64,000 nucleotides of DNA from Anaerolineae bacterium (GTDB lineage Bacteria; Chloroflexota; Anaerolineae; Aggregatilineales; J027): NCBI GenBank assembly GCA_019913005.1, contig JAIOHL010000162.1, positions 1 to 64,000 on the forward strand. The letters are read 5' to 3'. Positions 1 to 64,000 of the stretch are shown piece after piece; the first letter of the stretch is position 1; every line of letters begins with the position of its first letter. Below the pieces are notes generated by a model that saw nothing but the letters and a program-made list of their open reading frames with translations, was not told where the DNA came from and did not search any database. A program made the position numbers and the translations under genes.

Positions 1-855
1 GGTCAGCCCATTACCCAAGTTGTCACCATCCCTGTCGTTGAAAACGTGGTGATTATTTTCAGTGTCGAAAATAATGCCGGGGGACGCCCTGTTCCCTACA
101 CGATTGAATTGGGACGGCTTGAAGTTCCGACACTGACCTATGGCGAGGCAGTAACTAGTACCTATACGCCTGAGAATAATCCGGCTTTCCCCTATACCTA
201 CTATGATTTTGTGGGTCAGCGCGGCGACATTGTAGACATATCGGTGGCGGGGGATGGCATGGATGCTGTTATGCGATTGAGCCGTGTAGGGGAGAGCGGA
301 GAACTAACAGTTGATGACGACAGCGGCGCGGTTTATAACCCTGAAATTTTGGGTTTCCAGTTACCTGCCGATGGCACCTATCGTGTTGAATTGTTTTTGA
401 GGAATTTCAACGGTGAATTGGAGGGGTCGGAATACACAATCGCGCTCAACAAACGCGAACCTATCGTCCTTACCCTCGAAGAACGTGCCCAACTTACCCT
501 GCTGGACAAATATCCGGCACTCGTTGCGGTTTTCGAGGGGCAGGCGGGTCAGACCATCGAACTGACGATTGAATACACCGAAACACACTCGTTGGTCAGC
601 TTTTCGGTTGAGCAGAATGGACAGATACTTGACCAAGCGATAGCCTATCCCAACGTGGGTGTGTCTTCCACATCACCTGAAAACTCGACAGGTGGGGGAG
701 TTCCGATGCGTATTGTCCGAGAAATTACGGTTCCAGCAGAGGGTACGGTCAGTATCTTTGTTAATGCGGATGTTTCGTCGGTTAGACGGGATGCGAATAT
801 GACAGGCTACCCATTGTTCGTTGATATTTTCGATGTCGTGCTGCGAAATCGGTAA
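1..855 (+). CDS. Secreted PPC-domain protein, 3' part (5' end outside window)
   Basis: The frame is open from the first base, so the start lies upstream; 284 codons are visible before the TAA. The sequence is rich in beta-strand and acidic residues. A stretch with FVGQRGDIVDISV, followed by a DDDSGAV loop and LPADGTYRVELF, matches the bacterial pre-peptidase C-terminal (PPC) beta-sandwich, and a second similar module starts at VFEGQAGQTIELTI. PPC modules are appended to secreted enzymes and surface proteins. No catalytic motif is visible in this part, so the enzyme or binding function, if any, must lie upstream. The same module type occurs three times in the metalloprotease at 4902-7406, which suggests a shared surface architecture. 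The family call is good; the function is unknown. Confidence 0.75.
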   Translation, partial: GQPITQVVTIPVVENVVIIFSVENNAGGRPVPYTIELGRLEVPTLTYGEAVTSTYTPENNPAFPYTYYDFVGQRGDIVDISVAGDGMDAVMRLSRVGESGELTVDDDSGAVYNPEILGFQLPADGTYRVELFLRNFNGELEGSEYTIALNKREPIVLTLEERAQLTLLDKYPALVAVFEGQAGQTIELTIEYTETHSLVSFSVEQNGQILDQAIAYPNVGVSSTSPENSTGGGVPMRIVREITVPAEGTVSIFVNADVSSVRRDANMTGYPLFVDIFDVVLRNR

Positions 856-882
856 TTCAAAAGCCCCTTCAATAAGCGCTTT

Positions 883-912
883 AAGGCAGGTGAGTTTTGG
901 CCTGCCTTTTTG
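883..912 (+). terminator. Intrinsic terminator after the PPC protein
   Basis: An 8-bp perfect stem (AAGGCAGG at 883-890 with CCTGCCTT at 901-908) with a 10-base loop runs directly into a T stretch. It lies 28 bases after the stop codon. Confidence 0.85.
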
Positions 913-956
913 TTTATTTTGGACGGTTTGTTAACACAAAACTAACGTTTTTGATG

Positions 957-962
957 TATAAT
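957..962 (+). promoter_or_regulatory. Probable -10 box (TATAAT) for the SWIM gene
   Basis: A perfect TATAAT lies about 50 bases before the chosen ATG. No good -35 hexamer is found at 16-18 bases upstream; TTAACA at 931-936 is 20 bases away. If used, transcription would start near 969, which rules out the in-frame upstream ATG at 954 as a start. Confidence 0.5.
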
Positions 963-1010
963 AGAATATATGTTCGGAAATTTGTGCGGCAGGAGCATCT
1001 ACACCTAAAC

Positions 1011-1370
1011 ATGAAGCCTAAACATATCAAACAACTGCAAGCGCAGAGCCGAAAATTGCAAGCGCGTCGGGTAGATCATGACACCTTTGTCGTCGAAAGC
1101 GTTTCGAACCCCGTTGCCAACCACGTCGTCACCGTGAAATTTGAGCGTGATGGCACCATTCATACACGTTGTACGTGCGAATGGGCCGTCAATCAAGGAA
1201 TTGCATGTTCACATGTCATGGCCGCATTGGAGTATCTGGCATCAATGCGAGGCCGCACGCTGAGTTTCTGGCTGACGGAGGAGGAGGCCAAACGTCAAAA
1301 ACAGCGCGTATTTTGTCTGGCAGATCAGCGGCGAGATGAGGGTGTGTGGATTACGAGTCGCGCTGGATAA
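1011..1370 (+). CDS. SWIM zinc-finger domain protein
   Basis: A 119-residue protein with one recognisable domain: the SWIM zinc finger, with CTCEW and, after about eight residues, ACSHVMAAL (C-x-C...C-x-H), following two short beta-strands (FVVESVSN, HVVTVKFERDG). SWIM fingers bind nucleic acid or protein and usually occur in SWI2/SNF2 helicases, MuDR transposases or helicase-associated small proteins; here the protein is stand-alone. The frame stays open upstream to 897, but a TATAAT at 957 overlaps the region of the earlier start, and AGGAG at 991-995 precedes this ATG, so the shorter form is preferred. Terminators on both sides make it a single-gene transcript. The partner is unknown. Confidence 0.75.
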   Translation: MKPKHIKQLQAQSRKLQARRVDHDTFVVESVSNPVANHVVTVKFERDGTIHTRCTCEWAVNQGIACSHVMAALEYLASMRGRTLSFWLTEEEAKRQKQRVFCLADQRRDEGVWITSRAG

Positions 1371-1379
1371 AAGGAGTAG

Positions 1380-1417
1380 AAGGCAGGGTTCGGAGTTACA
1401 GGGATCCCTGCCTTTTG
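1380..1417 (+). terminator. Intrinsic terminator after the SWIM gene
   Basis: A 9-bp perfect stem (AAGGCAGGG at 1380-1388 with CCCTGCCTT at 1406-1414) is followed by TTTT. Its core is nearly the same as the terminator upstream of this gene. Confidence 0.85.
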
Positions 1418-1486
1418 ATTTTACCTGACGCGATATGGACGCACGGATAACTCAATTGCTGTGTTACCCCGACTCTAACTGACTTA

Positions 1487-1543
1487 TAACCTCTTAGCGG
1501 TATATAGTGAAGATATACCTATATAGGAGTTGTTAAGAGGTTA
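1487..1543 (+). promoter_or_regulatory. Nested inverted repeats overlapping the Shine-Dalgarno of the LysM gene
   Basis: TAACCTCTTA (1487-1496) and TAAGAGGTTA (1534-1543) are perfect 10-base inverted arms. Inside them lies a second dyad, GTATAT (1500-1505) with ATATAC (1513-1518). The right outer arm contains the AAGAGG ribosome-binding site seven bases before the ATG. If both arms are transcribed, the hairpin would hide the ribosome-binding site; otherwise it may be an operator. No clear promoter was identified, so which case applies is open. Confidence 0.4.
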
Positions 1544-1547
1544 GAAT

Positions 1548-2687
1548 ATGCGACGAATTGCGCTTGTTTTGGTAGCCTTTATCTTCGTTGTAACTATCTT
1601 CGTGGCTCCACAAAAACCCGCCGAGGCAGGCACCCAAGCGTTGCTGGGTGGGTGGTCGTTCACCGTTTTACAGTATTGCCGTAATGGGTTCACGATTTTT
1701 GTTCAAACACCACCAGCGGGGATTGCCGACACCAATGGGTATCGAGTATCCGTCACGGCTACGACTCCCGGTGCGCCCCCTCGTGCAATATTTACTATAA
1801 GTGGCCCCGCTGGCCCACAGACCAATCCAACCATTGGTGTCTATTGGGTAAACCCTCAATCTCCCGGTACATTGGCAACCGTTACTGTTACGATGTTTAT
1901 CAATGATGCCAATGCTGGAACTGCGATTGATGCCGACCTCATCCAAGAGTGTTCAATTCCACCACCCGACGATGGCCGTATGAACAATATCATCGTTGAC
2001 CCTGAGCAAACGGTTGCGGTTTACTGTCGGTCAAACGGAATTGAGGTCATTAAGCCAATCGGCAACCAACCTGTCACGGTGCTCTTTGCCTCTGTCCAAG
2101 AAATTGCGGCAGTCGGTGTGCCTTATACCAATACCCTCATTAAATCGGGTTATGATGTAAACCTCTATCGCCTGAGCAGTGGGGAATTTCAAGTGAATGC
2201 GCCGGGGTTAGGGGGCAAACAGTACATTTTCATATGGTCGGGATGTCCCGGATTCTCGATCAATACCACGACAACCACTGGTTCGGCCAGTCCCTATTAT
2301 CCGATAGGCCCGGTTTCGACAGGCGGTTTGGTCTATCTGGTTCAAGCGGGCGATACGTTGGCCCTTATCGCACAGCGTTTTGGTGTGGCGTTGTCCACAT
2401 TAGCCACCATAAACAACATTGTGAATATCAACCAACTGTATGTGGGGCAGGCACTGGTGATTCCAACTGCCTATACAGTTATGCCCATCATCCCAACCAC
2501 CATTGGTTATCCGCCTGTGACGACGACATCTACTAATTACAGTGGGCAGATACATGTTGTTCAGCGTGGTGAAAACCTGTATCGGATTGCACTACGCTAC
2601 GGCGTTTCGATGAGTGCGCTGATTGCTGCCAATAGCATCACTAATCCGAACCTCATTTATGTGGGACAGGTACTGCGAATTCCATGA
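1548..2687 (+). CDS. Exported protein with two C-terminal LysM domains
   Basis: The 379-residue product starts with a classical Sec signal peptide (MRR, a hydrophobic stretch, then PAEA), so it is exported. Residues about 30-245 form a beta-rich region without a family I recognise. Two LysM modules follow: one beginning YLVQAGDTLALIAQRFGV and one at the very C-terminus beginning HVVQRGENLYRIALRYGV, each ending in the usual GQxLxIP. They are joined by a Pro/Thr/Tyr-rich linker. LysM binds peptidoglycan or other GlcNAc polymers, so the protein is probably wall-attached, displaying the N-terminal region. AAGAGG lies seven bases before the ATG. Transcribed alone. Confidence 0.85.
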   Translation: MRRIALVLVAFIFVVTIFVAPQKPAEAGTQALLGGWSFTVLQYCRNGFTIFVQTPPAGIADTNGYRVSVTATTPGAPPRAIFTISGPAGPQTNPTIGVYWVNPQSPGTLATVTVTMFINDANAGTAIDADLIQECSIPPPDDGRMNNIIVDPEQTVAVYCRSNGIEVIKPIGNQPVTVLFASVQEIAAVGVPYTNTLIKSGYDVNLYRLSSGEFQVNAPGLGGKQYIFIWSGCPGFSINTTTTTGSASPYYPIGPVSTGGLVYLVQAGDTLALIAQRFGVALSTLATINNIVNINQLYVGQALVIPTAYTVMPIIPTTIGYPPVTTTSTNYSGQIHVVQRGENLYRIALRYGVSMSALIAANSITNPNLIYVGQVLRIP

Positions 2688-2748
2688 AAACACGGTGTCC
2701 TTTTTGAAGTATACTAGATAGGTTTATATCTTCGGAAAGGATGTTTAG

Positions 2749-3234
2749 ATGCCTGTCAAAGAGAATGTTCGCCTCGGTAACGGGGTTAGAATCTTCCAGC
2801 CGGATTTGGTGAATCTATATGGCTGCACTATTGGGGATGACACCAAAATTGGGCCATTTGTCGAAATTCAATCAGGTGCAACGATTGGGGCACGCTGCAA
2901 GGTTTCCTCCCATTCCTTTATTTGTGAGGGAGTGAAACTGGAGGACGAGGTTTTTGTCGGGCATGGGGTGATGTTTACCAATGATATTTATCCACGTTCG
3001 ACGAACCCCGATGGCTCGATGCAGACAGGCGATGATTGGCAGGTGGTTGAAACGATTATCAAAAAACGGGCTTCGATTGGCAGCAACGCCACCATTATTT
3101 GTGGAATCACCATCGGCGAAAATGCCCTTGTTGGGGCTGGCGCGGTTGTGACCAAAGATGTGCCGCCCTATGCGATTGTAGTGGGCGTCCCCGCCAAAGT
3201 TGTCGGAGATGTACGTGATAAAGAAGGTAAGTAG
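2749..3234 (+). CDS. Left-handed beta-helix (hexapeptide repeat) sugar acyltransferase
   Basis: A 161-residue protein composed almost entirely of hexapeptide repeats ([25 protein letters not shown], later [20 protein letters not shown]) and ending in [19 protein letters not shown], the usual C-terminal signature of LbetaH acetyltransferases. Length and pattern, including the loop with [11 protein letters not shown], are closest to the WbpD/WlbB group that N-acetylates UDP-3-amino sugars for surface polysaccharide. The sugar substrate cannot be read from sequence, and no other O-antigen or nucleotide-sugar genes are adjacent. Such enzymes act as cytoplasmic trimers using acetyl-CoA. GAAAGG precedes the ATG. 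Confidence 0.8.
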
Positions 3235-3256
3235 TTTTCTATAACTGTGATCCTTA

Positions 3257-3286
3257 GAAAATCGCCAGCCTGAGTTGGCGATTTTT
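3257..3286 (+). terminator. Intrinsic terminator after the acyltransferase
   Basis: A 10-bp stem (AAAATCGCCA at 3258-3267 with TGGCGATTTT at 3276-3285) ends in a T run. It lies just before the ribosome-binding site of the next gene, so that gene needs its own promoter or readthrough. Confidence 0.85.
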
Positions 3287-3306
3287 GCTTAGGAGGGTGA
3301 TGCCCG

Positions 3307-3759
3307 GTGCCCATTATTGAAGTTCGACCCATCCCGGTAGAAGACACCTATGCTATTCGTCGGCAGGTGTTGTGGCCTGATGATCCGCCTGAAACGATCC
3401 ACCGCCCCGGAGATACCTCCGTTGGAACTTTACATGTAGGGGGTTTTTGGGAAGGGCAGTTGGTCAGTATCGCTACTGTGATACGGGACGCGCCGCCGGA
3501 AACACAGCACTCGACTGCATGGCGGTTACGGGCTGTGGCAACCCTGCCAGAATTTCAGGGGCGGAGGATTGGTAAAGCAGTGATAGGCCGCTGCATTGAA
3601 TATGCCATTCAACAAGGCGGGACACTCTTGTGGTGTAACGCGCGACCTGATGCGGTGAGTTTTTATGAACGGCTTGGCTTTCAGATTGAAGGCGATTTAC
3701 ATGCTGGGTTGGGGCATGGGCCACGTTATTTCATGTGGCGGTTGTTGGTTGCGGGTTGA
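3307..3759 (+). CDS. GNAT-family N-acetyltransferase
   Basis: A 150-residue protein with the GNAT fold signature: WRLRAVATLPEFQGRRIGKAVIGRCIEYA contains the acetyl-CoA pyrophosphate-binding loop (Q-G-R-R-I-G), preceded by a central strand. A C-terminal VSFYERLGFQIEG motif is typical of the family. The acceptor substrate is not predictable. The start is GTG, supported by AGGAGG at 3291-3296 ten bases upstream; an ATG at 3300 is in another frame. It ends against a convergent gene. Confidence 0.85.
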   Translation: MPIIEVRPIPVEDTYAIRRQVLWPDDPPETIHRPGDTSVGTLHVGGFWEGQLVSIATVIRDAPPETQHSTAWRLRAVATLPEFQGRRIGKAVIGRCIEYAIQQGGTLLWCNARPDAVSFYERLGFQIEGDLHAGLGHGPRYFMWRLLVAG

Positions 3760-3760
3760 G

Positions 3761-3792
3761 ACGGGTAGAACAGAAATGTCCGCTCTACCCGT
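3761..3792. terminator. Hairpin between convergent genes
   Basis: A perfect 9-bp stem (ACGGGTAGA at 3761-3769 with TCTACCCGT at 3784-3792) lies directly after the GNAT stop codon. There is no clear T run on either side, so termination is likely but not certain. Confidence 0.5.
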
Positions 3793-3803
3793 TCGCTGAT
3801 AAT

Positions 3804-4634
3804 TTATTCGAGGCCGGGATATTCTTTCAGGAGGGCATTGATCTGATTCTTGATCTCGGCGACATCTTTGAGCGCTGTGAATAACCCGCCGGGTGCGCGG
3901 CGTGCCCGAATATCTTCCACTTTTTTCTCAGCGGCCTGTTCAGCCTCACGCAGCTCGTCCAACTTGGCACGTAGTTCCTCGATTGGAATGTCTGGGGCAG
4001 GTGGTTCGGCAGGAATTTCAGATTCCTCGAAAACCTCCGTGTCTGAGACAGCCTCGCCGTTCATTTCGCGTTGTTTCTGTTCGGCACGCTTTTTGAGGCG
4101 GGCACGGTCTGGGAAAATCTTATTGCGCACAGTGTCCGGGACACGCTGCCATGCTAAAAAGAGAAAGACCCCGCCAATTGTGCGTCGGCGTGAACCATCC
4201 AGCGTCATCATGCCGCCTTCTTCTTCAATGCGCAGAGTTTCATCAAGCAGCTTCTGGGCAAAGGTACGGCCTTGTGACTCAACAATACGGCGGAGTTGGA
4301 AGCGGGCTTTGGGGTTAGTTTCGTTGAGTTTATCGGCGAGTTCTTCGGCGAATTTACGGCGAGCATCCATCTTTTCTTGTTTGGTGCGCTGTGGACGGGA
4401 TTCCCGCACCAGGATTCTTTGACCCTCATATTCAAAGTTGTTGAACATTTGAATTGCTTGTTGGGCGGCCTCGTCATCGGCCATGTGGACAAAGCCAAAA
4501 CCCTTGTATTCGCCCGTTTTTTGATCACGGATTAGTTTTACGCCCACCACCTCACCTGCCTGACCGAAGAGCGTTTGCAAATCCTCTTCAGTGCTGGTAA
4601 GTGGTAGGTTTGTTACAAACACTTGTGTTGCCAT
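3804..4634 (-). CDS. RRM RNA-binding protein fused to a PHAX-type RNA-binding domain
   Basis: Residues 1-80 are an RNA recognition motif with RNP2 (VFVTNL, residues 5-10) and RNP1 (KGFGFVHM, residues 44-51). Residues about 92-175 resemble the RNA-binding domain of the eukaryotic RNA-export adaptor PHAX: an alpha-helical region with IVESQGRTFAQKLLDETL, then GGMMTLDGSRRRTIGGVFLF; the DGSRRRTxGGVF core (146-157) is the hallmark. The C-terminal third is charged and probably coiled coil (EELRAKLDELREAEQAAEKK). Together these predict a cytoplasmic single-stranded RNA-binding protein. Bacterial stand-alone RRM proteins are known, and PHAX-like domains occur in some bacteria; the combination is unusual. 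The RNA target is unknown. The start is an ATG; it is transcribed alone. Confidence 0.85.
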   Translation of the reverse strand: MATQVFVTNLPLTSTEEDLQTLFGQAGEVVGVKLIRDQKTGEYKGFGFVHMADDEAAQQAIQMFNNFEYEGQRILVRESRPQRTKQEKMDARRKFAEELADKLNETNPKARFQLRRIVESQGRTFAQKLLDETLRIEEEGGMMTLDGSRRRTIGGVFLFLAWQRVPDTVRNKIFPDRARLKKRAEQKQREMNGEAVSDTEVFEESEIPAEPPAPDIPIEELRAKLDELREAEQAAEKKVEDIRARRAPGGLFTALKDVAEIKNQINALLKEYPGLE

Positions 4635-4842
4635 GCAGTTAAATTCCTTTACAGAATGAGCCAGTCATGGGATGAAAGGCGAACATACTGAGAGTATTCA
4701 TGAAGGGTTCTATAGGTTCGGGGAGTATTCCACACACTTGGTAAAAGTTGTTCATCGTACCCATAGAGGGTTAATTGATTAATTGCCAGATAGCATACCA
4801 CACAAGCGCTGTTCTTAACCAGAGATTGTGTAAATAGATTAG

Positions 4843-4880
4843 AAAATTGTGGAGAGAGGTCCATTGCATGACCCCTCTCC
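4843..4880 (-). terminator. Intrinsic terminator of the repeat metalloprotease gene
   Basis: Read on the minus strand, an 11-bp stem with one G-T wobble (4870-4880 with 4851-4861) is followed by a T-rich stretch (complement of AGAAAATT). It lies about 20 bases after the stop. The rest of 4635-4842 is a leader or promoter region for the RRM gene with no gene seen. Confidence 0.75.
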
Positions 4881-4901
4881 GCATGAAGTGACGAAGTGAA
4901 A

Positions 4902-7406
4902 TTATCGAGGAGCTTTGAAGTGTGATGCGTCGTAAGAAGTGTCAGTCGGTGCCAGTGGGGCTTCGCCGGTGGCATCACTGACGGTGATCTGCCAATCGGT
5001 GAAAGTGCAGTTTTCCGGGGCGTCGTGTACATCGGTGTTTAATATGATGACATAGGCATTGGTATAACCGGATGTATCTACAACCCCGGCTTGGCCTACC
5101 TCAAAGACATTGGCAGTGTCGGAGGTCGTGTCCACTCCAACGACCACCAGACTGATGTTGGGCTGATTGCTGGTGAAGCGATAGACACCACTTAGATCTA
5201 ACTGCACATAGTCGGCGGAAAGCTGTTGAACCCCGGAGAAACCAAACGTCCAATCGCCTACTGAATTGATGATATTTTCCAAATAGACTTGGCGTTCAAA
5301 GCGAGGGGCTTGGTCATAGCCGAGCAGGAGGTTGCGAATGGCAAATTGCTCAACAAAGGCCTGTGGCGTTGTCCCCAGTTCTTCTAGTAAGCCATACAAG
5401 GCCGCCATGCCTTCGACATTTGCGACGTAGTCCCATAGACGCTGGACTGCTTGTGGGCCATATAACTGGGCAAGCGTATCAATCGCCAGCCAGTCGGCAT
5501 AGACCAACAAGCCATCTTCTGTATTACCCCCTATGCACACATCGGTGTACTCAAAGCGGGTTGGGACATAGATGGAAGCGGCTTCATCAATCGGATAGGC
5601 TTGGGTTTCCATCCATGAGGCGGTGGCCTCATAGTACCAATTCATCGCATCATTGATGTCATAGCCAAACTGGACAACATGATGGAATTCATGGGCAACG
5701 GTAGCTCGCATAGTCGCCAATGGATTTTGATCGCTAGAGAAATCGTTATCTACCACGAGGTAGCCATAGGCAGCATAGGCCTCACCATTGGCGGAGGAGG
5801 GATTGTCTCCAACTAGGCCTTGCGCTTGGGCAAAGCCATAAACGCCATCATCTTTGATGGTTTCCATCAGATAGATGTCGAAACGACCATCACCGCCTTC
5901 CCCGCAGTCGGGTGGAGGGGCAGGCCAGCCGAACTGATTGATTTCGGTCTCATAGACATAACCGAGCGAATCAATGACTTCGTCGAGGTAGTTTTGTGTA
6001 ATGGCGTCTTGACCCGAGAAGGTGTAGTGGATGATAAAGTTGTCGGTGACGTAGGTTTCTTCTGAACCACTTAGCGTAGGCCGTTCGGCGAGCGCGTCGC
6101 AGTTGCTGATCGGGATTTCAGTATTGACTTCCGGTTCAGTACCACCGCCAGAGTCTCCGCTGACATAGAGTACCGCGATTTCATCCCCGGTGGGCTGGGC
6201 TGTACCATTGAGAACATCAGGAGCGTCAAGGCCAATCAGAACACGATAATTTCCCGCTGTACCCTCGATGTGGCTGACCAAAATGCTGTAGTCCCCATCA
6301 GCGGGGATGGGGAATTCCACCGCCGAGTTGAGGTTGCCGCCGCCATCGTCGTCTTCGATATATACCTCGTTGAAATCAATGTCCCCGATATAGACGTAGG
6401 GGTCAAGTTCTGGTGAGGCAGCTTCAACATAAACGTATAGGGTTTCGCCAGCCTTCAGGCCAAAGAGGTCATAATAGACGCCGCTGACATCCTCCGCCGA
6501 ACTCTCTGTGATGTTCCCAGTGAATTCTTGTACCCGGGCTAGGCCAGCAGATTCGGCAGGTTCGGCACTGTTGTAGAGCACCGCAATATTGTCCCCCGTC
6601 ACTTGGGCCGTGCCATCTAGGACATTCGGATCGTTGAGGCCAACTAACAAGCGATAATCGCCAGATGTGCCTTCGATGGCGCTGACGTAAACACTGTAAT
6701 CCCCATCTTCGGGGATGGTAAATTCAATAGCGGGATTGAGATCGCCGCCGCTGTCGTCATCTTCGAGAATGATCTCGGAAAAATCGAGATCGCCGAGATA
6801 CAAATAGGGGTCAAGCTGGTCGGTCTGCGCCTCAACATAGAGATAGAGCGTGTCGCCTGCTACGAGGTCAAACATATCGTAATATTGACCTGTGCCATCC
6901 TCAGCAACCGTACCAAAAAACTCTTGGACTTTGGGGGTTGCGTATAAGAAAGCGAATTCTTCGCCGGTTGGAGTGGCTGATCCGGTGAGGACATCTGGTA
7001 CATCAATGCCGATTAAATAGCGGTAATCACCCATCGTGCCTTCGATATGGGTCACATAGGTGCTATAGTCCCCATCGGCAGGAACGACAAATTCAAGCGC
7101 CGCATTGAAATCACCCCCGCTGTCATCGTCTTCAGCATAAACTTCGGTAAAGTCGAGATTGCCAAAATAGAGATAAGGGTCAAGATCACCCGAAAGAGCT
7201 TCCATGTAGAGGTAAACGGTTTGCCCGGCTTTTAGGTCAAACAAATCGTAATAGAAGCCGTCATCGTTTTTGCCGATGCTGCCAGTAAATTCTTGAACTC
7301 CGCCGCCGCTTTGGGCTGATGTTGTTGGGGGTAGGTGCAGCAGCATGGTCATTATTACAAGACAAAACACTCCTCGCCACAACCTGCTGGTAGGTGAGTA
7401 AGGCAT
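4902..7406 (-). CDS. Secreted zinc metalloprotease with three N-terminal PPC-like repeats
   Basis: An 834-residue protein with a Sec signal peptide (hydrophobic core, cleavage near TTSAQS). Residues about 35-430 hold three homologous repeats of about 125 residues. Each starts VQEFxG, contains YYDxFxLxAGxTxYxYxEA and an acidic EDDDxGG loop, and ends with GDYR then a TGxx linker to LY; these are PPC-type beta-sandwiches. The catalytic part contains TVAHEFHHVVQFGYD (HExxH) followed by NWYYEATASWME, where the Glu is the likely third zinc ligand, as in MXAN_6640-type and other M6-like metalloproteases. A Cys-containing beta domain ends the protein. It is predicted to degrade extracellular protein. 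AAGGAG precedes the ATG. Confidence 0.85.
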   Translation of the reverse strand: MPYSPTSRLWRGVFCLVIMTMLLHLPPTTSAQSGGGVQEFTGSIGKNDDGFYYDLFDLKAGQTVYLYMEALSGDLDPYLYFGNLDFTEVYAEDDDSGGDFNAALEFVVPADGDYSTYVTHIEGTMGDYRYLIGIDVPDVLTGSATPTGEEFAFLYATPKVQEFFGTVAEDGTGQYYDMFDLVAGDTLYLYVEAQTDQLDPYLYLGDLDFSEIILEDDDSGGDLNPAIEFTIPEDGDYSVYVSAIEGTSGDYRLLVGLNDPNVLDGTAQVTGDNIAVLYNSAEPAESAGLARVQEFTGNITESSAEDVSGVYYDLFGLKAGETLYVYVEAASPELDPYVYIGDIDFNEVYIEDDDGGGNLNSAVEFPIPADGDYSILVSHIEGTAGNYRVLIGLDAPDVLNGTAQPTGDEIAVLYVSGDSGGGTEPEVNTEIPISNCDALAERPTLSGSEETYVTDNFIIHYTFSGQDAITQNYLDEVIDSLGYVYETEINQFGWPAPPPDCGEGGDGRFDIYLMETIKDDGVYGFAQAQGLVGDNPSSANGEAYAAYGYLVVDNDFSSDQNPLATMRATVAHEFHHVVQFGYDINDAMNWYYEATASWMETQAYPIDEAASIYVPTRFEYTDVCIGGNTEDGLLVYADWLAIDTLAQLYGPQAVQRLWDYVANVEGMAALYGLLEELGTTPQAFVEQFAIRNLLLGYDQAPRFERQVYLENIINSVGDWTFGFSGVQQLSADYVQLDLSGVYRFTSNQPNISLVVVGVDTTSDTANVFEVGQAGVVDTSGYTNAYVIILNTDVHDAPENCTFTDWQITVSDATGEAPLAPTDTSYDASHFKAPR

Positions 7407-7539
7407 AAATACTCCTTGTGAGAAAATTTTGAGTGAAAATCGGTTAGCTTCATTATAAGTCCATTATGGCGTATGGGATGCGTGGTTTTTCCAACAGGGC
7501 GGGGTAGAATGTTTTTAAAATCACTGTGGGGAGATTTGG

Positions 7540-8706
7540 ATGCCATCTGAAAAAGCCGTATTAATTGAAAATGCTCGGATCATGACCACGTCGGGTGAGT
7601 GGGAACGCGGTTGGCTGCGTTGGCATGGTTCGCAAATTGTTGGGATGGGGTCGGGGAACGCATTGGATGATGATGACGTTGAGATTATTGACGCCAGCGG
7701 CCTGACCTTGCTGCCCGGTTTTGTAGATGTGCATGTGCATGGGGGAATGGGCTACGATGCGATGGATGCCGACCCGCTAGGTTTGCAGACCGTTGCCCAA
7801 TTCTATGCCCAGCATGGCGTTACGTCTTTTTTAGCGACGACATGGACTGATACCCCGATACGCATTACCCAAGCATTAGAAACTATAGCTGCCTCTAAAG
7901 GCCCACAGGTGAATGGCGCGACTTTGATAGGTGCGCATGTTGAAGGGCCATATTTGAATCCTCAAAAATGCGGTGCTCAAAATCTTGATCTCATTCGACG
8001 GGCCGATCCCGAAGAAGCGATGGATTGGCTTGAAATGGGAGTGGTACGGTTGCTTTCACTCGCCCCGGAATATGAAGAAAACCTGTGGCTGATTCAGGAA
8101 TGTGCCAATCGTGGGATTACCGTTTCAGTAGCCCACAGCGCGGCGACTTACGATCAGGTTTTGCGGGCAGTGCAGTTAGGACTACACCATGCTACCCATA
8201 CCTTCAACGCGATGAGCGAACTGCATCATCGAAAACCCGGTACCGTAGGAGCCGTGCTCACCAGCCCCGAAGTCCGCTGCGAATTGATTGCCGATAACAT
8301 CCATGTGCATCCAGCGATGATGAAACTGCTGCTGTCGGCGAAAGGGCCAGACGGTGTAATTTTAATTACCGATGCTATTCGTGGCACCGGGATGCCAGAT
8401 GGGGAATATCCAGTGGATGACCGCACCATCATTGTCAAAAATGGAGTGGCCCGCCTCGCGGATGGGACGTTGGCAGGTAGTACCATCACAATGGAGAAAG
8501 CCCTCGGTAATTTTCTCAAGGCAACAGGCCGTCCCCTTGCGGAAATTTGGCAGGTGAGCAGTTTAAACGCGGCACGAGCAATTGGCATTGAGGATCGGAA
8601 AGGCAGCCTTGATGTTCAAAAAGATGCGGATTTGGTGCTGCTTGATGATGACATGAATGTTCAAATGACTGTCGCTGAAGGGCAGATCGTGTATCGGCGC
8701 GAATAG
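7540..8706 (+). CDS. nagA: N-acetylglucosamine-6-phosphate deacetylase
   Basis: The 388-residue product has the amidohydrolase TIM-barrel pattern of NagA: PGFVDVHVHGGMGYDAMD (metal-binding HxH), GAHVEGPYLNPQKCGAQN, VSVAHSAATYDQ, THTFNAMSELHHRKPG, ELIADNIHVHPAMM and ILITDAIRGTGMPDG with the catalytic Asp. Length is as expected. It deacetylates GlcNAc-6-P to glucosamine-6-P, feeding amino-sugar catabolism or wall recycling. No nagB or sugar transporter is adjacent, so its operon is just itself. GGGGAG lies six bases before the ATG, and TAGAAT at 7505-7510 could be a -10 box. Confidence 0.93.
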   Translation: MPSEKAVLIENARIMTTSGEWERGWLRWHGSQIVGMGSGNALDDDDVEIIDASGLTLLPGFVDVHVHGGMGYDAMDADPLGLQTVAQFYAQHGVTSFLATTWTDTPIRITQALETIAASKGPQVNGATLIGAHVEGPYLNPQKCGAQNLDLIRRADPEEAMDWLEMGVVRLLSLAPEYEENLWLIQECANRGITVSVAHSAATYDQVLRAVQLGLHHATHTFNAMSELHHRKPGTVGAVLTSPEVRCELIADNIHVHPAMMKLLLSAKGPDGVILITDAIRGTGMPDGEYPVDDRTIIVKNGVARLADGTLAGSTITMEKALGNFLKATGRPLAEIWQVSSLNAARAIGIEDRKGSLDVQKDADLVLLDDDMNVQMTVAEGQIVYRRE

Positions 8707-8718
8707 TAGGAGTAATTA

Positions 8719-8741
8719 GGGGGTAGTTGAAGATCACCCCC
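8719..8741. terminator. Weak hairpin between convergent genes
   Basis: GGGGGT (8719-8724) can pair with ACCCCC (8736-8741) between the nagA stop and the end of the dehydrogenase gene. No T run follows, so its role as a terminator is uncertain. Confidence 0.35.
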
Positions 8742-8751
8742 ATTGTTCGAA

Positions 8752-9510
8752 TTAGAACCCGGTAATGCTGTTGCCGCCATCCAAAACCAGCACTTGCCCG
8801 GTCATGTAATTGGAGCCAGCCGAAGCCAAATAAACCGCCGCTTCGACCACATCCTCGGTTTCGCCAATGCGTCCGGCAGGGGTGCGATCTGTGTAGCGTT
8901 TGCTGGTATTGGGATCGCTCCATAAGGCGGCGGCAAACTTGGTTTTGATGATACCGGGGGCGATGGCGTTGACCTGAATATTGTTCGCACCCAGTTCCAT
9001 TGCCAGCGATTTGGTCAACATAATCACGGCGGCCTTGCTGACACTGTAGACTCCCATCATTGGGGCAGGATTGATACCCGCAACCGAGGCCATATTCACG
9101 ATTTTGCCACCGCCTGTTTTCCCCATCGCTTCAGCCGCATGTTTGCATAAATAAAAATACCCCAAGAGGTTGACTTCAATAATTTTTTGCCAGTGGCTGG
9201 CTTCGGCGGTCATGATCGGCCCAAAATGGGGGTTGGTTGCGGCGTTGTTGACCAAAATATCCACCCGGCCATACTCCTCAACGGTACGTTCAATTAAACG
9301 CTTACATTGGCTTTCATCTCCAGTGTGGGTGGCAATGGTCAGCACTTGCCCCCCGGTTGCGCGGAGGGTAGCCGCGACTTCATCCAATCCCTCTTGTTTT
9401 CGGCTGGCAATCACGACGGTTGCTCCTTCCCGCACGTAGCCAAGCGCAATGGCTTCCCCGATGCCGCGTGACGCGCCCGTAATAACGGCAATTTTGTTTT
9501 CTAGTCTCAT
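8752..9510 (-). CDS. Short-chain dehydrogenase/reductase (FabG-like)
   Basis: A 252-residue classical SDR: the TGASRGIGEAI dinucleotide-binding motif lies near the N-terminus, NNAATNP follows the fourth strand, the catalytic Ser is in NMASVAG, Tyr and Lys in YSVSKAA, and the C-terminal VLVLDGG is typical. It reduces a carbonyl or oxidises an alcohol with NAD(P); the substrate is not defined by sequence. The ATG at 9510 is chosen over an in-frame GTG at 9519. It is divergent from the MaoC hydratase and CoA-ester lyase genes, which fits a role in CoA- or hydroxyacid metabolism, but this is inference. Confidence 0.88.
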   Translation of the reverse strand: MRLENKIAVITGASRGIGEAIALGYVREGATVVIASRKQEGLDEVAATLRATGGQVLTIATHTGDESQCKRLIERTVEEYGRVDILVNNAATNPHFGPIMTAEASHWQKIIEVNLLGYFYLCKHAAEAMGKTGGGKIVNMASVAGINPAPMMGVYSVSKAAVIMLTKSLAMELGANNIQVNAIAPGIIKTKFAAALWSDPNTSKRYTDRTPAGRIGETEDVVEAAVYLASAGSNYMTGQVLVLDGGNSITGF

Positions 9511-9594
9511 GGGTAACACTCACTTTTTGAAAATAAGGATAGGCCAATGATAACCAATTTAGCAGGCGGCTGTCATGGTCAGAAATTCCCCTTT

Positions 9595-9639
9595 GCGGTA
9601 GGCTTATCCGTATCAACTATAGCAGAGGAAAACTACCGC
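9595..9639 (+). promoter_or_regulatory. Inverted repeat flanking the ribosome-binding site of the MaoC gene
   Basis: GCGGTAG (9595-9601) and CTACCGC (9633-9639) are perfect inverted arms 31 bases apart. They enclose AGAGGA and end one base before the ATG. This may be an mRNA structure or an operator; no protein can be assigned. Confidence 0.3.
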
Positions 9640-9640
9640 T

Positions 9641-10102
9641 ATGCCGGGAAAATATTTTGACGAATTAGAGCCGGGAATGAAGATCAAGCATTTTACGGGG
9701 CGCACCGTGACAGAAATGGACAATGTTTTGTTCTCGGCATTGACCATGAACACGCAGGCACTGCATATTAATGAGGATTTTGCCAGTAAGACCGATTTTG
9801 GACGGCGCATTGTAAACGGCCTGTTCACTTTAGGATTGGTGGTCGGGCTGACGGTGAGCGAATTGACCGATGGCACGATTATTGCGAATTTGGGCTATGA
9901 ACGCATTATCCATCCCAAGCCCGTGTTTCACGGCGACACAATTTATGTCGAAACCGAAGTGCTCAATAAACGAGAATCTACTTCCAAGCCAGATCGTGGA
10001 ATTGTCAATCTAAAACATATTGCGCGGAATCAACATGGAGATGTGGTCTGTGAAGTGGAACGTGCAGTGCTATTTTTGAAACGTCCGGAGGCGCAAATTT
10101 AA
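9641..10102 (+). CDS. MaoC-family enoyl-CoA hydratase (mesaconyl-CoA hydratase-like)
   Basis: A 153-residue hotdog-fold protein. The conserved hydratase segment is present: ALTMNTQALHINEDFA (the Asp/His-type motif has Asn-Thr-Gln before the His), then GRRIVNGLFTLGLVVGL. The protein is short and single-domain, as in MaoC-like hydratases acting on C4-C5 CoA esters. Its stop overlaps the start of the CitE-like lyase by one base, the same pairing seen for mesaconyl-CoA hydratase and malyl-CoA/citramalyl-CoA lyase. It most likely interconverts a methylmalyl- or malyl-type CoA ester and its enoyl-CoA. The exact substrate remains inference. Confidence 0.8.
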   Translation: MPGKYFDELEPGMKIKHFTGRTVTEMDNVLFSALTMNTQALHINEDFASKTDFGRRIVNGLFTLGLVVGLTVSELTDGTIIANLGYERIIHPKPVFHGDTIYVETEVLNKRESTSKPDRGIVNLKHIARNQHGDVVCEVERAVLFLKRPEAQI

Positions 10103-10998
10103 TGAATACACTAGATCAATCCAGTCGGGTACGACGAGCCGTTCTCATTATGCCGGGGGACGACCTCAAGAAGATTACCAAAGGGGCATCGCTTGGGGTG
10201 GACTCGCTCATCATGGATATGGAAGATGGCGTCGCCTTGAACAACAAAGAGGAGGCGCGTCAGGTGATCCAGCACGCCCTGACCTCGCTTGATTTTGGTA
10301 AAACCGAACGACTGGTGCGCCTGAATCAAGCTAAGAAGGGAATGCAGATTGAAGACATAACCATGACGGTCATCGGCAAACCGGACGGTTATGTGCTGCC
10401 CAAAGTTGAAAGTGCCCGCGAGGTGCAGCAGCTATCCCACACGTTGTTAGAGCGCGAAATTATTTTGGGAATCGAGCCGGGGACGATCAGGCTGATTGCA
10501 CTGATTGAAACGGCGAAGGGGATTGTCAACCTAGCGCAAATTGCCCAGGCGGACGCACGTTTGGTGGCCTTGATGTTCGGGGCCGAGGATTTGGCTGGCA
10601 GCATGGGAGCGATTCGGTCAGAGGGCGCAGAGGAAGTGTTTTATGCGCGGAGTGCGGTGGTGTTGCACGCGGCGGCGTTTGGCTTGCAGGCGATTGATAC
10701 CCCCTATGTCAAACTACGGGATATAGATGGCCTTAGGGTTGAGACCACTAAAGCACGGTGTATGGGCTACACGGGCAAACTGGCGATACACCCGGATCAC
10801 GTTGATCTGATCAATGAAATCTTCACCCCCGGCGACGAGGAGATTGAAGCTGCTCGCCGCTTGATTGAGGCTCATGAGGCCAGACAATCAGGGCATACTG
10901 GGGTTTTTGTTTTTGAAGGATCCATGGTAGATATGCCAATGGTGCGTTCGGCTGAAAATGTGCTGGCACGCGCTCGTGCGGCAGGAAAGATCTCCTAA
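10102..10998 (+). CDS. HpcH/HpaI aldolase-citrate lyase family protein (CoA-ester lyase)
   Basis: A 298-residue TIM-barrel lyase of the CitE/malyl-CoA lyase family. It shows RRAVLIMPGDDLKKI at the N-terminus, SLIMDMEDGVA (metal-site Glu/Asp), LPKVESAREV, ALIETAKGI, FGAEDLAGSMG and the C-terminal KLAIHPDHVDLINEIFTP motif. Such enzymes cleave malyl-, methylmalyl- or citramalyl-CoA with Mg2+. The start ATG overlaps the TAA of the MaoC gene (TAATG), so the two are translationally coupled. Together they could process acids made downstream of branched-chain or C5 degradation. Which CoA ester is used cannot be read by eye. Confidence 0.88.
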   Translation: MNTLDQSSRVRRAVLIMPGDDLKKITKGASLGVDSLIMDMEDGVALNNKEEARQVIQHALTSLDFGKTERLVRLNQAKKGMQIEDITMTVIGKPDGYVLPKVESAREVQQLSHTLLEREIILGIEPGTIRLIALIETAKGIVNLAQIAQADARLVALMFGAEDLAGSMGAIRSEGAEEVFYARSAVVLHAAAFGLQAIDTPYVKLRDIDGLRVETTKARCMGYTGKLAIHPDHVDLINEIFTPGDEEIEAARRLIEAHEARQSGHTGVFVFEGSMVDMPMVRSAENVLARARAAGKIS

Positions 10999-11133
10999 AT
11001 GGACAAAAAGTCGGAACGCCGCCCCAAAACACTGCCGTTTAACGAGCGGTTCGGAACGATTGTTGCCATTCTGCTCGGCATGATGTGTGCATGTATGATC
11101 TTATGTGTTTTGGTAATTGTCTGGGGCTTCTAG
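10999..11133 (+). CDS. Predicted 44-residue single-span membrane peptide
   Basis: An ATG directly abuts the lyase stop codon and opens a 44-codon frame ending in TAG. The product has a basic N-terminal part (MDKKSERRPKTLPF), a short amphipathic link and one hydrophobic segment of about 22 residues rich in Ile, Leu, Val, Met and Cys, ending in WGF. GGAAAG about ten bases upstream could be the ribosome-binding site. The 3' end overlaps the convergent metallophosphoesterase gene by 33 bases. The layout is that of a small membrane protein at the end of an operon. No family recognised; its reality depends on conservation. Confidence 0.5.
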   Translation: MDKKSERRPKTLPFNERFGTIVAILLGMMCACMILCVLVIVWGF

Positions 11134-11979
11134 GGTAAAGACCGTGATTTCGGGTGGGCAGTTGATCCGCATTTGAGGTGCTGCCATACCCAGCCCACGA
11201 TTGGTATATTGCAGCATCCCATTGACGGTATATAACCCAGATGGATATTTATAAGCCATATAAGGTAAAACCATAGGGCCAATCAAAGGGAGTTGGATTT
11301 GCCCCCCATGCGAATGACCGGATAGTTGAAGGTCAAAGCGACCCGCTTGTGACGAAATGTCGGCGTAGTCGGGTTCGTGGGCTAACAAGATAGCAGCACC
11401 TTCCTCTGGTAAGGCTTCCATCACTAAATCCAGCCGGTGGTGCTCCTCCCAAATATCATTGACCCCGCACAGATGCAGCATGGCTTTACCTCGCTTAATG
11501 GTATGGACTGCATTATTGACATCGCCGATGCCGCTGCGGTGAATCGCTCGCAGAATGACCTCGGCATTTGTCCAATGGTCATGATTACCGAGGATGGCAA
11601 CGGTATTATCACGGGGGTTCAGCATTTGCATGGCTTTAACCAGACTATCCTCGAACGGCTTCGCATCCCAACTGACAAAATCGCCTGTGACGGCAATCGC
11701 ATCCGGATGCTGTTCGTTAACAAGATTCATAAGCCGGATAATACGATCTTCGCTCATCCACGTATAGTCCATATGTATATCACTGATTTGAATGAGCTTG
11801 TACCCGTGAAAAGCAGGGTCAAGGCGGGGAAGTCTTAGTGTAACGTGATCAATAGACACATGTTCTGGCTCGACCCTCAGACCATAGCCGAGAAAGGGAG
11901 CGCCAATGGAGGTCGTCGCAAGCGTCGAAAAGCCCATTGTTTTGAGAAATTGGCGGCGTGTCATTCGATTATCGCTCAA
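11101..11979 (-). CDS. Tat-exported metallophosphoesterase, paralog 1
   Basis: A 292-residue calcineurin-like phosphoesterase. The N-terminus has a twin-arginine signal (MTRRQFLKTMGF, then a hydrophobic stretch), so it is probably exported folded with its metals. The metal motifs are in order: ISDIHMD, TGDFVSW, GNHDHW, LLAHEPDYAD and LSGHSHGGQ. The layout matches the YkuE/membrane-associated phosphoesterase group. Two close paralogs lie just upstream on the same strand, after one small plus-strand gene. The substrate is unknown; the family includes phosphomonoesterases, phosphodiesterases and lipid-precursor hydrolases. Its stop overlaps the convergent 44-residue gene. Confidence 0.88.
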   Translation of the reverse strand: MSDNRMTRRQFLKTMGFSTLATTSIGAPFLGYGLRVEPEHVSIDHVTLRLPRLDPAFHGYKLIQISDIHMDYTWMSEDRIIRLMNLVNEQHPDAIAVTGDFVSWDAKPFEDSLVKAMQMLNPRDNTVAILGNHDHWTNAEVILRAIHRSGIGDVNNAVHTIKRGKAMLHLCGVNDIWEEHHRLDLVMEALPEEGAAILLAHEPDYADISSQAGRFDLQLSGHSHGGQIQLPLIGPMVLPYMAYKYPSGLYTVNGMLQYTNRGLGMAAPQMRINCPPEITVFTLEAPDNYQNT

Positions 11980-12051
11980 GGTAAGGTACTCCCAATAGAT
12001 GACTGGTGGGTTGTTTTCGTTACATTATAGGACAAAGGAGTTCTGAATTTT

Positions 12052-12537
12052 ATGAATATGCAGGTGAATGACCAGCTCAATCGCATTAACACAGGCGTTG
12101 TGCTTGAGGTTTTGGCGGGGTTGTTTGGCTTTCTGGGGATTGGTTATCTCTATGCAGGCTTTACCAACGAAGGCATCAAGCGGCTGATTTTGTATTTTAT
12201 AGGCTTGATGGTGGGTTGGATTGTGACGGGGCTTCTGATTTTTGTCCTTGTTGGGTTGTGCTTGGTTCCTGTTATGCTGGGTTTGCAGGTGGGAATTCCA
12301 ATCTGGTCGGCGATGTCTCTGAAAAAGCAGGGCGAGCGCCTCGTACCAGTCGGTGGGCCAGTTCCAATGTATGGTTACCCACAACTGCCTGTAATGTCGG
12401 AAGATGAGGCTTTGATTGAACGGGCACGGCGCCTGTATGAGAGTGGGGATAAAGATGCGGCGATTGCCATTTTACGAACGATCAACCACCCCCGTGCGCA
12501 GGAAATTTTGGCACGCATTCAAGGGACATTTAGCTGA
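12052..12537 (+). CDS. Small membrane protein with C-terminal helical tail (TM2-like)
   Basis: A 161-residue protein. After a short polar N-terminus, residues about 15-90 contain three hydrophobic segments (VLEVLAGLFGFLGIGYLYAGF; LILYFIGLMVGWIVTGLL; FVLVGLCLVPVMLGLQVGI) in a layout like TM2-domain proteins, with the G-x-G-x-x-Y-L-Y-x-G turn. Residues 115-160 form two helices resembling a single TPR-like unit (EDEALIERARRLYESGDKDAAIAIL), presumably cytoplasmic. It sits inside a group of metallophosphoesterase genes but on the other strand, and its 3' end overlaps the second paralog by eight bases. Function unknown. Confidence 0.75.
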   Translation: MNMQVNDQLNRINTGVVLEVLAGLFGFLGIGYLYAGFTNEGIKRLILYFIGLMVGWIVTGLLIFVLVGLCLVPVMLGLQVGIPIWSAMSLKKQGERLVPVGGPVPMYGYPQLPVMSEDEALIERARRLYESGDKDAAIAILRTINHPRAQEILARIQGTFS

Positions 12538-13408
12538 TCTTTCCTACGCTGCCGCTTCTGAGGGTAAAAACCGTGATTTCAGGTGGGCAATAGAAGCGTA
12601 TTTGCGGTGTCACCATGCCCAGTCCTCGGTTGGTGTATTGGTACATCCCATTAACCTTGTAAAGCCCGGCAGGGTAGTTTTGGGCTAACTCAGCTTGACC
12701 AATAGGGCCAATCAAAGGTAGTCGGACCTGCCCGCCGTGCGAATGCCCTGATAGCTGCAAATCGAAGCGACCCGTTTGTGAGGAAACATCGGCAAAGTCA
12801 GGTTCGTGTGCCAGTAATATAGCTGCTCCGTCAGCGGGTAAGGTGTCCAAGACTAAATCTAGCCGCTGTTTGTTTTCCATGATGTCATCCACCCCACAAA
12901 AATGCAGTTTTGCTTCACCCCGCTGGATGGTATAGAAACTATTATTGACATCGGCAATGCCACTTCGATGAATGGCTCGTCGAACAACAACCGCATCCGC
13001 CCAGTGGTCGTGGTTTCCCAAGACGGCGACGGTATTATCACGTGGGGTGAGGGCCTGCAAACCCTTAATCAATGTCGCTTCAAAGGGTTCGGCTTCGATA
13101 CTGACAAAATCCCCTGTGATGGCTACCGCATCCGGTTTTTGTTGGTTCACAAGACGCACACACGCAAGGAGGCGTTCTTCACTCATCCACGTGTAGTCTA
13201 CGTGCAAGTCACTGATTTGGACGAGTTTGTAGCCGTCAAAGACCGGGTCAAGACGGGGGAGTTTGAGCGTGAGGCGCTCAATCTGGATTTGTTGGGGTTC
13301 GATTTTGTAGCCATAAATGAGACCAGCGAGACCTGTTGAGGTAGTGGCAAGGGTAGAGAGGGCTGCTGTTTTCAGAAATTGACGGCGGCTGATGCGTTCC
13401 GTATTCAA
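12530..13408 (-). CDS. Tat-exported metallophosphoesterase, paralog 2
   Basis: A 292-residue protein sharing every motif with its two neighbours: twin-arginine signal SRRQFLKTAAL, ISDLHVDYTWM, TGDFVSIE, GNHDHW, LLAHEPDFADVSS and LSGHSHGGQ. All metal ligands of the calcineurin-like fold are kept, so it should be active. Differences from the other copies are spread over the whole length, so the duplication is not recent. It is separated from paralog 3 by 63 bases and may be co-transcribed with it. It overlaps the convergent small membrane protein gene at the 3' end. Confidence 0.88.
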   Translation of the reverse strand: MNTERISRRQFLKTAALSTLATTSTGLAGLIYGYKIEPQQIQIERLTLKLPRLDPVFDGYKLVQISDLHVDYTWMSEERLLACVRLVNQQKPDAVAITGDFVSIEAEPFEATLIKGLQALTPRDNTVAVLGNHDHWADAVVVRRAIHRSGIADVNNSFYTIQRGEAKLHFCGVDDIMENKQRLDLVLDTLPADGAAILLAHEPDFADVSSQTGRFDLQLSGHSHGGQVRLPLIGPIGQAELAQNYPAGLYKVNGMYQYTNRGLGMVTPQIRFYCPPEITVFTLRSGSVGKIS

Positions 13409-13471
13409 GCCATCTCCCTTTGGTTACTTGACTTGGATACAAGGCATTATATAACAGGGCGAATCTGAAGT

Positions 13472-14329
13472 TCATACATTTTCGAGGGTAAAGACTGTGA
13501 TTTCGGGAGGGCAATTTACCCGAACTTGTGGTGAAACCATACCAAGCCCTCGGTTGGTGTACTGGTACATACCATTGACAGTATACAACCCGGATGGGTA
13601 TTTATGGGCCATATAAGGTAGGGCGACAGGGCCAACAAAGGGAACCTGTACCTGCCCGCCATGTGAGTGACCCGATAATTGAAGGTCAAAACGCCCAATT
13701 TGCGAAGAGATGTCGGCATAATCGGGTTCATGGGCCAACAGAATGGCTGCGCCGTCATCCGGGAGGTCTTGGAGCACTAAATCAAGGCGGTGCTGGTTTT
13801 CCCACACATCATTCACCCCGCACAGATGGAGCATTGCATCGCCACGCCGCAGGGTGTAGACCGCATTGTTGAGATCGGTGATGCCACCTTTGCCGATAGC
13901 CCGCCGCACAATGGTGGCGTCTGTCCAGTGGTCGTGGTTGCCCAAAACGGCGACAGTGTTATCATGTGGATTGAGCATTTGCAGTGCCTTGACCAAACTA
14001 TTTTCAAAAGGGGCAGCCTGATCGGTGACAAAATCTCCAGTAATGGCGATGGCGTCCGGTTTTTGCTCATTGACGAGGCGCATAAGGTCAAGCAACCGTT
14101 CCTCGGTCATCCATGTATGATCCATATGCAAGTCACTGATCTGGGCTAATTTGTAGCCATGAAAAGCAGGATCAAGACGGGAGATTTTTAGGGTGACGCG
14201 CTCAATGGCGACATGCCCCGGCTCAATCTCGGTGGCATATACCCAACTACCACCCCCTAGCGACGTGGTAGCAAAGGTAGACAGAGCCATTGTTTTGAGG
14301 AATTGACGGCGGCTGATGTGGCGAGGCAT
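13472..14329 (-). CDS. Tat-exported metallophosphoesterase, paralog 3
   Basis: A 285-residue copy with the Tat signal SRRQFLKTMALSTFATTS, then ISDLHMDHTWM, TGDFVTD, GNHDHW, LLAHEPDYADISS and LSGHSHGGQ. It looks closer to paralog 1 than to paralog 2: both keep the PYMAxKYPSGLYTVNGM segment near the C-terminus. It is the first of the three in transcription order. Three intact exported copies suggest either dosage or different substrates or growth conditions; nothing in the sequence separates these. The 107 bases between its start and the carboxyl-carrier gene hold no gene. Confidence 0.88.
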   Translation of the reverse strand: MPRHISRRQFLKTMALSTFATTSLGGGSWVYATEIEPGHVAIERVTLKISRLDPAFHGYKLAQISDLHMDHTWMTEERLLDLMRLVNEQKPDAIAITGDFVTDQAAPFENSLVKALQMLNPHDNTVAVLGNHDHWTDATIVRRAIGKGGITDLNNAVYTLRRGDAMLHLCGVNDVWENQHRLDLVLQDLPDDGAAILLAHEPDYADISSQIGRFDLQLSGHSHGGQVQVPFVGPVALPYMAHKYPSGLYTVNGMYQYTNRGLGMVSPQVRVNCPPEITVFTLENV

Positions 14330-14436
14330 GGTAGATTTCCCTATGATTGGATTCGTTGATTGGTTTTACACACTCCTAACTAGGGAATGCTTTCCCTGCA
14401 CTCAGACGATTAATCTTTGATTACTGTTCCCATAAC

Positions 14437-14955
14437 CTACTCCGACTCGACTTCGGCTAACTGCTGACCTCGCTCTACCGTATCCCCTTGTTTGACGAAT
14501 AGGCGGGTTACACGGCCTTCCTGCGGGGCGGTGAGACGGATTTCCATTTTCATCGCTTCCAGCAGCATCAACGGTTGACCTTGTGTTACACTGTCGCCTT
14601 CGTTTACCAAGACCTGCGTAACCTGACCGGGCATTTGGGCCGTTAGACTGCCGCTGCCTGCACTCACGGTTTTTCGGCGGTTACTGGCTTGGGGTTTGGC
14701 GAGTTCATAAAGGCGGGCTTCGCGGTCAACAAGGGCCACATGTCGTTTTTGGAGACCTGTTTGAGCATTACGAGAGGTGGTGGTATAGGCGTGGAGGCGT
14801 TTGCCATTGATCAGCAGCATCATGTAGCCTGATTGAAGCCGCTTGACCTCGACTTTATAGGTTTTATCGCCAATGAGCGCAGTGTAGCTACCATTGCCAC
14901 TCGGTTCTAGCTGGATGTGATGTTCTTGATTTTCATGCTGGTAATGAAATTCCAA
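14437..14955 (-). CDS. Biotin carboxyl carrier protein of acyl-CoA carboxylase
   Basis: A 172-residue protein whose C-terminal 75 residues are a biotinyl domain with the biotin-acceptor Lys in LLEAMKMEIRL, flanked by VLVNEGDSVTQGQPL and LFVKQGDTVERGQQLAEVE. The N-terminal half is a beta-rich region as found between the carboxylase and carrier domains of fused acyl-CoA carboxylase alpha subunits. The start is placed at TTG 14955 because GGAGGGAG lies five bases before it; a TTG at 14970 overlaps that sequence. Last gene of the carboxylase operon, 17 bases after the HD gene. Confidence 0.88.
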   Translation of the reverse strand: MEFHYQHENQEHHIQLEPSGNGSYTALIGDKTYKVEVKRLQSGYMMLLINGKRLHAYTTTSRNAQTGLQKRHVALVDREARLYELAKPQASNRRKTVSAGSGSLTAQMPGQVTQVLVNEGDSVTQGQPLMLLEAMKMEIRLTAPQEGRVTRLFVKQGDTVERGQQLAEVESE

Positions 14956-14972
14956 AATGACTCCCTCCAATT

Positions 14973-15494
14973 TTATTGAATGCTTCTGGCAAGTCTTTGT
15001 GGGCCAGTGTCTGCGATTGCCTCAAATACGGTGTCCAATTCCATAAAGATTGTCCAAAAATCTTGCCCCGTCGTGACCGAAACCTGCTGTATAGTAGCTG
15101 TCTCTAGCTCCGTGTGGCGCTTGCCTTTCCATAATTTGTCGACTAGGGCAACCATCAATTTTTCAAGTGATGGTGAATCGGCCTGCCAATGCTCATGGGA
15201 TATGCAAAAATCGGCGATTTGTGAGTCTATCCCATGTTCAATCAGCAGTTGGTATCCGGCGGTGGTGTGCTGTGTGCCCTCTACTTCTAATTCTTCGGGA
15301 TGCAAAATTTTTCCAGTGTCATGAAGGATGCACCCCAACCGAACAAGCTGCACATCAAATTCAAAGCCTATTTGGGTAAAGTGCAAAATCATCGGTTCGG
15401 CGGCCTCACTCACCAATTCCGCGTGACGGATCAAGTGTGGTGGTGCTCCCAATTGGGCAAGCAGGGCATAGGCTTCATCAACGGATAGGGTCAT
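14973..15494 (-). CDS. HD-domain hydrolase in the carboxylase operon
   Basis: A 173-residue HD-fold protein. The metal-binding pattern is visible: H in IRHAELV, the HD pair in LGCILHDTGKI, then EGTQHTTAGYQLL, and a later D in ALVDKLWKGKRH. Small HD proteins hydrolyse phosphate esters, often nucleotides or cofactors. The ATG overlaps the stop of the biotin carboxylase gene (ATGA), so translation is coupled. Its place between the carboxylase and its carrier subunit is odd and suggests a role tied to that enzyme, but no specific reaction can be given. Confidence 0.8.
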   Translation of the reverse strand: MTLSVDEAYALLAQLGAPPHLIRHAELVSEAAEPMILHFTQIGFEFDVQLVRLGCILHDTGKILHPEELEVEGTQHTTAGYQLLIEHGIDSQIADFCISHEHWQADSPSLEKLMVALVDKLWKGKRHTELETATIQQVSVTTGQDFWTIFMELDTVFEAIADTGPQRLARSIQ

Positions 15495-17005
15495 ATTGGC
15501 TGGCCCATCCGAAAACTGTCGGCGCGACCCCAAGGGCTGTACAAATCTCCGTCTCCATTTTCCTCGATTGATTGCAAGGTGGGCTGACCCGCTGGAATCA
15601 ACAGGTCACTGAGGGCGGCGACAATTAAGGCTTCATCAGGCAGGGCGGCTTGGGGTGGATGCCAAGGCGTCAGAAATTCATCAATAAAATGCGTGCTGGT
15701 CTCGCCCATAACAAAAGCTGGATGCAAAATTACGTCACGCAAAAATTGCAGATTCGTGGTCAGGCCGAGGATGACATATTGAGCCAGCGCCCAATCCATT
15801 TTACGGATGGCGTCGGGGCGGCTTTCGGCGTACACAATCAACTTAGCAATCATTGGATCGTAGTAAATCGTGACCTCATCCCCCGAAACAACCCCTGCGT
15901 CCACACGCACTCCCGGCCCAGCGGGTTCAATCGTCCGCAAGACTGGCCCAATGGCAGGCAGGAAATTGTTGGAGGGGTCTTCGGCATAGACACGGCATTC
16001 AATGGCATGACCACGCTGGGACAAATCTGCTTGGGTAAAAGGTAGACGTTCCCCGACGGCGATTTGAATTTGCATTTTGACAATATCCACCCCGGTCACC
16101 AGTTCGGTAATGGGGTGTTCGACTTGCAGACGGGTGTTCATTTCGAGGAAATAAAATTCCCCGGTCTCAGCAACGATAAATTCAACTGTACCCGCGTTGA
16201 CATAGTGGACGGCTTGAGCAGCGGCGACGGCGGCTTGGCCCATTTTTTGACGGGTTTGCTCATTTAGGAAAGGGGAGGGGGTTTCTTCAATGATTTTTTG
16301 ATGGCGGCGCTGAATCGAGCATTCACGTTCAAATAGATGGACGGTGCTGCCAAATTTATCCGCCAAGACTTGAAATTCGATATGCCGTCCCCGATCAATG
16401 TATTTTTCAAGGAACACAGTTGAATCCCCGAAGGCATTTTGGGCTTCACGACGGGCCGCTGCGATTGAATCCAGCAAGTCAGCCTGCTGGTGGACAATCC
16501 GAATACCCTTACCGCCCCCACCCCCAGCGGCTTTGACCATCACGGGGTAGCCAATTTTATCAGCGGCGTCTTGGAAATCGGCGTCTGTCGCATCATCGCT
16601 TTGGAAACCGGGCACGACGGGAACACCTGCCGCCTGCATAATCGAACGGGCCTCGGTTTTGATGCCCATTTTGTAGATTGTATCCGCAGAAGGGCCGATG
16701 AAAATCAGGCCAGCATCGGTGACGGCTTGGGCAAATTCGGGCGATTCGGAGAGGAAGCCAAAACCGGGGTGAATGGCCTCGCAGCCTGTCTCAAGAGCCG
16801 CTGCGATTAACCGATCCCCGCGCAAATAGGAATCGGCGGGGGTAGGGCCACCGATATATACGGCTTCATCGGCGAGGCGAGTGTGCAGGGCGTTGGCATC
16901 GGCATCCGAAAAGACCGCTACGACGTAGATGCCCAATTCGTGGCAGGCGCGGGTGATGCGGGCCGCGATTTCGCCCCGGTTGGCAATCAAGATTTTGTTA
17001 AACAT
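15491..17005 (-). CDS. Acyl-CoA carboxylase, biotin carboxylase subunit
   Basis: A 504-residue ATP-grasp enzyme. It begins MFNKILIANRGEIAARI, has the Gly-rich ATP loop (AAGGGGGKGIRIV), the biotin/bicarbonate-site Lys-Glu regions and EMNTRLQVEHPITE, followed by ECRVYAEDPSNNFLPA. It carboxylates biotin with ATP and bicarbonate. Unlike most methylcrotonyl- and propionyl-CoA carboxylase alpha chains it has no fused carrier domain; that is a separate gene two positions downstream. The ATG at 17005 overlaps the previous stop by eight bases (ATGTTTAA), and an upstream in-frame start would add unrelated residues. Confidence 0.93.
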   Translation of the reverse strand: MFNKILIANRGEIAARITRACHELGIYVVAVFSDADANALHTRLADEAVYIGGPTPADSYLRGDRLIAAALETGCEAIHPGFGFLSESPEFAQAVTDAGLIFIGPSADTIYKMGIKTEARSIMQAAGVPVVPGFQSDDATDADFQDAADKIGYPVMVKAAGGGGGKGIRIVHQQADLLDSIAAARREAQNAFGDSTVFLEKYIDRGRHIEFQVLADKFGSTVHLFERECSIQRRHQKIIEETPSPFLNEQTRQKMGQAAVAAAQAVHYVNAGTVEFIVAETGEFYFLEMNTRLQVEHPITELVTGVDIVKMQIQIAVGERLPFTQADLSQRGHAIECRVYAEDPSNNFLPAIGPVLRTIEPAGPGVRVDAGVVSGDEVTIYYDPMIAKLIVYAESRPDAIRKMDWALAQYVILGLTTNLQFLRDVILHPAFVMGETSTHFIDEFLTPWHPPQAALPDEALIVAALSDLLIPAGQPTLQSIEENGDGDLYSPWGRADSFRMGQPI

Positions 17006-17624
17006 CTTCGTATCCTGTGAGGTCGAGCAAAACGCCTTTGGCAAGAGTATCGAGAATGGCGTGGGTCACTTTTAGGCGGACGCGCTGAGTAATGATCGGG
17101 TTGGCGAGTCGTGTCAACCAATTACCGGGTTTGGAAATCGGCTGCATGGTAAACAATACGCGGTCATCGTCCGTCCGTGTGAGGGTATAGGTTGAGCAGC
17201 CTTTTTCGGGATGACCTTTGACCGTGCTGTATTGCAGGGCGAAGCGGCGCGGCTCATCCACAATCTGCGCGATTTGCACCGCCGACAGCACATCGGCCAA
17301 CCGGAAATTACCCATTTTAAACAGGTGGGTGCGTTGAATCATCAGGTCGTTGGGTCGGGGCAGGCGTTCCTCAACGTTCCATTGGGTGGTGATTTCCAAT
17401 AGCTCTGGCGGTACAACATCAAAATTGATGAGGCGGGCGCGGGCTTGCTCAAAAATTTTGGCGGGGTCAAAGCCGGGGACACGGATTTCGCGCTCCCATT
17501 GTTCTTGATCCCAACCGCCGCTCTGAGTTTCGTCGCCGGGGTGATAGCTTAGGCCGCGATCACGCCATTGGCTTATGCGCTTGGTATCGTTACGGGTTTG
17601 CGATGGAAAGAAGTCGAAGTTCAT
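16998..17624 (-). CDS. DUF1990/UPF0548-like protein
   Basis: A 208-residue soluble protein. The C-terminal half, with RFALQYSTVKGHPEKGCSTY, an acidic turn, VLFTMQPISKPGNWLTRLAN and a final helix, matches the pattern I know for DUF1990 (UPF0548): aromatic YxTxxGHPExG, then FxxxxxSxPxxWLxRL. No catalytic function is known for this family. The ATG overlaps the stop of the WD40 gene (ATGA), and its own stop overlaps the biotin carboxylase start, so it is embedded in the carboxylase operon by translational coupling. Confidence 0.7.
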   Translation of the reverse strand: MNFDFFPSQTRNDTKRISQWRDRGLSYHPGDETQSGGWDQEQWEREIRVPGFDPAKIFEQARARLINFDVVPPELLEITTQWNVEERLPRPNDLMIQRTHLFKMGNFRLADVLSAVQIAQIVDEPRRFALQYSTVKGHPEKGCSTYTLTRTDDDRVLFTMQPISKPGNWLTRLANPIITQRVRLKVTHAILDTLAKGVLLDLTGYEDV

Positions 17625-18724
17625 CTTGGAATACCCCATATGGTTAGCTTGCCTAGTGTCCCACCAGAAGCTATTAATGTTCCTTCATGGTTGAAGGCGA
17701 CACTCCAGATAAGCTGATCATCTTGTATTGAAATGATATTGGAATAGTGTTTCATGTCCCATATAGAAAGAGTTCCGTTTACATCACTTGAAGCTAGGAT
17801 ATTGTTAGAAGGGTCAAAATCAATTGCGGCAATCCATCCGTCTGTAATAGTGAGGCCAGTTTTAAATGATAATGTTTGGATGTCCCATAATTTAATCGTC
17901 CCGTCCCAACCACCTGTTGCCAATAGCTCTCCTTCTAAGTCAAATTCTATGCAGGTGACAGTATTACTTATATCGGCAACTTCAATCACTTCGAACGGAG
18001 TTGGCAAATTGTCGGATTCATAGCCCCATGAATAGAGTAATGGGTTTTCAGAACCACCAATACCGTCGCTGAATATGAGCACACTATCGGTGGGAGAAAA
18101 AGCTACATCATATATGGCAGTACCGCCACCACGTACCCCTCCGAAATATTGAAGAGATTTCAGCAATTCCCCTGTTTGTATATCCCATACTCTGACATAA
18201 AAACCTAAATCAACCGAAGCGATTTTTCTGCCATCAGGACTGATGTCCAAATTTTGGATTTGATTGGGAGTTTCAATGGATACTACTTCGGAGAAGTTTT
18301 CCGTTTCCCATATAGTGATTTCCATGCCTCCTCCTGCGACCAAATAGTGTCCCGATGGATCAAACTTGAGTACAACGGTGGTTTTTTCCGAAAGAGTGAC
18401 GGGTTCGTGCGAGAAATCCGTAATATCATACAACAATGCAAATCCTTTTCCGTATCCCTCAGCATTGCCTCCGACAGCGAGGTAGCGATCATCCGGCGAC
18501 CATGCTACTGAATGGATCTCACCATTCAATGTGTTATTGTAGATTGCTTCTAAGAATTGCCCGTTTTCAGCGGTAATAAGGTCAAATTCTGAGTGGGGAA
18601 ATGCAGTTGGAGTAACTTGCATATTCATAGCGTTGCTGGGATTTTTGGAAGAAATATCCATGATGACTATCAAGGAAAAGAGGAATGAGACACAAGTGAG
18701 CATCCACCATTTATTCATAATCAC
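17621..18724 (-). CDS. Exported WD40 beta-propeller protein inside the carboxylase operon
   Basis: A 367-residue protein with an N-terminal hydrophobic signal or anchor segment ([17 protein letters not shown]) and about six to seven WD40 repeats, e.g. [71 protein letters not shown] and the last [23 protein letters not shown]. It should form a propeller outside the membrane. The DNA is visibly more AT-rich than both neighbours, hinting at later acquisition, yet its ends overlap the genes on both sides by four bases. WD40 propellers are scaffolds; a catalytic role is unlikely. The partner is unknown. Confidence 0.85.
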
Positions 18725-20331
18725 ATCCTAAACACGCCAAATTGTGTTTTCTCAGTGGGGGCATTTAAACAGGCGCTTAAAGCCAAGCCCAACACACGCC
18801 GGGTTTCAGCGGGGTCGAGGATGCCGTCATCCCACAAACGGGCGGTTGAATAATAGGGATTGCCTTCACGCTCGTATTTTTCGAGGGTGGGGCGCTTAAA
18901 TTCGGCTAACTGCTCCTCGGTCATGAGCGGTTCTTTGGCCCGCGCCAGTTGATCTTGTTTGATGGTTGCCAGCACATTTGCAGCTTGTTCACCCCCCATG
19001 ACGCTAATCCGCGCATTGGGCCACATCCACAGGAAACGCGGATTATAGGCCCGACCACACATGCCATAATTCCCCGCGCCGAAGCTGCCGCCGATAATGA
19101 CGGTCAATTTGGGGACGGTGGCGTTGGCGACGGCATGTACCATCTTGGCTCCGTCTTTGGCGATACCGCCGCGTTCATAATCACGTCCAACCATAAAGCC
19201 CGTGATATTCTGCAAAAAGAGCAGGGGGATGTTGCGCTGGCAGCAAAGTTCAATAAAATGCGCTCCTTTAAGTGCGCTTTCACCAAACAACACGCCATTG
19301 TTGGCGACGATGCCGACAGGGTAGCCTTCGATCCGGGCAAAGCCTGTTACCAACGTCGTGCCGTAGTTGGACTTAAATTCACGGAATTTGCTGCCGTCTA
19401 CGATGCGGGCAATCACTTCGCGGACATCATAGGTGGCACGGAACGATTGGGGGATGATGCCGTAGAGTTCCGACGCATCGTAAAGCGGTTCTTCGGGCGG
19501 GGTGATGTCTAAATCCACTTTTTTGCGGGTATTCAGGGTTGCCACAATTTCGCGCAGGATTTCAAGGGCGTGCTCGTCATTTTCGGCAAAATGATCGGCG
19601 ACACCGGAGATATGCGTGTGGACGTAAGCCCCGCCGAGTTCCTCCGCCGAAACCTCTTCACCTGTCGCGGCCTTAACCAGTGGGGGGCCAGCCAAGAAGA
19701 TCGTGCCTGTGCCTTTAACAATCACGGTTTCGTCACTCATGGCGGGGACATATGCGCCACCCGCCGTACAACTACCCATCACCGCCGATAACTGCGGAAT
19801 GCCCTCCGCACTCATAATGGCCTGATTGTAGAAAATGCGGCCAAAATCGTCATGGTCGGGGAAAACTTCGTCTTGCATCGGCAAAAATGCCCCACCGGAA
19901 TCCACCAGATAGATGCAGGGCAGGTGGTTTTGCAGGGCGACCTGTTGGGCACGCAGGTGTTTTTTGACGGTCAGGGGGAAATAACTGCCGCCTTTGACCG
20001 TCGCGTCGTTGGCGATGATGAGACATTCACGACCAGACACACGCCCAATACCTGTGACAATGCCAGCGGCAGGGGCTTCATTGCCATAAATGTCCCACGC
20101 GGCAAGGGGGGAAAGTTCGAGGAAGGGCGATCCGGCATCCAATAGTTTATCAATGCGATCCCGCACGAATAGCTTACCCTGCCCGACATGACGCTCACGG
20201 TATTTTTCACCCCCGCCCTGTCGCATCAAGGCCAAACGAGAGCGCAGTTCAGCAGTGAGGGCACGATTAAAACTATCGTTGGACTGAAAAGTCGGGTCAG
20301 TACGAGTGATTTGAGAATCTAATGGTTGCAT
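18721..20331 (-). CDS. Acyl-CoA carboxylase, carboxyltransferase subunit (methylcrotonyl-CoA carboxylase beta type)
   Basis: A 536-residue crotonase-fold carboxyltransferase. The run [73 protein letters not shown] and [20 protein letters not shown] is characteristic of the beta chain of 3-methylcrotonyl-CoA carboxylase (leucine degradation) more than of propionyl-CoA carboxylase. The C-terminal [18 protein letters not shown] matches too. The start at ATG 20331 is chosen; an earlier in-frame TTG adds unrelated residues. First gene of the operon. No isovaleryl-CoA dehydrogenase or HMG-CoA lyase lies next to it, so the acyl-CoA substrate is inferred from sequence only. Confidence 0.9.
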
Positions 20332-20458
20332 ATAGGCGCGGTGTCGCTTTAAGAAAATTAAGGATACGGTCAGGTCATTTACAGTGATTAAGTCTAACAC
20401 GGATTTTGAGAAGGAAAAGAAATTCTTAGAGTATCAAACCTGCTGCTGATGCAAGGCG

Positions 20459-20467
20459 TGTTATAAT
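20459..20467 (+). promoter_or_regulatory. Extended -10 promoter for the oligoendopeptidase gene
   Basis: TGTTATAAT (TG at 20459-20460, TATAAT at 20462-20467) is a perfect extended -10 element. No good -35 is seen, which is normal for this class. Transcription would start near 20474, giving a leader of about 36 bases. Confidence 0.55.
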
Positions 20468-20509
20468 GACAGCTTTGCTTTACAAGTTTAATGTTCTGGA
20501 GATTATTTG

Positions 20510-22312
20510 ATGACCAGTGTAGATACCACACACACCGGAGCGGAAGATGTCCGGTGGGATTTAAGTGATTTGTATCCCAGCAGCAATGCACCTGAAATTG
20601 AAGCAGATGTGGAATCCATCAATACCCGTCTCTCGGTGTTTGACCGAACCTATCGCGGCAAAGTAGCAGGGTTATCGGCCCAAGAAATGCTGGTGGCGTT
20701 GCAGGAATATGAAGCGATTCAGGAAATGGTTGCCCGAATCGTGGTGTTTGCGCAACTGGCATGGACAACGGACACGATTAATCCTGAAAATGGCAAGTTT
20801 TTGGCAAAGGCCCAAAAGCAGCAAGTCGAATTCGCCCAGCGTTTGATGTTCTTTCAACTGGAATGGCGTGCTGCACCTGAGGAAACCGCCAAACTTGCCG
20901 ATGACCCAGTGCTGAAAAAATACGAGCATTATCTCAAAGTGACCCACTTGTTGGCTCCCTATACCCTCAGTGAGAAAGAGGAGCATGTTATCACCGAACT
21001 CTCGCTGACTGGGGTCACGGGCTGGAATCGTTATTTCACCGAGGTCATGAGCCGGGCCAAGTATGAATTGGATGGAGAGAGTCTAAATCAAGGGCAGATT
21101 TTGAAGTATCTCCATTCGGCTGACCGTGACCAGCGTCAACGTGCGGCGGATGCCTTTACACGGGGATTGCATGATCTGTCGCATACCTCAACCTACGTTT
21201 TTAATATGCTGGCGGCACACAAACGCAGTATGGATAAGATGCGCGGGTATCCCAGTTGGGTGGCCTCACGGAATTTGTCCAATGAATTGGATGATGCCGA
21301 CGTAGAAGCGTTGGTCGGGGCCGTCACCAGTCGCTACGACATCGTGCAGCGGTATTATCGCCTCCATAAAAAGCTGCTGGGCCATGACCAACTCTATGAT
21401 TATGATCGCTATGCTCCCGTGATGGACGAGGAGTGGCATGTTCATTGGGATGAAGCCCGCGAGATGGTCATGGAGTCGTTTGAGAAATTCGATCTCCGTG
21501 TGGCGACTATCGCTACTAAATTTTTTGATGGACATTGGATTGATGCAGCGCTTGCCCCTAATAAGCGGAGTGGGGCGTTTAGTGCGGGCACTGTCCCCTC
21601 TGCCCACCCCTATATTTTGATGAATTATACGGGTACGCTGCGGGATGTGATGACGTTGGCCCATGAATTGGGACATGGGGTTCATCAATATGTCTCACGG
21701 CAGCAGGGCTATTTGCAGGCCAGCACGCCCCTGACGACTGCCGAAATGGCTTCCACGTTTTGCGAAATGCTGGTGTTCGATTCGGTCATGGCAGAATTGG
21801 ACGACCCGCGTGTCCGGCTGGCGAATCGAATTGAGAAAATCTCGGATACGTTTGCGACGGTGTTCCGCCAAATCAGCATGAATCGCTTTGAGGATGCGAT
21901 GCACACGGCTTGCCGCACCGAGGGTGAGCTTTCGAAAGACCGCCTGTCGGAATTATGGATGCAAGTACAACAAGCCATGTTTGGGGACAGCCTCACCCTG
22001 CGTGATGAATACAGCATTTGGTGGAGTTACGTGCCACATTTCTTGGGGACGCCGGGTTATGTGTATGCCTATGCCTTTGGCGAGTTGCTGGTGTGGGCTT
22101 TGTATGCGCGATATCAAAACGAAGGATCAAGTTTCTCCGGGAAATATTTGGAGGCGCTCGGCAAGGGTGGGTCGCAATGGCCGCATGAAATTCTTGCGCC
22201 GCTGGGAGTCAATTTCAAAGACCCGAACTTCTGGCATGAGGGTCTGTCGCTGATTGAAAATATGGTAATTCAAGCCGAACAAGAGGCCGAGGCGCTGAAT
22301 TATCAGGTGTAG
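20510..22312 (+). CDS. pepF: Oligoendopeptidase F (M3B family)
   Basis: A 600-residue cytoplasmic zinc peptidase. It opens with the PepF pattern VRWDLSDLYPS, has an N-terminal helical domain of about 350 residues, and carries the zinc motif LAHELGHGVHQYVS (HExxH) with the downstream Glu ligand in TTAEMASTFCEMLVFD. The C-terminal PHFLGTPGYVYAYAFGELL is typical. It cleaves short peptides. CTGGAG lies eight bases before the ATG; a TTG one codon earlier is in frame but less likely. The next small gene follows after ten bases. Confidence 0.94.
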   Translation: MTSVDTTHTGAEDVRWDLSDLYPSSNAPEIEADVESINTRLSVFDRTYRGKVAGLSAQEMLVALQEYEAIQEMVARIVVFAQLAWTTDTINPENGKFLAKAQKQQVEFAQRLMFFQLEWRAAPEETAKLADDPVLKKYEHYLKVTHLLAPYTLSEKEEHVITELSLTGVTGWNRYFTEVMSRAKYELDGESLNQGQILKYLHSADRDQRQRAADAFTRGLHDLSHTSTYVFNMLAAHKRSMDKMRGYPSWVASRNLSNELDDADVEALVGAVTSRYDIVQRYYRLHKKLLGHDQLYDYDRYAPVMDEEWHVHWDEAREMVMESFEKFDLRVATIATKFFDGHWIDAALAPNKRSGAFSAGTVPSAHPYILMNYTGTLRDVMTLAHELGHGVHQYVSRQQGYLQASTPLTTAEMASTFCEMLVFDSVMAELDDPRVRLANRIEKISDTFATVFRQISMNRFEDAMHTACRTEGELSKDRLSELWMQVQQAMFGDSLTLRDEYSIWWSYVPHFLGTPGYVYAYAFGELLVWALYARYQNEGSSFSGKYLEALGKGGSQWPHEILAPLGVNFKDPNFWHEGLSLIENMVIQAEQEAEALNYQV

Positions 22313-22322
22313 GAGATAATCG

Positions 22323-22694
22323 TTGGTCGCCGAAACAAAGCGTCGCCGTAAATTCATTGCGGATGAACATGTTTATGTATGGCATATCCAAGAATCAGGC
22401 GATCCCGGCGGGCCGCTATATTGGTCTTACCAAGTTAGGGTTATCACTGAAGATAGAAGCGGAAATATAATTTACCCTCTTCTTTCGAAAGGTGAATCCC
22501 CTTTTGTTGTGTTATACGGCAAGAGATTTGAGCATTTGCTGGATGGCACACGTCAAAGCGTTTTGTTTCGTTGTCCTCGGTTTGAAAGAGAGAATGGAGC
22601 GATTACGCCTCAATCGGTAAAAGACCTGATTCAGTGGTGTTTATCAGATAGTGAGCCGCGAATCCGTGTTAATTGGAAGAATCAACCCATCTAA
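22323..22694 (+). CDS. Hypothetical protein
   Basis: A 123-residue protein without a family I recognise. It begins with a basic stretch (ETKRRRKF), has no signal peptide or membrane segment, and a mixed alpha/beta composition (YWSYQVRVITED, PFVVLYGKRFEHLLDG). The predicted start is TTG, supported by AGGAG seven bases upstream; no ATG near the N-terminus fits. It is probably co-transcribed with pepF. Base composition is slightly more AT-rich than pepF. A role cannot be suggested. Confidence 0.6.
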   Translation: MVAETKRRRKFIADEHVYVWHIQESGDPGGPLYWSYQVRVITEDRSGNIIYPLLSKGESPFVVLYGKRFEHLLDGTRQSVLFRCPRFERENGAITPQSVKDLIQWCLSDSEPRIRVNWKNQPI

Positions 22695-22731
22695 ACGGGC
22701 AATCGTCAGCTATTCGCAGGTTAGCGTCTGG

Positions 22732-22761
22732 TTGACATGCTATTTTGCAACATGCTACAAT
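22732..22761 (+). promoter_or_regulatory. Sigma-70-type promoter of the LysM/CBM-like gene
   Basis: A consensus -35 (TTGACA, 22732-22737) and a near-consensus -10 (TACAAT, 22756-22761) are separated by 18 bases. Transcription should start near 22768. This is the best promoter in the window. Confidence 0.8.
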
Positions 22762-22768
22762 CCGCCAC

Positions 22769-22802
22769 GCTTTGGGCAAGCCTAAAGCATGGTGTTTTTT
22801 TT
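22769..22802 (+). promoter_or_regulatory. 5'-terminal stem-loop and T run in the leader
   Basis: GCTTTGGGC (22769-22777) pairs with GCCTAAAGC (22780-22788) with one G-T wobble, right at the predicted transcript start. Six bases later comes a run of eight T just before AGGAG. It may protect the mRNA 5' end or act as a weak attenuator. Confidence 0.4.
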
Positions 22803-22813
22803 AGGAGCAAACG

Positions 22814-23956
22814 ATGAAAAATATGATGGTAAAAAACTGGCATAAAGCAGTAGTGGTCGTGCTGCTAATGGCTGTAATGGTAATGGCGTATGCTGGCTTG
22901 GCCCCTCAGCATGAGGCCGCAGCGCAAGGTTCTAATATCTTGGTCAACCCTAGCTTTGGAGAGACATGGTATGGCGCAGCGGGTGTGGATGGTCAGATTC
23001 CTACTGGCTGGAATATTTGGGCCAATGGTCAAAAACCCGCGACTGACCGGTATGTAGATTCGGCCTTTACTCGTACACCCCCGGCGTGGATTATGAAGGG
23101 CGGTTTTGTGCAGTGGACGGCAGGTGGTTATCAAACCGTTGCAGTTGAAAATGGTGCGACCTATCGTTTCTCGATTTATGCACTGGTGTATGTCTGTAAT
23201 GATCTTGCGACCTCCTGTATTGGAAATAATGTCCCGCGCACCTCTGACCAGACCATTGGGTCTAAGGTGAAGGTTGGAATTGACCCAACAGGCGGAACCG
23301 ACCCCAGTTCGGCGAATATCATTTGGAGCGCCTTAACTTCTCCCTACGACAGATTTGCCGAGGTGGCAGTAGAAACACAGGCCCGTGCTGGCAGTATCAC
23401 GGTCTTTACCTTCAATTCAGTGGACTCAGTTCCAAACCTGCGCGAAACGGTGTGGGATGAGGCATCATTGGTCAAGACTGCTGCGACAACAGGAACTCCT
23501 GCTGCTGGTACGACTATTGTTCCAACCGCACCTCCCGGTGTACCCTTTGTATCGGCACAGGCGGCCCGTCCTGATGGCAGCGTTGTCCATACTGTGACGG
23601 AGGGCGATACCTTTAGCAGTATTCTCGTGGCGTATCGCCCATTGGGTGTGACGCGCGATATGATTTTGCAGGCGAATGGCTGGGATTTGCCCCCACAAAT
23701 CATCGTGCCCGGTCAAGAAATCATCATTTTGCCGCCCGGTTCGGTTAATCCGGCGACAGGGCAGGTCATTAGCTTACCCGGTGGCGGAAGTGTCGCCCCG
23801 GCACCAACGGCGGGTTCACTGCCACCTGCCGAAACGCAAGCGGCTCCGACTGCTGCACCCGGTCAGGTCGAAACGGTGAATCCACCTGCTGCTCCACCCG
23901 CGAGTGGCCCAAGCAGTGTGCGTCCGGCTGACCCCGATGTCGAAAAAGGTGGCTGA
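22814..23956 (+). CDS. Exported LysM protein with N-terminal carbohydrate-binding-like domain
   Basis: A 380-residue protein with a long Sec signal peptide (VVVVLLMAVMVMAYAGLA, cleavage near EAAAQ). Residues about 42-220 begin with NILVNPSFGETW and contain PTGWNIWANG and a jelly-roll pattern like galactose-binding/CBM modules. A LysM module follows at about 255-305 (VVHTVTEGDTFSSILVAY, ending VPGQEIIILP), and the C-terminus is Pro/Ala-rich. It probably links a surface polysaccharide to peptidoglycan. AGGAG lies six bases before the ATG, and a strong promoter suggests high expression. The four following genes also encode exported or anchored products up to 27.5 kb. Confidence 0.83.
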   Translation: MKNMMVKNWHKAVVVVLLMAVMVMAYAGLAPQHEAAAQGSNILVNPSFGETWYGAAGVDGQIPTGWNIWANGQKPATDRYVDSAFTRTPPAWIMKGGFVQWTAGGYQTVAVENGATYRFSIYALVYVCNDLATSCIGNNVPRTSDQTIGSKVKVGIDPTGGTDPSSANIIWSALTSPYDRFAEVAVETQARAGSITVFTFNSVDSVPNLRETVWDEASLVKTAATTGTPAAGTTIVPTAPPGVPFVSAQAARPDGSVVHTVTEGDTFSSILVAYRPLGVTRDMILQANGWDLPPQIIVPGQEIIILPPGSVNPATGQVISLPGGGSVAPAPTAGSLPPAETQAAPTAAPGQVETVNPPAAPPASGPSSVRPADPDVEKGG

Positions 23957-23997
23957 TTGCGGGTCGGACTGCAAAATCTAGTTTAGATGATCTATAG

Positions 23998-24031
23998 GGG
24001 CAGGCATTCCAATACCTGCCCTTATTTGCTG
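23998..24031 (+). terminator. Intrinsic terminator after the LysM/CBM-like gene
   Basis: GGGCAGGCATT pairs with AATACCTGCCC with one mismatch, followed by TTATTT. It lies between the stop codon and the start of the lipoprotein gene. Confidence 0.75.
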
Positions 24032-24044
24032 GCAAGGAGTCGGT

Positions 24045-25634
24045 GTGAGCATCCATTTCCAACTCAAATACTTGATAGTTGCGGTAATCTTAGCGGTGCT
24101 GGTAGCCTGTAATGATACTGATCCGACGCCCATCAAGGTTTATGTGACCGCGACATTTCCAGCCCAAGTGGGGGGTGAGATTCCTACTTCACCAACGCCT
24201 ACTTCTACAATTGAGTCCGCTGCTCCGACGGAAACAGCCCCCTATGAACCAAGCCCAACCACTGAAATTGTCTTGAGTCCGTCACCTGATACAGCGGGAC
24301 AGGGTGTACCGATTGCACACACACCGACCTTCACCAGCACTGCTAGCCCAACAGTGACACCAACGTCAAGCGTGACAGCTACTGCGTCTGTGGAGGTTAT
24401 GACTAACACGCCGACTCTAACCCCTACGGCGACATTTACGGAAACTTCGACGCCTGAGCCAAGCCTAACACCCACTCCTAGCCCGACGAATACCCTTGCG
24501 CCACCCAGTTTCCCGAATGTGCCGCCGCAAGATCAATTGCCTGTCCTTCAATCGGGCGGGATGGGGATTCAACTACACCCCCTCGTTACCGATGAACAGT
24601 GGACACAACTGTTGGTACAGGTCAATGAATTGGGTTTTGAGTGGGTCAAAATCCAGCTTTCATGGAAACAGCTTGAACCTGCCCCCGGTCAATATAGCGA
24701 TTTGTTTTATACCTACGTGAGACGTGTCCAGTGGGCCAGTTTTCAGGTAGGGTCGCACAAAATTTTGCTAAGTGTGGTTGGTGCGCCGGATTGGGCACGC
24801 CCACAAGGATTTGACCCGGCACTAGAAGGGCCACCTGCTGACCCTGCTACGATTGCCAATTTCTTGACGGCGTTTATCCGTGAAACCAAGCCGGAAGATA
24901 ATCGGATTCAGGCCATCGAGATTTGGAATGAGCCGAATCTGATTCGGGAATGGAGTGGGCAGGAGATTAGCGGCGCGACTTATATGCGTCTGTTTGATGC
25001 GGCCTATGCTGCGATTAAGGCCGTTGCTCCCAATATTACCGTGGTGACGGCAGGACTTGCGCCGGTTGGGGATGGCCTGCAAGGGGCAGTGGGGGATCGA
25101 ACCTACTTGCGCCAAATGTATGCCGCAGGACTGGCGCGCTATACCGATGTCAAAATCGGTGTGCATCCTTATGGGTGGGCTAATCCCCCAGATTCCCGCT
25201 GCTGCACTTCGGAACGGGGATGGGCGGATAACAGAGTGTTCTATTTCCTAGAGACCATCTCCGATTATGCCGACATCATTCGCCAAAATAACCACGTGAC
25301 CAAGATGTGGCTAACCGAGATGGGGTGGGGGACATTTAAGGGGGTTGGCCCCGGTGGGACGGATTTGCCTGCCCCTGCTGTTGCTGGCTTTTTTGACCTC
25401 ATTACCCCCCAGCAGCAGGCCGAATATGGACTACAGGCGTTTGCGCTCATTCAACAACCCCCACTATCTGATATTGTGGAACTTGGCTTCTTGTGGAATC
25501 TAAATTTTGCCACGATTGGCGATGTGGTCAATGCGCCACAGGAGCAGATGGGATACAGTTTGTTGGATGCGACGGGCTATCCACGTTTGATTTATCGCTA
25601 TTTTCAAGTGGCACGAAAAATCCCCTCGTCGTAA
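24045..25634 (+). CDS. Lipoprotein with Pro/Thr stalk and clan-A glycoside hydrolase domain
   Basis: A 529-residue protein. The N-terminus is a lipoprotein signal with lipobox LVAC, so the protein is anchored in the membrane. Residues about 25-160 are a Pro/Thr/Ser-rich stalk. The rest is a TIM barrel like GH39/GH5-type hydrolases: GFEWVKIQLSWKQLEP (strand 2), the acid/base Glu in IEIWNEPNLI, VHPYGWANPP, and the probable nucleophile Glu in MWLTEMGWGT. A sugar polymer or glycoside outside the cell is the likely substrate. The start is GTG with AAGGAG six bases upstream. The exact GH family needs a profile search. Confidence 0.8.
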   Translation: MSIHFQLKYLIVAVILAVLVACNDTDPTPIKVYVTATFPAQVGGEIPTSPTPTSTIESAAPTETAPYEPSPTTEIVLSPSPDTAGQGVPIAHTPTFTSTASPTVTPTSSVTATASVEVMTNTPTLTPTATFTETSTPEPSLTPTPSPTNTLAPPSFPNVPPQDQLPVLQSGGMGIQLHPLVTDEQWTQLLVQVNELGFEWVKIQLSWKQLEPAPGQYSDLFYTYVRRVQWASFQVGSHKILLSVVGAPDWARPQGFDPALEGPPADPATIANFLTAFIRETKPEDNRIQAIEIWNEPNLIREWSGQEISGATYMRLFDAAYAAIKAVAPNITVVTAGLAPVGDGLQGAVGDRTYLRQMYAAGLARYTDVKIGVHPYGWANPPDSRCCTSERGWADNRVFYFLETISDYADIIRQNNHVTKMWLTEMGWGTFKGVGPGGTDLPAPAVAGFFDLITPQQQAEYGLQAFALIQQPPLSDIVELGFLWNLNFATIGDVVNAPQEQMGYSLLDATGYPRLIYRYFQVARKIPSS

Positions 25635-25679
25635 ACTTTGGCAGATATTCGGTGTTGAATTTATGCGGAGTTTAACCCG

Positions 25680-27068
25680 GTGGACGATTTACAGCGTGCG
25701 CGAGAATTAGCAGCGGCAGGCGACAGCCATGAAGCCCGTGAAATGCTGGTGCGGTTGTTATATGAGGATTATGATAACGCCGAAATCTGGCTGGAATTAG
25801 CCCAGATTACCGAAGACCGCGAAGAATATGCCCGTGCGGTGCGCGAAGTCCTGCGAATTGACCCTGAAAATGTCGAGGCGCGTCGGATGGCGGTTGAACT
25901 CTCGCGTGAGGCGGCCCAAGCTCCTCGCCAACGTGCCGATGGAACACCCTCGCAGCGGCGTGGCAGTCGAACGCTCAGTTTTATCTACAATCTATTCGTC
26001 TTTAGTTTGATTGTGGCCGTTGCTGCGGGCGTCGCTATCTATTGGGTGGAATCGAATCAAGACGAAGATCCCCCTGCGGTGATGGCTACTCTTGATCCTG
26101 CGGTTGTCTGTGCGCGTCAAGTCCAATCAGTTCTACAGCGCTTGCCCGCCCGATGCAGTCTTACCGAAGCAGGACAGGTTTGTTTGGGCAATTCAGACGT
26201 ATTTTTTGCTCCACAAGAACGGTCACTCCTCCTCCCCGGTGATCGGGGCCCACTCACCAACTATATTGCGCTGGAAACCCGACCCTTTGACATTAATACC
26301 CAAAATTTTGGCTTATTGTCACTTCGTGCCAAAACTTCGTATGCCGATGACGCTGCTGAGGATGTCCTATTTGTGATGACCAGCGGGGTGCGCCTGCGTG
26401 ATTATGACCCTCACTTAGAAGCGCTGACATTTAGCAGTAATCCGGTATTGAGCGAGTGTGCCAGTGTGCCACCAGCAGGATTATTGGTCAGCGGGGTGAT
26501 GGGTAAAGCAGCACGGTTTGAGGTGAATGGACTGGCTATTTCATTGGATGGCACGGCATTTTTGCAGGTGGATGCGGCGGCGGGTTTGCGAGTGATTGTT
26601 TTGGATGGGACGGCCCAACTTGCAGCGAGTGGGATTGAGATCACAGTATCGGCGGGACAGTGGATTAGTTGGCCCGTTGACCCAACATTGGCAGTGCGGG
26701 ATGAGCCAAGTGATCAGTTGACGATGGTAGATACTTTGCGCGGCGATTTAGGCTTGCTGATTCCATTGGGGCAGGCGGCAGGCTTGGCTGTAGAAAATTG
26801 GCGTTTGCCGGGGCAGGGTGGTCTTCCCGAAGCGACGGCAGAAGTAGAAATTATAACCCCTGAATCACTGGAAACGCACACCCCAACGCCATTGCCACCG
26901 GATGTTATGTCACCCGTGCCATTGGTTACTGAGGAAGCATTGCCGATAGAAACTGAGACCTCGACTGCAACCCGCACACCACGCCGTACTGCTAATCCAT
27001 CGCCAGCGCGTTCAACCGATTCACCTACCAGCACGGCATCACCCACCAAGACGCCATCCGATGGATAA
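25680..27068 (+). CDS. TPR-TM-FecR-like membrane protein
   Basis: A 462-residue protein. Residues 1-80 form two TPR-like helix pairs (LQRARELAAAGDSHEAREML; NAEIWLELAQITEDREEYARAV), presumably cytoplasmic. A single transmembrane segment lies at about 98-122. Outside, residues about 270-345 resemble FecR: FEVNGLAISLDGTAFLQVD, then LRVIVLDGTAQLAASGIEITVSAGQW. The C-terminal 70 residues are Pro/Thr-rich. FecR-like domains sense or transmit envelope signals, or act as scaffolds; no sigma factor is adjacent. The start is GTG. Probably co-transcribed with the lipoprotein gene 45 bases upstream. Confidence 0.7.
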   Translation: MDDLQRARELAAAGDSHEAREMLVRLLYEDYDNAEIWLELAQITEDREEYARAVREVLRIDPENVEARRMAVELSREAAQAPRQRADGTPSQRRGSRTLSFIYNLFVFSLIVAVAAGVAIYWVESNQDEDPPAVMATLDPAVVCARQVQSVLQRLPARCSLTEAGQVCLGNSDVFFAPQERSLLLPGDRGPLTNYIALETRPFDINTQNFGLLSLRAKTSYADDAAEDVLFVMTSGVRLRDYDPHLEALTFSSNPVLSECASVPPAGLLVSGVMGKAARFEVNGLAISLDGTAFLQVDAAAGLRVIVLDGTAQLAASGIEITVSAGQWISWPVDPTLAVRDEPSDQLTMVDTLRGDLGLLIPLGQAAGLAVENWRLPGQGGLPEATAEVEIITPESLETHTPTPLPPDVMSPVPLVTEEALPIETETSTATRTPRRTANPSPARSTDSPTSTASPTKTPSDG

Positions 27069-27146
27069 AAGCGATTGCGGGCGTCCCTGTCTCTGGGTAT
27101 AGTTCCCCCCAACGGAAGGGAATTTAGCGAGGTAGGGAATTGAGCT

Positions 27147-27482
27147 ATGTTGAGATCATGCCTGCTTTTGATGGGTTTGCCTTTGTTGGCTATCTTAGGA
27201 CTACTGTTTTTTGTGGGAAATGAACAAACAAGTGAAGTTGTTCCTGTTCCACAGCCGATTCCGCTGATGCTGTCTCCCTATCATGTGCCCACCGCGACAC
27301 CGATTCCACCTCAATATCAAGGACTTGGGCCTGCACAGCAAACGGCAACATTTATCATTCGCTCTGCAACTGAGACGGCACAGGCGCTTTATGGGACGCC
27401 GACGTTTACGCCAACATTTGGCTCCCCGACTGCGCTTCCCAATTTTGGAGGAACTTCGACACCGTTTCCTAACCCAACATAA
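27147..27482 (+). CDS. Small anchored Pro/Thr-rich protein
   Basis: A 111-residue protein with an N-terminal hydrophobic segment (LLLMGLPLLAILGLLFFV) that is either a signal peptide or a membrane anchor. The remainder is low-complexity, rich in Pro, Thr and Gln (VPVPQPIPLML, TPTFTPTFGSPT), and ends in PNPT. There is no recognisable domain. It resembles the stalks of neighbouring exported proteins, so it may be a spacer or surface protein. The last gene in this direction before the ABC ATPase promoter. Confidence 0.6.
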   Translation: MLRSCLLLMGLPLLAILGLLFFVGNEQTSEVVPVPQPIPLMLSPYHVPTATPIPPQYQGLGPAQQTATFIIRSATETAQALYGTPTFTPTFGSPTALPNFGGTSTPFPNPT

Positions 27483-27499
27483 GTATAAATGCAGATTAC

Positions 27500-27528
27500 T
27501 TGTCGAATTAGGACATTGGTGACATAAT
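27500..27528 (+). promoter_or_regulatory. Candidate promoter of the ABC ATPase gene
   Basis: TTGTCG (27500-27505) and CATAAT (27523-27528) are separated by 17 bases. A second possible -10, TATTAT, lies at 27558-27563. Confidence 0.45.
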
Positions 27529-27571
27529 ATTCACCACTCATGAGCCAAATGATGTCTTATTATGTACATCG

Positions 27572-27585
27572 AACTGTATACAGTT
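27572..27585 (+). promoter_or_regulatory. Perfect 14-bp palindrome, probable operator
   Basis: AACTGTATACAGTT is a perfect palindrome two bases before the GGAGG ribosome-binding site (27588-27592) of the ABC ATPase. A bound repressor here would block the transcript. The regulator is unknown; GntR- or LacI-type binding is possible. Confidence 0.5.
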
Positions 27586-27598
27586 ATGGAGGTATATT

Positions 27599-28696
27599 GT
27601 GGCTAAAGTAGTTTTCGACCATGTTTATAAGAGATTTGGAAACACCGACGCGGTTGCAGATCTAAATATTGAGGTTGATGACAAAGAATTTTTGGTCTTG
27701 GTTGGCCCCTCCGGTTGCGGCAAGTCTACTAGCCTGCGTATGTTGGCTGGCTTGGAAGAAATCAGCGAAGGGCGTATTTTGATCGGGGATCGCGTTGTGA
27801 ATAACGTTGCCCCAAAAGACCGTGACATTGCGATGGTGTTCCAAAGCTATGCATTGTATCCCCACATGACCGTCTACGACAACATGGCGTTTGGTTTGCG
27901 TCTGCGCAAGACTCCTAAGCAAGAAATTGACCGCCGTGTTCGTGAAGCGGCCCAGAGCTTGGGTATTGCCCATTTGTTAGATCGTCGTCCCCGTCAACTA
28001 TCCGGTGGTCAGCGTCAACGTGTGGCAGTTGGCCGCGCTATCGTCCGTGAACCCAAAGTGTTTTTGATGGACGAGCCGTTGTCGAACTTGGATGCTAAAC
28101 TCCGCGTTGAGGCCCGTGCATTTATTAGCAAGCTGCATCAGAGCCTCGGAACCACCTTTATTTATGTGACCCACGACCAAGTTGAAGCTATGACGATGGG
28201 TACCCGTATTGCTGTTCTCAGCGCAGGCAAGCTGCAACAACTCGACACTCCCACCAATCTATATAATAATCCAACCAACCAATTTGTAGCCGGATTTATT
28301 GGCAGCCCCGCCATGAATTTCTTCAATGGCACCCTGCGCGAAGCTGATGGCAAGATGGTGGTGGATGTCGGTTTCGCTAGCCTTGAAGTACCTACTGATC
28401 GCAAGGAACGCTATCGCCCGCATCTAGGTAAGAAAGTTACGTTCGGCCTGCGTCCCGAAAATATCCATAATGTGGAATTCCGCCCATCGGGTATTGTGGC
28501 ACAATCCGTTGAAGCTGAAGTGGACGTGGTTGAATTGATGGGCCATGAAAAGACCGTGTACCTTGTAGTAGATGGTGTGACGTTCCTGTCACGTATGGAC
28601 CCGCGCTCGGATGTCCATATCGGCTTGAAGACCCCGGCTGTCTTCGATATGACCAATATGCACTTGTTTGATGCCGATACTGGCCTAACGCTCTAA
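27599..28696 (+). CDS. Sugar ABC transporter ATPase (UgpC/MsmK type)
   Basis: A 365-residue ATPase with the CUT1-type layout: Walker A VGPSGCGKSTSLRMLAGLE, Q-loop VFQSYALYPHMTV, signature LSGGQRQRVAVGRAIVREP, Walker B FLMDEPLSNLDAKLR, switch His YVTHDQVEAMTMG, then a C-terminal MalK-like regulatory domain (about 235-365, TOBE/OB) with FGLRPENIH. It energises uptake of oligosaccharides or glycerol-phosphate. No permease or binding protein is nearby, so it probably serves several transporters, as MsmK does. The start is GTG with GGAGG seven bases upstream. Codon use looks like that of a highly expressed gene. Confidence 0.93.
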   Translation: MAKVVFDHVYKRFGNTDAVADLNIEVDDKEFLVLVGPSGCGKSTSLRMLAGLEEISEGRILIGDRVVNNVAPKDRDIAMVFQSYALYPHMTVYDNMAFGLRLRKTPKQEIDRRVREAAQSLGIAHLLDRRPRQLSGGQRQRVAVGRAIVREPKVFLMDEPLSNLDAKLRVEARAFISKLHQSLGTTFIYVTHDQVEAMTMGTRIAVLSAGKLQQLDTPTNLYNNPTNQFVAGFIGSPAMNFFNGTLREADGKMVVDVGFASLEVPTDRKERYRPHLGKKVTFGLRPENIHNVEFRPSGIVAQSVEAEVDVVELMGHEKTVYLVVDGVTFLSRMDPRSDVHIGLKTPAVFDMTNMHLFDADTGLTL

Positions 28697-28721
28697 ATTC
28701 TTCATTCGTTTAGACTCTAAT

Positions 28722-28759
28722 CGCCTGACCCGGGGGGACGCTCTCTGGTCAGGCGTTTT
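28722..28759 (+). terminator. Intrinsic terminator of the ABC ATPase gene
   Basis: A 9-bp perfect stem (CGCCTGACC at 28722-28730 with GGTCAGGCG at 28747-28755) is followed by TTTT. Confidence 0.88.
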
Positions 28760-28790
28760 GTTCTACATGAGAAACGAGAGTATTGGAATT

Positions 28791-31724
28791 ATGCCTCCCA
28801 AAAGTATTCCCGTTCCAACCTCCGAAATCCATGATCTAGCCCACGAATTGACCCAAGCCATTGGCCGGGATGCCGTTAAATTTGATGAAATATCTCGCCT
28901 GTTGTATAGCACCGACGCCAGTAATTACCAGATTTTTCCAGTGGGGGTGACTTTCCCTAAAAATGCGGATGAGGTGAGTGCGATTCACGAGATTGCGATG
29001 CGTTATCACGTCCCAGTGATGCCGCGCGGCGGGGGGACAAGTTTGGCAGGGCAGACGGTCAATCGGGCGATTGTCATGGATTTCCCTAAATTTATGCGGC
29101 GGGTGAGGGGGGTGAACGCCGATACTAAAACCGTGCAGGTCGAGCCGGGATTGATTTTGGGGCATTTAAATCAGCAGCTTGCCGGTTTAGGTTTGATGTT
29201 TGGACCAGACCCCGCCAGCGCGAATCGTTGTGTGGTGGGGGGGTGTTTGGGCAACAATTCCAGTGGCACCCACAGCATTATGTATCGCATGACCGCCGAT
29301 CACGTCAATTGGTTGGACGTGGTCTTGGCAAATGGCGAAAAAGTGCGGTTGGGACGGCGCGAATTTTCATCCGAAAATGGCACGGTAGAAAAATTACGGG
29401 CAGGGGTGGCACAGATTTTGCAGCGATATGCCGAACCGATAGCGACCCGGTATCCCCAAACATGGCGCACGGTGGCGGGCTATGCGCTGAATCGCTTGGA
29501 AATGGATGATATTGACCTTGCTCAATTGATTATCGGCTCGGAGGGGACACTGGGGACGATTGTTGCAACGGAACTGCGCCTAGTGGATAAACCAAAATAC
29601 ACCCGTTTGGCGATTGTCCATTTTGCCACACTGCTGGCATCGCTCGAAATCGTCCCTGCTATATTGGAAACAGACCCTTCGGCAGTGGAACTATTCGACA
29701 GGATGCTGATGGATCGCACGCGCCGAATGCCGGACTATGCCAAGAAGCTCCATTTTGTCGAAGGCGACCCAGCGGCAGTTTTGGCAGTGGAATATTATGG
29801 CGACAGTCCGGCTGAATTGGACAGCAAGATTGAAACTCTACGCCGTCGCTTGATTGCTGAAAATCATCATGTGGCGGTGGTAACACTGATAGATGCTGCC
29901 GGACAGGGTGATTTTTGGACGATTCGCAAAGCTGGATTGGGCTTGTTAGCCAGTGATCGGGGCGACCTAAAAGCCATTGAAATTATTGAAGATGCAGCCG
30001 TACCTGTCGAACATCTGGCAGCCTATATTGAGCAGGTCATGGGAATTGTCGAGGGTGTTGGGGCCGGGATGTCAGTCTATGCCCATGCCAGCGCGGGGTG
30101 TTTGCATGTGCGCCCTCTTGTTAACTTGAAAACGGAGCACGGAATGCGCCAGTATCGCCAGATTGCCGAACAAGCAGTCGAAGCGGTGTTGTCGTTTAAT
30201 GGTACGACCAGCGGCGAACACAGCGAAGGCATTTTGCGTGGTGAATTTAATGAGCGCCTATTTGGGCCAGAATTGATGCAAGCCTTCCGCGAAGTGAAAC
30301 ATCTTTTTGATCCGCACAACCAGATGAATCCCAATCGGATCGTGGATACCCCCAAGATGGATGATGAATCCTTAATGCGTTACGGCCTATCTTTTGGCGT
30401 GCCGCTGGAAATTGTCGAAACGCGCTTCGACTGGTCAACCGATTTTGGATATGCCGGGGCAATTGAAATGTGTAATGGGGCGGGGGAGTGTCGCAAAGAA
30501 AATGTGGGGGTGATGTGTCCCTCGTACATGGCGACCCACGATGAGCGCGATTCCACACGCGGACGAGCCAATACGCTACGGGCCGCCATGATGGGGCTGT
30601 TGGGGTTGAATGGGATGAAGGATGAACGGGTCAAAGACGTCTTGGATTTATGCCTTTCCTGTAAAGCATGTAAATCCGAATGCCCCTCGTCGGTAGACAT
30701 GGCCCGCATTAAGGCCGAATTTATGGCCCAATATTACGATGCGCATAGAATCATCCCCCTGCGAGCGCGAATTTTCGCAAATATCCACCGCCTGAATGAA
30801 CTGGGGAGCATTTTCCCGCCAATAACCAACCTCGCCTTAAATATGCCTATCGTTTCACAGGTGGCCGCTAAACAATTGGGCATTACACCAGAACGCCAGT
30901 TGCCAAAATTGGCTCGGCAGCGATTTAGTCAGTGGTGGGCGAAAAACAAGCCCGTCGAAAGCAGACCTCCATTAAAGCAAACGCCCATTCTGTTGATAGA
31001 CACATTTATGGAATATAACGATCCCCAAATGGGCAGGGCGCTGGCTTATTTGATGGAACAAAGCGACTATGAATTACGGGCACAGCGGCTGCCGTGGCAG
31101 GGATGCTGTGGACGGCCTGCGATTTCAAAAGGGCTACTAGATCAAGCAAAACGCATGTCAACGGCGAATGTAGAAGGATTGGCGGCGCTCATCGAATATG
31201 ACCCGGAAGTTCGGTTCATGATGTTTGAGCCAAGTTGTGTATCGGCCCTTCGAGATGATACTCGCACACTCGTCAATAAGGAATATCAGGCCGCTGCCGA
31301 TGACATTGCCTCGCGTATAATGAGTGTGGAAGAATGGCTAGATGCATGGCGAGCCGCGGGGAGCATGGACGATCTGCGATGGGATCATCAGCCGCGTGAA
31401 ATTATTTTGCACGGGCATTGTCACCAGAAATCATTATGGGGGACATCCGCCAGCTTAAATATTTTGCGGGCGATCCCCGGCGCAACAGTGCGTGAATTGG
31501 ACGCGGGATGTTGTGGCATGGCAGGCAGTTTTGGCTACGAGGCCGAACACTATGAGGTCTCGATGCGGATTGCCGAACAGCGCCTATATCCTGCGGTACG
31601 AAACAACCCCAACGCGATTATTGCAGCGGCGGGGACATCGTGTCGAGAGCAGGTCGGGCATATTGAGGGGCGGGCACTGCACCCAGTTGAAATTGTGGCG
31701 ATGGCGTGCGGGTGGAACGGTTAG
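28791..31724 (+). CDS. FAD- and Fe-S-binding oxidase (D-lactate/glycolate dehydrogenase fusion)
   Basis: A 977-residue fusion. The N-terminal half is a GlcD-type flavoprotein: MPRGGGTSLAGQTV and CLGNNSSGTHS bind FAD, then GSEGTLGTIVATELRL, and a FAD-oxidase C domain with TSGEHSEGILRG. The C-terminal half is GlpC/GlcF-like: two 4Fe-4S motifs (CNGAGECRK...C and CLSCKACKSECPSSVD) and CCG-type segments (QGCCGRPAISKG; DAGCCGMAGSFGYE). It oxidises a 2-hydroxy acid, probably D-lactate or D-2-hydroxyglutarate, passing electrons to quinone or another carrier. The ATG at 28791 has GAGAG upstream; ATG 28767 is an alternative. Its stop overlaps the convergent thrB stop (TTAG). Confidence 0.92.
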   Translation: MPPKSIPVPTSEIHDLAHELTQAIGRDAVKFDEISRLLYSTDASNYQIFPVGVTFPKNADEVSAIHEIAMRYHVPVMPRGGGTSLAGQTVNRAIVMDFPKFMRRVRGVNADTKTVQVEPGLILGHLNQQLAGLGLMFGPDPASANRCVVGGCLGNNSSGTHSIMYRMTADHVNWLDVVLANGEKVRLGRREFSSENGTVEKLRAGVAQILQRYAEPIATRYPQTWRTVAGYALNRLEMDDIDLAQLIIGSEGTLGTIVATELRLVDKPKYTRLAIVHFATLLASLEIVPAILETDPSAVELFDRMLMDRTRRMPDYAKKLHFVEGDPAAVLAVEYYGDSPAELDSKIETLRRRLIAENHHVAVVTLIDAAGQGDFWTIRKAGLGLLASDRGDLKAIEIIEDAAVPVEHLAAYIEQVMGIVEGVGAGMSVYAHASAGCLHVRPLVNLKTEHGMRQYRQIAEQAVEAVLSFNGTTSGEHSEGILRGEFNERLFGPELMQAFREVKHLFDPHNQMNPNRIVDTPKMDDESLMRYGLSFGVPLEIVETRFDWSTDFGYAGAIEMCNGAGECRKENVGVMCPSYMATHDERDSTRGRANTLRAAMMGLLGLNGMKDERVKDVLDLCLSCKACKSECPSSVDMARIKAEFMAQYYDAHRIIPLRARIFANIHRLNELGSIFPPITNLALNMPIVSQVAAKQLGITPERQLPKLARQRFSQWWAKNKPVESRPPLKQTPILLIDTFMEYNDPQMGRALAYLMEQSDYELRAQRLPWQGCCGRPAISKGLLDQAKRMSTANVEGLAALIEYDPEVRFMMFEPSCVSALRDDTRTLVNKEYQAAADDIASRIMSVEEWLDAWRAAGSMDDLRWDHQPREIILHGHCHQKSLWGTSASLNILRAIPGATVRELDAGCCGMAGSFGYEAEHYEVSMRIAEQRLYPAVRNNPNAIIAAAGTSCREQVGHIEGRALHPVEIVAMACGWNG

Positions 31725-32677
31725 GTTTCGGCGTAAGCGCCTCGTGTGGCGACTTGTGCCACTCGATAAATCGCGCCGATGCCATGCGCGAGATATAGGG
31801 CCTGTACTGCGGCACCAGATTTTTCCGCAAGTTCGGCGGTTGGGGCCACGATACACAAGGTCGGGCCGGCCCCGCTGATGATACAAGCCTTTGCTCCATA
31901 AGCGAGGGCGGTATCCCGCGCCAACGCAAAATAAGGGATGAGATACTGACGGGCGGGTTCGATAATGCCATCTTCCGCCATCGCACTGACCAATAAATCC
32001 AAATTTCCAGAATAAAGGGCATACATCAATTGAGCGACGGCTTTCGTCTGGCTGACCATCTTGGAAAAAGGCACTTCTTTGGGCAGGACGGCCCGTGCTT
32101 GGGCAGTGGGCACAGCAACATCGGGTGTCACCAGCGCGAAGTAGAGGCCATCAGGAATGGGTAGGGGGAAAAGGCAGTCGGGGGTGATGCCCGTCACCAA
32201 CACAATCCCACCCAACAGGGCTGGTCCAACATTATCGGCATGACGACCACTGACAGTAGCTTCGGCTTCCAAACAGGCGGATAATAACTCAAGCTGACTG
32301 AGCGGATTTCCCAAAAGAGCATTGGTAGCAACGGCCCCGGCGGCGGCACTAGCGGCGCTACTCCCTAATCCGCTGGCTAAGGGTAACCCTTTTTCGATTT
32401 CCAGTTCAATCCCTACATCGGGTCTAATCTGCTGGCGCACACACTCGGCGGCTATCGCGGCGGTGTTTCTTGTTGCATCAAGTGGCAGTTTGCCGCCATC
32501 CCCGGTAATTTTGACGACACTTGTACCGGGTTTATCACAAAGATGCGCTGTAACGGTATCTCCGATGCCCGTGACTGCCATCCCTAAAATATCAAAGCCG
32601 GGGCCGAGGTTGGCAACTGTAGCAGGCGCAAAAGCACGAGCAGAAGCTAAGGCATTATCAGGCACATGTTGAGACAT
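31721..32677 (-). CDS. thrB: Homoserine kinase
   Basis: A 318-residue GHMP kinase. It opens with FAPATVANLGPGFDILGMAV (the ThrB N-terminal signature), has the phosphate loop GLPLASGLGSSAASAAAGAV, and the C-terminal motif SGAGPTLCIVA. It phosphorylates homoserine to O-phosphohomoserine for threonine synthesis. The ATG follows the stop of the gamma-synthase gene by six bases, so the two form an operon. An in-frame TTG one codon earlier is unlikely. Confidence 0.94.
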   Translation of the reverse strand: MSQHVPDNALASARAFAPATVANLGPGFDILGMAVTGIGDTVTAHLCDKPGTSVVKITGDGGKLPLDATRNTAAIAAECVRQQIRPDVGIELEIEKGLPLASGLGSSAASAAAGAVATNALLGNPLSQLELLSACLEAEATVSGRHADNVGPALLGGIVLVTGITPDCLFPLPIPDGLYFALVTPDVAVPTAQARAVLPKEVPFSKMVSQTKAVAQLMYALYSGNLDLLVSAMAEDGIIEPARQYLIPYFALARDTALAYGAKACIISGAGPTLCIVAPTAELAEKSGAAVQALYLAHGIGAIYRVAQVATRGAYAET

Positions 32678-32683
32678 CAATTT

Positions 32684-33898
32684 CTATCCAATTTGGGCGA
32701 GGGCGTGTTCAATGTCGGCAATAATATCATGGGCGTCTTCAATTCCAGTGGAATAACGCACGAGATTGTCAAAAATACCCAGTTCGAGCCGTTCTTCGGG
32801 TTCTTTTTCAAAATAGGACATAATGGCAGGCTGTTCTACCAAACTCTCTGTCCCGCCTAGACTGGGCGCGATATAGGGCAGACGCAGGCTATCAATAAAA
32901 CGTTTAGTTGTATCGTAATTGCCTTTGATGGTAAAACTCACTACGCCGCCGAAGCCCTTCATTTGCTGGTGGGCAAGATCATAATCAGGATGAGATTCTA
33001 GGCCGGGGTACCAAACACGCTCGATTTTTGGATGGGCCTCCAAATAACAAGCCAATGCCAAGCCATTTTCGTTTTGTTTCTGGACACGCAATGCCAACGT
33101 TTTGAGGCCTCGTTCCAACAAATAAGCGTTGTGTGGGGCTAGGACTGACCCCAAAACGCCTTGCGCCTGTCGGAGAGCGCCGATACGTTCCGCACTACCA
33201 ATAATGACCCCCGCCAGCAAGTCATTGTGGCCGCCAAGATATTTGGTGGCGCTGTGCAGTACGTAATCAATCCCATAACTGAGGGGGAGTTGGTTAATCG
33301 GCGTTCCAAAAGTGCTGTCAATCAAGGTGACGACTTTGTGCTGCATCCCGATCGCGGCGATTTTGGCAAAATCCACGAGACGCAGGTAGGGGTTGGTGGG
33401 ACTTTCAGAAATGATGATGCGGGTTTTCTTGGGGACAATGGCGGCTTCCATCGCGTCGTAATCCCCCATTGGCACAACCGAGGTTTCGATCCCCAATCGC
33501 TTGAGGAAGGTGGTACAAAATTGACGGGTGCGGCGATAACAATCATTGGTCATGACGATGTGTGCGCCAGTGGGTAGGCTGGCTAGGAGTAAGGTAGTAA
33601 TGGCTGCCATGCCAGATGCAAATAGTACCGCATCTTCGCCACCTTCTAATGCCGCTAAACGTTTTTCGACAACATGAACTGAGGGGTTGCCATAGCGCCC
33701 ATATTCTTCACGGCCTTCCTCACCCGCTTCACCCCAAACTTTGTTCCGCATGAACGCGGTTAGATCGTCACTATCCGCGAAAGTAAAGGTGGCACTTTGC
33801 GTAATCGGCGTTGTGATGGCATGTCCGGGACGTTGGCGGGGACTTCCGGCATGGACAGACTGCGTACTTGGGCCGGGTATGGGTTCCTCGATGTTCAA
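32684..33898 (-). CDS. Cystathionine gamma-synthase family PLP enzyme
   Basis: A 404-residue trans-sulfuration enzyme. The PLP Lys is in YVLHSATKYLGGHNDLLAG; TQSATFTFAD, EYGRYGNPSVHVVEKRLAALEGGEDAVLFASGM (here with a long Glu-rich insert before it) and APSLGGTESLVEQPA are family marks. It should join cysteine to an activated homoserine, or run a related reaction. It lies directly upstream of thrB, whose product is O-phosphohomoserine; plant-type enzymes use that ester, so the same may hold here. metX, metA and metC are not in the window. Sequence alone cannot separate gamma-synthase from lyase. Confidence 0.87.
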   Translation of the reverse strand: MNIEEPIPGPSTQSVHAGSPRQRPGHAITTPITQSATFTFADSDDLTAFMRNKVWGEAGEEGREEYGRYGNPSVHVVEKRLAALEGGEDAVLFASGMAAITTLLLASLPTGAHIVMTNDCYRRTRQFCTTFLKRLGIETSVVPMGDYDAMEAAIVPKKTRIIISESPTNPYLRLVDFAKIAAIGMQHKVVTLIDSTFGTPINQLPLSYGIDYVLHSATKYLGGHNDLLAGVIIGSAERIGALRQAQGVLGSVLAPHNAYLLERGLKTLALRVQKQNENGLALACYLEAHPKIERVWYPGLESHPDYDLAHQQMKGFGGVVSFTIKGNYDTTKRFIDSLRLPYIAPSLGGTESLVEQPAIMSYFEKEPEERLELGIFDNLVRYSTGIEDAHDIIADIEHALAQIG

Positions 33899-34040
33899 CG
33901 AACAGTCTCCTAATGAAGGTGAATGTCAAGATTGTGCAAATGTAGCGAATATAGCGTAGAATGACAACTATCCTTAGCAAGTTTGCCTATCGCTCAAAAC
34001 TTTGTGAAGGGCCTATACACAAATTTAACGCTCGTTATAT

Positions 34041-34063
34041 ACTTACTTTCAGTGAGTTTTTTT
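34041..34063 (+). other. Small hairpin followed by T run in the leader of the FHA gene
   Basis: ACTTACT (34041-34047) and AGTGAGT (34051-34057) can form a 7-bp stem with one wobble and a three-base loop, followed by seven T. It is terminator-like but weak, and lies 27 bases before the start of the FHA gene, so it may be an attenuator. Confidence 0.3.
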
Positions 34064-34089
34064 AGTCGCCTTTGAAAATAGGTTAGTGG

Positions 34090-34437
34090 ATGGAACCAGA
34101 ATTGACAATCAAACTGATGGTCATGAGTGGCCCGGATGATGGGATGGAAATTATCCTCAGTCATTCAAAATCGGGCGATCCTATTCCCCCGGGGCTGCTT
34201 GCACGATATACCATTGGTCGTCGAGATAATAGTGATGTGTGTATTCCTTTTGATACGCTGGTTTCAAGACTCCATGCGACCTTGCAGCGCCGCACGGATG
34301 GATTATTTTTGGTGGATGAAGGCAGTCGTAATGGGACATTCATCGGGCGACGGCGTGTCAAAGACCCCGAATCACTCGATATTGGACAAATGTTTAGGGT
34401 GGGGCAGACTTGGCTTCGTGTGCAGTCTATTGAATAA
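34090..34437 (+). CDS. FHA-domain protein
   Basis: A 115-residue protein that is almost entirely one forkhead-associated domain: YTIGRRDNSDVCIP, VSRLHATLQRR, VDEGSRNGTFIGRRRV and a final strand LDIGQMFRVGQTWLRV. The conserved Gly-Arg, Ser-Arg-x-His and Asn-Gly residues that bind phosphothreonine are all present. There is no signal peptide. The stop is nine bases before the next start, so it is co-expressed with a kinase-like fusion protein, for which it is the natural phospho-reader. Its ligand is unknown. Confidence 0.9.
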   Translation: MEPELTIKLMVMSGPDDGMEIILSHSKSGDPIPPGLLARYTIGRRDNSDVCIPFDTLVSRLHATLQRRTDGLFLVDEGSRNGTFIGRRRVKDPESLDIGQMFRVGQTWLRVQSIE

Positions 34438-34446
34438 GGTGGCAGC

Positions 34447-36417
34447 ATGGCAACCATCGGCTTAAAAGATATTTTAGCAATTTCGGAGCAGGAATCTGCA
34501 CACCACCATCATTATTATATTGGGGTTGAGCATCTGTTTATCGCGCTGACGAAACTTCAAAATGGCCTCACCAATGCGATTTTGGAATACACAGGGCTTG
34601 AGCCGCGTTTTGTGCGTTATAGCATCCGCCAAACGATTGGGATGAATGAAAATCGGCGTTTTTGGCCCGGTTTCCGTGAAACACCGCGTACCAGCCGTGT
34701 CCTAAAAATGGCCCAAAAATATGCTGGCTTGCATACTCCCTCCGAGCGTGATTTGCTGTTGGCGATTTTGGATGAGGCTGACAGTGTAGCAGTGCGAGTG
34801 CTGCAAGAAGTGGGCGCGGACATTCCAAAATTACGCCAGATCGCTGCCAATTGGTCAACTAAAGCACGGGCTGATGTGCCAGATGTGCCAATTGATGGCT
34901 ACGTGGATCTAAATGCCGATGAACGGCGGGTTTTGCAGCGCATGTTCCGAACCCACCAGCGCATTGTGGTGGAGCGGGAACTGGCGGGGAGCTATGGGAA
35001 TACGCGCTTGTTGGTTGTCCAGCCGATGCGCCCCCAACGGGCTGAGGCACGGGTGGTAGTGAAAATTGATGAGCGTTCGGCGATTCTCTATGAAAAGCGC
35101 CATTACGATTCATATGTGAAAGACACCCTACCGCCGACAACGGCACGGGTTTTGGATAACCCCTCGCTCCCCGAAGATTCGCCGCTGGGTGGGTTGAAAT
35201 ATACCCTCGTTCAGCCGCTTGGCAGCACTAATCCGATAGATTTACGGGCCTTTGCCGATCATGCCACCCCGGAAGATATTGGTCGGCTCATTCAACATAG
35301 TGTTTATCAATCGTATGCCGGGGCGTGGTGGTCACAGCGGCAGCGCTATCGGTTTGGCGTATGGCGTGAATATGAACATGTGCTGCCTGCTGCGCTTGAG
35401 ATCGCCGTGATGCGACCCTCAACTCAGACCTCGTATACCGAAATCAGCCCGCTTGGAGCGTGGAGCCGCAGCGAAGATATCGAAATCGGGCAATTGGTAG
35501 ATTTACGGGACTTCACAGTGCAGAAAGTCCGGCCTGATAAAGGAACAGTGCAACTTTCAGCAGGAAGTGGCCCGGAAGCGGTCAATCGTGCATCCAAAGT
35601 GGAGGTGATCGGGCTGGGTGATGAAGTAAAAGAATTCCGCCGGGGCGAGCTAGTACCACGTCTCACAGGTCGGGTGATCCGTCGGCGCAAAGAAATCTTG
35701 TTGGAGCAGGCCCAATGGCTTGAACCGCTGTTCGATCTAACCGAACAAAATTTGCCTGCCCCCGCGCCACTCAACAGCCTGCCCAACCCACTGCTGCATG
35801 TCAATAATTTCCTCGAGCGCCGTGTCAGTGGTTATCTCTCGATTATTCATGGCGATTTGCATTTGGGGAATATCTTGGTTGGGCCAGCCGGAGATGCTTG
35901 GTTGGTGGATTTTGCCCTGACGCGCGAAGGTCATACTCTTTTTGATTGGGCTGTGCTAGAAGTAAGTCTATTATGTACAGTGGTTGGCCCGCGTATGCCA
36001 GAAGGGTGGGACGGCGTTTGGGGCACCATTCGCCTGCTCGAAGCGGTCAACAGCCACAATGCCGATCTAGTGCCGCAGGGTGATCCGGTGGCACAGGCAC
36101 TATCTCCCATTATCACATTACGAAAAGTGGTCGAAGTGAATTTGGCACGAACCCAACAATGGCGTGAATATCATGTGGCCTTGATGCTGGTGGCGTTACG
36201 CGGGTTGTCTTGGAAAAATTCGGCATCGTTGGATGTGCGACGACTGCTATTTTTGACGGCGGCCCTGTCGGTGGATTATGTCTTAAAAGCTGAAAAAGGG
36301 GTGTTTAGCACGCAAGGCATGTCCGAACTACCAACGGATGGTACAGGTACAAGGATGCCGTTTGACCCGATGGGTGGCGATACCCCGATGTATGAACGAG
36401 ACAGTCCTGAAAACTAG
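34447..36417 (+). CDS. Clp_N-like domain fused to an aminoglycoside-phosphotransferase-fold kinase
   Basis: A 656-residue fusion. Residues 1-135 carry two repeats of a Clp-type N-terminal adaptor domain (HYYIGVEHLFIALTKLQNG; PRTSRVLKMAQKYAGLHTPSERDLLLAIL). From about residue 185 a kinase-like fold begins, with a possible ATP-site Lys in VVVKI (K206). Its C-lobe has HGDLHLGN (468-475: catalytic Asp470, Asn475), LVDFALTREGHTLFDWA (Asp488) as in APH/choline kinases. A beta-rich insert (about 345-420) separates the lobes. This resembles kinase-like domains predicted in NTP-dependent conflict systems, a recollection not tested here. No ATPase of the Clp/AAA type is present. The substrate may be a small molecule or protein. 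Confidence 0.75.
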   Translation: MATIGLKDILAISEQESAHHHHYYIGVEHLFIALTKLQNGLTNAILEYTGLEPRFVRYSIRQTIGMNENRRFWPGFRETPRTSRVLKMAQKYAGLHTPSERDLLLAILDEADSVAVRVLQEVGADIPKLRQIAANWSTKARADVPDVPIDGYVDLNADERRVLQRMFRTHQRIVVERELAGSYGNTRLLVVQPMRPQRAEARVVVKIDERSAILYEKRHYDSYVKDTLPPTTARVLDNPSLPEDSPLGGLKYTLVQPLGSTNPIDLRAFADHATPEDIGRLIQHSVYQSYAGAWWSQRQRYRFGVWREYEHVLPAALEIAVMRPSTQTSYTEISPLGAWSRSEDIEIGQLVDLRDFTVQKVRPDKGTVQLSAGSGPEAVNRASKVEVIGLGDEVKEFRRGELVPRLTGRVIRRRKEILLEQAQWLEPLFDLTEQNLPAPAPLNSLPNPLLHVNNFLERRVSGYLSIIHGDLHLGNILVGPAGDAWLVDFALTREGHTLFDWAVLEVSLLCTVVGPRMPEGWDGVWGTIRLLEAVNSHNADLVPQGDPVAQALSPIITLRKVVEVNLARTQQWREYHVALMLVALRGLSWKNSASLDVRRLLFLTAALSVDYVLKAEKGVFSTQGMSELPTDGTGTRMPFDPMGGDTPMYERDSPEN

Positions 36418-36436
36418 CTAATATTCACTGCGAAAG

Positions 36437-36470
36437 AAAAAGGGCAATCCCGATTAGGACGGCCCTTTTT
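36437..36470. terminator. Bidirectional terminator
   Basis: AAAAAGGGC (36437-36445) pairs perfectly with GCCCTTTTT (36462-36470), giving T runs on both strands. It serves the kinase gene and the convergent SIMPL gene. Confidence 0.85.
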
Positions 36471-36491
36471 GATTTCATGAAATACGGCGGG

Positions 36492-37244
36492 TTAGCTGAT
36501 GGCGAAGGTCACGGTCAAGATGACGTTGACGCTCAGGGTTCCGCCTGCGATTGGCACGCTGCCGGCACCACCACCCTGCGCCCGTTCCGCACTGGCTAGA
36601 GGATAGTAGCCACCATCCCCTTCTTGCACAGACAGGACTTCACCCAATGTCGCCCCAACCAAGCCAGCCAGTTCGGTGGCGCGGGCAGTTGCATCGGCAA
36701 AGGCGGCGGAACGCGCGTCGGTTTGAAGCGCAGAACGTTCCGAAATGTCGAAGGAAATGTTGTTGACGACGTTCGCACCTGCGGTTACTGCCGTTGCCAA
36801 AAGATTGCCAATTTGTGTCACGTCACGCACGGTGACATTGATGACATTGGTGACATGATAATTGGCAGGTGGTTGCTCCATACCTTCGGCAACTGGGCCA
36901 TAGCTGCCTTCTCGATAGATGTTGTAATATTCGGTACGGATGTCTTCAGGGGCAACACCAGCGCCTTGCAGAGCATCAATGACGGCCTGAATGTTCGTAT
37001 TGGCATCATTGACCGCAGTGATGACATCGGTATTGATGACATCAACCCCTACGCTCATGTAGGCGATGTCTGGGGCGGAGTAGGCGGTTCCTTGACCGAT
37101 GACGGTGATGCTGCGCGGGGTTGTGGATTGGCGCTCAGGTGCTGCTTGTACTTCTGATTGTTTGGCTAACAATCCACCAGCGACGAATGTGACTGCGACG
37201 AGTAACGCTAGTGCAGCCCGAACTACCTTTTGATTAGAAACCAT
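36492..37244 (-). CDS. Exported SIMPL-domain (DUF541) protein
   Basis: A 250-residue protein. A Sec signal peptide (AALALLVAVTFVAGGLLA, cleavage near VQAAP) leads into the SIMPL domain: ITVIGQGTAYSAPDIAYMSVGV, DIRTEYYNIYRE, VTNVINVTVRD and ARSAAFADATARATELAGLVG, ending in VNVILTVTF. SIMPL proteins form ring-like oligomers in the periplasm or at the cell surface; their function is poorly known. GAGGAG lies ten bases before the chosen ATG, so earlier in-frame ATG codons are rejected. It is divergent from the dehydrogenase gene. Confidence 0.9.
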   Translation of the reverse strand: MVSNQKVVRAALALLVAVTFVAGGLLAKQSEVQAAPERQSTTPRSITVIGQGTAYSAPDIAYMSVGVDVINTDVITAVNDANTNIQAVIDALQGAGVAPEDIRTEYYNIYREGSYGPVAEGMEQPPANYHVTNVINVTVRDVTQIGNLLATAVTAGANVVNNISFDISERSALQTDARSAAFADATARATELAGLVGATLGEVLSVQEGDGGYYPLASAERAQGGGAGSVPIAGGTLSVNVILTVTFAIS

Positions 37245-37451
37245 GTGTGTGTGTCTCCTCATTGGATGCAAAAGAAAGCCCCCCATTTGATAGGCTCAAC
37301 ACCTAAGACGACATTTTTGCTGGAAAAGTTCCAAGCAAATCTCTATACCCATTTTAAGAGGCCAATTCGATTTGATATGGGGCAATTGGGGGAATTAGTG
37401 GTAGGTGGCATGTCCCATTTAACCAAATTTATACGATGCATAGTTGAGTTC

Positions 37452-37460
37452 TGTTACAAT
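37452..37460 (+). promoter_or_regulatory. Extended -10 promoter of the asd gene
   Basis: TGTTACAAT (TACAAT at 37455-37460) is an extended -10 element, 42 bases before the start codon. No clear -35 is seen. Confidence 0.45.
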
Positions 37461-37502
37461 CAACCTTACACCATTTACTCGAAACATAAACCGGAGTTTG
37501 AC

Positions 37503-38597
37503 ATGCACAAGATTGATGTTGCCATTTTGGGGGCAACGGGAGCAGTGGGGCAGCGTTTTATTGCCTTGCTGGAAAATCATCCTTGGTTTCGGGTGGCAGA
37601 AGTTGTGGCAAGTGACCGCAGTGCAGGCTTGACTTATCGGGAAGCGGCTAAGTGGGTGTTGGATGGCTATCCACCCCGTGATGTCGCTGAACTGACGGTC
37701 AAATCGTTGGACGCGGAACTTGATTCCCCGCTTGTATTTTCGGCGCTACCCGGTGAGGCCGCCCGTGAAGTCGAAGTGCGTTTGGCAGGGGAGGGGCATG
37801 TGGTTTGCTCCAACGCCAGCACTTATCGCATGACTGAGGACGTGCCACTGCTTTATCCCGAAATTAACCCCGATCACACCCGCTTGATTGAAACTCAACG
37901 CCGCAATCGTGGCTGGAAAACGGGTGCGCTGGTGACTAATTCAAACTGCACAGCCATGCCGGTGACAATGGCTCTTGCGCCGCTGCGACCATTTGGAATC
38001 CGTGTGCTGCATATCGTCAGTATGCAGGCTGTCAGTGGGGCAGGGTATCCGGGGGTCGCCTCGTTGGATATTCTCGATAACGTTGTCCCCTATATCAAAG
38101 GCGAGGAAGATAAGCTGGAAGTTGAGCCGCACAAGATGCTGGGCCAACTTGCATCAGATGGTAGCAGAATTTTACCTTTGGACATGGTGACGAGTGCGGC
38201 TTGTAATCGAGTACCCGTGCTGGATTCGCACTTGGTCAGCGTAGCCGTAGGATTTGACAGCAGGCCTTCACTTGAAGCGATTGATGAGGCGTGGAACAGC
38301 TTTGTCGCCCCGGAAATTGTGCGCCGCCTGCCCAGTGCCCCCGAATTTCCGTTGGTTGTGGCGTATGAACCAGATCGCCCCCAACCCCGTCGAGATCGTA
38401 ATGCGGGTAACGGGATGACCACTACGGTAGGCCGTCTGCGCGAATGTAAGACGGTAGACGGTGTGCAGTTTTTGTCGCTGTCGCACAACACCATTCGCGG
38501 CGCGGCGGGTGGCTCAATTTTGAACGCGGAGCTACTGGTCGCAGAGGGGTATATCGCCTCGGCTGATCCGGCGATGCTGGCTTACGAAAAAGCCTAA
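37503..38597 (+). CDS. asd: Aspartate-semialdehyde dehydrogenase, archaeal/fungal type
   Basis: A 364-residue enzyme. It begins DVAILGATGAVGQRFIALL (NADP loop) and has the catalytic Cys in TNSNCTAMPVTMALAPL; QAVSGAGYPGVASLDILDN and the final LSHNTIRGAAGGSILNAELL complete it. The pattern and length fit the archaeal/fungal class rather than the usual bacterial Asd. It makes aspartate semialdehyde for threonine, methionine and lysine. The frame is open to 37230 but the earlier starts give unrelated residues, and a promoter sits just before this ATG. thrB and the gamma-synthase lie 4 kb away. Confidence 0.93.
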   Translation: MHKIDVAILGATGAVGQRFIALLENHPWFRVAEVVASDRSAGLTYREAAKWVLDGYPPRDVAELTVKSLDAELDSPLVFSALPGEAAREVEVRLAGEGHVVCSNASTYRMTEDVPLLYPEINPDHTRLIETQRRNRGWKTGALVTNSNCTAMPVTMALAPLRPFGIRVLHIVSMQAVSGAGYPGVASLDILDNVVPYIKGEEDKLEVEPHKMLGQLASDGSRILPLDMVTSAACNRVPVLDSHLVSVAVGFDSRPSLEAIDEAWNSFVAPEIVRRLPSAPEFPLVVAYEPDRPQPRRDRNAGNGMTTTVGRLRECKTVDGVQFLSLSHNTIRGAAGGSILNAELLVAEGYIASADPAMLAYEKA

Positions 38598-38614
38598 GTT
38601 CCCCAATACTGTAA

Positions 38615-38646
38615 TAAAAAAGGGCCGATGATGTGAAGTCGGCCCT
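38615..38646 (-). terminator. Intrinsic terminator of the L,D-transpeptidase gene
   Basis: AGGGCCGA (38621-38628) pairs with TCGGCCCT (38639-38646); on the minus strand the stem is followed by a T run (complement of 38615-38620). Confidence 0.8.
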
Positions 38647-38673
38647 CTGTAAACGTTAATTCATCGAAACTGT

Positions 38674-39843
38674 TTATCTACGGGGCGCACGGACAGCCCA
38701 ACCGGGCAAATCGCTGCGATATTCCCCGCTGCTGTAGACATACACCCATGCCGCACCTTCGGGGGTGGCCTCTGACCACTGATAAATCCAATGGGCATCC
38801 AAAATTGAGAGATTGACACAGCCGCGTGATTGGCGATAGCCGAATTTGTCATGCCAGTACGCGCCATGTAGCGCCATATCCTCGTTAAAATACATGACCC
38901 AAGGGACGTTTTGAATAAGGTAGTATTCGGCTTGGCCCGCTGCACCTGTCATGGGGGCGGTGTTCCAACGCTGATAAATCTTGAATAGACCCTCAGCGGT
39001 TGACCAATTGGGCAGACCCGTAGCAACAAGAGTGGCAAATACCATGTCGTCACCTTGATAGGCCACCGCCGTTTGTTCATAGAGGTCAATGGCAACCCAT
39101 TGGTCATTGGCACCAACTTCGGTGGGGCGCTGGACGGGTTTGACTTTGGCAACACGCAATTGCTGAATCCACTGATTTGGCCCAATCAGATACCATTCAA
39201 AGCCATTGACAACCTCCACCCCGAAAATATTCATCAGGGTATAGCGTTCGATTTTGGGCAGGTTTTCATTGGGAGGGCCACCGGGATAACTGCTGGGGCG
39301 TTCTGGCGCGATCATCCATGCAAAGGGACGTTCAAAGGGACGGTCAATTAACACCCCAGTCAGTTGTGAGATGTCTTCTTGTTCCACATTTTCGCTTTTC
39401 ACCCAGCGATCCGTGCCGATTTGTACCCAGCCATCCAACACTGCACCGATGGTGACATGATGATAACCGGGGGGCAGGGTCTCGACTACGGCGGCATCAG
39501 GATTGGGGGAACTGAAAATCTGGATGTCCCCGACCAAACGGCGGTATTTGCGGGCTGTGAGCAGCTCTTCATCGAAAGGGATGTGCGGAAAATCGGGTGC
39601 CGGATACTGCTGCATGGTTGCATAGGCGGCACGCATGTCCATCGCGGAAAGGCCGGGATTGGTAATGCAGTCGGGATTTTCGACGGTTTGTCCGGCATCA
39701 ATCGAGAGAACAGCCTGCTCGATGAGTTTTTCGCATTCTTCGTCGCGGTTGGAACCGGGAAAGGCTTTGGCGTCGTCACTTTTTAACGCAAAAGGGAGAA
39801 GCAATCCAACAATAAAAACAGCCAAGATGAGTCGTTTACGCAT
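38674..39843 (-). CDS. Exported L,D-transpeptidase (YkuD family)
   Basis: A 389-residue protein with a Sec signal peptide (LILAVFIVGLLLPFAL, cleavage near DAKAF). A middle region of about 60 residues is SH3-like (YHHVTIGAVLDGWVQIGTDRWVK). The C-terminal catalytic domain has WVAIDLYEQTAVAYQGDDMV, HGAYWHDKFGYRQSRGCVNLS with the catalytic His and Cys, and DAHWIYQW. It probably forms 3-3 cross-links in peptidoglycan or attaches proteins to the wall, outside the membrane. A terminator separates it from the SH3 gene upstream. Confidence 0.92.
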   Translation of the reverse strand: MRKRLILAVFIVGLLLPFALKSDDAKAFPGSNRDEECEKLIEQAVLSIDAGQTVENPDCITNPGLSAMDMRAAYATMQQYPAPDFPHIPFDEELLTARKYRRLVGDIQIFSSPNPDAAVVETLPPGYHHVTIGAVLDGWVQIGTDRWVKSENVEQEDISQLTGVLIDRPFERPFAWMIAPERPSSYPGGPPNENLPKIERYTLMNIFGVEVVNGFEWYLIGPNQWIQQLRVAKVKPVQRPTEVGANDQWVAIDLYEQTAVAYQGDDMVFATLVATGLPNWSTAEGLFKIYQRWNTAPMTGAAGQAEYYLIQNVPWVMYFNEDMALHGAYWHDKFGYRQSRGCVNLSILDAHWIYQWSEATPEGAAWVYVYSSGEYRSDLPGWAVRAPRR

Positions 39844-39970
39844 ACCATCACCGTTACTATGAATTTGTCCAAGAAGTGGCGATAAGGATACCGAGACTCA
39901 TATTTGGCGTAAAGGGCCGATAGCCTACGCTTGAGCGCCGTTTGTGTGATGTGACAGGATAATAAGAAAA

Positions 39971-40001
39971 CAAAAGAGGGTGAGCCATTTGACCCACCCT
40001 T
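39971..40001 (-). terminator. Intrinsic terminator of the SH3-repeat gene
   Basis: AGGGTGAG pairs with CCCACCCT with one mismatch; on the minus strand it is followed by a T-rich stretch (TCTTTTGTTTTC). It lies 14 bases after the gene's stop. Confidence 0.6.
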
Positions 40002-40014
40002 GTCTTACTCTGGT

Positions 40015-41556
40015 TTATTCGTGTTTGATCGGCACTAAATCGGGATTGCCTCTAAAGATAACCGCGCCTGCATTGAGCCAGACACGACCCAATGGCGTAT
40101 CGAGTTGCAGCATCGTCCAATTGTCATCACTGCGGGCAAGGACGGTATATTGTGTGCCGCCGGGGAGTGTACCTGCGACTTCAGCGCCTTCCCATGTGGT
40201 GTACACGGGACGGTCAATCGCCACAATCGCGTAGGGTAGGGCGATCTCGCCAGCGGGTTCGGTCACAAATGGCACTGTCCAATGTTGACCCCGGAAAATG
40301 ACATATTTCATGTTGACCCAGCCGACACCAAAATCACCTTCGATGCGCCACCACCCATAATCAGGACTGCGGCCTGTGGTACGAACTTCTGTACCACCAG
40401 ACAACACCGCAATCGAGGTAAAATCCGGGCCGGGGCCGCTGCGAACGTTCAAAGCGTAGGTGTTAATGATGATGCGATTATTGGGTGGGGTTTCGGTACT
40501 GACCACTGGTAGGAGTTCAAGGCTGCCATTAAGCGAGATGCCGCTAAAATTGACCCATACGACATTACTTTGATAGATGACCTGTAGCCATGTGCCATCG
40601 GGGTTGCGGGCAATCACATTGAGTTCCGCGCCGCGTCGGGCATCCAGTACCACGCCCGAATAATTGTCTTTCTTGTAGAGCAGTTTGCGTTCAACAATCA
40701 CGGTAGCGGTAAAGCGGGTGACATTATCGGCGGGGGGGCCTGCAATCGTGCCAGCATCTACCACAGGAATTTCGAGGGCGGTGCCTGCCAGTGTCACGTT
40801 CGTCACAGGGATGAAACCTACACCAAAATCGGGCGCGACCATCCAGCGTGTACCATCGGCGTTGCGTCCCACAATCGGGATAATCGCACCCGCAGGCAAA
40901 ACACCAATCGCGTTGCCGTCTATGCCGATCACCACTGTATCCGCGTTGAGTTGAGCGGTTGGGCCATTAAAGCTGGGGCCGGGGTCGCCAACGACTATTA
41001 ATTGTTCTAGTGGGCCACGCCGAGCGACTGCGCCAAGATTAACATACCCGATACCTCCGGGGCTGCTGACTTGTACCCAATTGCCGTCCCCGGTGATGGC
41101 GATGATGTTTAAGGAGTCACCACTGGGGACAATCGCAATCACGAATGAGTCAAAATTCGGGTTGCTGTAGACCTTCACCGGGCCATATGCAGCGACTACT
41201 GTCGAAAGGGCTTCTGTCCCGGCAGGCTCATTGGTCACAGGTAGCCCAGCATAATCGCCGCGAAATTGGCTGATACGGGCGCTGATCCAGCCTGTGCCAT
41301 AGGGTGATTCCACCCGCCACCAGCCTGTTCCGCTACGGCCTGTGCAAAGCAAAACCGTGCCATTCGGGACTGAGCCAAGAACGCTCGTAGAGGCGGATGG
41401 GCCACTGCGGATATTGGCTGCGCCGCTAATCACCGTGACAAGATTGCCTTCTTGTGCATAGGCGGTCTGGGGCGCGGCTGGCCTGATGGCAGGGAAAGCT
41501 GCCAATGTAATCAGGAGAAGGATAAAAATAGGGGTGAATCTAAGGGAACGCCGCAT
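40015..41556 (-). CDS. Exported protein with six bacterial SH3 repeats
   Basis: A 513-residue protein: a signal peptide (PIFILLLITLAAFPAI, cleavage near AYAQE), then six SH3-like repeats of about 75 residues with no other domain. Typical units are AANIRSGPSASTSVLGSVPNG, WWRVESPYGTGWIS, and the fifth, ALNVRSGPGPDFTSIAVLSGG. Repeats 1 and 5 are canonical; 2, 3, 4 and 6 have diverged at the R-S-G-P turn. SH3b repeats bind peptidoglycan peptides. The start at ATG 41556 has GGGAGA upstream; earlier in-frame starts are rejected. A wall-binding or scaffold role is likely. Confidence 0.87.
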   Translation of the reverse strand: MRRSLRFTPIFILLLITLAAFPAIRPAAPQTAYAQEGNLVTVISGAANIRSGPSASTSVLGSVPNGTVLLCTGRSGTGWWRVESPYGTGWISARISQFRGDYAGLPVTNEPAGTEALSTVVAAYGPVKVYSNPNFDSFVIAIVPSGDSLNIIAITGDGNWVQVSSPGGIGYVNLGAVARRGPLEQLIVVGDPGPSFNGPTAQLNADTVVIGIDGNAIGVLPAGAIIPIVGRNADGTRWMVAPDFGVGFIPVTNVTLAGTALEIPVVDAGTIAGPPADNVTRFTATVIVERKLLYKKDNYSGVVLDARRGAELNVIARNPDGTWLQVIYQSNVVWVNFSGISLNGSLELLPVVSTETPPNNRIIINTYALNVRSGPGPDFTSIAVLSGGTEVRTTGRSPDYGWWRIEGDFGVGWVNMKYVIFRGQHWTVPFVTEPAGEIALPYAIVAIDRPVYTTWEGAEVAGTLPGGTQYTVLARSDDNWTMLQLDTPLGRVWLNAGAVIFRGNPDLVPIKHE

Positions 41557-41802
41557 AACATTTCTCCCGAAATAAGAGTTCGTGTTTATTGGAGTTAAGT
41601 ATATGCGATACAGGGCGGCGTGCCAAACGAGAAACCATGAAATTCTTCGTGTAGTAATGAGAGCAACCAACAAACACCCTGTTTGACGTGGGGTGAACGT
41701 GGGCTACTCGGCCTTGCCGACCCTCAAACCAAAGCTATACTTATCCGGTTTGTGCGGTAAAGATACGCACATCTTTGAGAAAGACAATCAACGAGGTTTG
41801 GA

Positions 41803-43743
41803 ATGAGAACCATTTATCGGTGGATACGACGCGGCATGACAGGGCTTTTTACCCTTGCCGTAGCTGCTGGCATTTTATATTTTTTCTACTTCACCATCAC
41901 CAGTATTGTGGATGAAGTTGAGTTTCGGCGCGAAGAAACCCGACGTGACAATGTACGTGATGATACGGCAACCGCTATTGCCCCCACAATTGAATCCGAA
42001 TCGGAATTGCTGGCGGGTGACACAGTTTTGACCATCACCCAACCGACGGAGCAGGGGGATGCAGCAAATGTATCGGCGGTGACAGAGGTGGTGACAGAAT
42101 CCGCCGCTATTGTCGAACCCACAGCAACACACACGATTGAAATAACCGCTACATCGTCTAATACTGCAACATTTACTGCCGAGCCGAGTGCCACCGATAC
42201 CGCCGCTCCGACCAGTACACCTAGTCCGACTCGTACTCTTGTGCCACCAAGCAGCACACCACGTCCAACGAATAGCCCTACCGTAGTGGCACAGAATCCA
42301 ACCGCGTTCCCGACCAATACACCTCCCGCAACGGCCTTCCCAACCAACACGCCATATCCATCGGATACGCCGACGCCGACCAATACTTTTACCCCCACAT
42401 TGACCTACACACCGTCTATCACGCCGTCGCCCACTTTTACCTTTACTTCGTCACCCACGCCGCGCCCCACGCTGATTATTGAAGGAACATACGCCACTCC
42501 CGTAGCGACGACATTTTTGGATATTCCACCGCGTGCTGAATTGGTCGAAGATGATCCCAATATTGTGAATATCGCTATGTTAGGAACGGATGTCACAGGT
42601 GGACAGACCGACGTGATCATCATTGTCACCATCAACAAAGAGACTGGCACCGCCGCGATGTGGCACTTGCCGCGTGACCTGTTGGTCTATATTCCCGGCA
42701 ATCAAATTGACCGTATCAACCGCGTTTGGCAAATTGGACAGCAAAATGGCTGGCCCGGCGGCGGTTGGGGACTGCTTAAGGAGATGTTCATCTACAATTT
42801 TGGCCTCGAAATTGACCATTATGCGAAGGTCAGCTTTGATGACTTTAAGGCGATTATTGAGGAATTGGGCGGCCTGACCATCAGCGTAGACTGCTCTCTG
42901 CGGGATTGGCGACTGATTGATCCCGAAACCCCGCTAGATATTGCAACAGGCGATGATTGGGAGAATTATTGGGAAGTCTATACCATGCCCATCGGCGTGC
43001 AAACGCTCGACCCCTATATGGCGCTCTGGTATGCCCGCAGCCGTGTAACGACCAATGACCTTGACCGAGGCCGCCGCCAGATGGATATTTTGCGTGCAAT
43101 GTGGCAACAGGCCCGCAGCGAAGGGATTTTTACCCAAGTTGCAACCCTATGGCCGCGTGCATTGGAGATTATCCAAACCGATATGTCATTGGAAGATATT
43201 TTAAGTTTCGTGCCGTTGGCGATTAACCTCAATCCCGGTTCAATCGAGCGCTACAGCCTTTCGATTGGGGTGCATATCGAAAATTACACCACGCCAGATG
43301 ATGGCCGTTCGACACTGCTCCCGAACTGGCCTGCCATTCGAGAAGTTGCAAAGGAATTTGTCACGCCGCCGACTGGCAACCGCCTCCAATACCAATCTAG
43401 CCGGATTGAGATTTTTGATGGCACACAGTACGGTCTTGGATGGGATCAAGTTGCGGCTGACCGCTTGGCATGGGAGGGATTTACACCTATTTTGCAGGAA
43501 TCGCAGAATGTCGCCAAGCATGAAGTCACCTTGATTTATGACTACACAGGTGAGGAGAAGGGGAGTGAGATTGAGCGCCTTCAGGAAATTTTGCGGATTG
43601 GGGAGAGTCAGGTAATTGTTGAGCCAGACCCCAATCGCCAGTACGATTATCGCGTGGTGGTGGGACAAAACTATAACTCGTGTGTCTATGGCAGCAGTAG
43701 TGACGATGTGCCACCTCCTCCGCCACAAGAGGTTTCTGGTTGA
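41803..43743 (+). CDS. LytR-CpsA-Psr (LCP) family protein
   Basis: A 646-residue protein: a transmembrane helix at about 13-35, a Pro/Thr-rich stalk of about 170 residues, then the LCP catalytic domain (about 235-450: IAMLGTDVTGGQTDVIIIV, LPRDLLVYIPG, INRVWQIG, and YARSRVTTNDLDRGRRQ), and a C-terminal LytR_C-like domain beginning near RIEIFDGTQYG. LCP enzymes transfer polymers from lipid carriers to peptidoglycan. The conserved Arg and Asp residues of the catalytic site are visible. The stalk is unusually long; it may span a thick wall. Divergent from the SH3 gene, with a terminator downstream. Confidence 0.92.
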   Translation: MRTIYRWIRRGMTGLFTLAVAAGILYFFYFTITSIVDEVEFRREETRRDNVRDDTATAIAPTIESESELLAGDTVLTITQPTEQGDAANVSAVTEVVTESAAIVEPTATHTIEITATSSNTATFTAEPSATDTAAPTSTPSPTRTLVPPSSTPRPTNSPTVVAQNPTAFPTNTPPATAFPTNTPYPSDTPTPTNTFTPTLTYTPSITPSPTFTFTSSPTPRPTLIIEGTYATPVATTFLDIPPRAELVEDDPNIVNIAMLGTDVTGGQTDVIIIVTINKETGTAAMWHLPRDLLVYIPGNQIDRINRVWQIGQQNGWPGGGWGLLKEMFIYNFGLEIDHYAKVSFDDFKAIIEELGGLTISVDCSLRDWRLIDPETPLDIATGDDWENYWEVYTMPIGVQTLDPYMALWYARSRVTTNDLDRGRRQMDILRAMWQQARSEGIFTQVATLWPRALEIIQTDMSLEDILSFVPLAINLNPGSIERYSLSIGVHIENYTTPDDGRSTLLPNWPAIREVAKEFVTPPTGNRLQYQSSRIEIFDGTQYGLGWDQVAADRLAWEGFTPILQESQNVAKHEVTLIYDYTGEEKGSEIERLQEILRIGESQVIVEPDPNRQYDYRVVVGQNYNSCVYGSSSDDVPPPPPQEVSG

Positions 43744-43763
43744 TCTAGTCAAACGTATAGTGG

Positions 43764-43789
43764 AAGGGCAGGTTTTCCTGTCCTTTTTA
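43764..43789 (+). terminator. Intrinsic terminator of the LCP gene
   Basis: AAGGGCAGG (43764-43772) pairs with CCTGTCCTT (43777-43785) with one wobble and a TTTT loop, followed by T residues. Confidence 0.85.
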
Positions 43790-43841
43790 TTTGCCAAAAT
43801 ATCTGCGCATAGTCATTACAAACCCCCACCCTCTAGAAAAA

Positions 43842-46172
43842 CTAGCGCCAATCCGGAAGAAAATCACCCAATGGGTTCATAAGCAAACCAACAACACCAT
43901 CCACTAACCCATATACATAAACCCCAACCACACCTTGCTGATCTCGCTGAAACACAATCCTAGAACCATCCGATGACCAATCAGGAAATTGATCGTCAAA
44001 AATCGCCTCCATCAAGGGACGAACATTCGACCCGTCAGCCTCCATCAAATAAATCTGAAAAAAAGAACCCTCATCCACGTGAAACGCAAGAGACAGTCCA
44101 TCCGGCGACCAAGTGGGGAAGTAGGCATCTCCTAAATCATCCGGCGACAAGAGACGTCCTCCCGTACCATCGGGCCGAATCGCATAGATACGGTACTTAT
44201 TGCGCTCCAACCGATGAAACGCAATCAATGACCCATCCGGTGACCAATCCGGGCCCAAATCGAATGTGTCATTAAACGTAATCTGTACAATTTCGCTCGT
44301 CTCAAAAGAATAGATATAAACCTCAAAATCGCGGCTACCATCTACCTCACCGGGGCGGTTACTATGAAAGGCAAGTCGTGATCCATCCGGCGACCACGTA
44401 ACATAACGGTCATCATCAGAGGGGCTATTGGTCAGATTGATAATGTCACTACCATCCGCGTTCATAACATAAATATCACCATTTCCTGACGCCCCCTCAT
44501 ACGCATAAAAAGCGATGTGTGTGCCATCCGGTGACCAAGCGGGTCCAGTCTCTTGTAGATCGGCGTCTTGAGTAATTTTTTGGACATCCGAACCATCGGG
44601 GTTGACCGTATAAATATCGAGGTTTCCAGAACGGCGCGAAGCAAACGCAATCTTTTGACCACTAAGGTTTGTGTCGCCCGTTGGGACTACTCCGATATCG
44701 GGAGGCGTCGCAGGGCTAGGGGTTACAGTTTCAGGGGTAATGGGCATGGGGGTCACGGAGGGGAAATTTTCATCCGTGCCTGCTTTTCCACCACCACCCT
44801 CACTGCCGAATGGATTTAGGATGTAGAGAGCAATTGCCGCACAGGAAAATAACACCAATGCACCCGTGACAACTCCCCACATCCAATAATTCGGTGTATT
44901 TCTATGAGGAGGTATTATCTCCATGGGGGTAGAAAATTGGGTGGCGCTATTTGGGGCGGATGGCGGAGTGAATGACGGCAGGGTGGGGCTGGCGGCAATC
45001 TGAGGATGAGGGGATGCAATGTAGGTATCAAAACCGAGTTTCGGAGTGGCGATAACCGTGACTTCTTGATGGGATGATCGAGAAGTGTCACGCAGGCGCT
45101 CAGGATGTAATCCAACAGGCGTTACTTCGGCTATGGGAGGTTTCGACGCATCCACAATTGCTGGCACAGGCTCGGTATCATCAGTATCTGTATTATGGGA
45201 CGGCTCAACCGTTGGTGATTTAACAAACTGGGACACTTCAGGGAGGCGTAGCTCATCAGGCACACTGGCAATGTTTAGTTCTGGCGAAATGATACTATCT
45301 GTTTCGAGTGGTGGTGCGCCGAGTGCTTCTGCCATTGCCTCATAAACAGATCGGGCGGACTTTGGACGGCTGCTCGGTTTTTTGGCAAGGCATTGTAGGA
45401 CAACTTCATCTACCGCGTCTGGAATACGGGTTTCATGACGTCGCATGGGAGCGGGGGCGATATAAAGATGTTCATAAGTGATGCGCTCGGAGACTGTTGA
45501 TCCCTGTGCAGCGGGATGCTGTCCACCAAATGGCACAAGCCCCGTCAGCATTTGATAGAGAATTACCCCAAGCGAATAGATATCCGTCTCCGCTGTAATT
45601 CCTTCGTCCAGAATTTGCTCTGGGGCCATATAAATAGGAGTCCCCATTGCCAAACCGAGCGTCGAGAGCATACCGGGGTCATCGAGCAACCGTGCAATGC
45701 CAAAATCGGTTACAAATAATGACCCATTGCGATGGAGTAGGATATTGGCAGGTTTTAGATCACGGTGGATGACATTTTCGTTATGGGCAAAATTGAGAGC
45801 AGCAGTTAGGGGTTTGAGAAATTCCAGTGATTCATAGGGGGTGAGAGGGCGACCCAGATTATAAAGGGTGGTCTGCAAGGTTTCACCCGGCACATAATCC
45901 ATTAAAATGAACACAAGGTCATCGGCTTCAATGAGATCATAATACCGCACAATATTGGGGTGTTGAAGACGGGACAGAACTTCGCCTTCGCGTCGGAAGC
46001 GTTTTACCAAGTGTGGATCATGGGCGATTTCGGGCCGTAGTACCTTCGCCGCTAAATCGACACTACGGCGTGTATCATGCACACGGTAGACTCTAGCAAA
46101 AGTGCCTTCCCCCATATGTGCATCAAAGCGATAATGGCTTGCAATTGTTTGACCCAATAACACATCTGACAT
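43842..46172 (-). CDS. Transmembrane Ser/Thr protein kinase with TolB-like beta-propeller
   Basis: A 776-residue receptor-type kinase. The Hanks kinase domain (about 15-280) has the Gly loop GEGTFARVY, Lys in AAKVLRP (K43), HRDLKPANILL (136-145), DFGIARL and GTPIYMAPEQ. A linker rich in Pro/Ser and a transmembrane helix (MWGVVTGALVLFSCAAIALYIL) follow. Outside are about six TolB/PD40-type propeller blades, e.g. IAFASRRSGNLDIYTVNPDG, PAWSPDGTHIAFY. It probably senses an extracellular ligand and phosphorylates cytoplasmic proteins. The ATG at 46172 has GGAGG eleven bases upstream; an earlier TTG is unlikely. Divergent from the glycosyltransferase gene. Confidence 0.92.
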   Translation of the reverse strand: MSDVLLGQTIASHYRFDAHMGEGTFARVYRVHDTRRSVDLAAKVLRPEIAHDPHLVKRFRREGEVLSRLQHPNIVRYYDLIEADDLVFILMDYVPGETLQTTLYNLGRPLTPYESLEFLKPLTAALNFAHNENVIHRDLKPANILLHRNGSLFVTDFGIARLLDDPGMLSTLGLAMGTPIYMAPEQILDEGITAETDIYSLGVILYQMLTGLVPFGGQHPAAQGSTVSERITYEHLYIAPAPMRRHETRIPDAVDEVVLQCLAKKPSSRPKSARSVYEAMAEALGAPPLETDSIISPELNIASVPDELRLPEVSQFVKSPTVEPSHNTDTDDTEPVPAIVDASKPPIAEVTPVGLHPERLRDTSRSSHQEVTVIATPKLGFDTYIASPHPQIAASPTLPSFTPPSAPNSATQFSTPMEIIPPHRNTPNYWMWGVVTGALVLFSCAAIALYILNPFGSEGGGGKAGTDENFPSVTPMPITPETVTPSPATPPDIGVVPTGDTNLSGQKIAFASRRSGNLDIYTVNPDGSDVQKITQDADLQETGPAWSPDGTHIAFYAYEGASGNGDIYVMNADGSDIINLTNSPSDDDRYVTWSPDGSRLAFHSNRPGEVDGSRDFEVYIYSFETSEIVQITFNDTFDLGPDWSPDGSLIAFHRLERNKYRIYAIRPDGTGGRLLSPDDLGDAYFPTWSPDGLSLAFHVDEGSFFQIYLMEADGSNVRPLMEAIFDDQFPDWSSDGSRIVFQRDQQGVVGVYVYGLVDGVVGLLMNPLGDFLPDWR

Positions 46173-46249
46173 GCGTGTGGCATCCTCCGGCGTTTGTCCC
46201 AACAGAGTGTATTGCGGGTCGTGATACCTGTCAATTGAAAGAGAAATGA

Positions 46250-47575
46250 ATGGCGAAAATTTTAATTAGCGTGTTGCCCGCATCCGGACATATCAATCCG
46301 ATGATCGCCATCGCGCAGGCACTTCAACGAAAAGGCCATCAAATTCGGATCGCAACCGATGGGTCGTATCATGTCCAACTGCGACGGGTAGGCCTTGAAC
46401 CACTGACTATGCCCTATCCAAATGGGGCAATTGCACAGGCATTGGAATATCTGCGTAGACCGGCGGGATGGCTGTCGCAGATCAAACGCCATCCACCCCA
46501 ATCTTATTTCTTCATGCACCTTGCCGAACTCACTGCGGCATTGGTGGAACACGTTGAGGATTTTCAGCCCGATATTATGCTGACCGATCTGAATCTATAC
46601 GCGGGGACAATCGCAGCGGAGATTTGTCAACTGCCCTATGCCAGTTATTGTGCCATTGTAAACACTTATGTTTCACCGGACGCGCCCCCTTATGGAATGG
46701 GAATAGATTGGTACCCAGAAGATGATGCGCGACGTTGGCTGTGGCCTATTTATGGCTTGGGAATGAAAGGGGTACTATGGCGTTATGACCGCATCGTGAA
46801 TCGTGTCCGTCGCCAATATGGATTACCATCGGTGCAGGGGGCGATGCTGGCCCATTCTCCCTATCTTGCATTAGTACCCACCACCGAGGCGTATGAATAT
46901 CCTCGCCGTAGCGTCCCCGCACATATGATGTACATAGGGCCAGTCACGACGAGCGAACGCGGCGAAGCCCATGACGATTTTGATTGGACATGGCTGGATG
47001 ACGGACGCCCTACGGTGTACATTTCAATGGGGACGATTGTGGATGGGACAGATATTTTCCGCAACGCACTAGAGGCGGCACGCGGCGCAAATTGGAAAAT
47101 GGTCATGGCAATTGGCAGGGAAGGCGATATCAAAAAATATGCGGATGCCCCGCCGAATGTTTTGGTGCGGAATTTTGTACCACAGCTTACGCTCTTGGAT
47201 AAAGTGCAGGCAGTGGTTAGTCACGGCGGCAACAACACCGTCACAGAAACCCTGCTGCATGGACTCCCGCTGATCGTTATTCCGAATAGTGCTGACCAAC
47301 CAGAATCGGCGGGACGAGTCAAAGCGAGTGGGGCGGGGATTCGGATGCGTCCCCGTGAAGCCACGTCGCGCCGTCTGCGTAAATCTATCGAGGCGATTTT
47401 GAATGATCCCGCTTATCGAGAGGCAGCCCGCCGAATTCAGGCGAGTTATCAGCAATGTGACGGCCCGATGACGGCAGCACGATTAGTTGGATTATTGGCA
47501 GAACGCAAAACGCCCATCTGTCGCCCAGAGAGCAGTAGTATCACCATTACATTAGAAGATGTGGCGCAGTGGTAA
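46250..47575 (+). CDS. GT1-family glycosyltransferase (UGT/MGT-like)
   Basis: A 441-residue GT-B fold enzyme. The N-terminus (ILISVLPASGHINPMIAIAQAL) and the C-terminal donor motif (VRNFVPQLTLLDKVQAVVSHGGNNTVTETLLHGLPLIVIP, with HGG, then DQPESAGRVKASGAG) are those of UDP-sugar-dependent glycosyltransferases acting on small lipophilic acceptors such as macrolides, sterols or carotenoids. The acceptor is unknown, and no biosynthetic cluster surrounds it. No signal peptide. It ends next to the convergent Hsp20 gene, with a hairpin between. Confidence 0.9.
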   Translation: MAKILISVLPASGHINPMIAIAQALQRKGHQIRIATDGSYHVQLRRVGLEPLTMPYPNGAIAQALEYLRRPAGWLSQIKRHPPQSYFFMHLAELTAALVEHVEDFQPDIMLTDLNLYAGTIAAEICQLPYASYCAIVNTYVSPDAPPYGMGIDWYPEDDARRWLWPIYGLGMKGVLWRYDRIVNRVRRQYGLPSVQGAMLAHSPYLALVPTTEAYEYPRRSVPAHMMYIGPVTTSERGEAHDDFDWTWLDDGRPTVYISMGTIVDGTDIFRNALEAARGANWKMVMAIGREGDIKKYADAPPNVLVRNFVPQLTLLDKVQAVVSHGGNNTVTETLLHGLPLIVIPNSADQPESAGRVKASGAGIRMRPREATSRRLRKSIEAILNDPAYREAARRIQASYQQCDGPMTAARLVGLLAERKTPICRPESSSITITLEDVAQW

Positions 47576-47576
47576 A

Positions 47577-47617
47577 AGAGGCGGAGAACTGATATTGTGG
47601 TGTGATGCTCCGCCTCT
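47577..47617 (-). terminator. Intrinsic terminator of the Hsp20 gene
   Basis: AGAGGCGGAG (47577-47586) pairs perfectly with CTCCGCCTCT (47608-47617). On the minus strand TTTTACC follows, so it chiefly serves hsp20; the convergent gene may use it too. Confidence 0.75.
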
Positions 47618-47634
47618 CAAGGAATGGTCTCAGC

Positions 47635-48087
47635 TTATTTCTTACCATTGCCACTCTTGATGGCAATTTGGCGGGGTTGGACTTCCGGCGATTTGGGCAG
47701 GGTTAGGGTCAGTACGCCGTTTTCGAAGTTGGCGTCAACATCGTCGGCCTTGATCGCCTGTGGAATGTGGATACGGCGGCTGAATTTACCGTAGCGACGT
47801 TCCTTCATTAAAGTCCGGCCTTCTTGCTTTTCCTCAACCTGCTCCGGGATTTCTGCTTCAATATTTAGGAAATCTCCATCCATATGAATGTGGATGTTCT
47901 CAGCCAGAACACCCGGCAGGTCGGTCTTAACGATATAATTCTGGTCGTTTTCGTCTACGTCAATCGCTAGGCCAAAGTCGCTGAGACGGCCCTCAAATGG
48001 ATGCCATGTCTCATCAAACAGACGGTCGAGCGCACTCTGCATGGTCATCATTTCACGAATCGGATTCCAACGAGCAATCTTGTTCAT
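47635..48087 (-). CDS. Hsp20/alpha-crystallin small heat-shock protein
   Basis: A 150-residue protein with the alpha-crystallin domain: LAIDVDENDQNYIVKTDLPGV, the ERRYGKFSRRIHIPQAI segment, and VDANFENGVLTLTLPKSPE. The N-terminal helix (MTMQSALDRLFDETW) and the C-terminal RQIAIKSG tail (I-x-I) are normal. It is an ATP-independent chaperone that holds unfolding proteins. No CIRCE element was seen upstream. Transcribed alone on the minus strand. Confidence 0.93.
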   Translation of the reverse strand: MNKIARWNPIREMMTMQSALDRLFDETWHPFEGRLSDFGLAIDVDENDQNYIVKTDLPGVLAENIHIHMDGDFLNIEAEIPEQVEEKQEGRTLMKERRYGKFSRRIHIPQAIKADDVDANFENGVLTLTLPKSPEVQPRQIAIKSGNGKK

Positions 48088-48189
48088 ACAATACCTCCGA
48101 GATTTCTCTTTGAGATACTTTTAGAATAGCCCCACTGTGTAGGAGAAATTTATGAGCAAGATAGGAGCAATATAAGAAATTCTGCACGG

Positions 48190-48801
48190 TTATTCGTCAA
48201 GCAGCATGGGGGTAATCCGCCCAGCGGTCAGTTCACGCAGGGCATCGGTAAAAGGGGCTAAATCATTCTCAGCAATGCGCAAAATCAGCAGTATTTCCGC
48301 GCCAAAATCCTCAGATTCGACCTGACAATCATAATTGCTCACAAGGATTTTGACCCGTTCATAAATCGGGTAGGGGATTTCGACCCCGATGGTACGACGA
48401 GTGACTTTGAGTTCGGTTGGCAAGGCGGCGACGGCTTCACGGGCGGTTTGACCATAGGCATGAACCAATCCTCCCGTCCCCAGTTTGGTGCCGCCAAAAT
48501 AGCGCGTGACGACCAATACCACATCCCCCACATTGGCCCCACGAATCACGGCAAGGGTAGGGGGGCCAGCCGTGCCGGAGGGTTCCCCATCATCACTCAT
48601 ACCCTCCGTCACGCTTCCGCCATAACCGATTTTAAAGGCATAGACATGGTGGGTGGCATCCGGCATTTCATTGCGGACGGCCTGTATAAATGCTTTGGCC
48701 TGTTCAACGGTATCGGCACGGCCAATGGTGCCATAAAAGCGCGAATTGGAGACCTGATATTCGATACGGATGCGTGCTTTTGGCACAGGATAGGTAGCCA
48801 T
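48190..48801 (-). CDS. YigZ/IMPACT family protein (UPF0029)
   Basis: A 203-residue protein. The IMPACT signature is clear: SDDGEPSGTAGPPTL, then VVLVVTRYFGGTKLGTGGLVHAYGQTAREAV. A C-terminal ferredoxin-like domain (DUF1949: VEIPYPIYERVKILVSNYDC) follows. The bacterial members are soluble; a link to ribosome or RNA binding has been proposed, without a firm function. It starts six bases after the recJ stop, as last gene of the DNA-repair operon. Confidence 0.9.
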   Translation of the reverse strand: MATYPVPKARIRIEYQVSNSRFYGTIGRADTVEQAKAFIQAVRNEMPDATHHVYAFKIGYGGSVTEGMSDDGEPSGTAGPPTLAVIRGANVGDVVLVVTRYFGGTKLGTGGLVHAYGQTAREAVAALPTELKVTRRTIGVEIPYPIYERVKILVSNYDCQVESEDFGAEILLILRIAENDLAPFTDALRELTAGRITPMLLDE

Positions 48802-48807
48802 AATGGT

Positions 48808-51123
48808 TTATAGAAGTGACTGCGGGTCAACCCGTCGAAGATAATTTCGATAGGCAGCGGATTCGTTCCATGCCTGTTCCAACCGCTGATACAGACTGAC
48901 TTTATCATCAGACAGTTGTGAGGTCGCCGTCAAGGTAATTTTGCCGCGTATTCCAATTTGTACCCCGAACTTGCCGGATGCAGCGAGATATTCAAAGCCC
49001 AATCGAATTACGGCGGGGGATTGCCCAAGCCGCTCCACAAATTGGGTGACGGATGCCTGTCCATCTTGTTGATTCATGACGACCTCTGCCAGCTTACCCA
49101 ATAAGTCCAAATAATCGGAGAGGGTGGTTAATGGCGGGAGGGCAGCTACCCAATAGACCCGACGCGGTTGGACTTTCTCCATCGCCTCAGCTAACCGTTC
49201 GGGGGTAGGGGGGACGGTCAAAATTACCAATGTCTCGGCGGGGAGGAGTTCACTTAATGGCAGACCGGGCGATTGTGATTTTGGAAAACCCTCAGCCCAA
49301 ACTTGCGCGTTTGGATCATCAATCCTTACACGAGCCAATACGTCGGCAGGGGATTCGGCACGGCAATCTAGTATTTCGGGTGGTAGGCGGAGGGTGAGGG
49401 TTGGCGCTTCAATTTGTATCCAATCCTCTAAAACGATTTGCAACTGACGTTCGCCTTTATAAGTCGTGACATCGAGTGTATAGGCTAAATCAAAGCGGCC
49501 TTCGGGTAGAGGCAGGTCGGCGCTGTTCCACCACAAAACCGTTTGACGATATCCAGCGCGGTTTTCAATCGTCAGGCGGCGATGCTGGCTGTCTGCCCCT
49601 AATTTGGCAGCGCTGACGAGGGCAAGGTCACGCGAACGGAAATTGGGAATCGGGTTGCCCTCTCCAAAGGGAGCAAGGCGCTGTAATTGGTAGCCGAAAT
49701 CAAGGGTGAGTTGTCCCCAATCCAACTGGCCCTCAATGAGCAGACTAGGGGGTGGGGCGGTTTTTTTGGTCGCGGCAAAGGCTTGCGAGAGGCGGCGGCG
49801 CAACATGGGCAGGCGTTCGGCTTGAATACCTAATCCACCTGCACCCTCATGTCCGCCATAATTTTCGAGAATGTCGGCCACCCGTGTCAGCGCTTCGCTG
49901 ACCGAATAGCCGGGAGCGCCGCGCACCGACCCGCGTGCAATTCCTTCATCCGTACTGACCAACAACGCAACGGGTTTATGATATTGTTCGGCAAGCTGGC
50001 TGGCGACAATGCCAATCACTCCGCTGTGCCAATTCGGATGGTTCAACACTAGCGCCTCCCATTCCAAAAGCGACGGGTCAGCCTGAATTTGTTCTTGAGC
50101 CGCTTCCAATGTCTGCCGGGTGAGATTACGCCGCTGACGATTAAACCCATCTGCCTGTGCCGCCAAAATTTGAGCGGTGGTGCGGTCCGCGGTGGTTAAT
50201 AATTCAACGGATTTGCGAGCATCATCTAAACGACCCAATGCATTGAGGGGTGGGGCGATGCGAAAGCCGATGTCGATGGAGGTAAGGGTCGAGGGCAGGA
50301 TTTGCAATTGTTCACACAAGGCCAGTAAGCCGACCCGCTGCGTTTGGTGGGCGGCCCGTAAGCCCAATTGCAAGAGATAGCGGGTGTCACGGATAAGGGG
50401 GACGACATCGGCGACCAAACCAAGCGCCACCAAGTCTAAAAATCGGCTGGCGTCGCTTCCCCGTCCGAGCGCATCATAGAGCGCTTTGAGTACCATATAG
50501 CTGACACCGACGCCGGAAAGGGTGTATAGAGGATGATCTTCACGCGGCAGATGATGGACATTTACTAGGGCGTGCGCTTTAGGTAGGTCGGGTAGGAGTT
50601 CATGATGATCCGCGATAATGACCGGAACGCCCTGTGTATTGGCGTAATCCACCGCGTCGTTGGCCGTTGAACCCGTATCACAAATGAGCAGCAAATCTGG
50701 CTTTACGGCTTGAATAAGGGGTTTTAGACGATGTAGTTGGACACCATGCGAATCCGTTTGGCGGGAGGGGATATGGTATTCGACGGTTAAGCCTAAGCGC
50801 CGCAGCCCTTCGACCCACAGTGCTGTTGCCGTCTGCCCATCTACGTCAAAATCCCCCCAGACAAGAATATGCTTATTGCCTTGATTTACCAGCCTTTTAA
50901 AATATTTTACAGCTTTATCCAGATAAGGTAAATCTGAGGGCAGGGCGGGGGCGTAATGCTCGATTGATAGGAAAGATGCGGCACTTTCTGGCGTTCGGAC
51001 ACCGCGTTCGATCAACAAAGTCATTAACTCTGCGGGAAGCGGGCCACCGGGGAGTTCCCAATGCAAATCCGTCGCAACGGACATGGAAAAATCGTGGCTG
51101 TAACGCCATTCTTTACTGGGCAT
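48808..51123 (-). CDS. recJ: Single-stranded-DNA-specific exonuclease RecJ
   Basis: A 771-residue DHH-family nuclease. The metal motifs are in place: VWGDFDVDG (91-96), CDTGST (Asp149), ADHHE (172-174) and GGHEGAGGLGI. The OB-fold follows (QLQRLAPFGEGNPIPNF). A C-terminal extension of about 200 residues makes it longer than the E. coli enzyme (about 577), similar to the size known for Bacillus RecJ. It degrades single-stranded DNA 5' to 3' in recombination and mismatch repair. It begins three bases after the nuclease stop, placing it in one operon with a helicase and a nuclease. The ATG at 51123 is preferred; 51084 is an alternative. Confidence 0.93.
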   Translation of the reverse strand: MPSKEWRYSHDFSMSVATDLHWELPGGPLPAELMTLLIERGVRTPESAASFLSIEHYAPALPSDLPYLDKAVKYFKRLVNQGNKHILVWGDFDVDGQTATALWVEGLRRLGLTVEYHIPSRQTDSHGVQLHRLKPLIQAVKPDLLLICDTGSTANDAVDYANTQGVPVIIADHHELLPDLPKAHALVNVHHLPREDHPLYTLSGVGVSYMVLKALYDALGRGSDASRFLDLVALGLVADVVPLIRDTRYLLQLGLRAAHQTQRVGLLALCEQLQILPSTLTSIDIGFRIAPPLNALGRLDDARKSVELLTTADRTTAQILAAQADGFNRQRRNLTRQTLEAAQEQIQADPSLLEWEALVLNHPNWHSGVIGIVASQLAEQYHKPVALLVSTDEGIARGSVRGAPGYSVSEALTRVADILENYGGHEGAGGLGIQAERLPMLRRRLSQAFAATKKTAPPPSLLIEGQLDWGQLTLDFGYQLQRLAPFGEGNPIPNFRSRDLALVSAAKLGADSQHRRLTIENRAGYRQTVLWWNSADLPLPEGRFDLAYTLDVTTYKGERQLQIVLEDWIQIEAPTLTLRLPPEILDCRAESPADVLARVRIDDPNAQVWAEGFPKSQSPGLPLSELLPAETLVILTVPPTPERLAEAMEKVQPRRVYWVAALPPLTTLSDYLDLLGKLAEVVMNQQDGQASVTQFVERLGQSPAVIRLGFEYLAASGKFGVQIGIRGKITLTATSQLSDDKVSLYQRLEQAWNESAAYRNYLRRVDPQSLL

Positions 51124-51126
51124 GGG

Positions 51127-51945
51127 CTAAAACTCCACCGCTGAAGGGTTGCTTTCCAAATTGCCAAGACCCCAATAGTCCTCAAGATCAGTTTCGTCCG
51201 GCGGGACAGAAGGGCTTTGACCACGACCACATAAGCCGCGATAGAGACAAAATCGGCAACGGGTGACATCTTCGGTCAGTGCAAAATCCGAGGTCTGGAC
51301 GGCTTCAATCACGCTACGGATATGCGCTTCATATAATGCAACTGAGTGTTCATCTACTGAAAATAAGCGGGTCTCACCCGTCGGAATTTGAATATATTGC
51401 AGGGCCATTTTTTCGATGGGCCGTCCGACCAGCCGCGCCGCTTCCCGATACAGCACCAGCAGATAGACGACCGTCTGCATCCGCTGGCCCAGTCGCACCA
51501 TGTCGGGTAGGCGTCCCGTTTTCCAATCCAGTGTCATAACCGCATTGTCGCGCAAGGTAATCAGGTCAAATTTTGCGAGAACCGAACAGCCTGCGACGGT
51601 GGCCGAAAGCGAAACCTCGGGCCATGTTTTTTCAAATGACCCAAGCTCGTTGAAAATTTCCTGATAGCGCCGCAACCATGTCTCTAGTGTGGAATCCCCC
51701 GCCACACTGGACTGCAAGACCTCCAATGACATACCAAGTTGATGGCGCTGCACCATCTGATGAAATCTCGCGCCGCGATCAAGGGCCTGCTCGACTTCCG
51801 ATTGCGGTTCGGCGAGGGGTGACGGCCAACGCTGTTGCTGGATATGGGCTAAATAAAATCGGCGCGGACATTCCACAAAATCTTGCAGACGCGATTGGGT
51901 GTAATGAAAATCCGGTGGAAATTGCACTTGATTAGGCGTCGCCAT
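51127..51945 (-). CDS. Stand-alone PD-(D/E)XK nuclease with probable 4Fe-4S cluster (RecB/Cas4-like)
   Basis: A 272-residue protein of the RecB/Cas4 nuclease superfamily. N-terminal SRLQDFVECPRRFYLAHI matches the QxxxY-type entry helix with a cluster Cys; the core contains an Asp in VLAKFDLIT and the LDWKTGRLPD motif (D-x-K); the C-terminus has CRFCLYRGLC, a C-x2-C-x5-C cluster. That is the layout of the nuclease domain fused to AddB, but here alone. The ATG at 51945 overlaps the helicase gene by 14 bases; earlier in-frame starts would read deeper into it. It should cut DNA with a helicase partner. Confidence 0.85.
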   Translation of the reverse strand: MATPNQVQFPPDFHYTQSRLQDFVECPRRFYLAHIQQQRWPSPLAEPQSEVEQALDRGARFHQMVQRHQLGMSLEVLQSSVAGDSTLETWLRRYQEIFNELGSFEKTWPEVSLSATVAGCSVLAKFDLITLRDNAVMTLDWKTGRLPDMVRLGQRMQTVVYLLVLYREAARLVGRPIEKMALQYIQIPTGETRLFSVDEHSVALYEAHIRSVIEAVQTSDFALTEDVTRCRFCLYRGLCGRGQSPSVPPDETDLEDYWGLGNLESNPSAVEF

Positions 51946-54202
51946 TGATGACCTCACGTAGATGATACAGTGGGACGGCGGGCTGCTTGACAAAATTACC
52001 GCCGCGCTCCCAATAGCGCCCCACATTCCATGTAATACTCAAATCCGACTTAGCACGGGTGATACCGACATAGAGTAGGCGCAGGCGTTCGGCGGCGTAG
52101 TCAATACGGGCTTGTTGAGAGGCGGGGCCGGGTTCGTAATTATCAGGGCGCTTGTTCATTAAGGCATCTAATTGGGCCAAGACCTCGGCATCAAGATTGA
52201 GGTTATCTCGAATAAAACGTTTTTCACCCAGATACTCCTCATAATCGAGCGCCGAGGGGAAACTGTAATTGTTGACCGCCATCAGATAGACCCGATCCCA
52301 TTCCAGCCCTTTCGCGGCGTGCATGGTGCTGACAGTGATTATCCCCGGCTTCGGAGCATAACCTGTTTCGGCATCGTCAAAGCCGATAAATTTGCGCTGA
52401 TTTTCGCTGATCTGGCGGAGTTCTTCGGCGAGGTCGGGTAAGCGCCAAGTGGGATTGGATTGGGCAATACTTCGCATCAACACCGCGATTTTATAGGTCA
52501 GGGCAATGTCGGTAGGGTCGGTGAAAAGGTCTTGCCCGATGGTGAGCAGCAATTGGTCAATTGGCAGACTGAGCGCCGACAGCCAACGCCGGATGAGGGT
52601 AATAAACCTGTCCAGATTTTCATGATAGTCGTCGGGGAGTTCCAAATCTAGCGCAAGTGTCCAATCCCCACCAACAGGCCAGATAAAATCTTCGGGCTGT
52701 TTGTGCCGATGCAGCGCCTTTTGAATTTGGATAATCGGCCCCTCAGCATCTTCGATTTCCTCCCCATCAAAATACATGAGCACCCATACATCCCGGTAGA
52801 CGGAGGCGAGGAGTGGGCTACTGCGCGGATTGGAGAGATAGATCAGGGCTGTGCGTAATAGCCCCGCCGTCGCACGGGTCTCGGTGGTGCTGCGAAGAAG
52901 CTCCTCATAGGGCAAACCTGCCTCTTGCAGCAATTGGGTTAATTGAAACCCCCGACTGTTCTCCGGTACAAGCACAGCTACCGTTCTATCTGGATTTTCC
53001 GGCAGCCATTTTTGCAGTGAGGCCAGCACCACCTTAAGTTCGTCGTCCGGGTTGAGACGACGGTCAAAAGGATAGATATATAACGTTGAGGCGGCATCTG
53101 GTGGATTGGCTTGAACATCCCCCGGTTCAGTCGGCAAGATGTCTTGCGGATAAAAAGCACTCCGCAATTCCATTACCGGATGTTGATCGGTTGTCCAGCG
53201 CACGAGTTCATTGGCTAATCTGATAATTTTGCGCGACGAACGACCTGATGTATTTAAGGGGCGATCTTTGACATCGGGATTCGCAAGGAAATTTCGCAAA
53301 AACTGCGGATTGGCACTGGTGAAGGTGGTGTTAATGGCTTGATTGGGGTCGCCCACCCGCACCCAATTTTTACCACCCGTCAGCAGCCACAACATTTTTT
53401 CTTGGAGCAAGCTACTATCTTGGGCCTCATCCTCCAAAATATACGGCCAGCGATCTTGCAGTCGCTCCAAATATTGGGCATCCGTTTGGAGGGCCGTCAG
53501 TGCCAGCCGAACCAAATCTTGGAAGTCCACCGCGCCGCGATAGGCCAAACTGCGCTGATAATCTTGATAGACGGCGGTTGCAAAACGGGATAAATCAAAT
53601 ATGGCATCCGGATTTTCGAGCGCAATGAGCAAATCTTCGGGCGTAATCTGCATTTCTTTGGCGCGGCTGATAAATCGGTCAACGAGGTCTATGAGGAGTT
53701 CGGGCAGGTCTTTGTTCATGACTACCTTCTCATAGCGTTCTTCCACCTCTTCGCTCAAAATCCAGCGCAACCGCTCACGCCATTCAGAATAATGGGCCGT
53801 CACGGTATCACGGCGAATAGCATAAGCCACACGGTCATCCACGATACGAAAATCTTCGGCTAATCCAACCAATGCAGGCCGTTCACGGACAATATCATGA
53901 GCCAGACCATGTAAGGTACGCACACGATAACCCGTATAGGGCAGCAAACCGCGCTCTTGTTCCAAAATGGCGGCGATACGATTTTTAAAGCTGTTGACGG
54001 CGGCATTGGCAAAGGTCACGATCAACACTTCTTGATCGCGTCCAGCCCGCCGATTGCTTAATTTTTGTACCAGTGCAGCAGCAAGATGGGACAAAGTGAA
54101 GGTTTTACCAGAACCGGGGACAGCCGCTACACCCATCAAACCCCGCGAATAGCTGATGATGTCAAACTGGGATGCGCGAAATTTAAAAGGGGTCTTGCTC
54201 AC
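51932..54202 (-). CDS. UvrD/PcrA-like superfamily 1 DNA helicase
   Basis: A 756-residue SF1A helicase. The Q-motif (RASQFDII), Walker A (AAVPGSGKTFTLS, K33), motif Ia (LIVTFANAAVNSFKNRI), DEAQDSS (motif II), GDPNQAINTTF (III), TVSTMHAAKGLEWDRVYLM (V) and LLYVGITRAKSDLSITW (VI) are all present, so it should be an active 3'-to-5' translocase. It has the length of UvrD, without the C-terminal nuclease of AddA. It begins inside the previous gene (ATGA overlap, four bases). Confidence 0.9.
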   Translation of the reverse strand: MSKTPFKFRASQFDIISYSRGLMGVAAVPGSGKTFTLSHLAAALVQKLSNRRAGRDQEVLIVTFANAAVNSFKNRIAAILEQERGLLPYTGYRVRTLHGLAHDIVRERPALVGLAEDFRIVDDRVAYAIRRDTVTAHYSEWRERLRWILSEEVEERYEKVVMNKDLPELLIDLVDRFISRAKEMQITPEDLLIALENPDAIFDLSRFATAVYQDYQRSLAYRGAVDFQDLVRLALTALQTDAQYLERLQDRWPYILEDEAQDSSLLQEKMLWLLTGGKNWVRVGDPNQAINTTFTSANPQFLRNFLANPDVKDRPLNTSGRSSRKIIRLANELVRWTTDQHPVMELRSAFYPQDILPTEPGDVQANPPDAASTLYIYPFDRRLNPDDELKVVLASLQKWLPENPDRTVAVLVPENSRGFQLTQLLQEAGLPYEELLRSTTETRATAGLLRTALIYLSNPRSSPLLASVYRDVWVLMYFDGEEIEDAEGPIIQIQKALHRHKQPEDFIWPVGGDWTLALDLELPDDYHENLDRFITLIRRWLSALSLPIDQLLLTIGQDLFTDPTDIALTYKIAVLMRSIAQSNPTWRLPDLAEELRQISENQRKFIGFDDAETGYAPKPGIITVSTMHAAKGLEWDRVYLMAVNNYSFPSALDYEEYLGEKRFIRDNLNLDAEVLAQLDALMNKRPDNYEPGPASQQARIDYAAERLRLLYVGITRAKSDLSITWNVGRYWERGGNFVKQPAVPLYHLREVINGDA

Positions 54203-56286
54203 GCCGATACTCCTGTTGTACCATAGGATCGTAAGACTTGTTGAAAAACTCGCAGCAATGGGCCGCGTTGCTCAAAACCCTGTTCCCCCAAATCCGCGAT
54301 GGCGAGATAAAGTTGTTTGCCGCAGCGCCGCGTCAAACCGAGGATCAATTTACGCAGCATCGTCCATTCCGCTTGAAATTCATCTTCATCCAGCCAAACC
54401 CTATCCATATCATAGGAACGCCGCAGCACATAGGGGTGGGTAATGGGTTGGTCGAGTCGTTCCGACCATGCTGAACTGCCCACATCCAACCAGAATTGAT
54501 ACTCTACTGGACGATTGCGCATCAGGTACGTGTAGGCCGGAGCGATAAACATGGCGTTGGCCTCTTCCTTATGCCAGCTTTCTTCATGCAGTGCCGCCAG
54601 TAATCCCTCACTGACTAGGGTACGATATTCGACCCAGACCGACGACCAATCATCGGTACCGTCGGGATACAACACACGGCGGAATTGTTGGGCCGATTCT
54701 ACCAATTGCGCGGCGATTGTACCCGCGTCCAAATGGGTATGAAAGCCAAAGCCGGGTTGCGACAACACGTCCCCAAAAAGACGGCGCAGAAAGTGGTCAG
54801 GCGGGGTTTGGGCGACGGTTTCACGCTGATCCATTAGCCAAGTGCGTAACTGCTCATAGCGTTCGCCCACGACGTAGGTAATACGGCTTTGCATCGTCTG
54901 TTGGATGGCATCAAATGATCCTATCTCACTACGGCCCGTCGCTCCATAGACCACATCTGCCAACAGCCGTCCACGTATCGGGTCAAGATTGGCAATGACT
55001 TGTACTAGCGCATCAGCGGTATCCGGTGCAGGCGGCAGTTGGTCAGCGGGTTGATTCACCAATGCCATAAGGGTCAGCATCGCCCGTGCCGCCGGTTCGT
55101 CACGAATTGCCCGCGACGGACGATGCGATACAACGGGAATCCCGGCTGTCTGCAACCGATTCATCACCGTAAATCGCAGTGAATCATTGAGGTAGGGCGC
55201 TAACATGACAATTTGGCGGGGCTCGACCCCCGATTCTACCAATTGAATGGCTTCATCACAGGCCCAATTCAACATCTGGGGATAGAAGGTGCGAAAGTCA
55301 TACGTAAACGCCTCAAAGGGGGAGGGATCAAGTTCAGGCAACGGAGTATCACTCAAATCATCATCGCTGAAAATAGAGTCCAGCGCCGTTGATAATGATT
55401 GCAGCGGTTCACTTTGGATGTGTGAGCTATCCCATACTACATGATCATCACATAAGGTCTGCAATTGGGCAGCTTGGAGAGGTTCAGCGCCGAGAAACAC
55501 CCGATAGCCAGCATCACTGTCCATGACCAACAAAGCACTTTCTAAGACTGGTAGACGAGATTCGATAAAGTCCAATGTCACGGGGAAGTTCTCTTCAATG
55601 TTATCCGCAATGAGATGGTGATAGGTTTGGTTCAGATAGGTCTGATACAGCGGATTATGTAACAGGTGGTCGTTAAACACATCCAATTGCAGCGAAAAAT
55701 CCAACAAATGGTTGTCTAGGCAATGCTGGCGAAATTCGCGGGCTACTTCTAACCATGTCTGATAAATAGCGAGACGGCTAGAATGCCCGCTCCATGCCCG
55801 TGACAACCGCAAGGCCACATCATCCAACGAAAATTCATTGATAGCAGCTTTGGAAAGATTGTCGAGCGCTTGGGCAATCAGGCGGGGGCGGGCGACATTA
55901 ATGCTATCAAAAAGAGCTTGTTCAACGGCACGATCAACAAAACGGGCCATATAATATTGCGCCGTCTCAATCGTTAGAAAAATCGGTTCGTGGCCTTCCG
56001 CATTCACAAAGCCCGCTGCTGTCGCAATTTCCGGCCAAAAAAGTTGGATGCCCCGTCGAGCCAGACCACCAAAAGTGGCTATATCCACTCCTGCCGCATC
56101 GGGCCAATCGGGATTAGAGGCAGCGAGTTGATAGGGTCGGCCTAAAGTACGCTGGGGAACTAACACAAGGATAGATTCTGGCCGCACTCCCTCCTGTAAA
56201 AGACGATGCAGATATTCAACGGCATAGGTGGTTTTTCCAGTACCCGCCGGGCCTTCCAAAAATCGCCGCAAAGTAACCGCCTCCAT
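54199..56286 (-). CDS. AddB-like P-loop protein
   Basis: A 695-residue protein with a P-loop at the N-terminus (EGPAGTGKTTYAVEYL), a motif II-like LIADNIEE, motif III-like VMDSDAGYRVFLG, an IVMLAPYLNDSLRF segment and a motif VI-like LTRRCGKQLYLA. This is the layout of the AddB/RexB half of helicase-nuclease complexes: a SF1-like fold with motifs kept only in part. AddB normally has a C-terminal Fe-S nuclease of about 250 residues; here the protein ends before it, and a matching nuclease is encoded two genes on. The first gene of the operon. Its helicase activity is doubtful; Walker A suggests ATP binding. Confidence 0.72.
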   Translation of the reverse strand: MEAVTLRRFLEGPAGTGKTTYAVEYLHRLLQEGVRPESILVLVPQRTLGRPYQLAASNPDWPDAAGVDIATFGGLARRGIQLFWPEIATAAGFVNAEGHEPIFLTIETAQYYMARFVDRAVEQALFDSINVARPRLIAQALDNLSKAAINEFSLDDVALRLSRAWSGHSSRLAIYQTWLEVAREFRQHCLDNHLLDFSLQLDVFNDHLLHNPLYQTYLNQTYHHLIADNIEENFPVTLDFIESRLPVLESALLVMDSDAGYRVFLGAEPLQAAQLQTLCDDHVVWDSSHIQSEPLQSLSTALDSIFSDDDLSDTPLPELDPSPFEAFTYDFRTFYPQMLNWACDEAIQLVESGVEPRQIVMLAPYLNDSLRFTVMNRLQTAGIPVVSHRPSRAIRDEPAARAMLTLMALVNQPADQLPPAPDTADALVQVIANLDPIRGRLLADVVYGATGRSEIGSFDAIQQTMQSRITYVVGERYEQLRTWLMDQRETVAQTPPDHFLRRLFGDVLSQPGFGFHTHLDAGTIAAQLVESAQQFRRVLYPDGTDDWSSVWVEYRTLVSEGLLAALHEESWHKEEANAMFIAPAYTYLMRNRPVEYQFWLDVGSSAWSERLDQPITHPYVLRRSYDMDRVWLDEDEFQAEWTMLRKLILGLTRRCGKQLYLAIADLGEQGFEQRGPLLRVFQQVLRSYGTTGVSA

Positions 56287-56455
56287 TGGGACCCCGACTT
56301 CAGGGGGGTGTCAATCATCACAAAGCATGATATTATCCCTAACCCCTGCTTAGAACAAATATCCGAGTGGCATTCGGGAACGCCATCGTTACAATAGAGT
56401 CCTATACCATTGATTCATTCCTCATGTCCACAATAACCAACCAAAAGGATGTCGA

Positions 56456-59239
56456 ATGTCTGAGAGTGCGTGGCATACGATGCCACCGAATGAAGTGCTT
56501 AGTCAATTGGAGGCCGACGCCGAAAACGGTCTTACCAAAAGTGAAGTTGCCAAACGACTGGCGCAATATGGCCCAAACGAATTGGTCGAAGCCGAAAGAC
56601 CGGGTTTTTGGCAGCAGTTATTGAATCAATTCAATAACTTTGTGATTTATATTTTGTTGTTTGCAGCAGTGGTCTCATTTGCGTTAGGGGACGAAATTGA
56701 GGCTGTTGCGATTATGGCGATTGTGATTTTAAATGCAACGTTGGGCGTTGTTCAAGAAGGCCGCGCCGAACAAGCCCTCAGTGCCCTGAAAAAACTAGCT
56801 GCCCCCAACGCCAAAGTTATGCGGGACGGGCACACCGAATCTATCCCATCCAGAGAATTAGTCCCCGGTGACGTGGTATTGCTTGAGGCAGGGGACTATA
56901 TCCCGGCAGATTTGCGGCTGGTCACAACCGTCAATCTGAGCATCGAGGAAGCCTCGCTAACCGGTGAGTCCGTTCCCGTGAGCAAACGAGCCGAACAGAT
57001 TGCGTCCGAAGACGCGGTTATAGGGGATCGTCACAACATGGCCTACATGGGGACAATCGCCACCTACGGGCGCGGCAAAGGGGTAGTGATAGGCACTGGC
57101 ATGAAAACCGAAATCGGCAAGATTGCGGATGCCTTGCAATCCACCGAGGAAGAAGAAACCCCGCTGCAACGCCGCCTAGATGAACTGGGCAAGATGCTCA
57201 GTATCTCGGCTTTGATTATCTGCGGTTTGGTATTCATCGTCGGGGCGATTCAGGACTTACGCAAGGATATGGAACTGGTAGATTCTCTGCAAGAGAGTTT
57301 CATTATCGCCATTTCATTGGCGATTGCTGCCGTTCCAGAAGGGCTGCCTGCGGTTGTCACCATCAACCTTGCTATCGGAATGCGTGAGATGATTAAACGC
57401 AACGCGCTGATTCGCCGCCTACCTGCCGTCGAGACACTCGGTAGCGCCACTGCGATTTGCTCCGACAAAACCGGGACATTGACGCAAAATCAGATGACTG
57501 CTGCCAAGCTGTATGTAGCAGGGTATCACCTCGATGTCACGGGAGAGGGCTACGCGGTTCATGGCGATTTTCGCCTTGATAAAGACGTTCATGATCCGAA
57601 TGACCGTATCGAAGTCATGCGTTTGTTATCGGGGGGACTTCTGGCAAGCGACGCCCGCCTTGAACAAGACACCCATTCACCCACCGGGTATCGCATGATT
57701 GGTGACCCTACCGAAGGTGCATTGGTTGTAGTGGCTGCCAAAGCCGGAATATGGCGTGCCGATGCTGAAAATACCCATCCTCGTGTCGCCGAAATCCCGT
57801 TCGATGCTGACCGGAAGCGTATGAGCACCATTCATAAAATGCTCGACGGGGAATATCTGGCGTTTATCAAGGGTGCGCCAGATATTATGATTGCCCGCTG
57901 CTCGGCGATTTTTGAAAATGGGCAGGCCGTCGCCATTACACCCGAACGTCGCCAAAATATCCTAAATGTGAATGCCGAACTCGCCGCCGAAGCTTTTCGT
58001 GTATTGGCCGTCGCCCAAAAACGACTTGGCTCTAAGATGCCGGATGAAATCACCCCCGAAACCGTTGAGAGTGATATGGAACTGGTCGGGTTAATTGCCC
58101 TGCTTGACCCCGCCCGACCCGAAGTCGGCGCAGCCATCGCCAAAGCCCGTAGTGCGGGTATTCGCACAGTGATGGTGACAGGCGACTATGCCGATACTGC
58201 CAGAGCCATCGCCAAAGAGATTGGCCTGCTGCGTCCGGGTGGTGAAGTTATCAGTGGGGCCGAGCTTGAAAAGATGTCCGATGCGGAATTGGATCGTAAG
58301 GTAGATACCGCCGATGCGTTTGCCCGTGTGTCGCCATCGCACAAGGTTCGGATCGTGGAGGCTTTCCGCCGTCGTAATCACATTGTTGCCATGACTGGCG
58401 ATGGTGTAAATGATGCTCCGGCCCTCAAACGTGCCAGTATTGGGGTGGCGATGGGCATTACGGGCACCGACGTGAGCAAAGAAAGCGCCGACATGATTTT
58501 GACGGATGATAATTACGCCAGTATCGTCTCGGCAGTCGAGCAAGGACGTGTCATCTACGCCAACATTCGCAAATTCGTCTATTTCTTGCTCAGTTGTAAT
58601 CTAGCGGAAATCTGCGTGATCTTCCTTGCGACGCTGGCTGGTTGGCCGACCCCATTAACCGCTATTCAACTCCTGTGGCTCAATTTAATTACTGACGGTG
58701 CCCCGGCATTAGCATTAGGGGTGGAAAAAGGCGACCCCGATATTATGGCGCGGCCTCCGCGTTCTCCTGATGAACCCATTGTCAACAAAGATATGGTCAT
58801 TGGGATGATTGTTCAAACGATTGTCATGACTGCTGTAACGCTATTAGCCTTTGCAATTGGGCGGGGCGACATCGAGTTATCCTTTGTCAAGGAAACCAGC
58901 GAAGCGCTTGGACGGACAATGGCATTTGTCACCCTTTCAGCAGCCCAACTCGCCCGCGCCTACAGCACCCGGTCGGAACTGTTCTCAATCTTCAAGATTG
59001 GGCCATTTAGTAACAAGTACATGCAATACGCGGTGCTGTCATCAGGTGTGGGCCTGCTGTTGGTACTGTATATTCCCTTCCTGCGGGACATCTTCGATAC
59101 GACCCTATTGAGTGGGTCACACTGGGCCATTTTGATTCCGCTACTGTTGTTCCCCACTGTGATCGCCGAACTCACCAAGCCGTTCCTCCAAGCGATGCAT
59201 CGGCGGGATGAGGCTCTCGAAAGCCAATTAGCACAATAA
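56456..59239 (+). CDS. SERCA-type Ca2+-transporting P-type ATPase
   Basis: A 927-residue P2-type ATPase: the cation ATPase N-terminal domain (MPPNEVLSQLEADAENGLT), EASLTGESVPV, the phosphorylation site CSDKTGTLTQNQM, KGAPDIMI and GDGVNDAPALKRASIGVAM. Residues of the calcium sites in SERCA have counterparts: PEGLP in M4, SCNLAEI in M5 (Asn, Glu) and NLITDGAPALALG in M6 (Asn, Asp). It exports Ca2+ from the cytoplasm. AAGGA precedes the ATG, and TACAAT at 56390-56395 may be its -10 box. A bidirectional terminator follows. Confidence 0.92.
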   Translation: MSESAWHTMPPNEVLSQLEADAENGLTKSEVAKRLAQYGPNELVEAERPGFWQQLLNQFNNFVIYILLFAAVVSFALGDEIEAVAIMAIVILNATLGVVQEGRAEQALSALKKLAAPNAKVMRDGHTESIPSRELVPGDVVLLEAGDYIPADLRLVTTVNLSIEEASLTGESVPVSKRAEQIASEDAVIGDRHNMAYMGTIATYGRGKGVVIGTGMKTEIGKIADALQSTEEEETPLQRRLDELGKMLSISALIICGLVFIVGAIQDLRKDMELVDSLQESFIIAISLAIAAVPEGLPAVVTINLAIGMREMIKRNALIRRLPAVETLGSATAICSDKTGTLTQNQMTAAKLYVAGYHLDVTGEGYAVHGDFRLDKDVHDPNDRIEVMRLLSGGLLASDARLEQDTHSPTGYRMIGDPTEGALVVVAAKAGIWRADAENTHPRVAEIPFDADRKRMSTIHKMLDGEYLAFIKGAPDIMIARCSAIFENGQAVAITPERRQNILNVNAELAAEAFRVLAVAQKRLGSKMPDEITPETVESDMELVGLIALLDPARPEVGAAIAKARSAGIRTVMVTGDYADTARAIAKEIGLLRPGGEVISGAELEKMSDAELDRKVDTADAFARVSPSHKVRIVEAFRRRNHIVAMTGDGVNDAPALKRASIGVAMGITGTDVSKESADMILTDDNYASIVSAVEQGRVIYANIRKFVYFLLSCNLAEICVIFLATLAGWPTPLTAIQLLWLNLITDGAPALALGVEKGDPDIMARPPRSPDEPIVNKDMVIGMIVQTIVMTAVTLLAFAIGRGDIELSFVKETSEALGRTMAFVTLSAAQLARAYSTRSELFSIFKIGPFSNKYMQYAVLSSGVGLLLVLYIPFLRDIFDTTLLSGSHWAILIPLLLFPTVIAELTKPFLQAMHRRDEALESQLAQ

Positions 59240-59245
59240 AAAACA

Positions 59246-59276
59246 AAAAAGGCGGGGTGGATGACCTCGCCTTTTT
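59246..59276. terminator. Bidirectional terminator
   Basis: AAAAAGGCGGGG pairs with CCTCGCCTTTTT with one mismatch and is flanked by A and T runs, serving both convergent genes. Its right arm overlaps the stop codon of the TauE/SafE gene by two bases. Confidence 0.85.
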
Positions 59277-60087
59277 AATATCCCAAAACAAAACGTATCC
59301 CGATAAGCAAAATGAAAATGCCATATAACTGACGTACTCGGACAGATGGTAGCCCTAAAGCGATTTTTGCACCCCCCAATGCTCCGACCACTAAACCTAG
59401 TGCAACTGGAATGGCCGTCGGAATATCCAATTCGCCTGCCTCGTAGTAAGTGATGACGGCGGGCAACCCTACTGGTAACAGCAGCGCCCCCAGCGAAATT
59501 GCAGTGGCCCGTTTTTGCTCATATTGCAGCAGACCCACCAATACAGGCACAATAATAATGCCGCCCCCAATCCCAAATAACCCCGATGCTACACCCGCTA
59601 AAAGGCCGATTATCAAAATGATATACCATTGGCTTGATGGATTGGCAGGGTGGGAATCTGGACCGGGGTTCGATGCAGATACGGCAGGAGTAGGCGCATC
59701 AGAACGAAATTCATCCCACAATTTACGGGGCTGCAAAAATCGCCACCCCATAAGGATGAGAAACACACCGTAGACCTGTTTCAGGGTATCACTGGGTAAA
59801 CTGAGTGCCAGACGAGCGCCGATCCAAACCGTCGAGGCAATCCCAAGTGCCAGCAGCGCCGAAGCCCGCCAATTGAAATGACCCGCTCGCTGATAGGCCA
59901 TCACTGCAAAAATACTAACGGGCAGCAGCAAGGCCACGAGTGAGGTACTAATCGCATGAACAGGCTCAAAGGTCAGAAAAGTAATGAGGGCGGGAACAAT
60001 CACAATGCCCCCGCCAATCCCAAACATCCCTGATAACACACCTGCCACTAGACCAACAATAAGAAGCAGGAAAAAGTCTTCCGGCAC
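59275..60087 (-). CDS. Sulfite exporter TauE/SafE-family membrane protein
   Basis: A 270-residue protein with about eight hydrophobic helices in two halves, each with the family motif GxxGIGGGxxxVPxL (GMFGIGGGIVIVPALITFL near the N-terminus, GLFGIGGGIIIVPVLVGLL in the second half). The central loop is polar with Pro-rich sequence. The family exports sulfite, sulfoacetate or other organic anions; the substrate is open. The start is GTG, ten bases after the phosphofructokinase stop, so the genes are likely co-transcribed. Confidence 0.9.
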   Translation of the reverse strand: MPEDFFLLLIVGLVAGVLSGMFGIGGGIVIVPALITFLTFEPVHAISTSLVALLLPVSIFAVMAYQRAGHFNWRASALLALGIASTVWIGARLALSLPSDTLKQVYGVFLILMGWRFLQPRKLWDEFRSDAPTPAVSASNPGPDSHPANPSSQWYIILIIGLLAGVASGLFGIGGGIIIVPVLVGLLQYEQKRATAISLGALLLPVGLPAVITYYEAGELDIPTAIPVALGLVVGALGGAKIALGLPSVRVRQLYGIFILLIGIRFVLGY

Positions 60088-60096
60088 AGTGGTATC

Positions 60097-61068
60097 CTAT
60101 CGGGCCATCACCCGCGCTAATTCCATCATCTCCGGGCTTAATGTTTTGTGGCGACCTGTGACCTCTTCATAGGGTGTCGCGGTAATATCGCCCTTATTTA
60201 GGCCGCACAGTACCCCGGCGATCCCATCGGACAAATATCCAACGACTGCCGCACCCAAGCGTGTCGCCAACAAACGGTCAAATGAGCTAGGCGTTCCACC
60301 GCGCTGGACGTGCCCCAGTGTCGTCGCTCGGATATCGAAACCTACTTCTTGCTCATGTTCTTCAAAATACTTCACCAACGCACTGGCATTATACTTCGCG
60401 CCCTCAGCAACAACCACCAACGCATGAGATTTGCCCCGTTGATAGGCGTCACGCAGTTCTTCAACTAAAGCCTTAGGATCAGTTTCGACCTCTGGCAAAG
60501 CAATGGCCTCAGCCCCACCTGCAATACCCGCCATCAGCGCTAAATAACCACAATCACGCCCCATCACCTCAACCAGAAAGGCACGTTGATGCGACGATGC
60601 TGTTACTTTAAGGCGGTCAATGGATTCCAGTGCAATATTGAGTGCTGTATCTACGCCGATGGTGATCTCCGAGCCATAGAGGTCATTATCTATCGTTGAA
60701 GCCACCCCTACTGTCGGCAATCCCAATTGGTGTAACTCATGGGCACCTGTTTGTGAACCATTGCCGCCAATCACAACGAGGGCATCAATGCCTTTTTGAT
60801 TAAGGGAACGCAAGGCTTTTCGACGGCCTTCGTCTGTCTTAAATTCGGGACAACGAGCGCTACCTAGTACCGTGCCGCCCAATTGCATAATCCCGCCGAC
60901 ATCCCGCCGGCCTAATTGATGGATATTCCCATCAATCAATCCCATATATCCATGTTTGACGCCATAGGCTTCCCACCCGCGCTCAATCGCAGCACGCACA
61001 ACGGCGCGAATGGCTGCGTTCATTCCGGGGGCATCTCCCCCACTTGTCAAAACCGCGATTCGTTTCAT
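60097..61068 (-). CDS. pfkA: 6-phosphofructokinase
   Basis: A 323-residue enzyme aligning without gaps to the E. coli numbering at the N-terminal half: IAVLTSGGDAPGMNAAIRA, the GGNGS motif at 101-105, TIDND at 125-129 (catalytic Asp127), VEVMGRDCGYLAL and GHVQRGGTPSSFDR. It makes fructose-1,6-bisphosphate. Gly104 and Ser124 (not Lys) favour ATP over PPi as donor. However, position 103, an Mg-binding Asp in E. coli, is Asn. ATG 61068 is chosen; the frame is open upstream without fitting residues. Confidence 0.93.
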   Translation of the reverse strand: MKRIAVLTSGGDAPGMNAAIRAVVRAAIERGWEAYGVKHGYMGLIDGNIHQLGRRDVGGIMQLGGTVLGSARCPEFKTDEGRRKALRSLNQKGIDALVVIGGNGSQTGAHELHQLGLPTVGVASTIDNDLYGSEITIGVDTALNIALESIDRLKVTASSHQRAFLVEVMGRDCGYLALMAGIAGGAEAIALPEVETDPKALVEELRDAYQRGKSHALVVVAEGAKYNASALVKYFEEHEQEVGFDIRATTLGHVQRGGTPSSFDRLLATRLGAAVVGYLSDGIAGVLCGLNKGDITATPYEEVTGRHKTLSPEMMELARVMAR

Positions 61069-61209
61069 GGCGAATCTCCACTCCCTTCGTCTAAACTTGC
61101 TACCATAGTTTACAGTACCCAAACAAGGCAAAGTAAGGTCAAATACACCACAGTTTTGTGAGAATGAACCACGACAAGGGTTATGGTGCATGGCCTCAAA
61201 TGGCTTATG

Positions 61210-62055
61210 TTACGCTTTGGTGATGCGCTGATAAATGGCAGGACGGCGTTGGCGTAGCAACGGAAACAACTCACGCCAGTGGGTCAGCGTATAGGGTTCA
61301 AGATCAGCAATGACTACCTCAACCGTATCCCGTTCGGCCTGCGCCAATATTTTACCCGTCGGGTCACACACAAAACTGCTACCATAAAACCGAACGCTAC
61401 CCTCTTGCCCAATACGGTTGGCCGCCCCAATAAAAACACCATTTGCGATGGCGTGCCCACGCATGACCGTCTCCCACGAACTTTGGGTATCTATAGTCGG
61501 GTCGGTTGGCTCGGAACCAATCGCCGTCGGGTAAAAAACAAATTCCGCGCCATTTAAGGTATAGATGCGGGCCAATTCAGGAAACCACTGATCATAACAA
61601 GTGGGAGTGGCAACTTTTAACGCCCCCACGTCAAAAACAGGATAATCGTCCCAGCCCTCAAAAAAATCCGTTTCGTTATAGCCTTCACCAGAGGGAATGT
61701 GAATTTTGCGGGTTGCTCCAATCAAATCTCCACTTGGGCTATGAATAGTTGCGGTATCAAAGTGGCGTCCGTCCTCGGCTTTTTCAAAGAGGCTCCCAAT
61801 AAGGGTAATTTCATACTCAGTGGCTTGTTGACGGAAAAACTGCTCGGATTCTCCGCCGACAATGGGTTCGGCCCACGCAAAACCCGATTGGTCACGAGTG
61901 CTGGCGAAGTAGGGGGAGAGTGAAAATTCTGGTAGACAGACTAATTCCGCACCTACTGATACCGCCCGACCTATCAACTGCCGATACTGCTCCATCATGG
62001 CGTCTCGGCTGCCCAACCAACCCACTTGAATTAACGCGACCCGGATCGCTTGCAT
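61210..62055 (-). CDS. aguB: N-carbamoylputrescine amidase-like nitrilase
   Basis: A 281-residue carbon-nitrogen hydrolase with the Glu-Lys-Cys triad: CLPEFSLSPYF, TRKIHIPSGEGYNETDFF, and ATPTCYDQWFPELARIY, followed by FYPTAIGSEPTDPTI. These match N-carbamoylputrescine amidase, the second step from agmatine to putrescine. AGGAGG lies ten bases before ATG 62055; earlier in-frame starts are rejected. It is divergent from an agmatine deiminase gene that has decayed, so the substrate supply from agmatine within this pathway is uncertain. Confidence 0.9.
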   Translation of the reverse strand: MQAIRVALIQVGWLGSRDAMMEQYRQLIGRAVSVGAELVCLPEFSLSPYFASTRDQSGFAWAEPIVGGESEQFFRQQATEYEITLIGSLFEKAEDGRHFDTATIHSPSGDLIGATRKIHIPSGEGYNETDFFEGWDDYPVFDVGALKVATPTCYDQWFPELARIYTLNGAEFVFYPTAIGSEPTDPTIDTQSSWETVMRGHAIANGVFIGAANRIGQEGSVRFYGSSFVCDPTGKILAQAERDTVEVVIADLEPYTLTHWRELFPLLRQRRPAIYQRITKA

Positions 62056-62134
62056 CAATGTTTTTCCTCCTGACCATAGCGATAATCTTTGAGCGTATGT
62101 TATTGTAGCGTATTCTTCCACATCACGAGGTTTT

Positions 62135-64000
<1,866 letters not shown>

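Follow-up and report, generated by a model that had tools for sequence, protein, structure and literature searches.

To our knowledge, all well-studied bacterial end-resection complexes have at least one nuclease fused to a helicase chain. The locus described here lies in a 64-kb window (i.e. the whole stretch of DNA that was analyzed) from a genome of the Anaerolineae (Chloroflexota) comprising 7.6 Mb in 365 contigs. With modest confidence, we read the locus as a cassette for an AddAB-like DNA-end resection system in separate chains.

Gene content and motif states of the cassette

The ORF list of the window contains five minus-strand ORFs at 48190-56286 which overlap or nearly touch each other, confirming the five tightly packed genes reported in a preliminary description of this DNA. 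They encode (i) AddBl (54199-56286, minus strand; 695 aa), an SF1 pseudo-helicase with an AddB-like fold and no nuclease domain; (ii) Hel (51932-54202, minus strand; 756 aa, GTG start), a UvrD/PcrA-type SF1A helicase, also without a nuclease domain; (iii) Nuc (51127-51945, minus strand; 272 aa), a stand-alone predicted Fe-S PD-(D/E)XK nuclease; (iv) RecJ (48808-51123, minus strand; 771 aa), which continues at its C-terminus for about 200 aa past the RecJ model; and (v) a YigZ/IMPACT family protein (48190-48801, minus strand; 203 aa), probably a passenger. AddBl and Hel overlap by 4 bases, and Hel and Nuc by 14 bases when Nuc is counted from the ATG at 51945; gaps of 3 and 6 bases separate Nuc from RecJ and RecJ from YigZ, respectively. 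The longest nuc ORF begins at 52026 and would yield 299 aa; the ATG at 51945, which is common to relatives, is most likely the start. This gene arrangement is not due to chance, since numerous families of the Anaerolineae share it and a plasmid of Salinibacter has it as well. The genes flanking the cassette in the window are ordinary. At 43842-46202, the window encodes a Ser/Thr-kinase-like protein whose C-terminal repeats resemble, by eye, a TolB-type propeller; kinase-like genes were also seen near the cassette in other relatives.

Hel matched the Pfam UvrD-helicase model with 146 bits (cut-off 23) as well as UvrD_C, and its motifs I-VI are intact in 11 of 11 aligned homologues, with conservative changes only. 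Hel is presumed to be a 3′-to-5′ motor. Pfam detected no PDDEXK domain in Hel, and its score against addA_Gpos (72.8 bits) was below the cut-off of 707.65. Nuc reached 81 bits for PDDEXK_1 (cut-off 22), which fits far better than Cas_Cas4 (19.4 bits, under the cut-off of 22.7). With a nuclease-free UvrD-type helicase and a stand-alone PDDEXK_1 protein given by Pfam and NCBIfam, the earlier view that motor, AddB-like protein, and nuclease are separate chains was borne out. Six residues of Nuc (His62, Asp127, Asp140, Lys142, Gln157, and Tyr161) are kept in 17 of 17 homologues, as are Cys26, Cys230, and Cys233, while Cys239 is found in 16 of 17. The Cys-x2-Cys-x5-Cys motif noted previously is thus present (Cys230-x2-Cys233-x5-Cys239); together with one more cysteine near the N-terminus (Cys26), it makes up a four-cysteine pattern of the AddB kind. 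The structure model of Nuc (pLDDT 80) resembles Cas4-family proteins, AdnA, and AddB.

Family matches of AddBl were all sub-threshold, including those to Pfam UvrD-helicase (21 bits) and, using a single-sequence HMM, to ADDB_N (15.1 bits, below the cut-off of 26.6). Its AlphaFold model (pLDDT 87, pTM 0.82) displays a complete SF1A helicase fold. In VIA-align comparisons with this model, AdnB was superimposed over 603-615 residues (Z 23.6-24.4, 4.2-4.4 Å) and residues 2-697 of AddB over about 610 residues (Z 22.6-23.1, about 5.9 Å); UvrD-like helicases reached higher Z values (25-29), but at approximately 10 Å. Residues 2-697 are the half of AddB ahead of its nuclease, and the AddBl chain stops where that nuclease starts. 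Walker A is invariant in 36 of 36 AddBl sequences (from Anaerolineae, Salinibacter, and Ilyobacter), and the catalytic Glu of motif II is lost in all 36, being replaced by Asn in 32 and by His in 4; AddBl has D-N-x-E-E at this motif. Given these two motif states, AddBl should bind nucleotide and have no motor activity. Glu129 of B. subtilis AddB, a residue of the ionic latch, aligns with Asn143 of AddBl, beside the invariant Asp142, in a profile alignment that covers this side of the latch (the other side lies in domain 2A).

Relation to AddAB and other helicase-nuclease systems

The cassette resembles AddAB in several respects: an SF1A motor combined with an inactivated helicase partner whose Walker A is intact, a PD-(D/E)XK nuclease with an N-terminal Cys and a C-terminal Cys cluster (Fe-S), and a gene order in which the pseudo-helicase precedes the motor. 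It differs from AddAB in that its only AddAB-type nuclease is a separate chain, with Hel lacking a nuclease domain, in that it remains below all AddA/AddB family thresholds, in the presence of RecJ in the operon, and in motif II of AddBl. AdnAB also pairs an active with an inactive UvrD-like subunit, and AdnB is among the best structural matches of AddBl; however, both AdnAB subunits are nuclease-fused, whereas neither AddBl nor Hel is. RecBCD likewise combines a motor with a helicase-like subunit that is inactivated (RecC) and with just one nuclease domain, but it has a second motor (RecD), and its nuclease is fused to RecB.

Profile comparisons were based on local families of 18 AddB and 16 AddA sequences. 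With deep profiles, AddBl was nearest to the helicase-like half of AddB (score 143, versus 78 for PcrA, 77 for Hel, and 63 for AddA), and Nuc was nearest to the AddB nuclease (106, versus 52 for the AddA nuclease). At equal depth (two sequences per profile), the lead of AddB was gone for AddBl (34-76, versus 78 for PcrA), whereas Nuc was still nearest to AddB (42-71, versus 26-45 for AddA). The deep profiles suggested a clear descent of AddBl from AddB, a conclusion that the equal-depth comparison did not sustain. The earlier label 'AddB-like' holds with regard to fold and deep profile comparison and fails with regard to ADDB_N and the depth-equalized profiles. On present evidence, the cassette would work like AddAB; it falls short of the AddAB membership thresholds, and descent from AddAB is no more than a possibility.

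Hel was closer to PcrA (320) than to AddA (198-262) at equal depth. This speaks for a rather unlikely alternative, according to which the operon encodes repair enzymes that are related in function but act independently (a helicase like PcrA or UvrD, an exonuclease like Cas4, a helicase-like protein that binds nucleotide, and RecJ) and form no AddAB-like machine. Operons with UvrD-like and unfused Cas4-like genes have indeed been noted, mostly in Clostridiales, where their surroundings do not point to defence (Hudaiberdiev et al. 2017; PMC5704561). Like the cassette, these predicted operons combine a UvrD-like helicase with an unfused pfam12705 nuclease in a repair-like context; they are set apart by description only, as a third helicase-like subunit and RecJ are unmentioned. 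Evidence against independent enzymes comes from AddBl: as the catalytic Glu is lost in all sequences, AddBl cannot plausibly act alone, which fits a partner subunit.

The genome of the window also carries ordinary, full-length AddA (on contig C5; 1199 aa, ending in a nuclease domain) and AddB (on contig C354; 1118 aa, with ADDB_N, matched at 87.1 bits, and an Fe-S nuclease), so that the cassette is a second system in this genome. The preliminary description had made its case dependent on there being no addAB elsewhere in the genome, which is not what was found, and replacement of AddAB by the cassette is ruled out here. Contamination is an unlikely origin of the resident AddA and AddB, since four sister genomes have both. 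The two genes are not adjacent in the genus of the window (L034:7749-11105 and L035:3280-6879); in the sister genome G003, they lie approximately 150 kb apart on one contig, and they are neighbours in most related genomes.

Distribution within and beyond the Anaerolineae

Of 41 relatives, 36 had AddBl, as did 16 of 18 additional members of the Anaerolineae; three of the five AddBl-negative relatives have a partial Hel left on another contig. No AddBl was found in a 151-genome sample of other Chloroflexota classes, where the matches obtained reached no more than 20-41 bits and were to helicase-like proteins of other kinds. Among 121 Anaerolineae genomes with a completeness of at least 92%, AddBl and Hel were each present in 72, and these were exactly the same 72 (Fisher p 5e-35, uncorrected for relatedness and hence overstated, as related genomes are not independent). 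The co-occurrence is strengthened by the joint retention of the genes even where they are unlinked. In six genomes (G236, G144, G043, G176, G217, and G289), long distances or contig boundaries separate them, yet none is missing: in G236, a single contig bears AddBl at 2.2 Mb, Hel at 0.2 Mb, and Nuc at 1.03 Mb, and in G144 and G043 (single contig) Nuc is more than 100 kb away. The cassette is not a degenerate copy: AddBl and Hel share the same genomes even where they are scattered over a closed chromosome. While the unlinked genes of several families would agree with independent repair enzymes, the fact that AddBl and Hel are never apart in the 121 genomes argues against them. G120 and G038 contain no AddBl, Hel, or operon-type Nuc.

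Nuc co-occurs strongly with this pair: a Nuc-type solo nuclease is present in 62 of the 72 cassette genomes (count of rows). Five of the remaining 10 have an operon that is fragmented or cut by a contig end (checked for G251 and G264, judged by coordinates for G212, and presumed for G263 and G284). In the other five (G023, G184, G241, G270, and G280; genus g42 among them), Nuc was not detected and contig ends provide no explanation. A solo nuclease also occurs in one genome without the cassette (G193), but its score against the Nuc profile is just 42 bits, compared with 131-415 for most cassette Nucs.

At an E-value of 1e-14, 26 of the 121 genomes have both cassette and AddB, 46 the cassette with no AddB detected, 12 only AddB, and 37 neither. 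Presence of the two is uncorrelated (p 0.23), and strict alternation of cassette and AddAB is not seen. The 26 genomes with both, that of the window included, would suit a lineage-specific AddAB duplicate that was split and kept for redundancy only. We regard such a duplicate as very improbable, given the missing correlation, the extreme sequence divergence between AddBl and the resident AddB, and the constraint to which every key residue is still subject. Moreover, several near-complete genomes have the cassette with no detected AddA/AddB/RecB-type fusion: a PDDEXK_1 search at E 1e-3, positive for the E. coli and B. subtilis controls, revealed no fused helicase-nuclease frame in the cassette-bearing G144 (single contig) and G080, nor in G088, G096, G104, G136, and G152. 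In some members of the class, a UvrD-like helicase is fused to a PDDEXK_1 nuclease within a further frame of 930-990 aa (L122:362-3316; G270 C152; G277 C267); this frame possibly corresponds to the UvrD-Cas4 fusions of PMC5704561.

RecJ of the window matched TIGR00644 with 432.3 bits (cut-off 396.9). It adjoins Nuc or Hel in several Anaerolineae families, although it is not linked to the cassette in all lineages; in G217, RecJ is still beside Nuc even though AddBl and Hel have moved away. The YigZ protein (185 bits for TIGR00257, cut-off 168) follows RecJ in some families.

Outside the class, AddBl-Hel-Nuc-RecJ are encoded in cassette order and without yigZ on pSR56, a plasmid of the Rhodothermota member Salinibacter ruber M8. 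Identities to the cassette are 39% for AddBl (annotated as hypothetical protein), 40% for Hel, 37% for Nuc, and 36% for RecJ, over nearly the full length. The four genes have thus been transferred as a unit between phyla. The repeated order supports the earlier claim that RecJ belongs with the unit, and on the basis of this plasmid we include RecJ in the cassette and exclude YigZ, which looks incidental. Ahead of the pSR56 cassette (L124:8059-9928) are genes for an XRE-family regulator and a small PIN-like hypothetical protein, possibly a toxin-antitoxin or regulatory pair. A lone, very divergent AddBl (21% identity) with the D-N of motif II retained was found on megaplasmid pILYOP01 of Ilyobacter polytropus (L125:12001-13974), with no helicase or nuclease partner alongside.

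The location on a plasmid, behind genes for a regulator of the XRE type and for a small protein annotated as hypothetical, is one of three points in favour of an anti-phage or anti-plasmid defence that degrades incoming DNA ends, like Gabija or like RecBCD on unprotected ends. The others are that RecBCD-type machines attack phage DNA and that the best PADLOC models for Hel were those of GajB (134 bits), which is also a UvrD-like helicase. We nevertheless consider defence improbable. No OLD/TOPRIM nuclease of the GajA type is among the five products of the operon, Nuc being of the Cas4/AddB kind, and the neighbours in the window are ordinary. AddBl found no good match among the defence families of the PADLOC models and was not found on phage or viral contigs, and the broad, single-copy distribution of the cassette within the class is unlike that of patchy defence genes. 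The possible role in phage defence put forward in the preliminary description thus gained no specific support.

Proposed mode of action and significance

Resection by AddAB of B. subtilis is powered by a single SF1A motor. Of the two nucleases, that of AddA cuts the 3′ strand up to Chi and that of AddB the 5′ strand, while the inactivated helicase domain of AddB scans for Chi (PMC4824097). By analogy, Hel would be a 3′-to-5′ motor entering on the 3′-ended strand, and AddBl its nucleotide-binding, non-motor partner, which might hold or guide single strands in the way known for the corresponding half of AddB. Nuc would be the detached equivalent of the AddB Fe-S nuclease and would cleave the 5′-ended strand. 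RecJ, which has 5′-to-3′ polarity and classically acts in the RecF pathway, would complete digestion of this strand. The cassette has no equivalent of the AddA nuclease, which cuts the 3′ strand, so it is predicted always to leave a 3′ overhang for RecA, with no need to switch such a nuclease off first. We infer these strand and subunit roles, as well as the physical complex and the role in repair, by homology and from the missing AddA-type nuclease.

The resection reading is supported by motif states that fit a motor, a dead partner, and a live nuclease, by an AddBl fold corresponding to the helicase-like half of AddB or AdnB, by a Nuc nearer to the AddB than to the AddA nuclease, by the joint occurrence of AddBl and Hel even where unlinked, and by the four-gene set on pSR56. 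It is weakened by the failure of AddBl against ADDB_N, by an equal-depth closeness to AddB no better than that to PcrA, by the five of 72 cassette genomes in which no Nuc was detected and no contig end accounts for this, by a RecJ linkage that is not universal, and by the AddAB of the window's own genome. Of the tripartite or four-part end-resection machine envisaged earlier, AddAB-like parts with a separate nuclease and RecJ within the unit were retained, whereas its standing as the sole such machine of the genome was not.

No description of the three- or four-part cassette or of its pSR56 copy was found in the open-licence literature, and the cassette, which is real and conserved, is a variant of helicase-nuclease resection machines that apparently had not been described. 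Its parts are ordinary; unusual are the unfused chains, the link to RecJ, and the inheritance pattern. As a tentative proposal, which we hold to be possible but doubtful, it could constitute a further resection family beside RecBCD, AddAB, and AdnAB, with four subunits, action on the 5′ strand only, no Chi-like switch, a place as sole machine in many Anaerolineae, and mobility as an interphylum cassette. A naturally unfused set would allow motor, guide, and nuclease to be assayed one by one. It is also the only AddAB-like set detected in many members of a large, little-studied class, its gene order ties RecJ to an AddAB-type set, and it raises the question of whether Chi control is needed by a machine that cuts the 5′ strand only.

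Members of family f3 encode, directly upstream of AddBl, another stand-alone PD-(D/E)XK nuclease that has the Cys pattern but differs from Nuc, giving the order nuc2-AddBl-Hel-Nuc (nuc2 at L030:477-1472, L024:3232-4251, and L032:2051-3076, as well as in G011 C48:122289-123158 and G018 C6:72567-73451). This additional nuclease could restore a two-nuclease layout.
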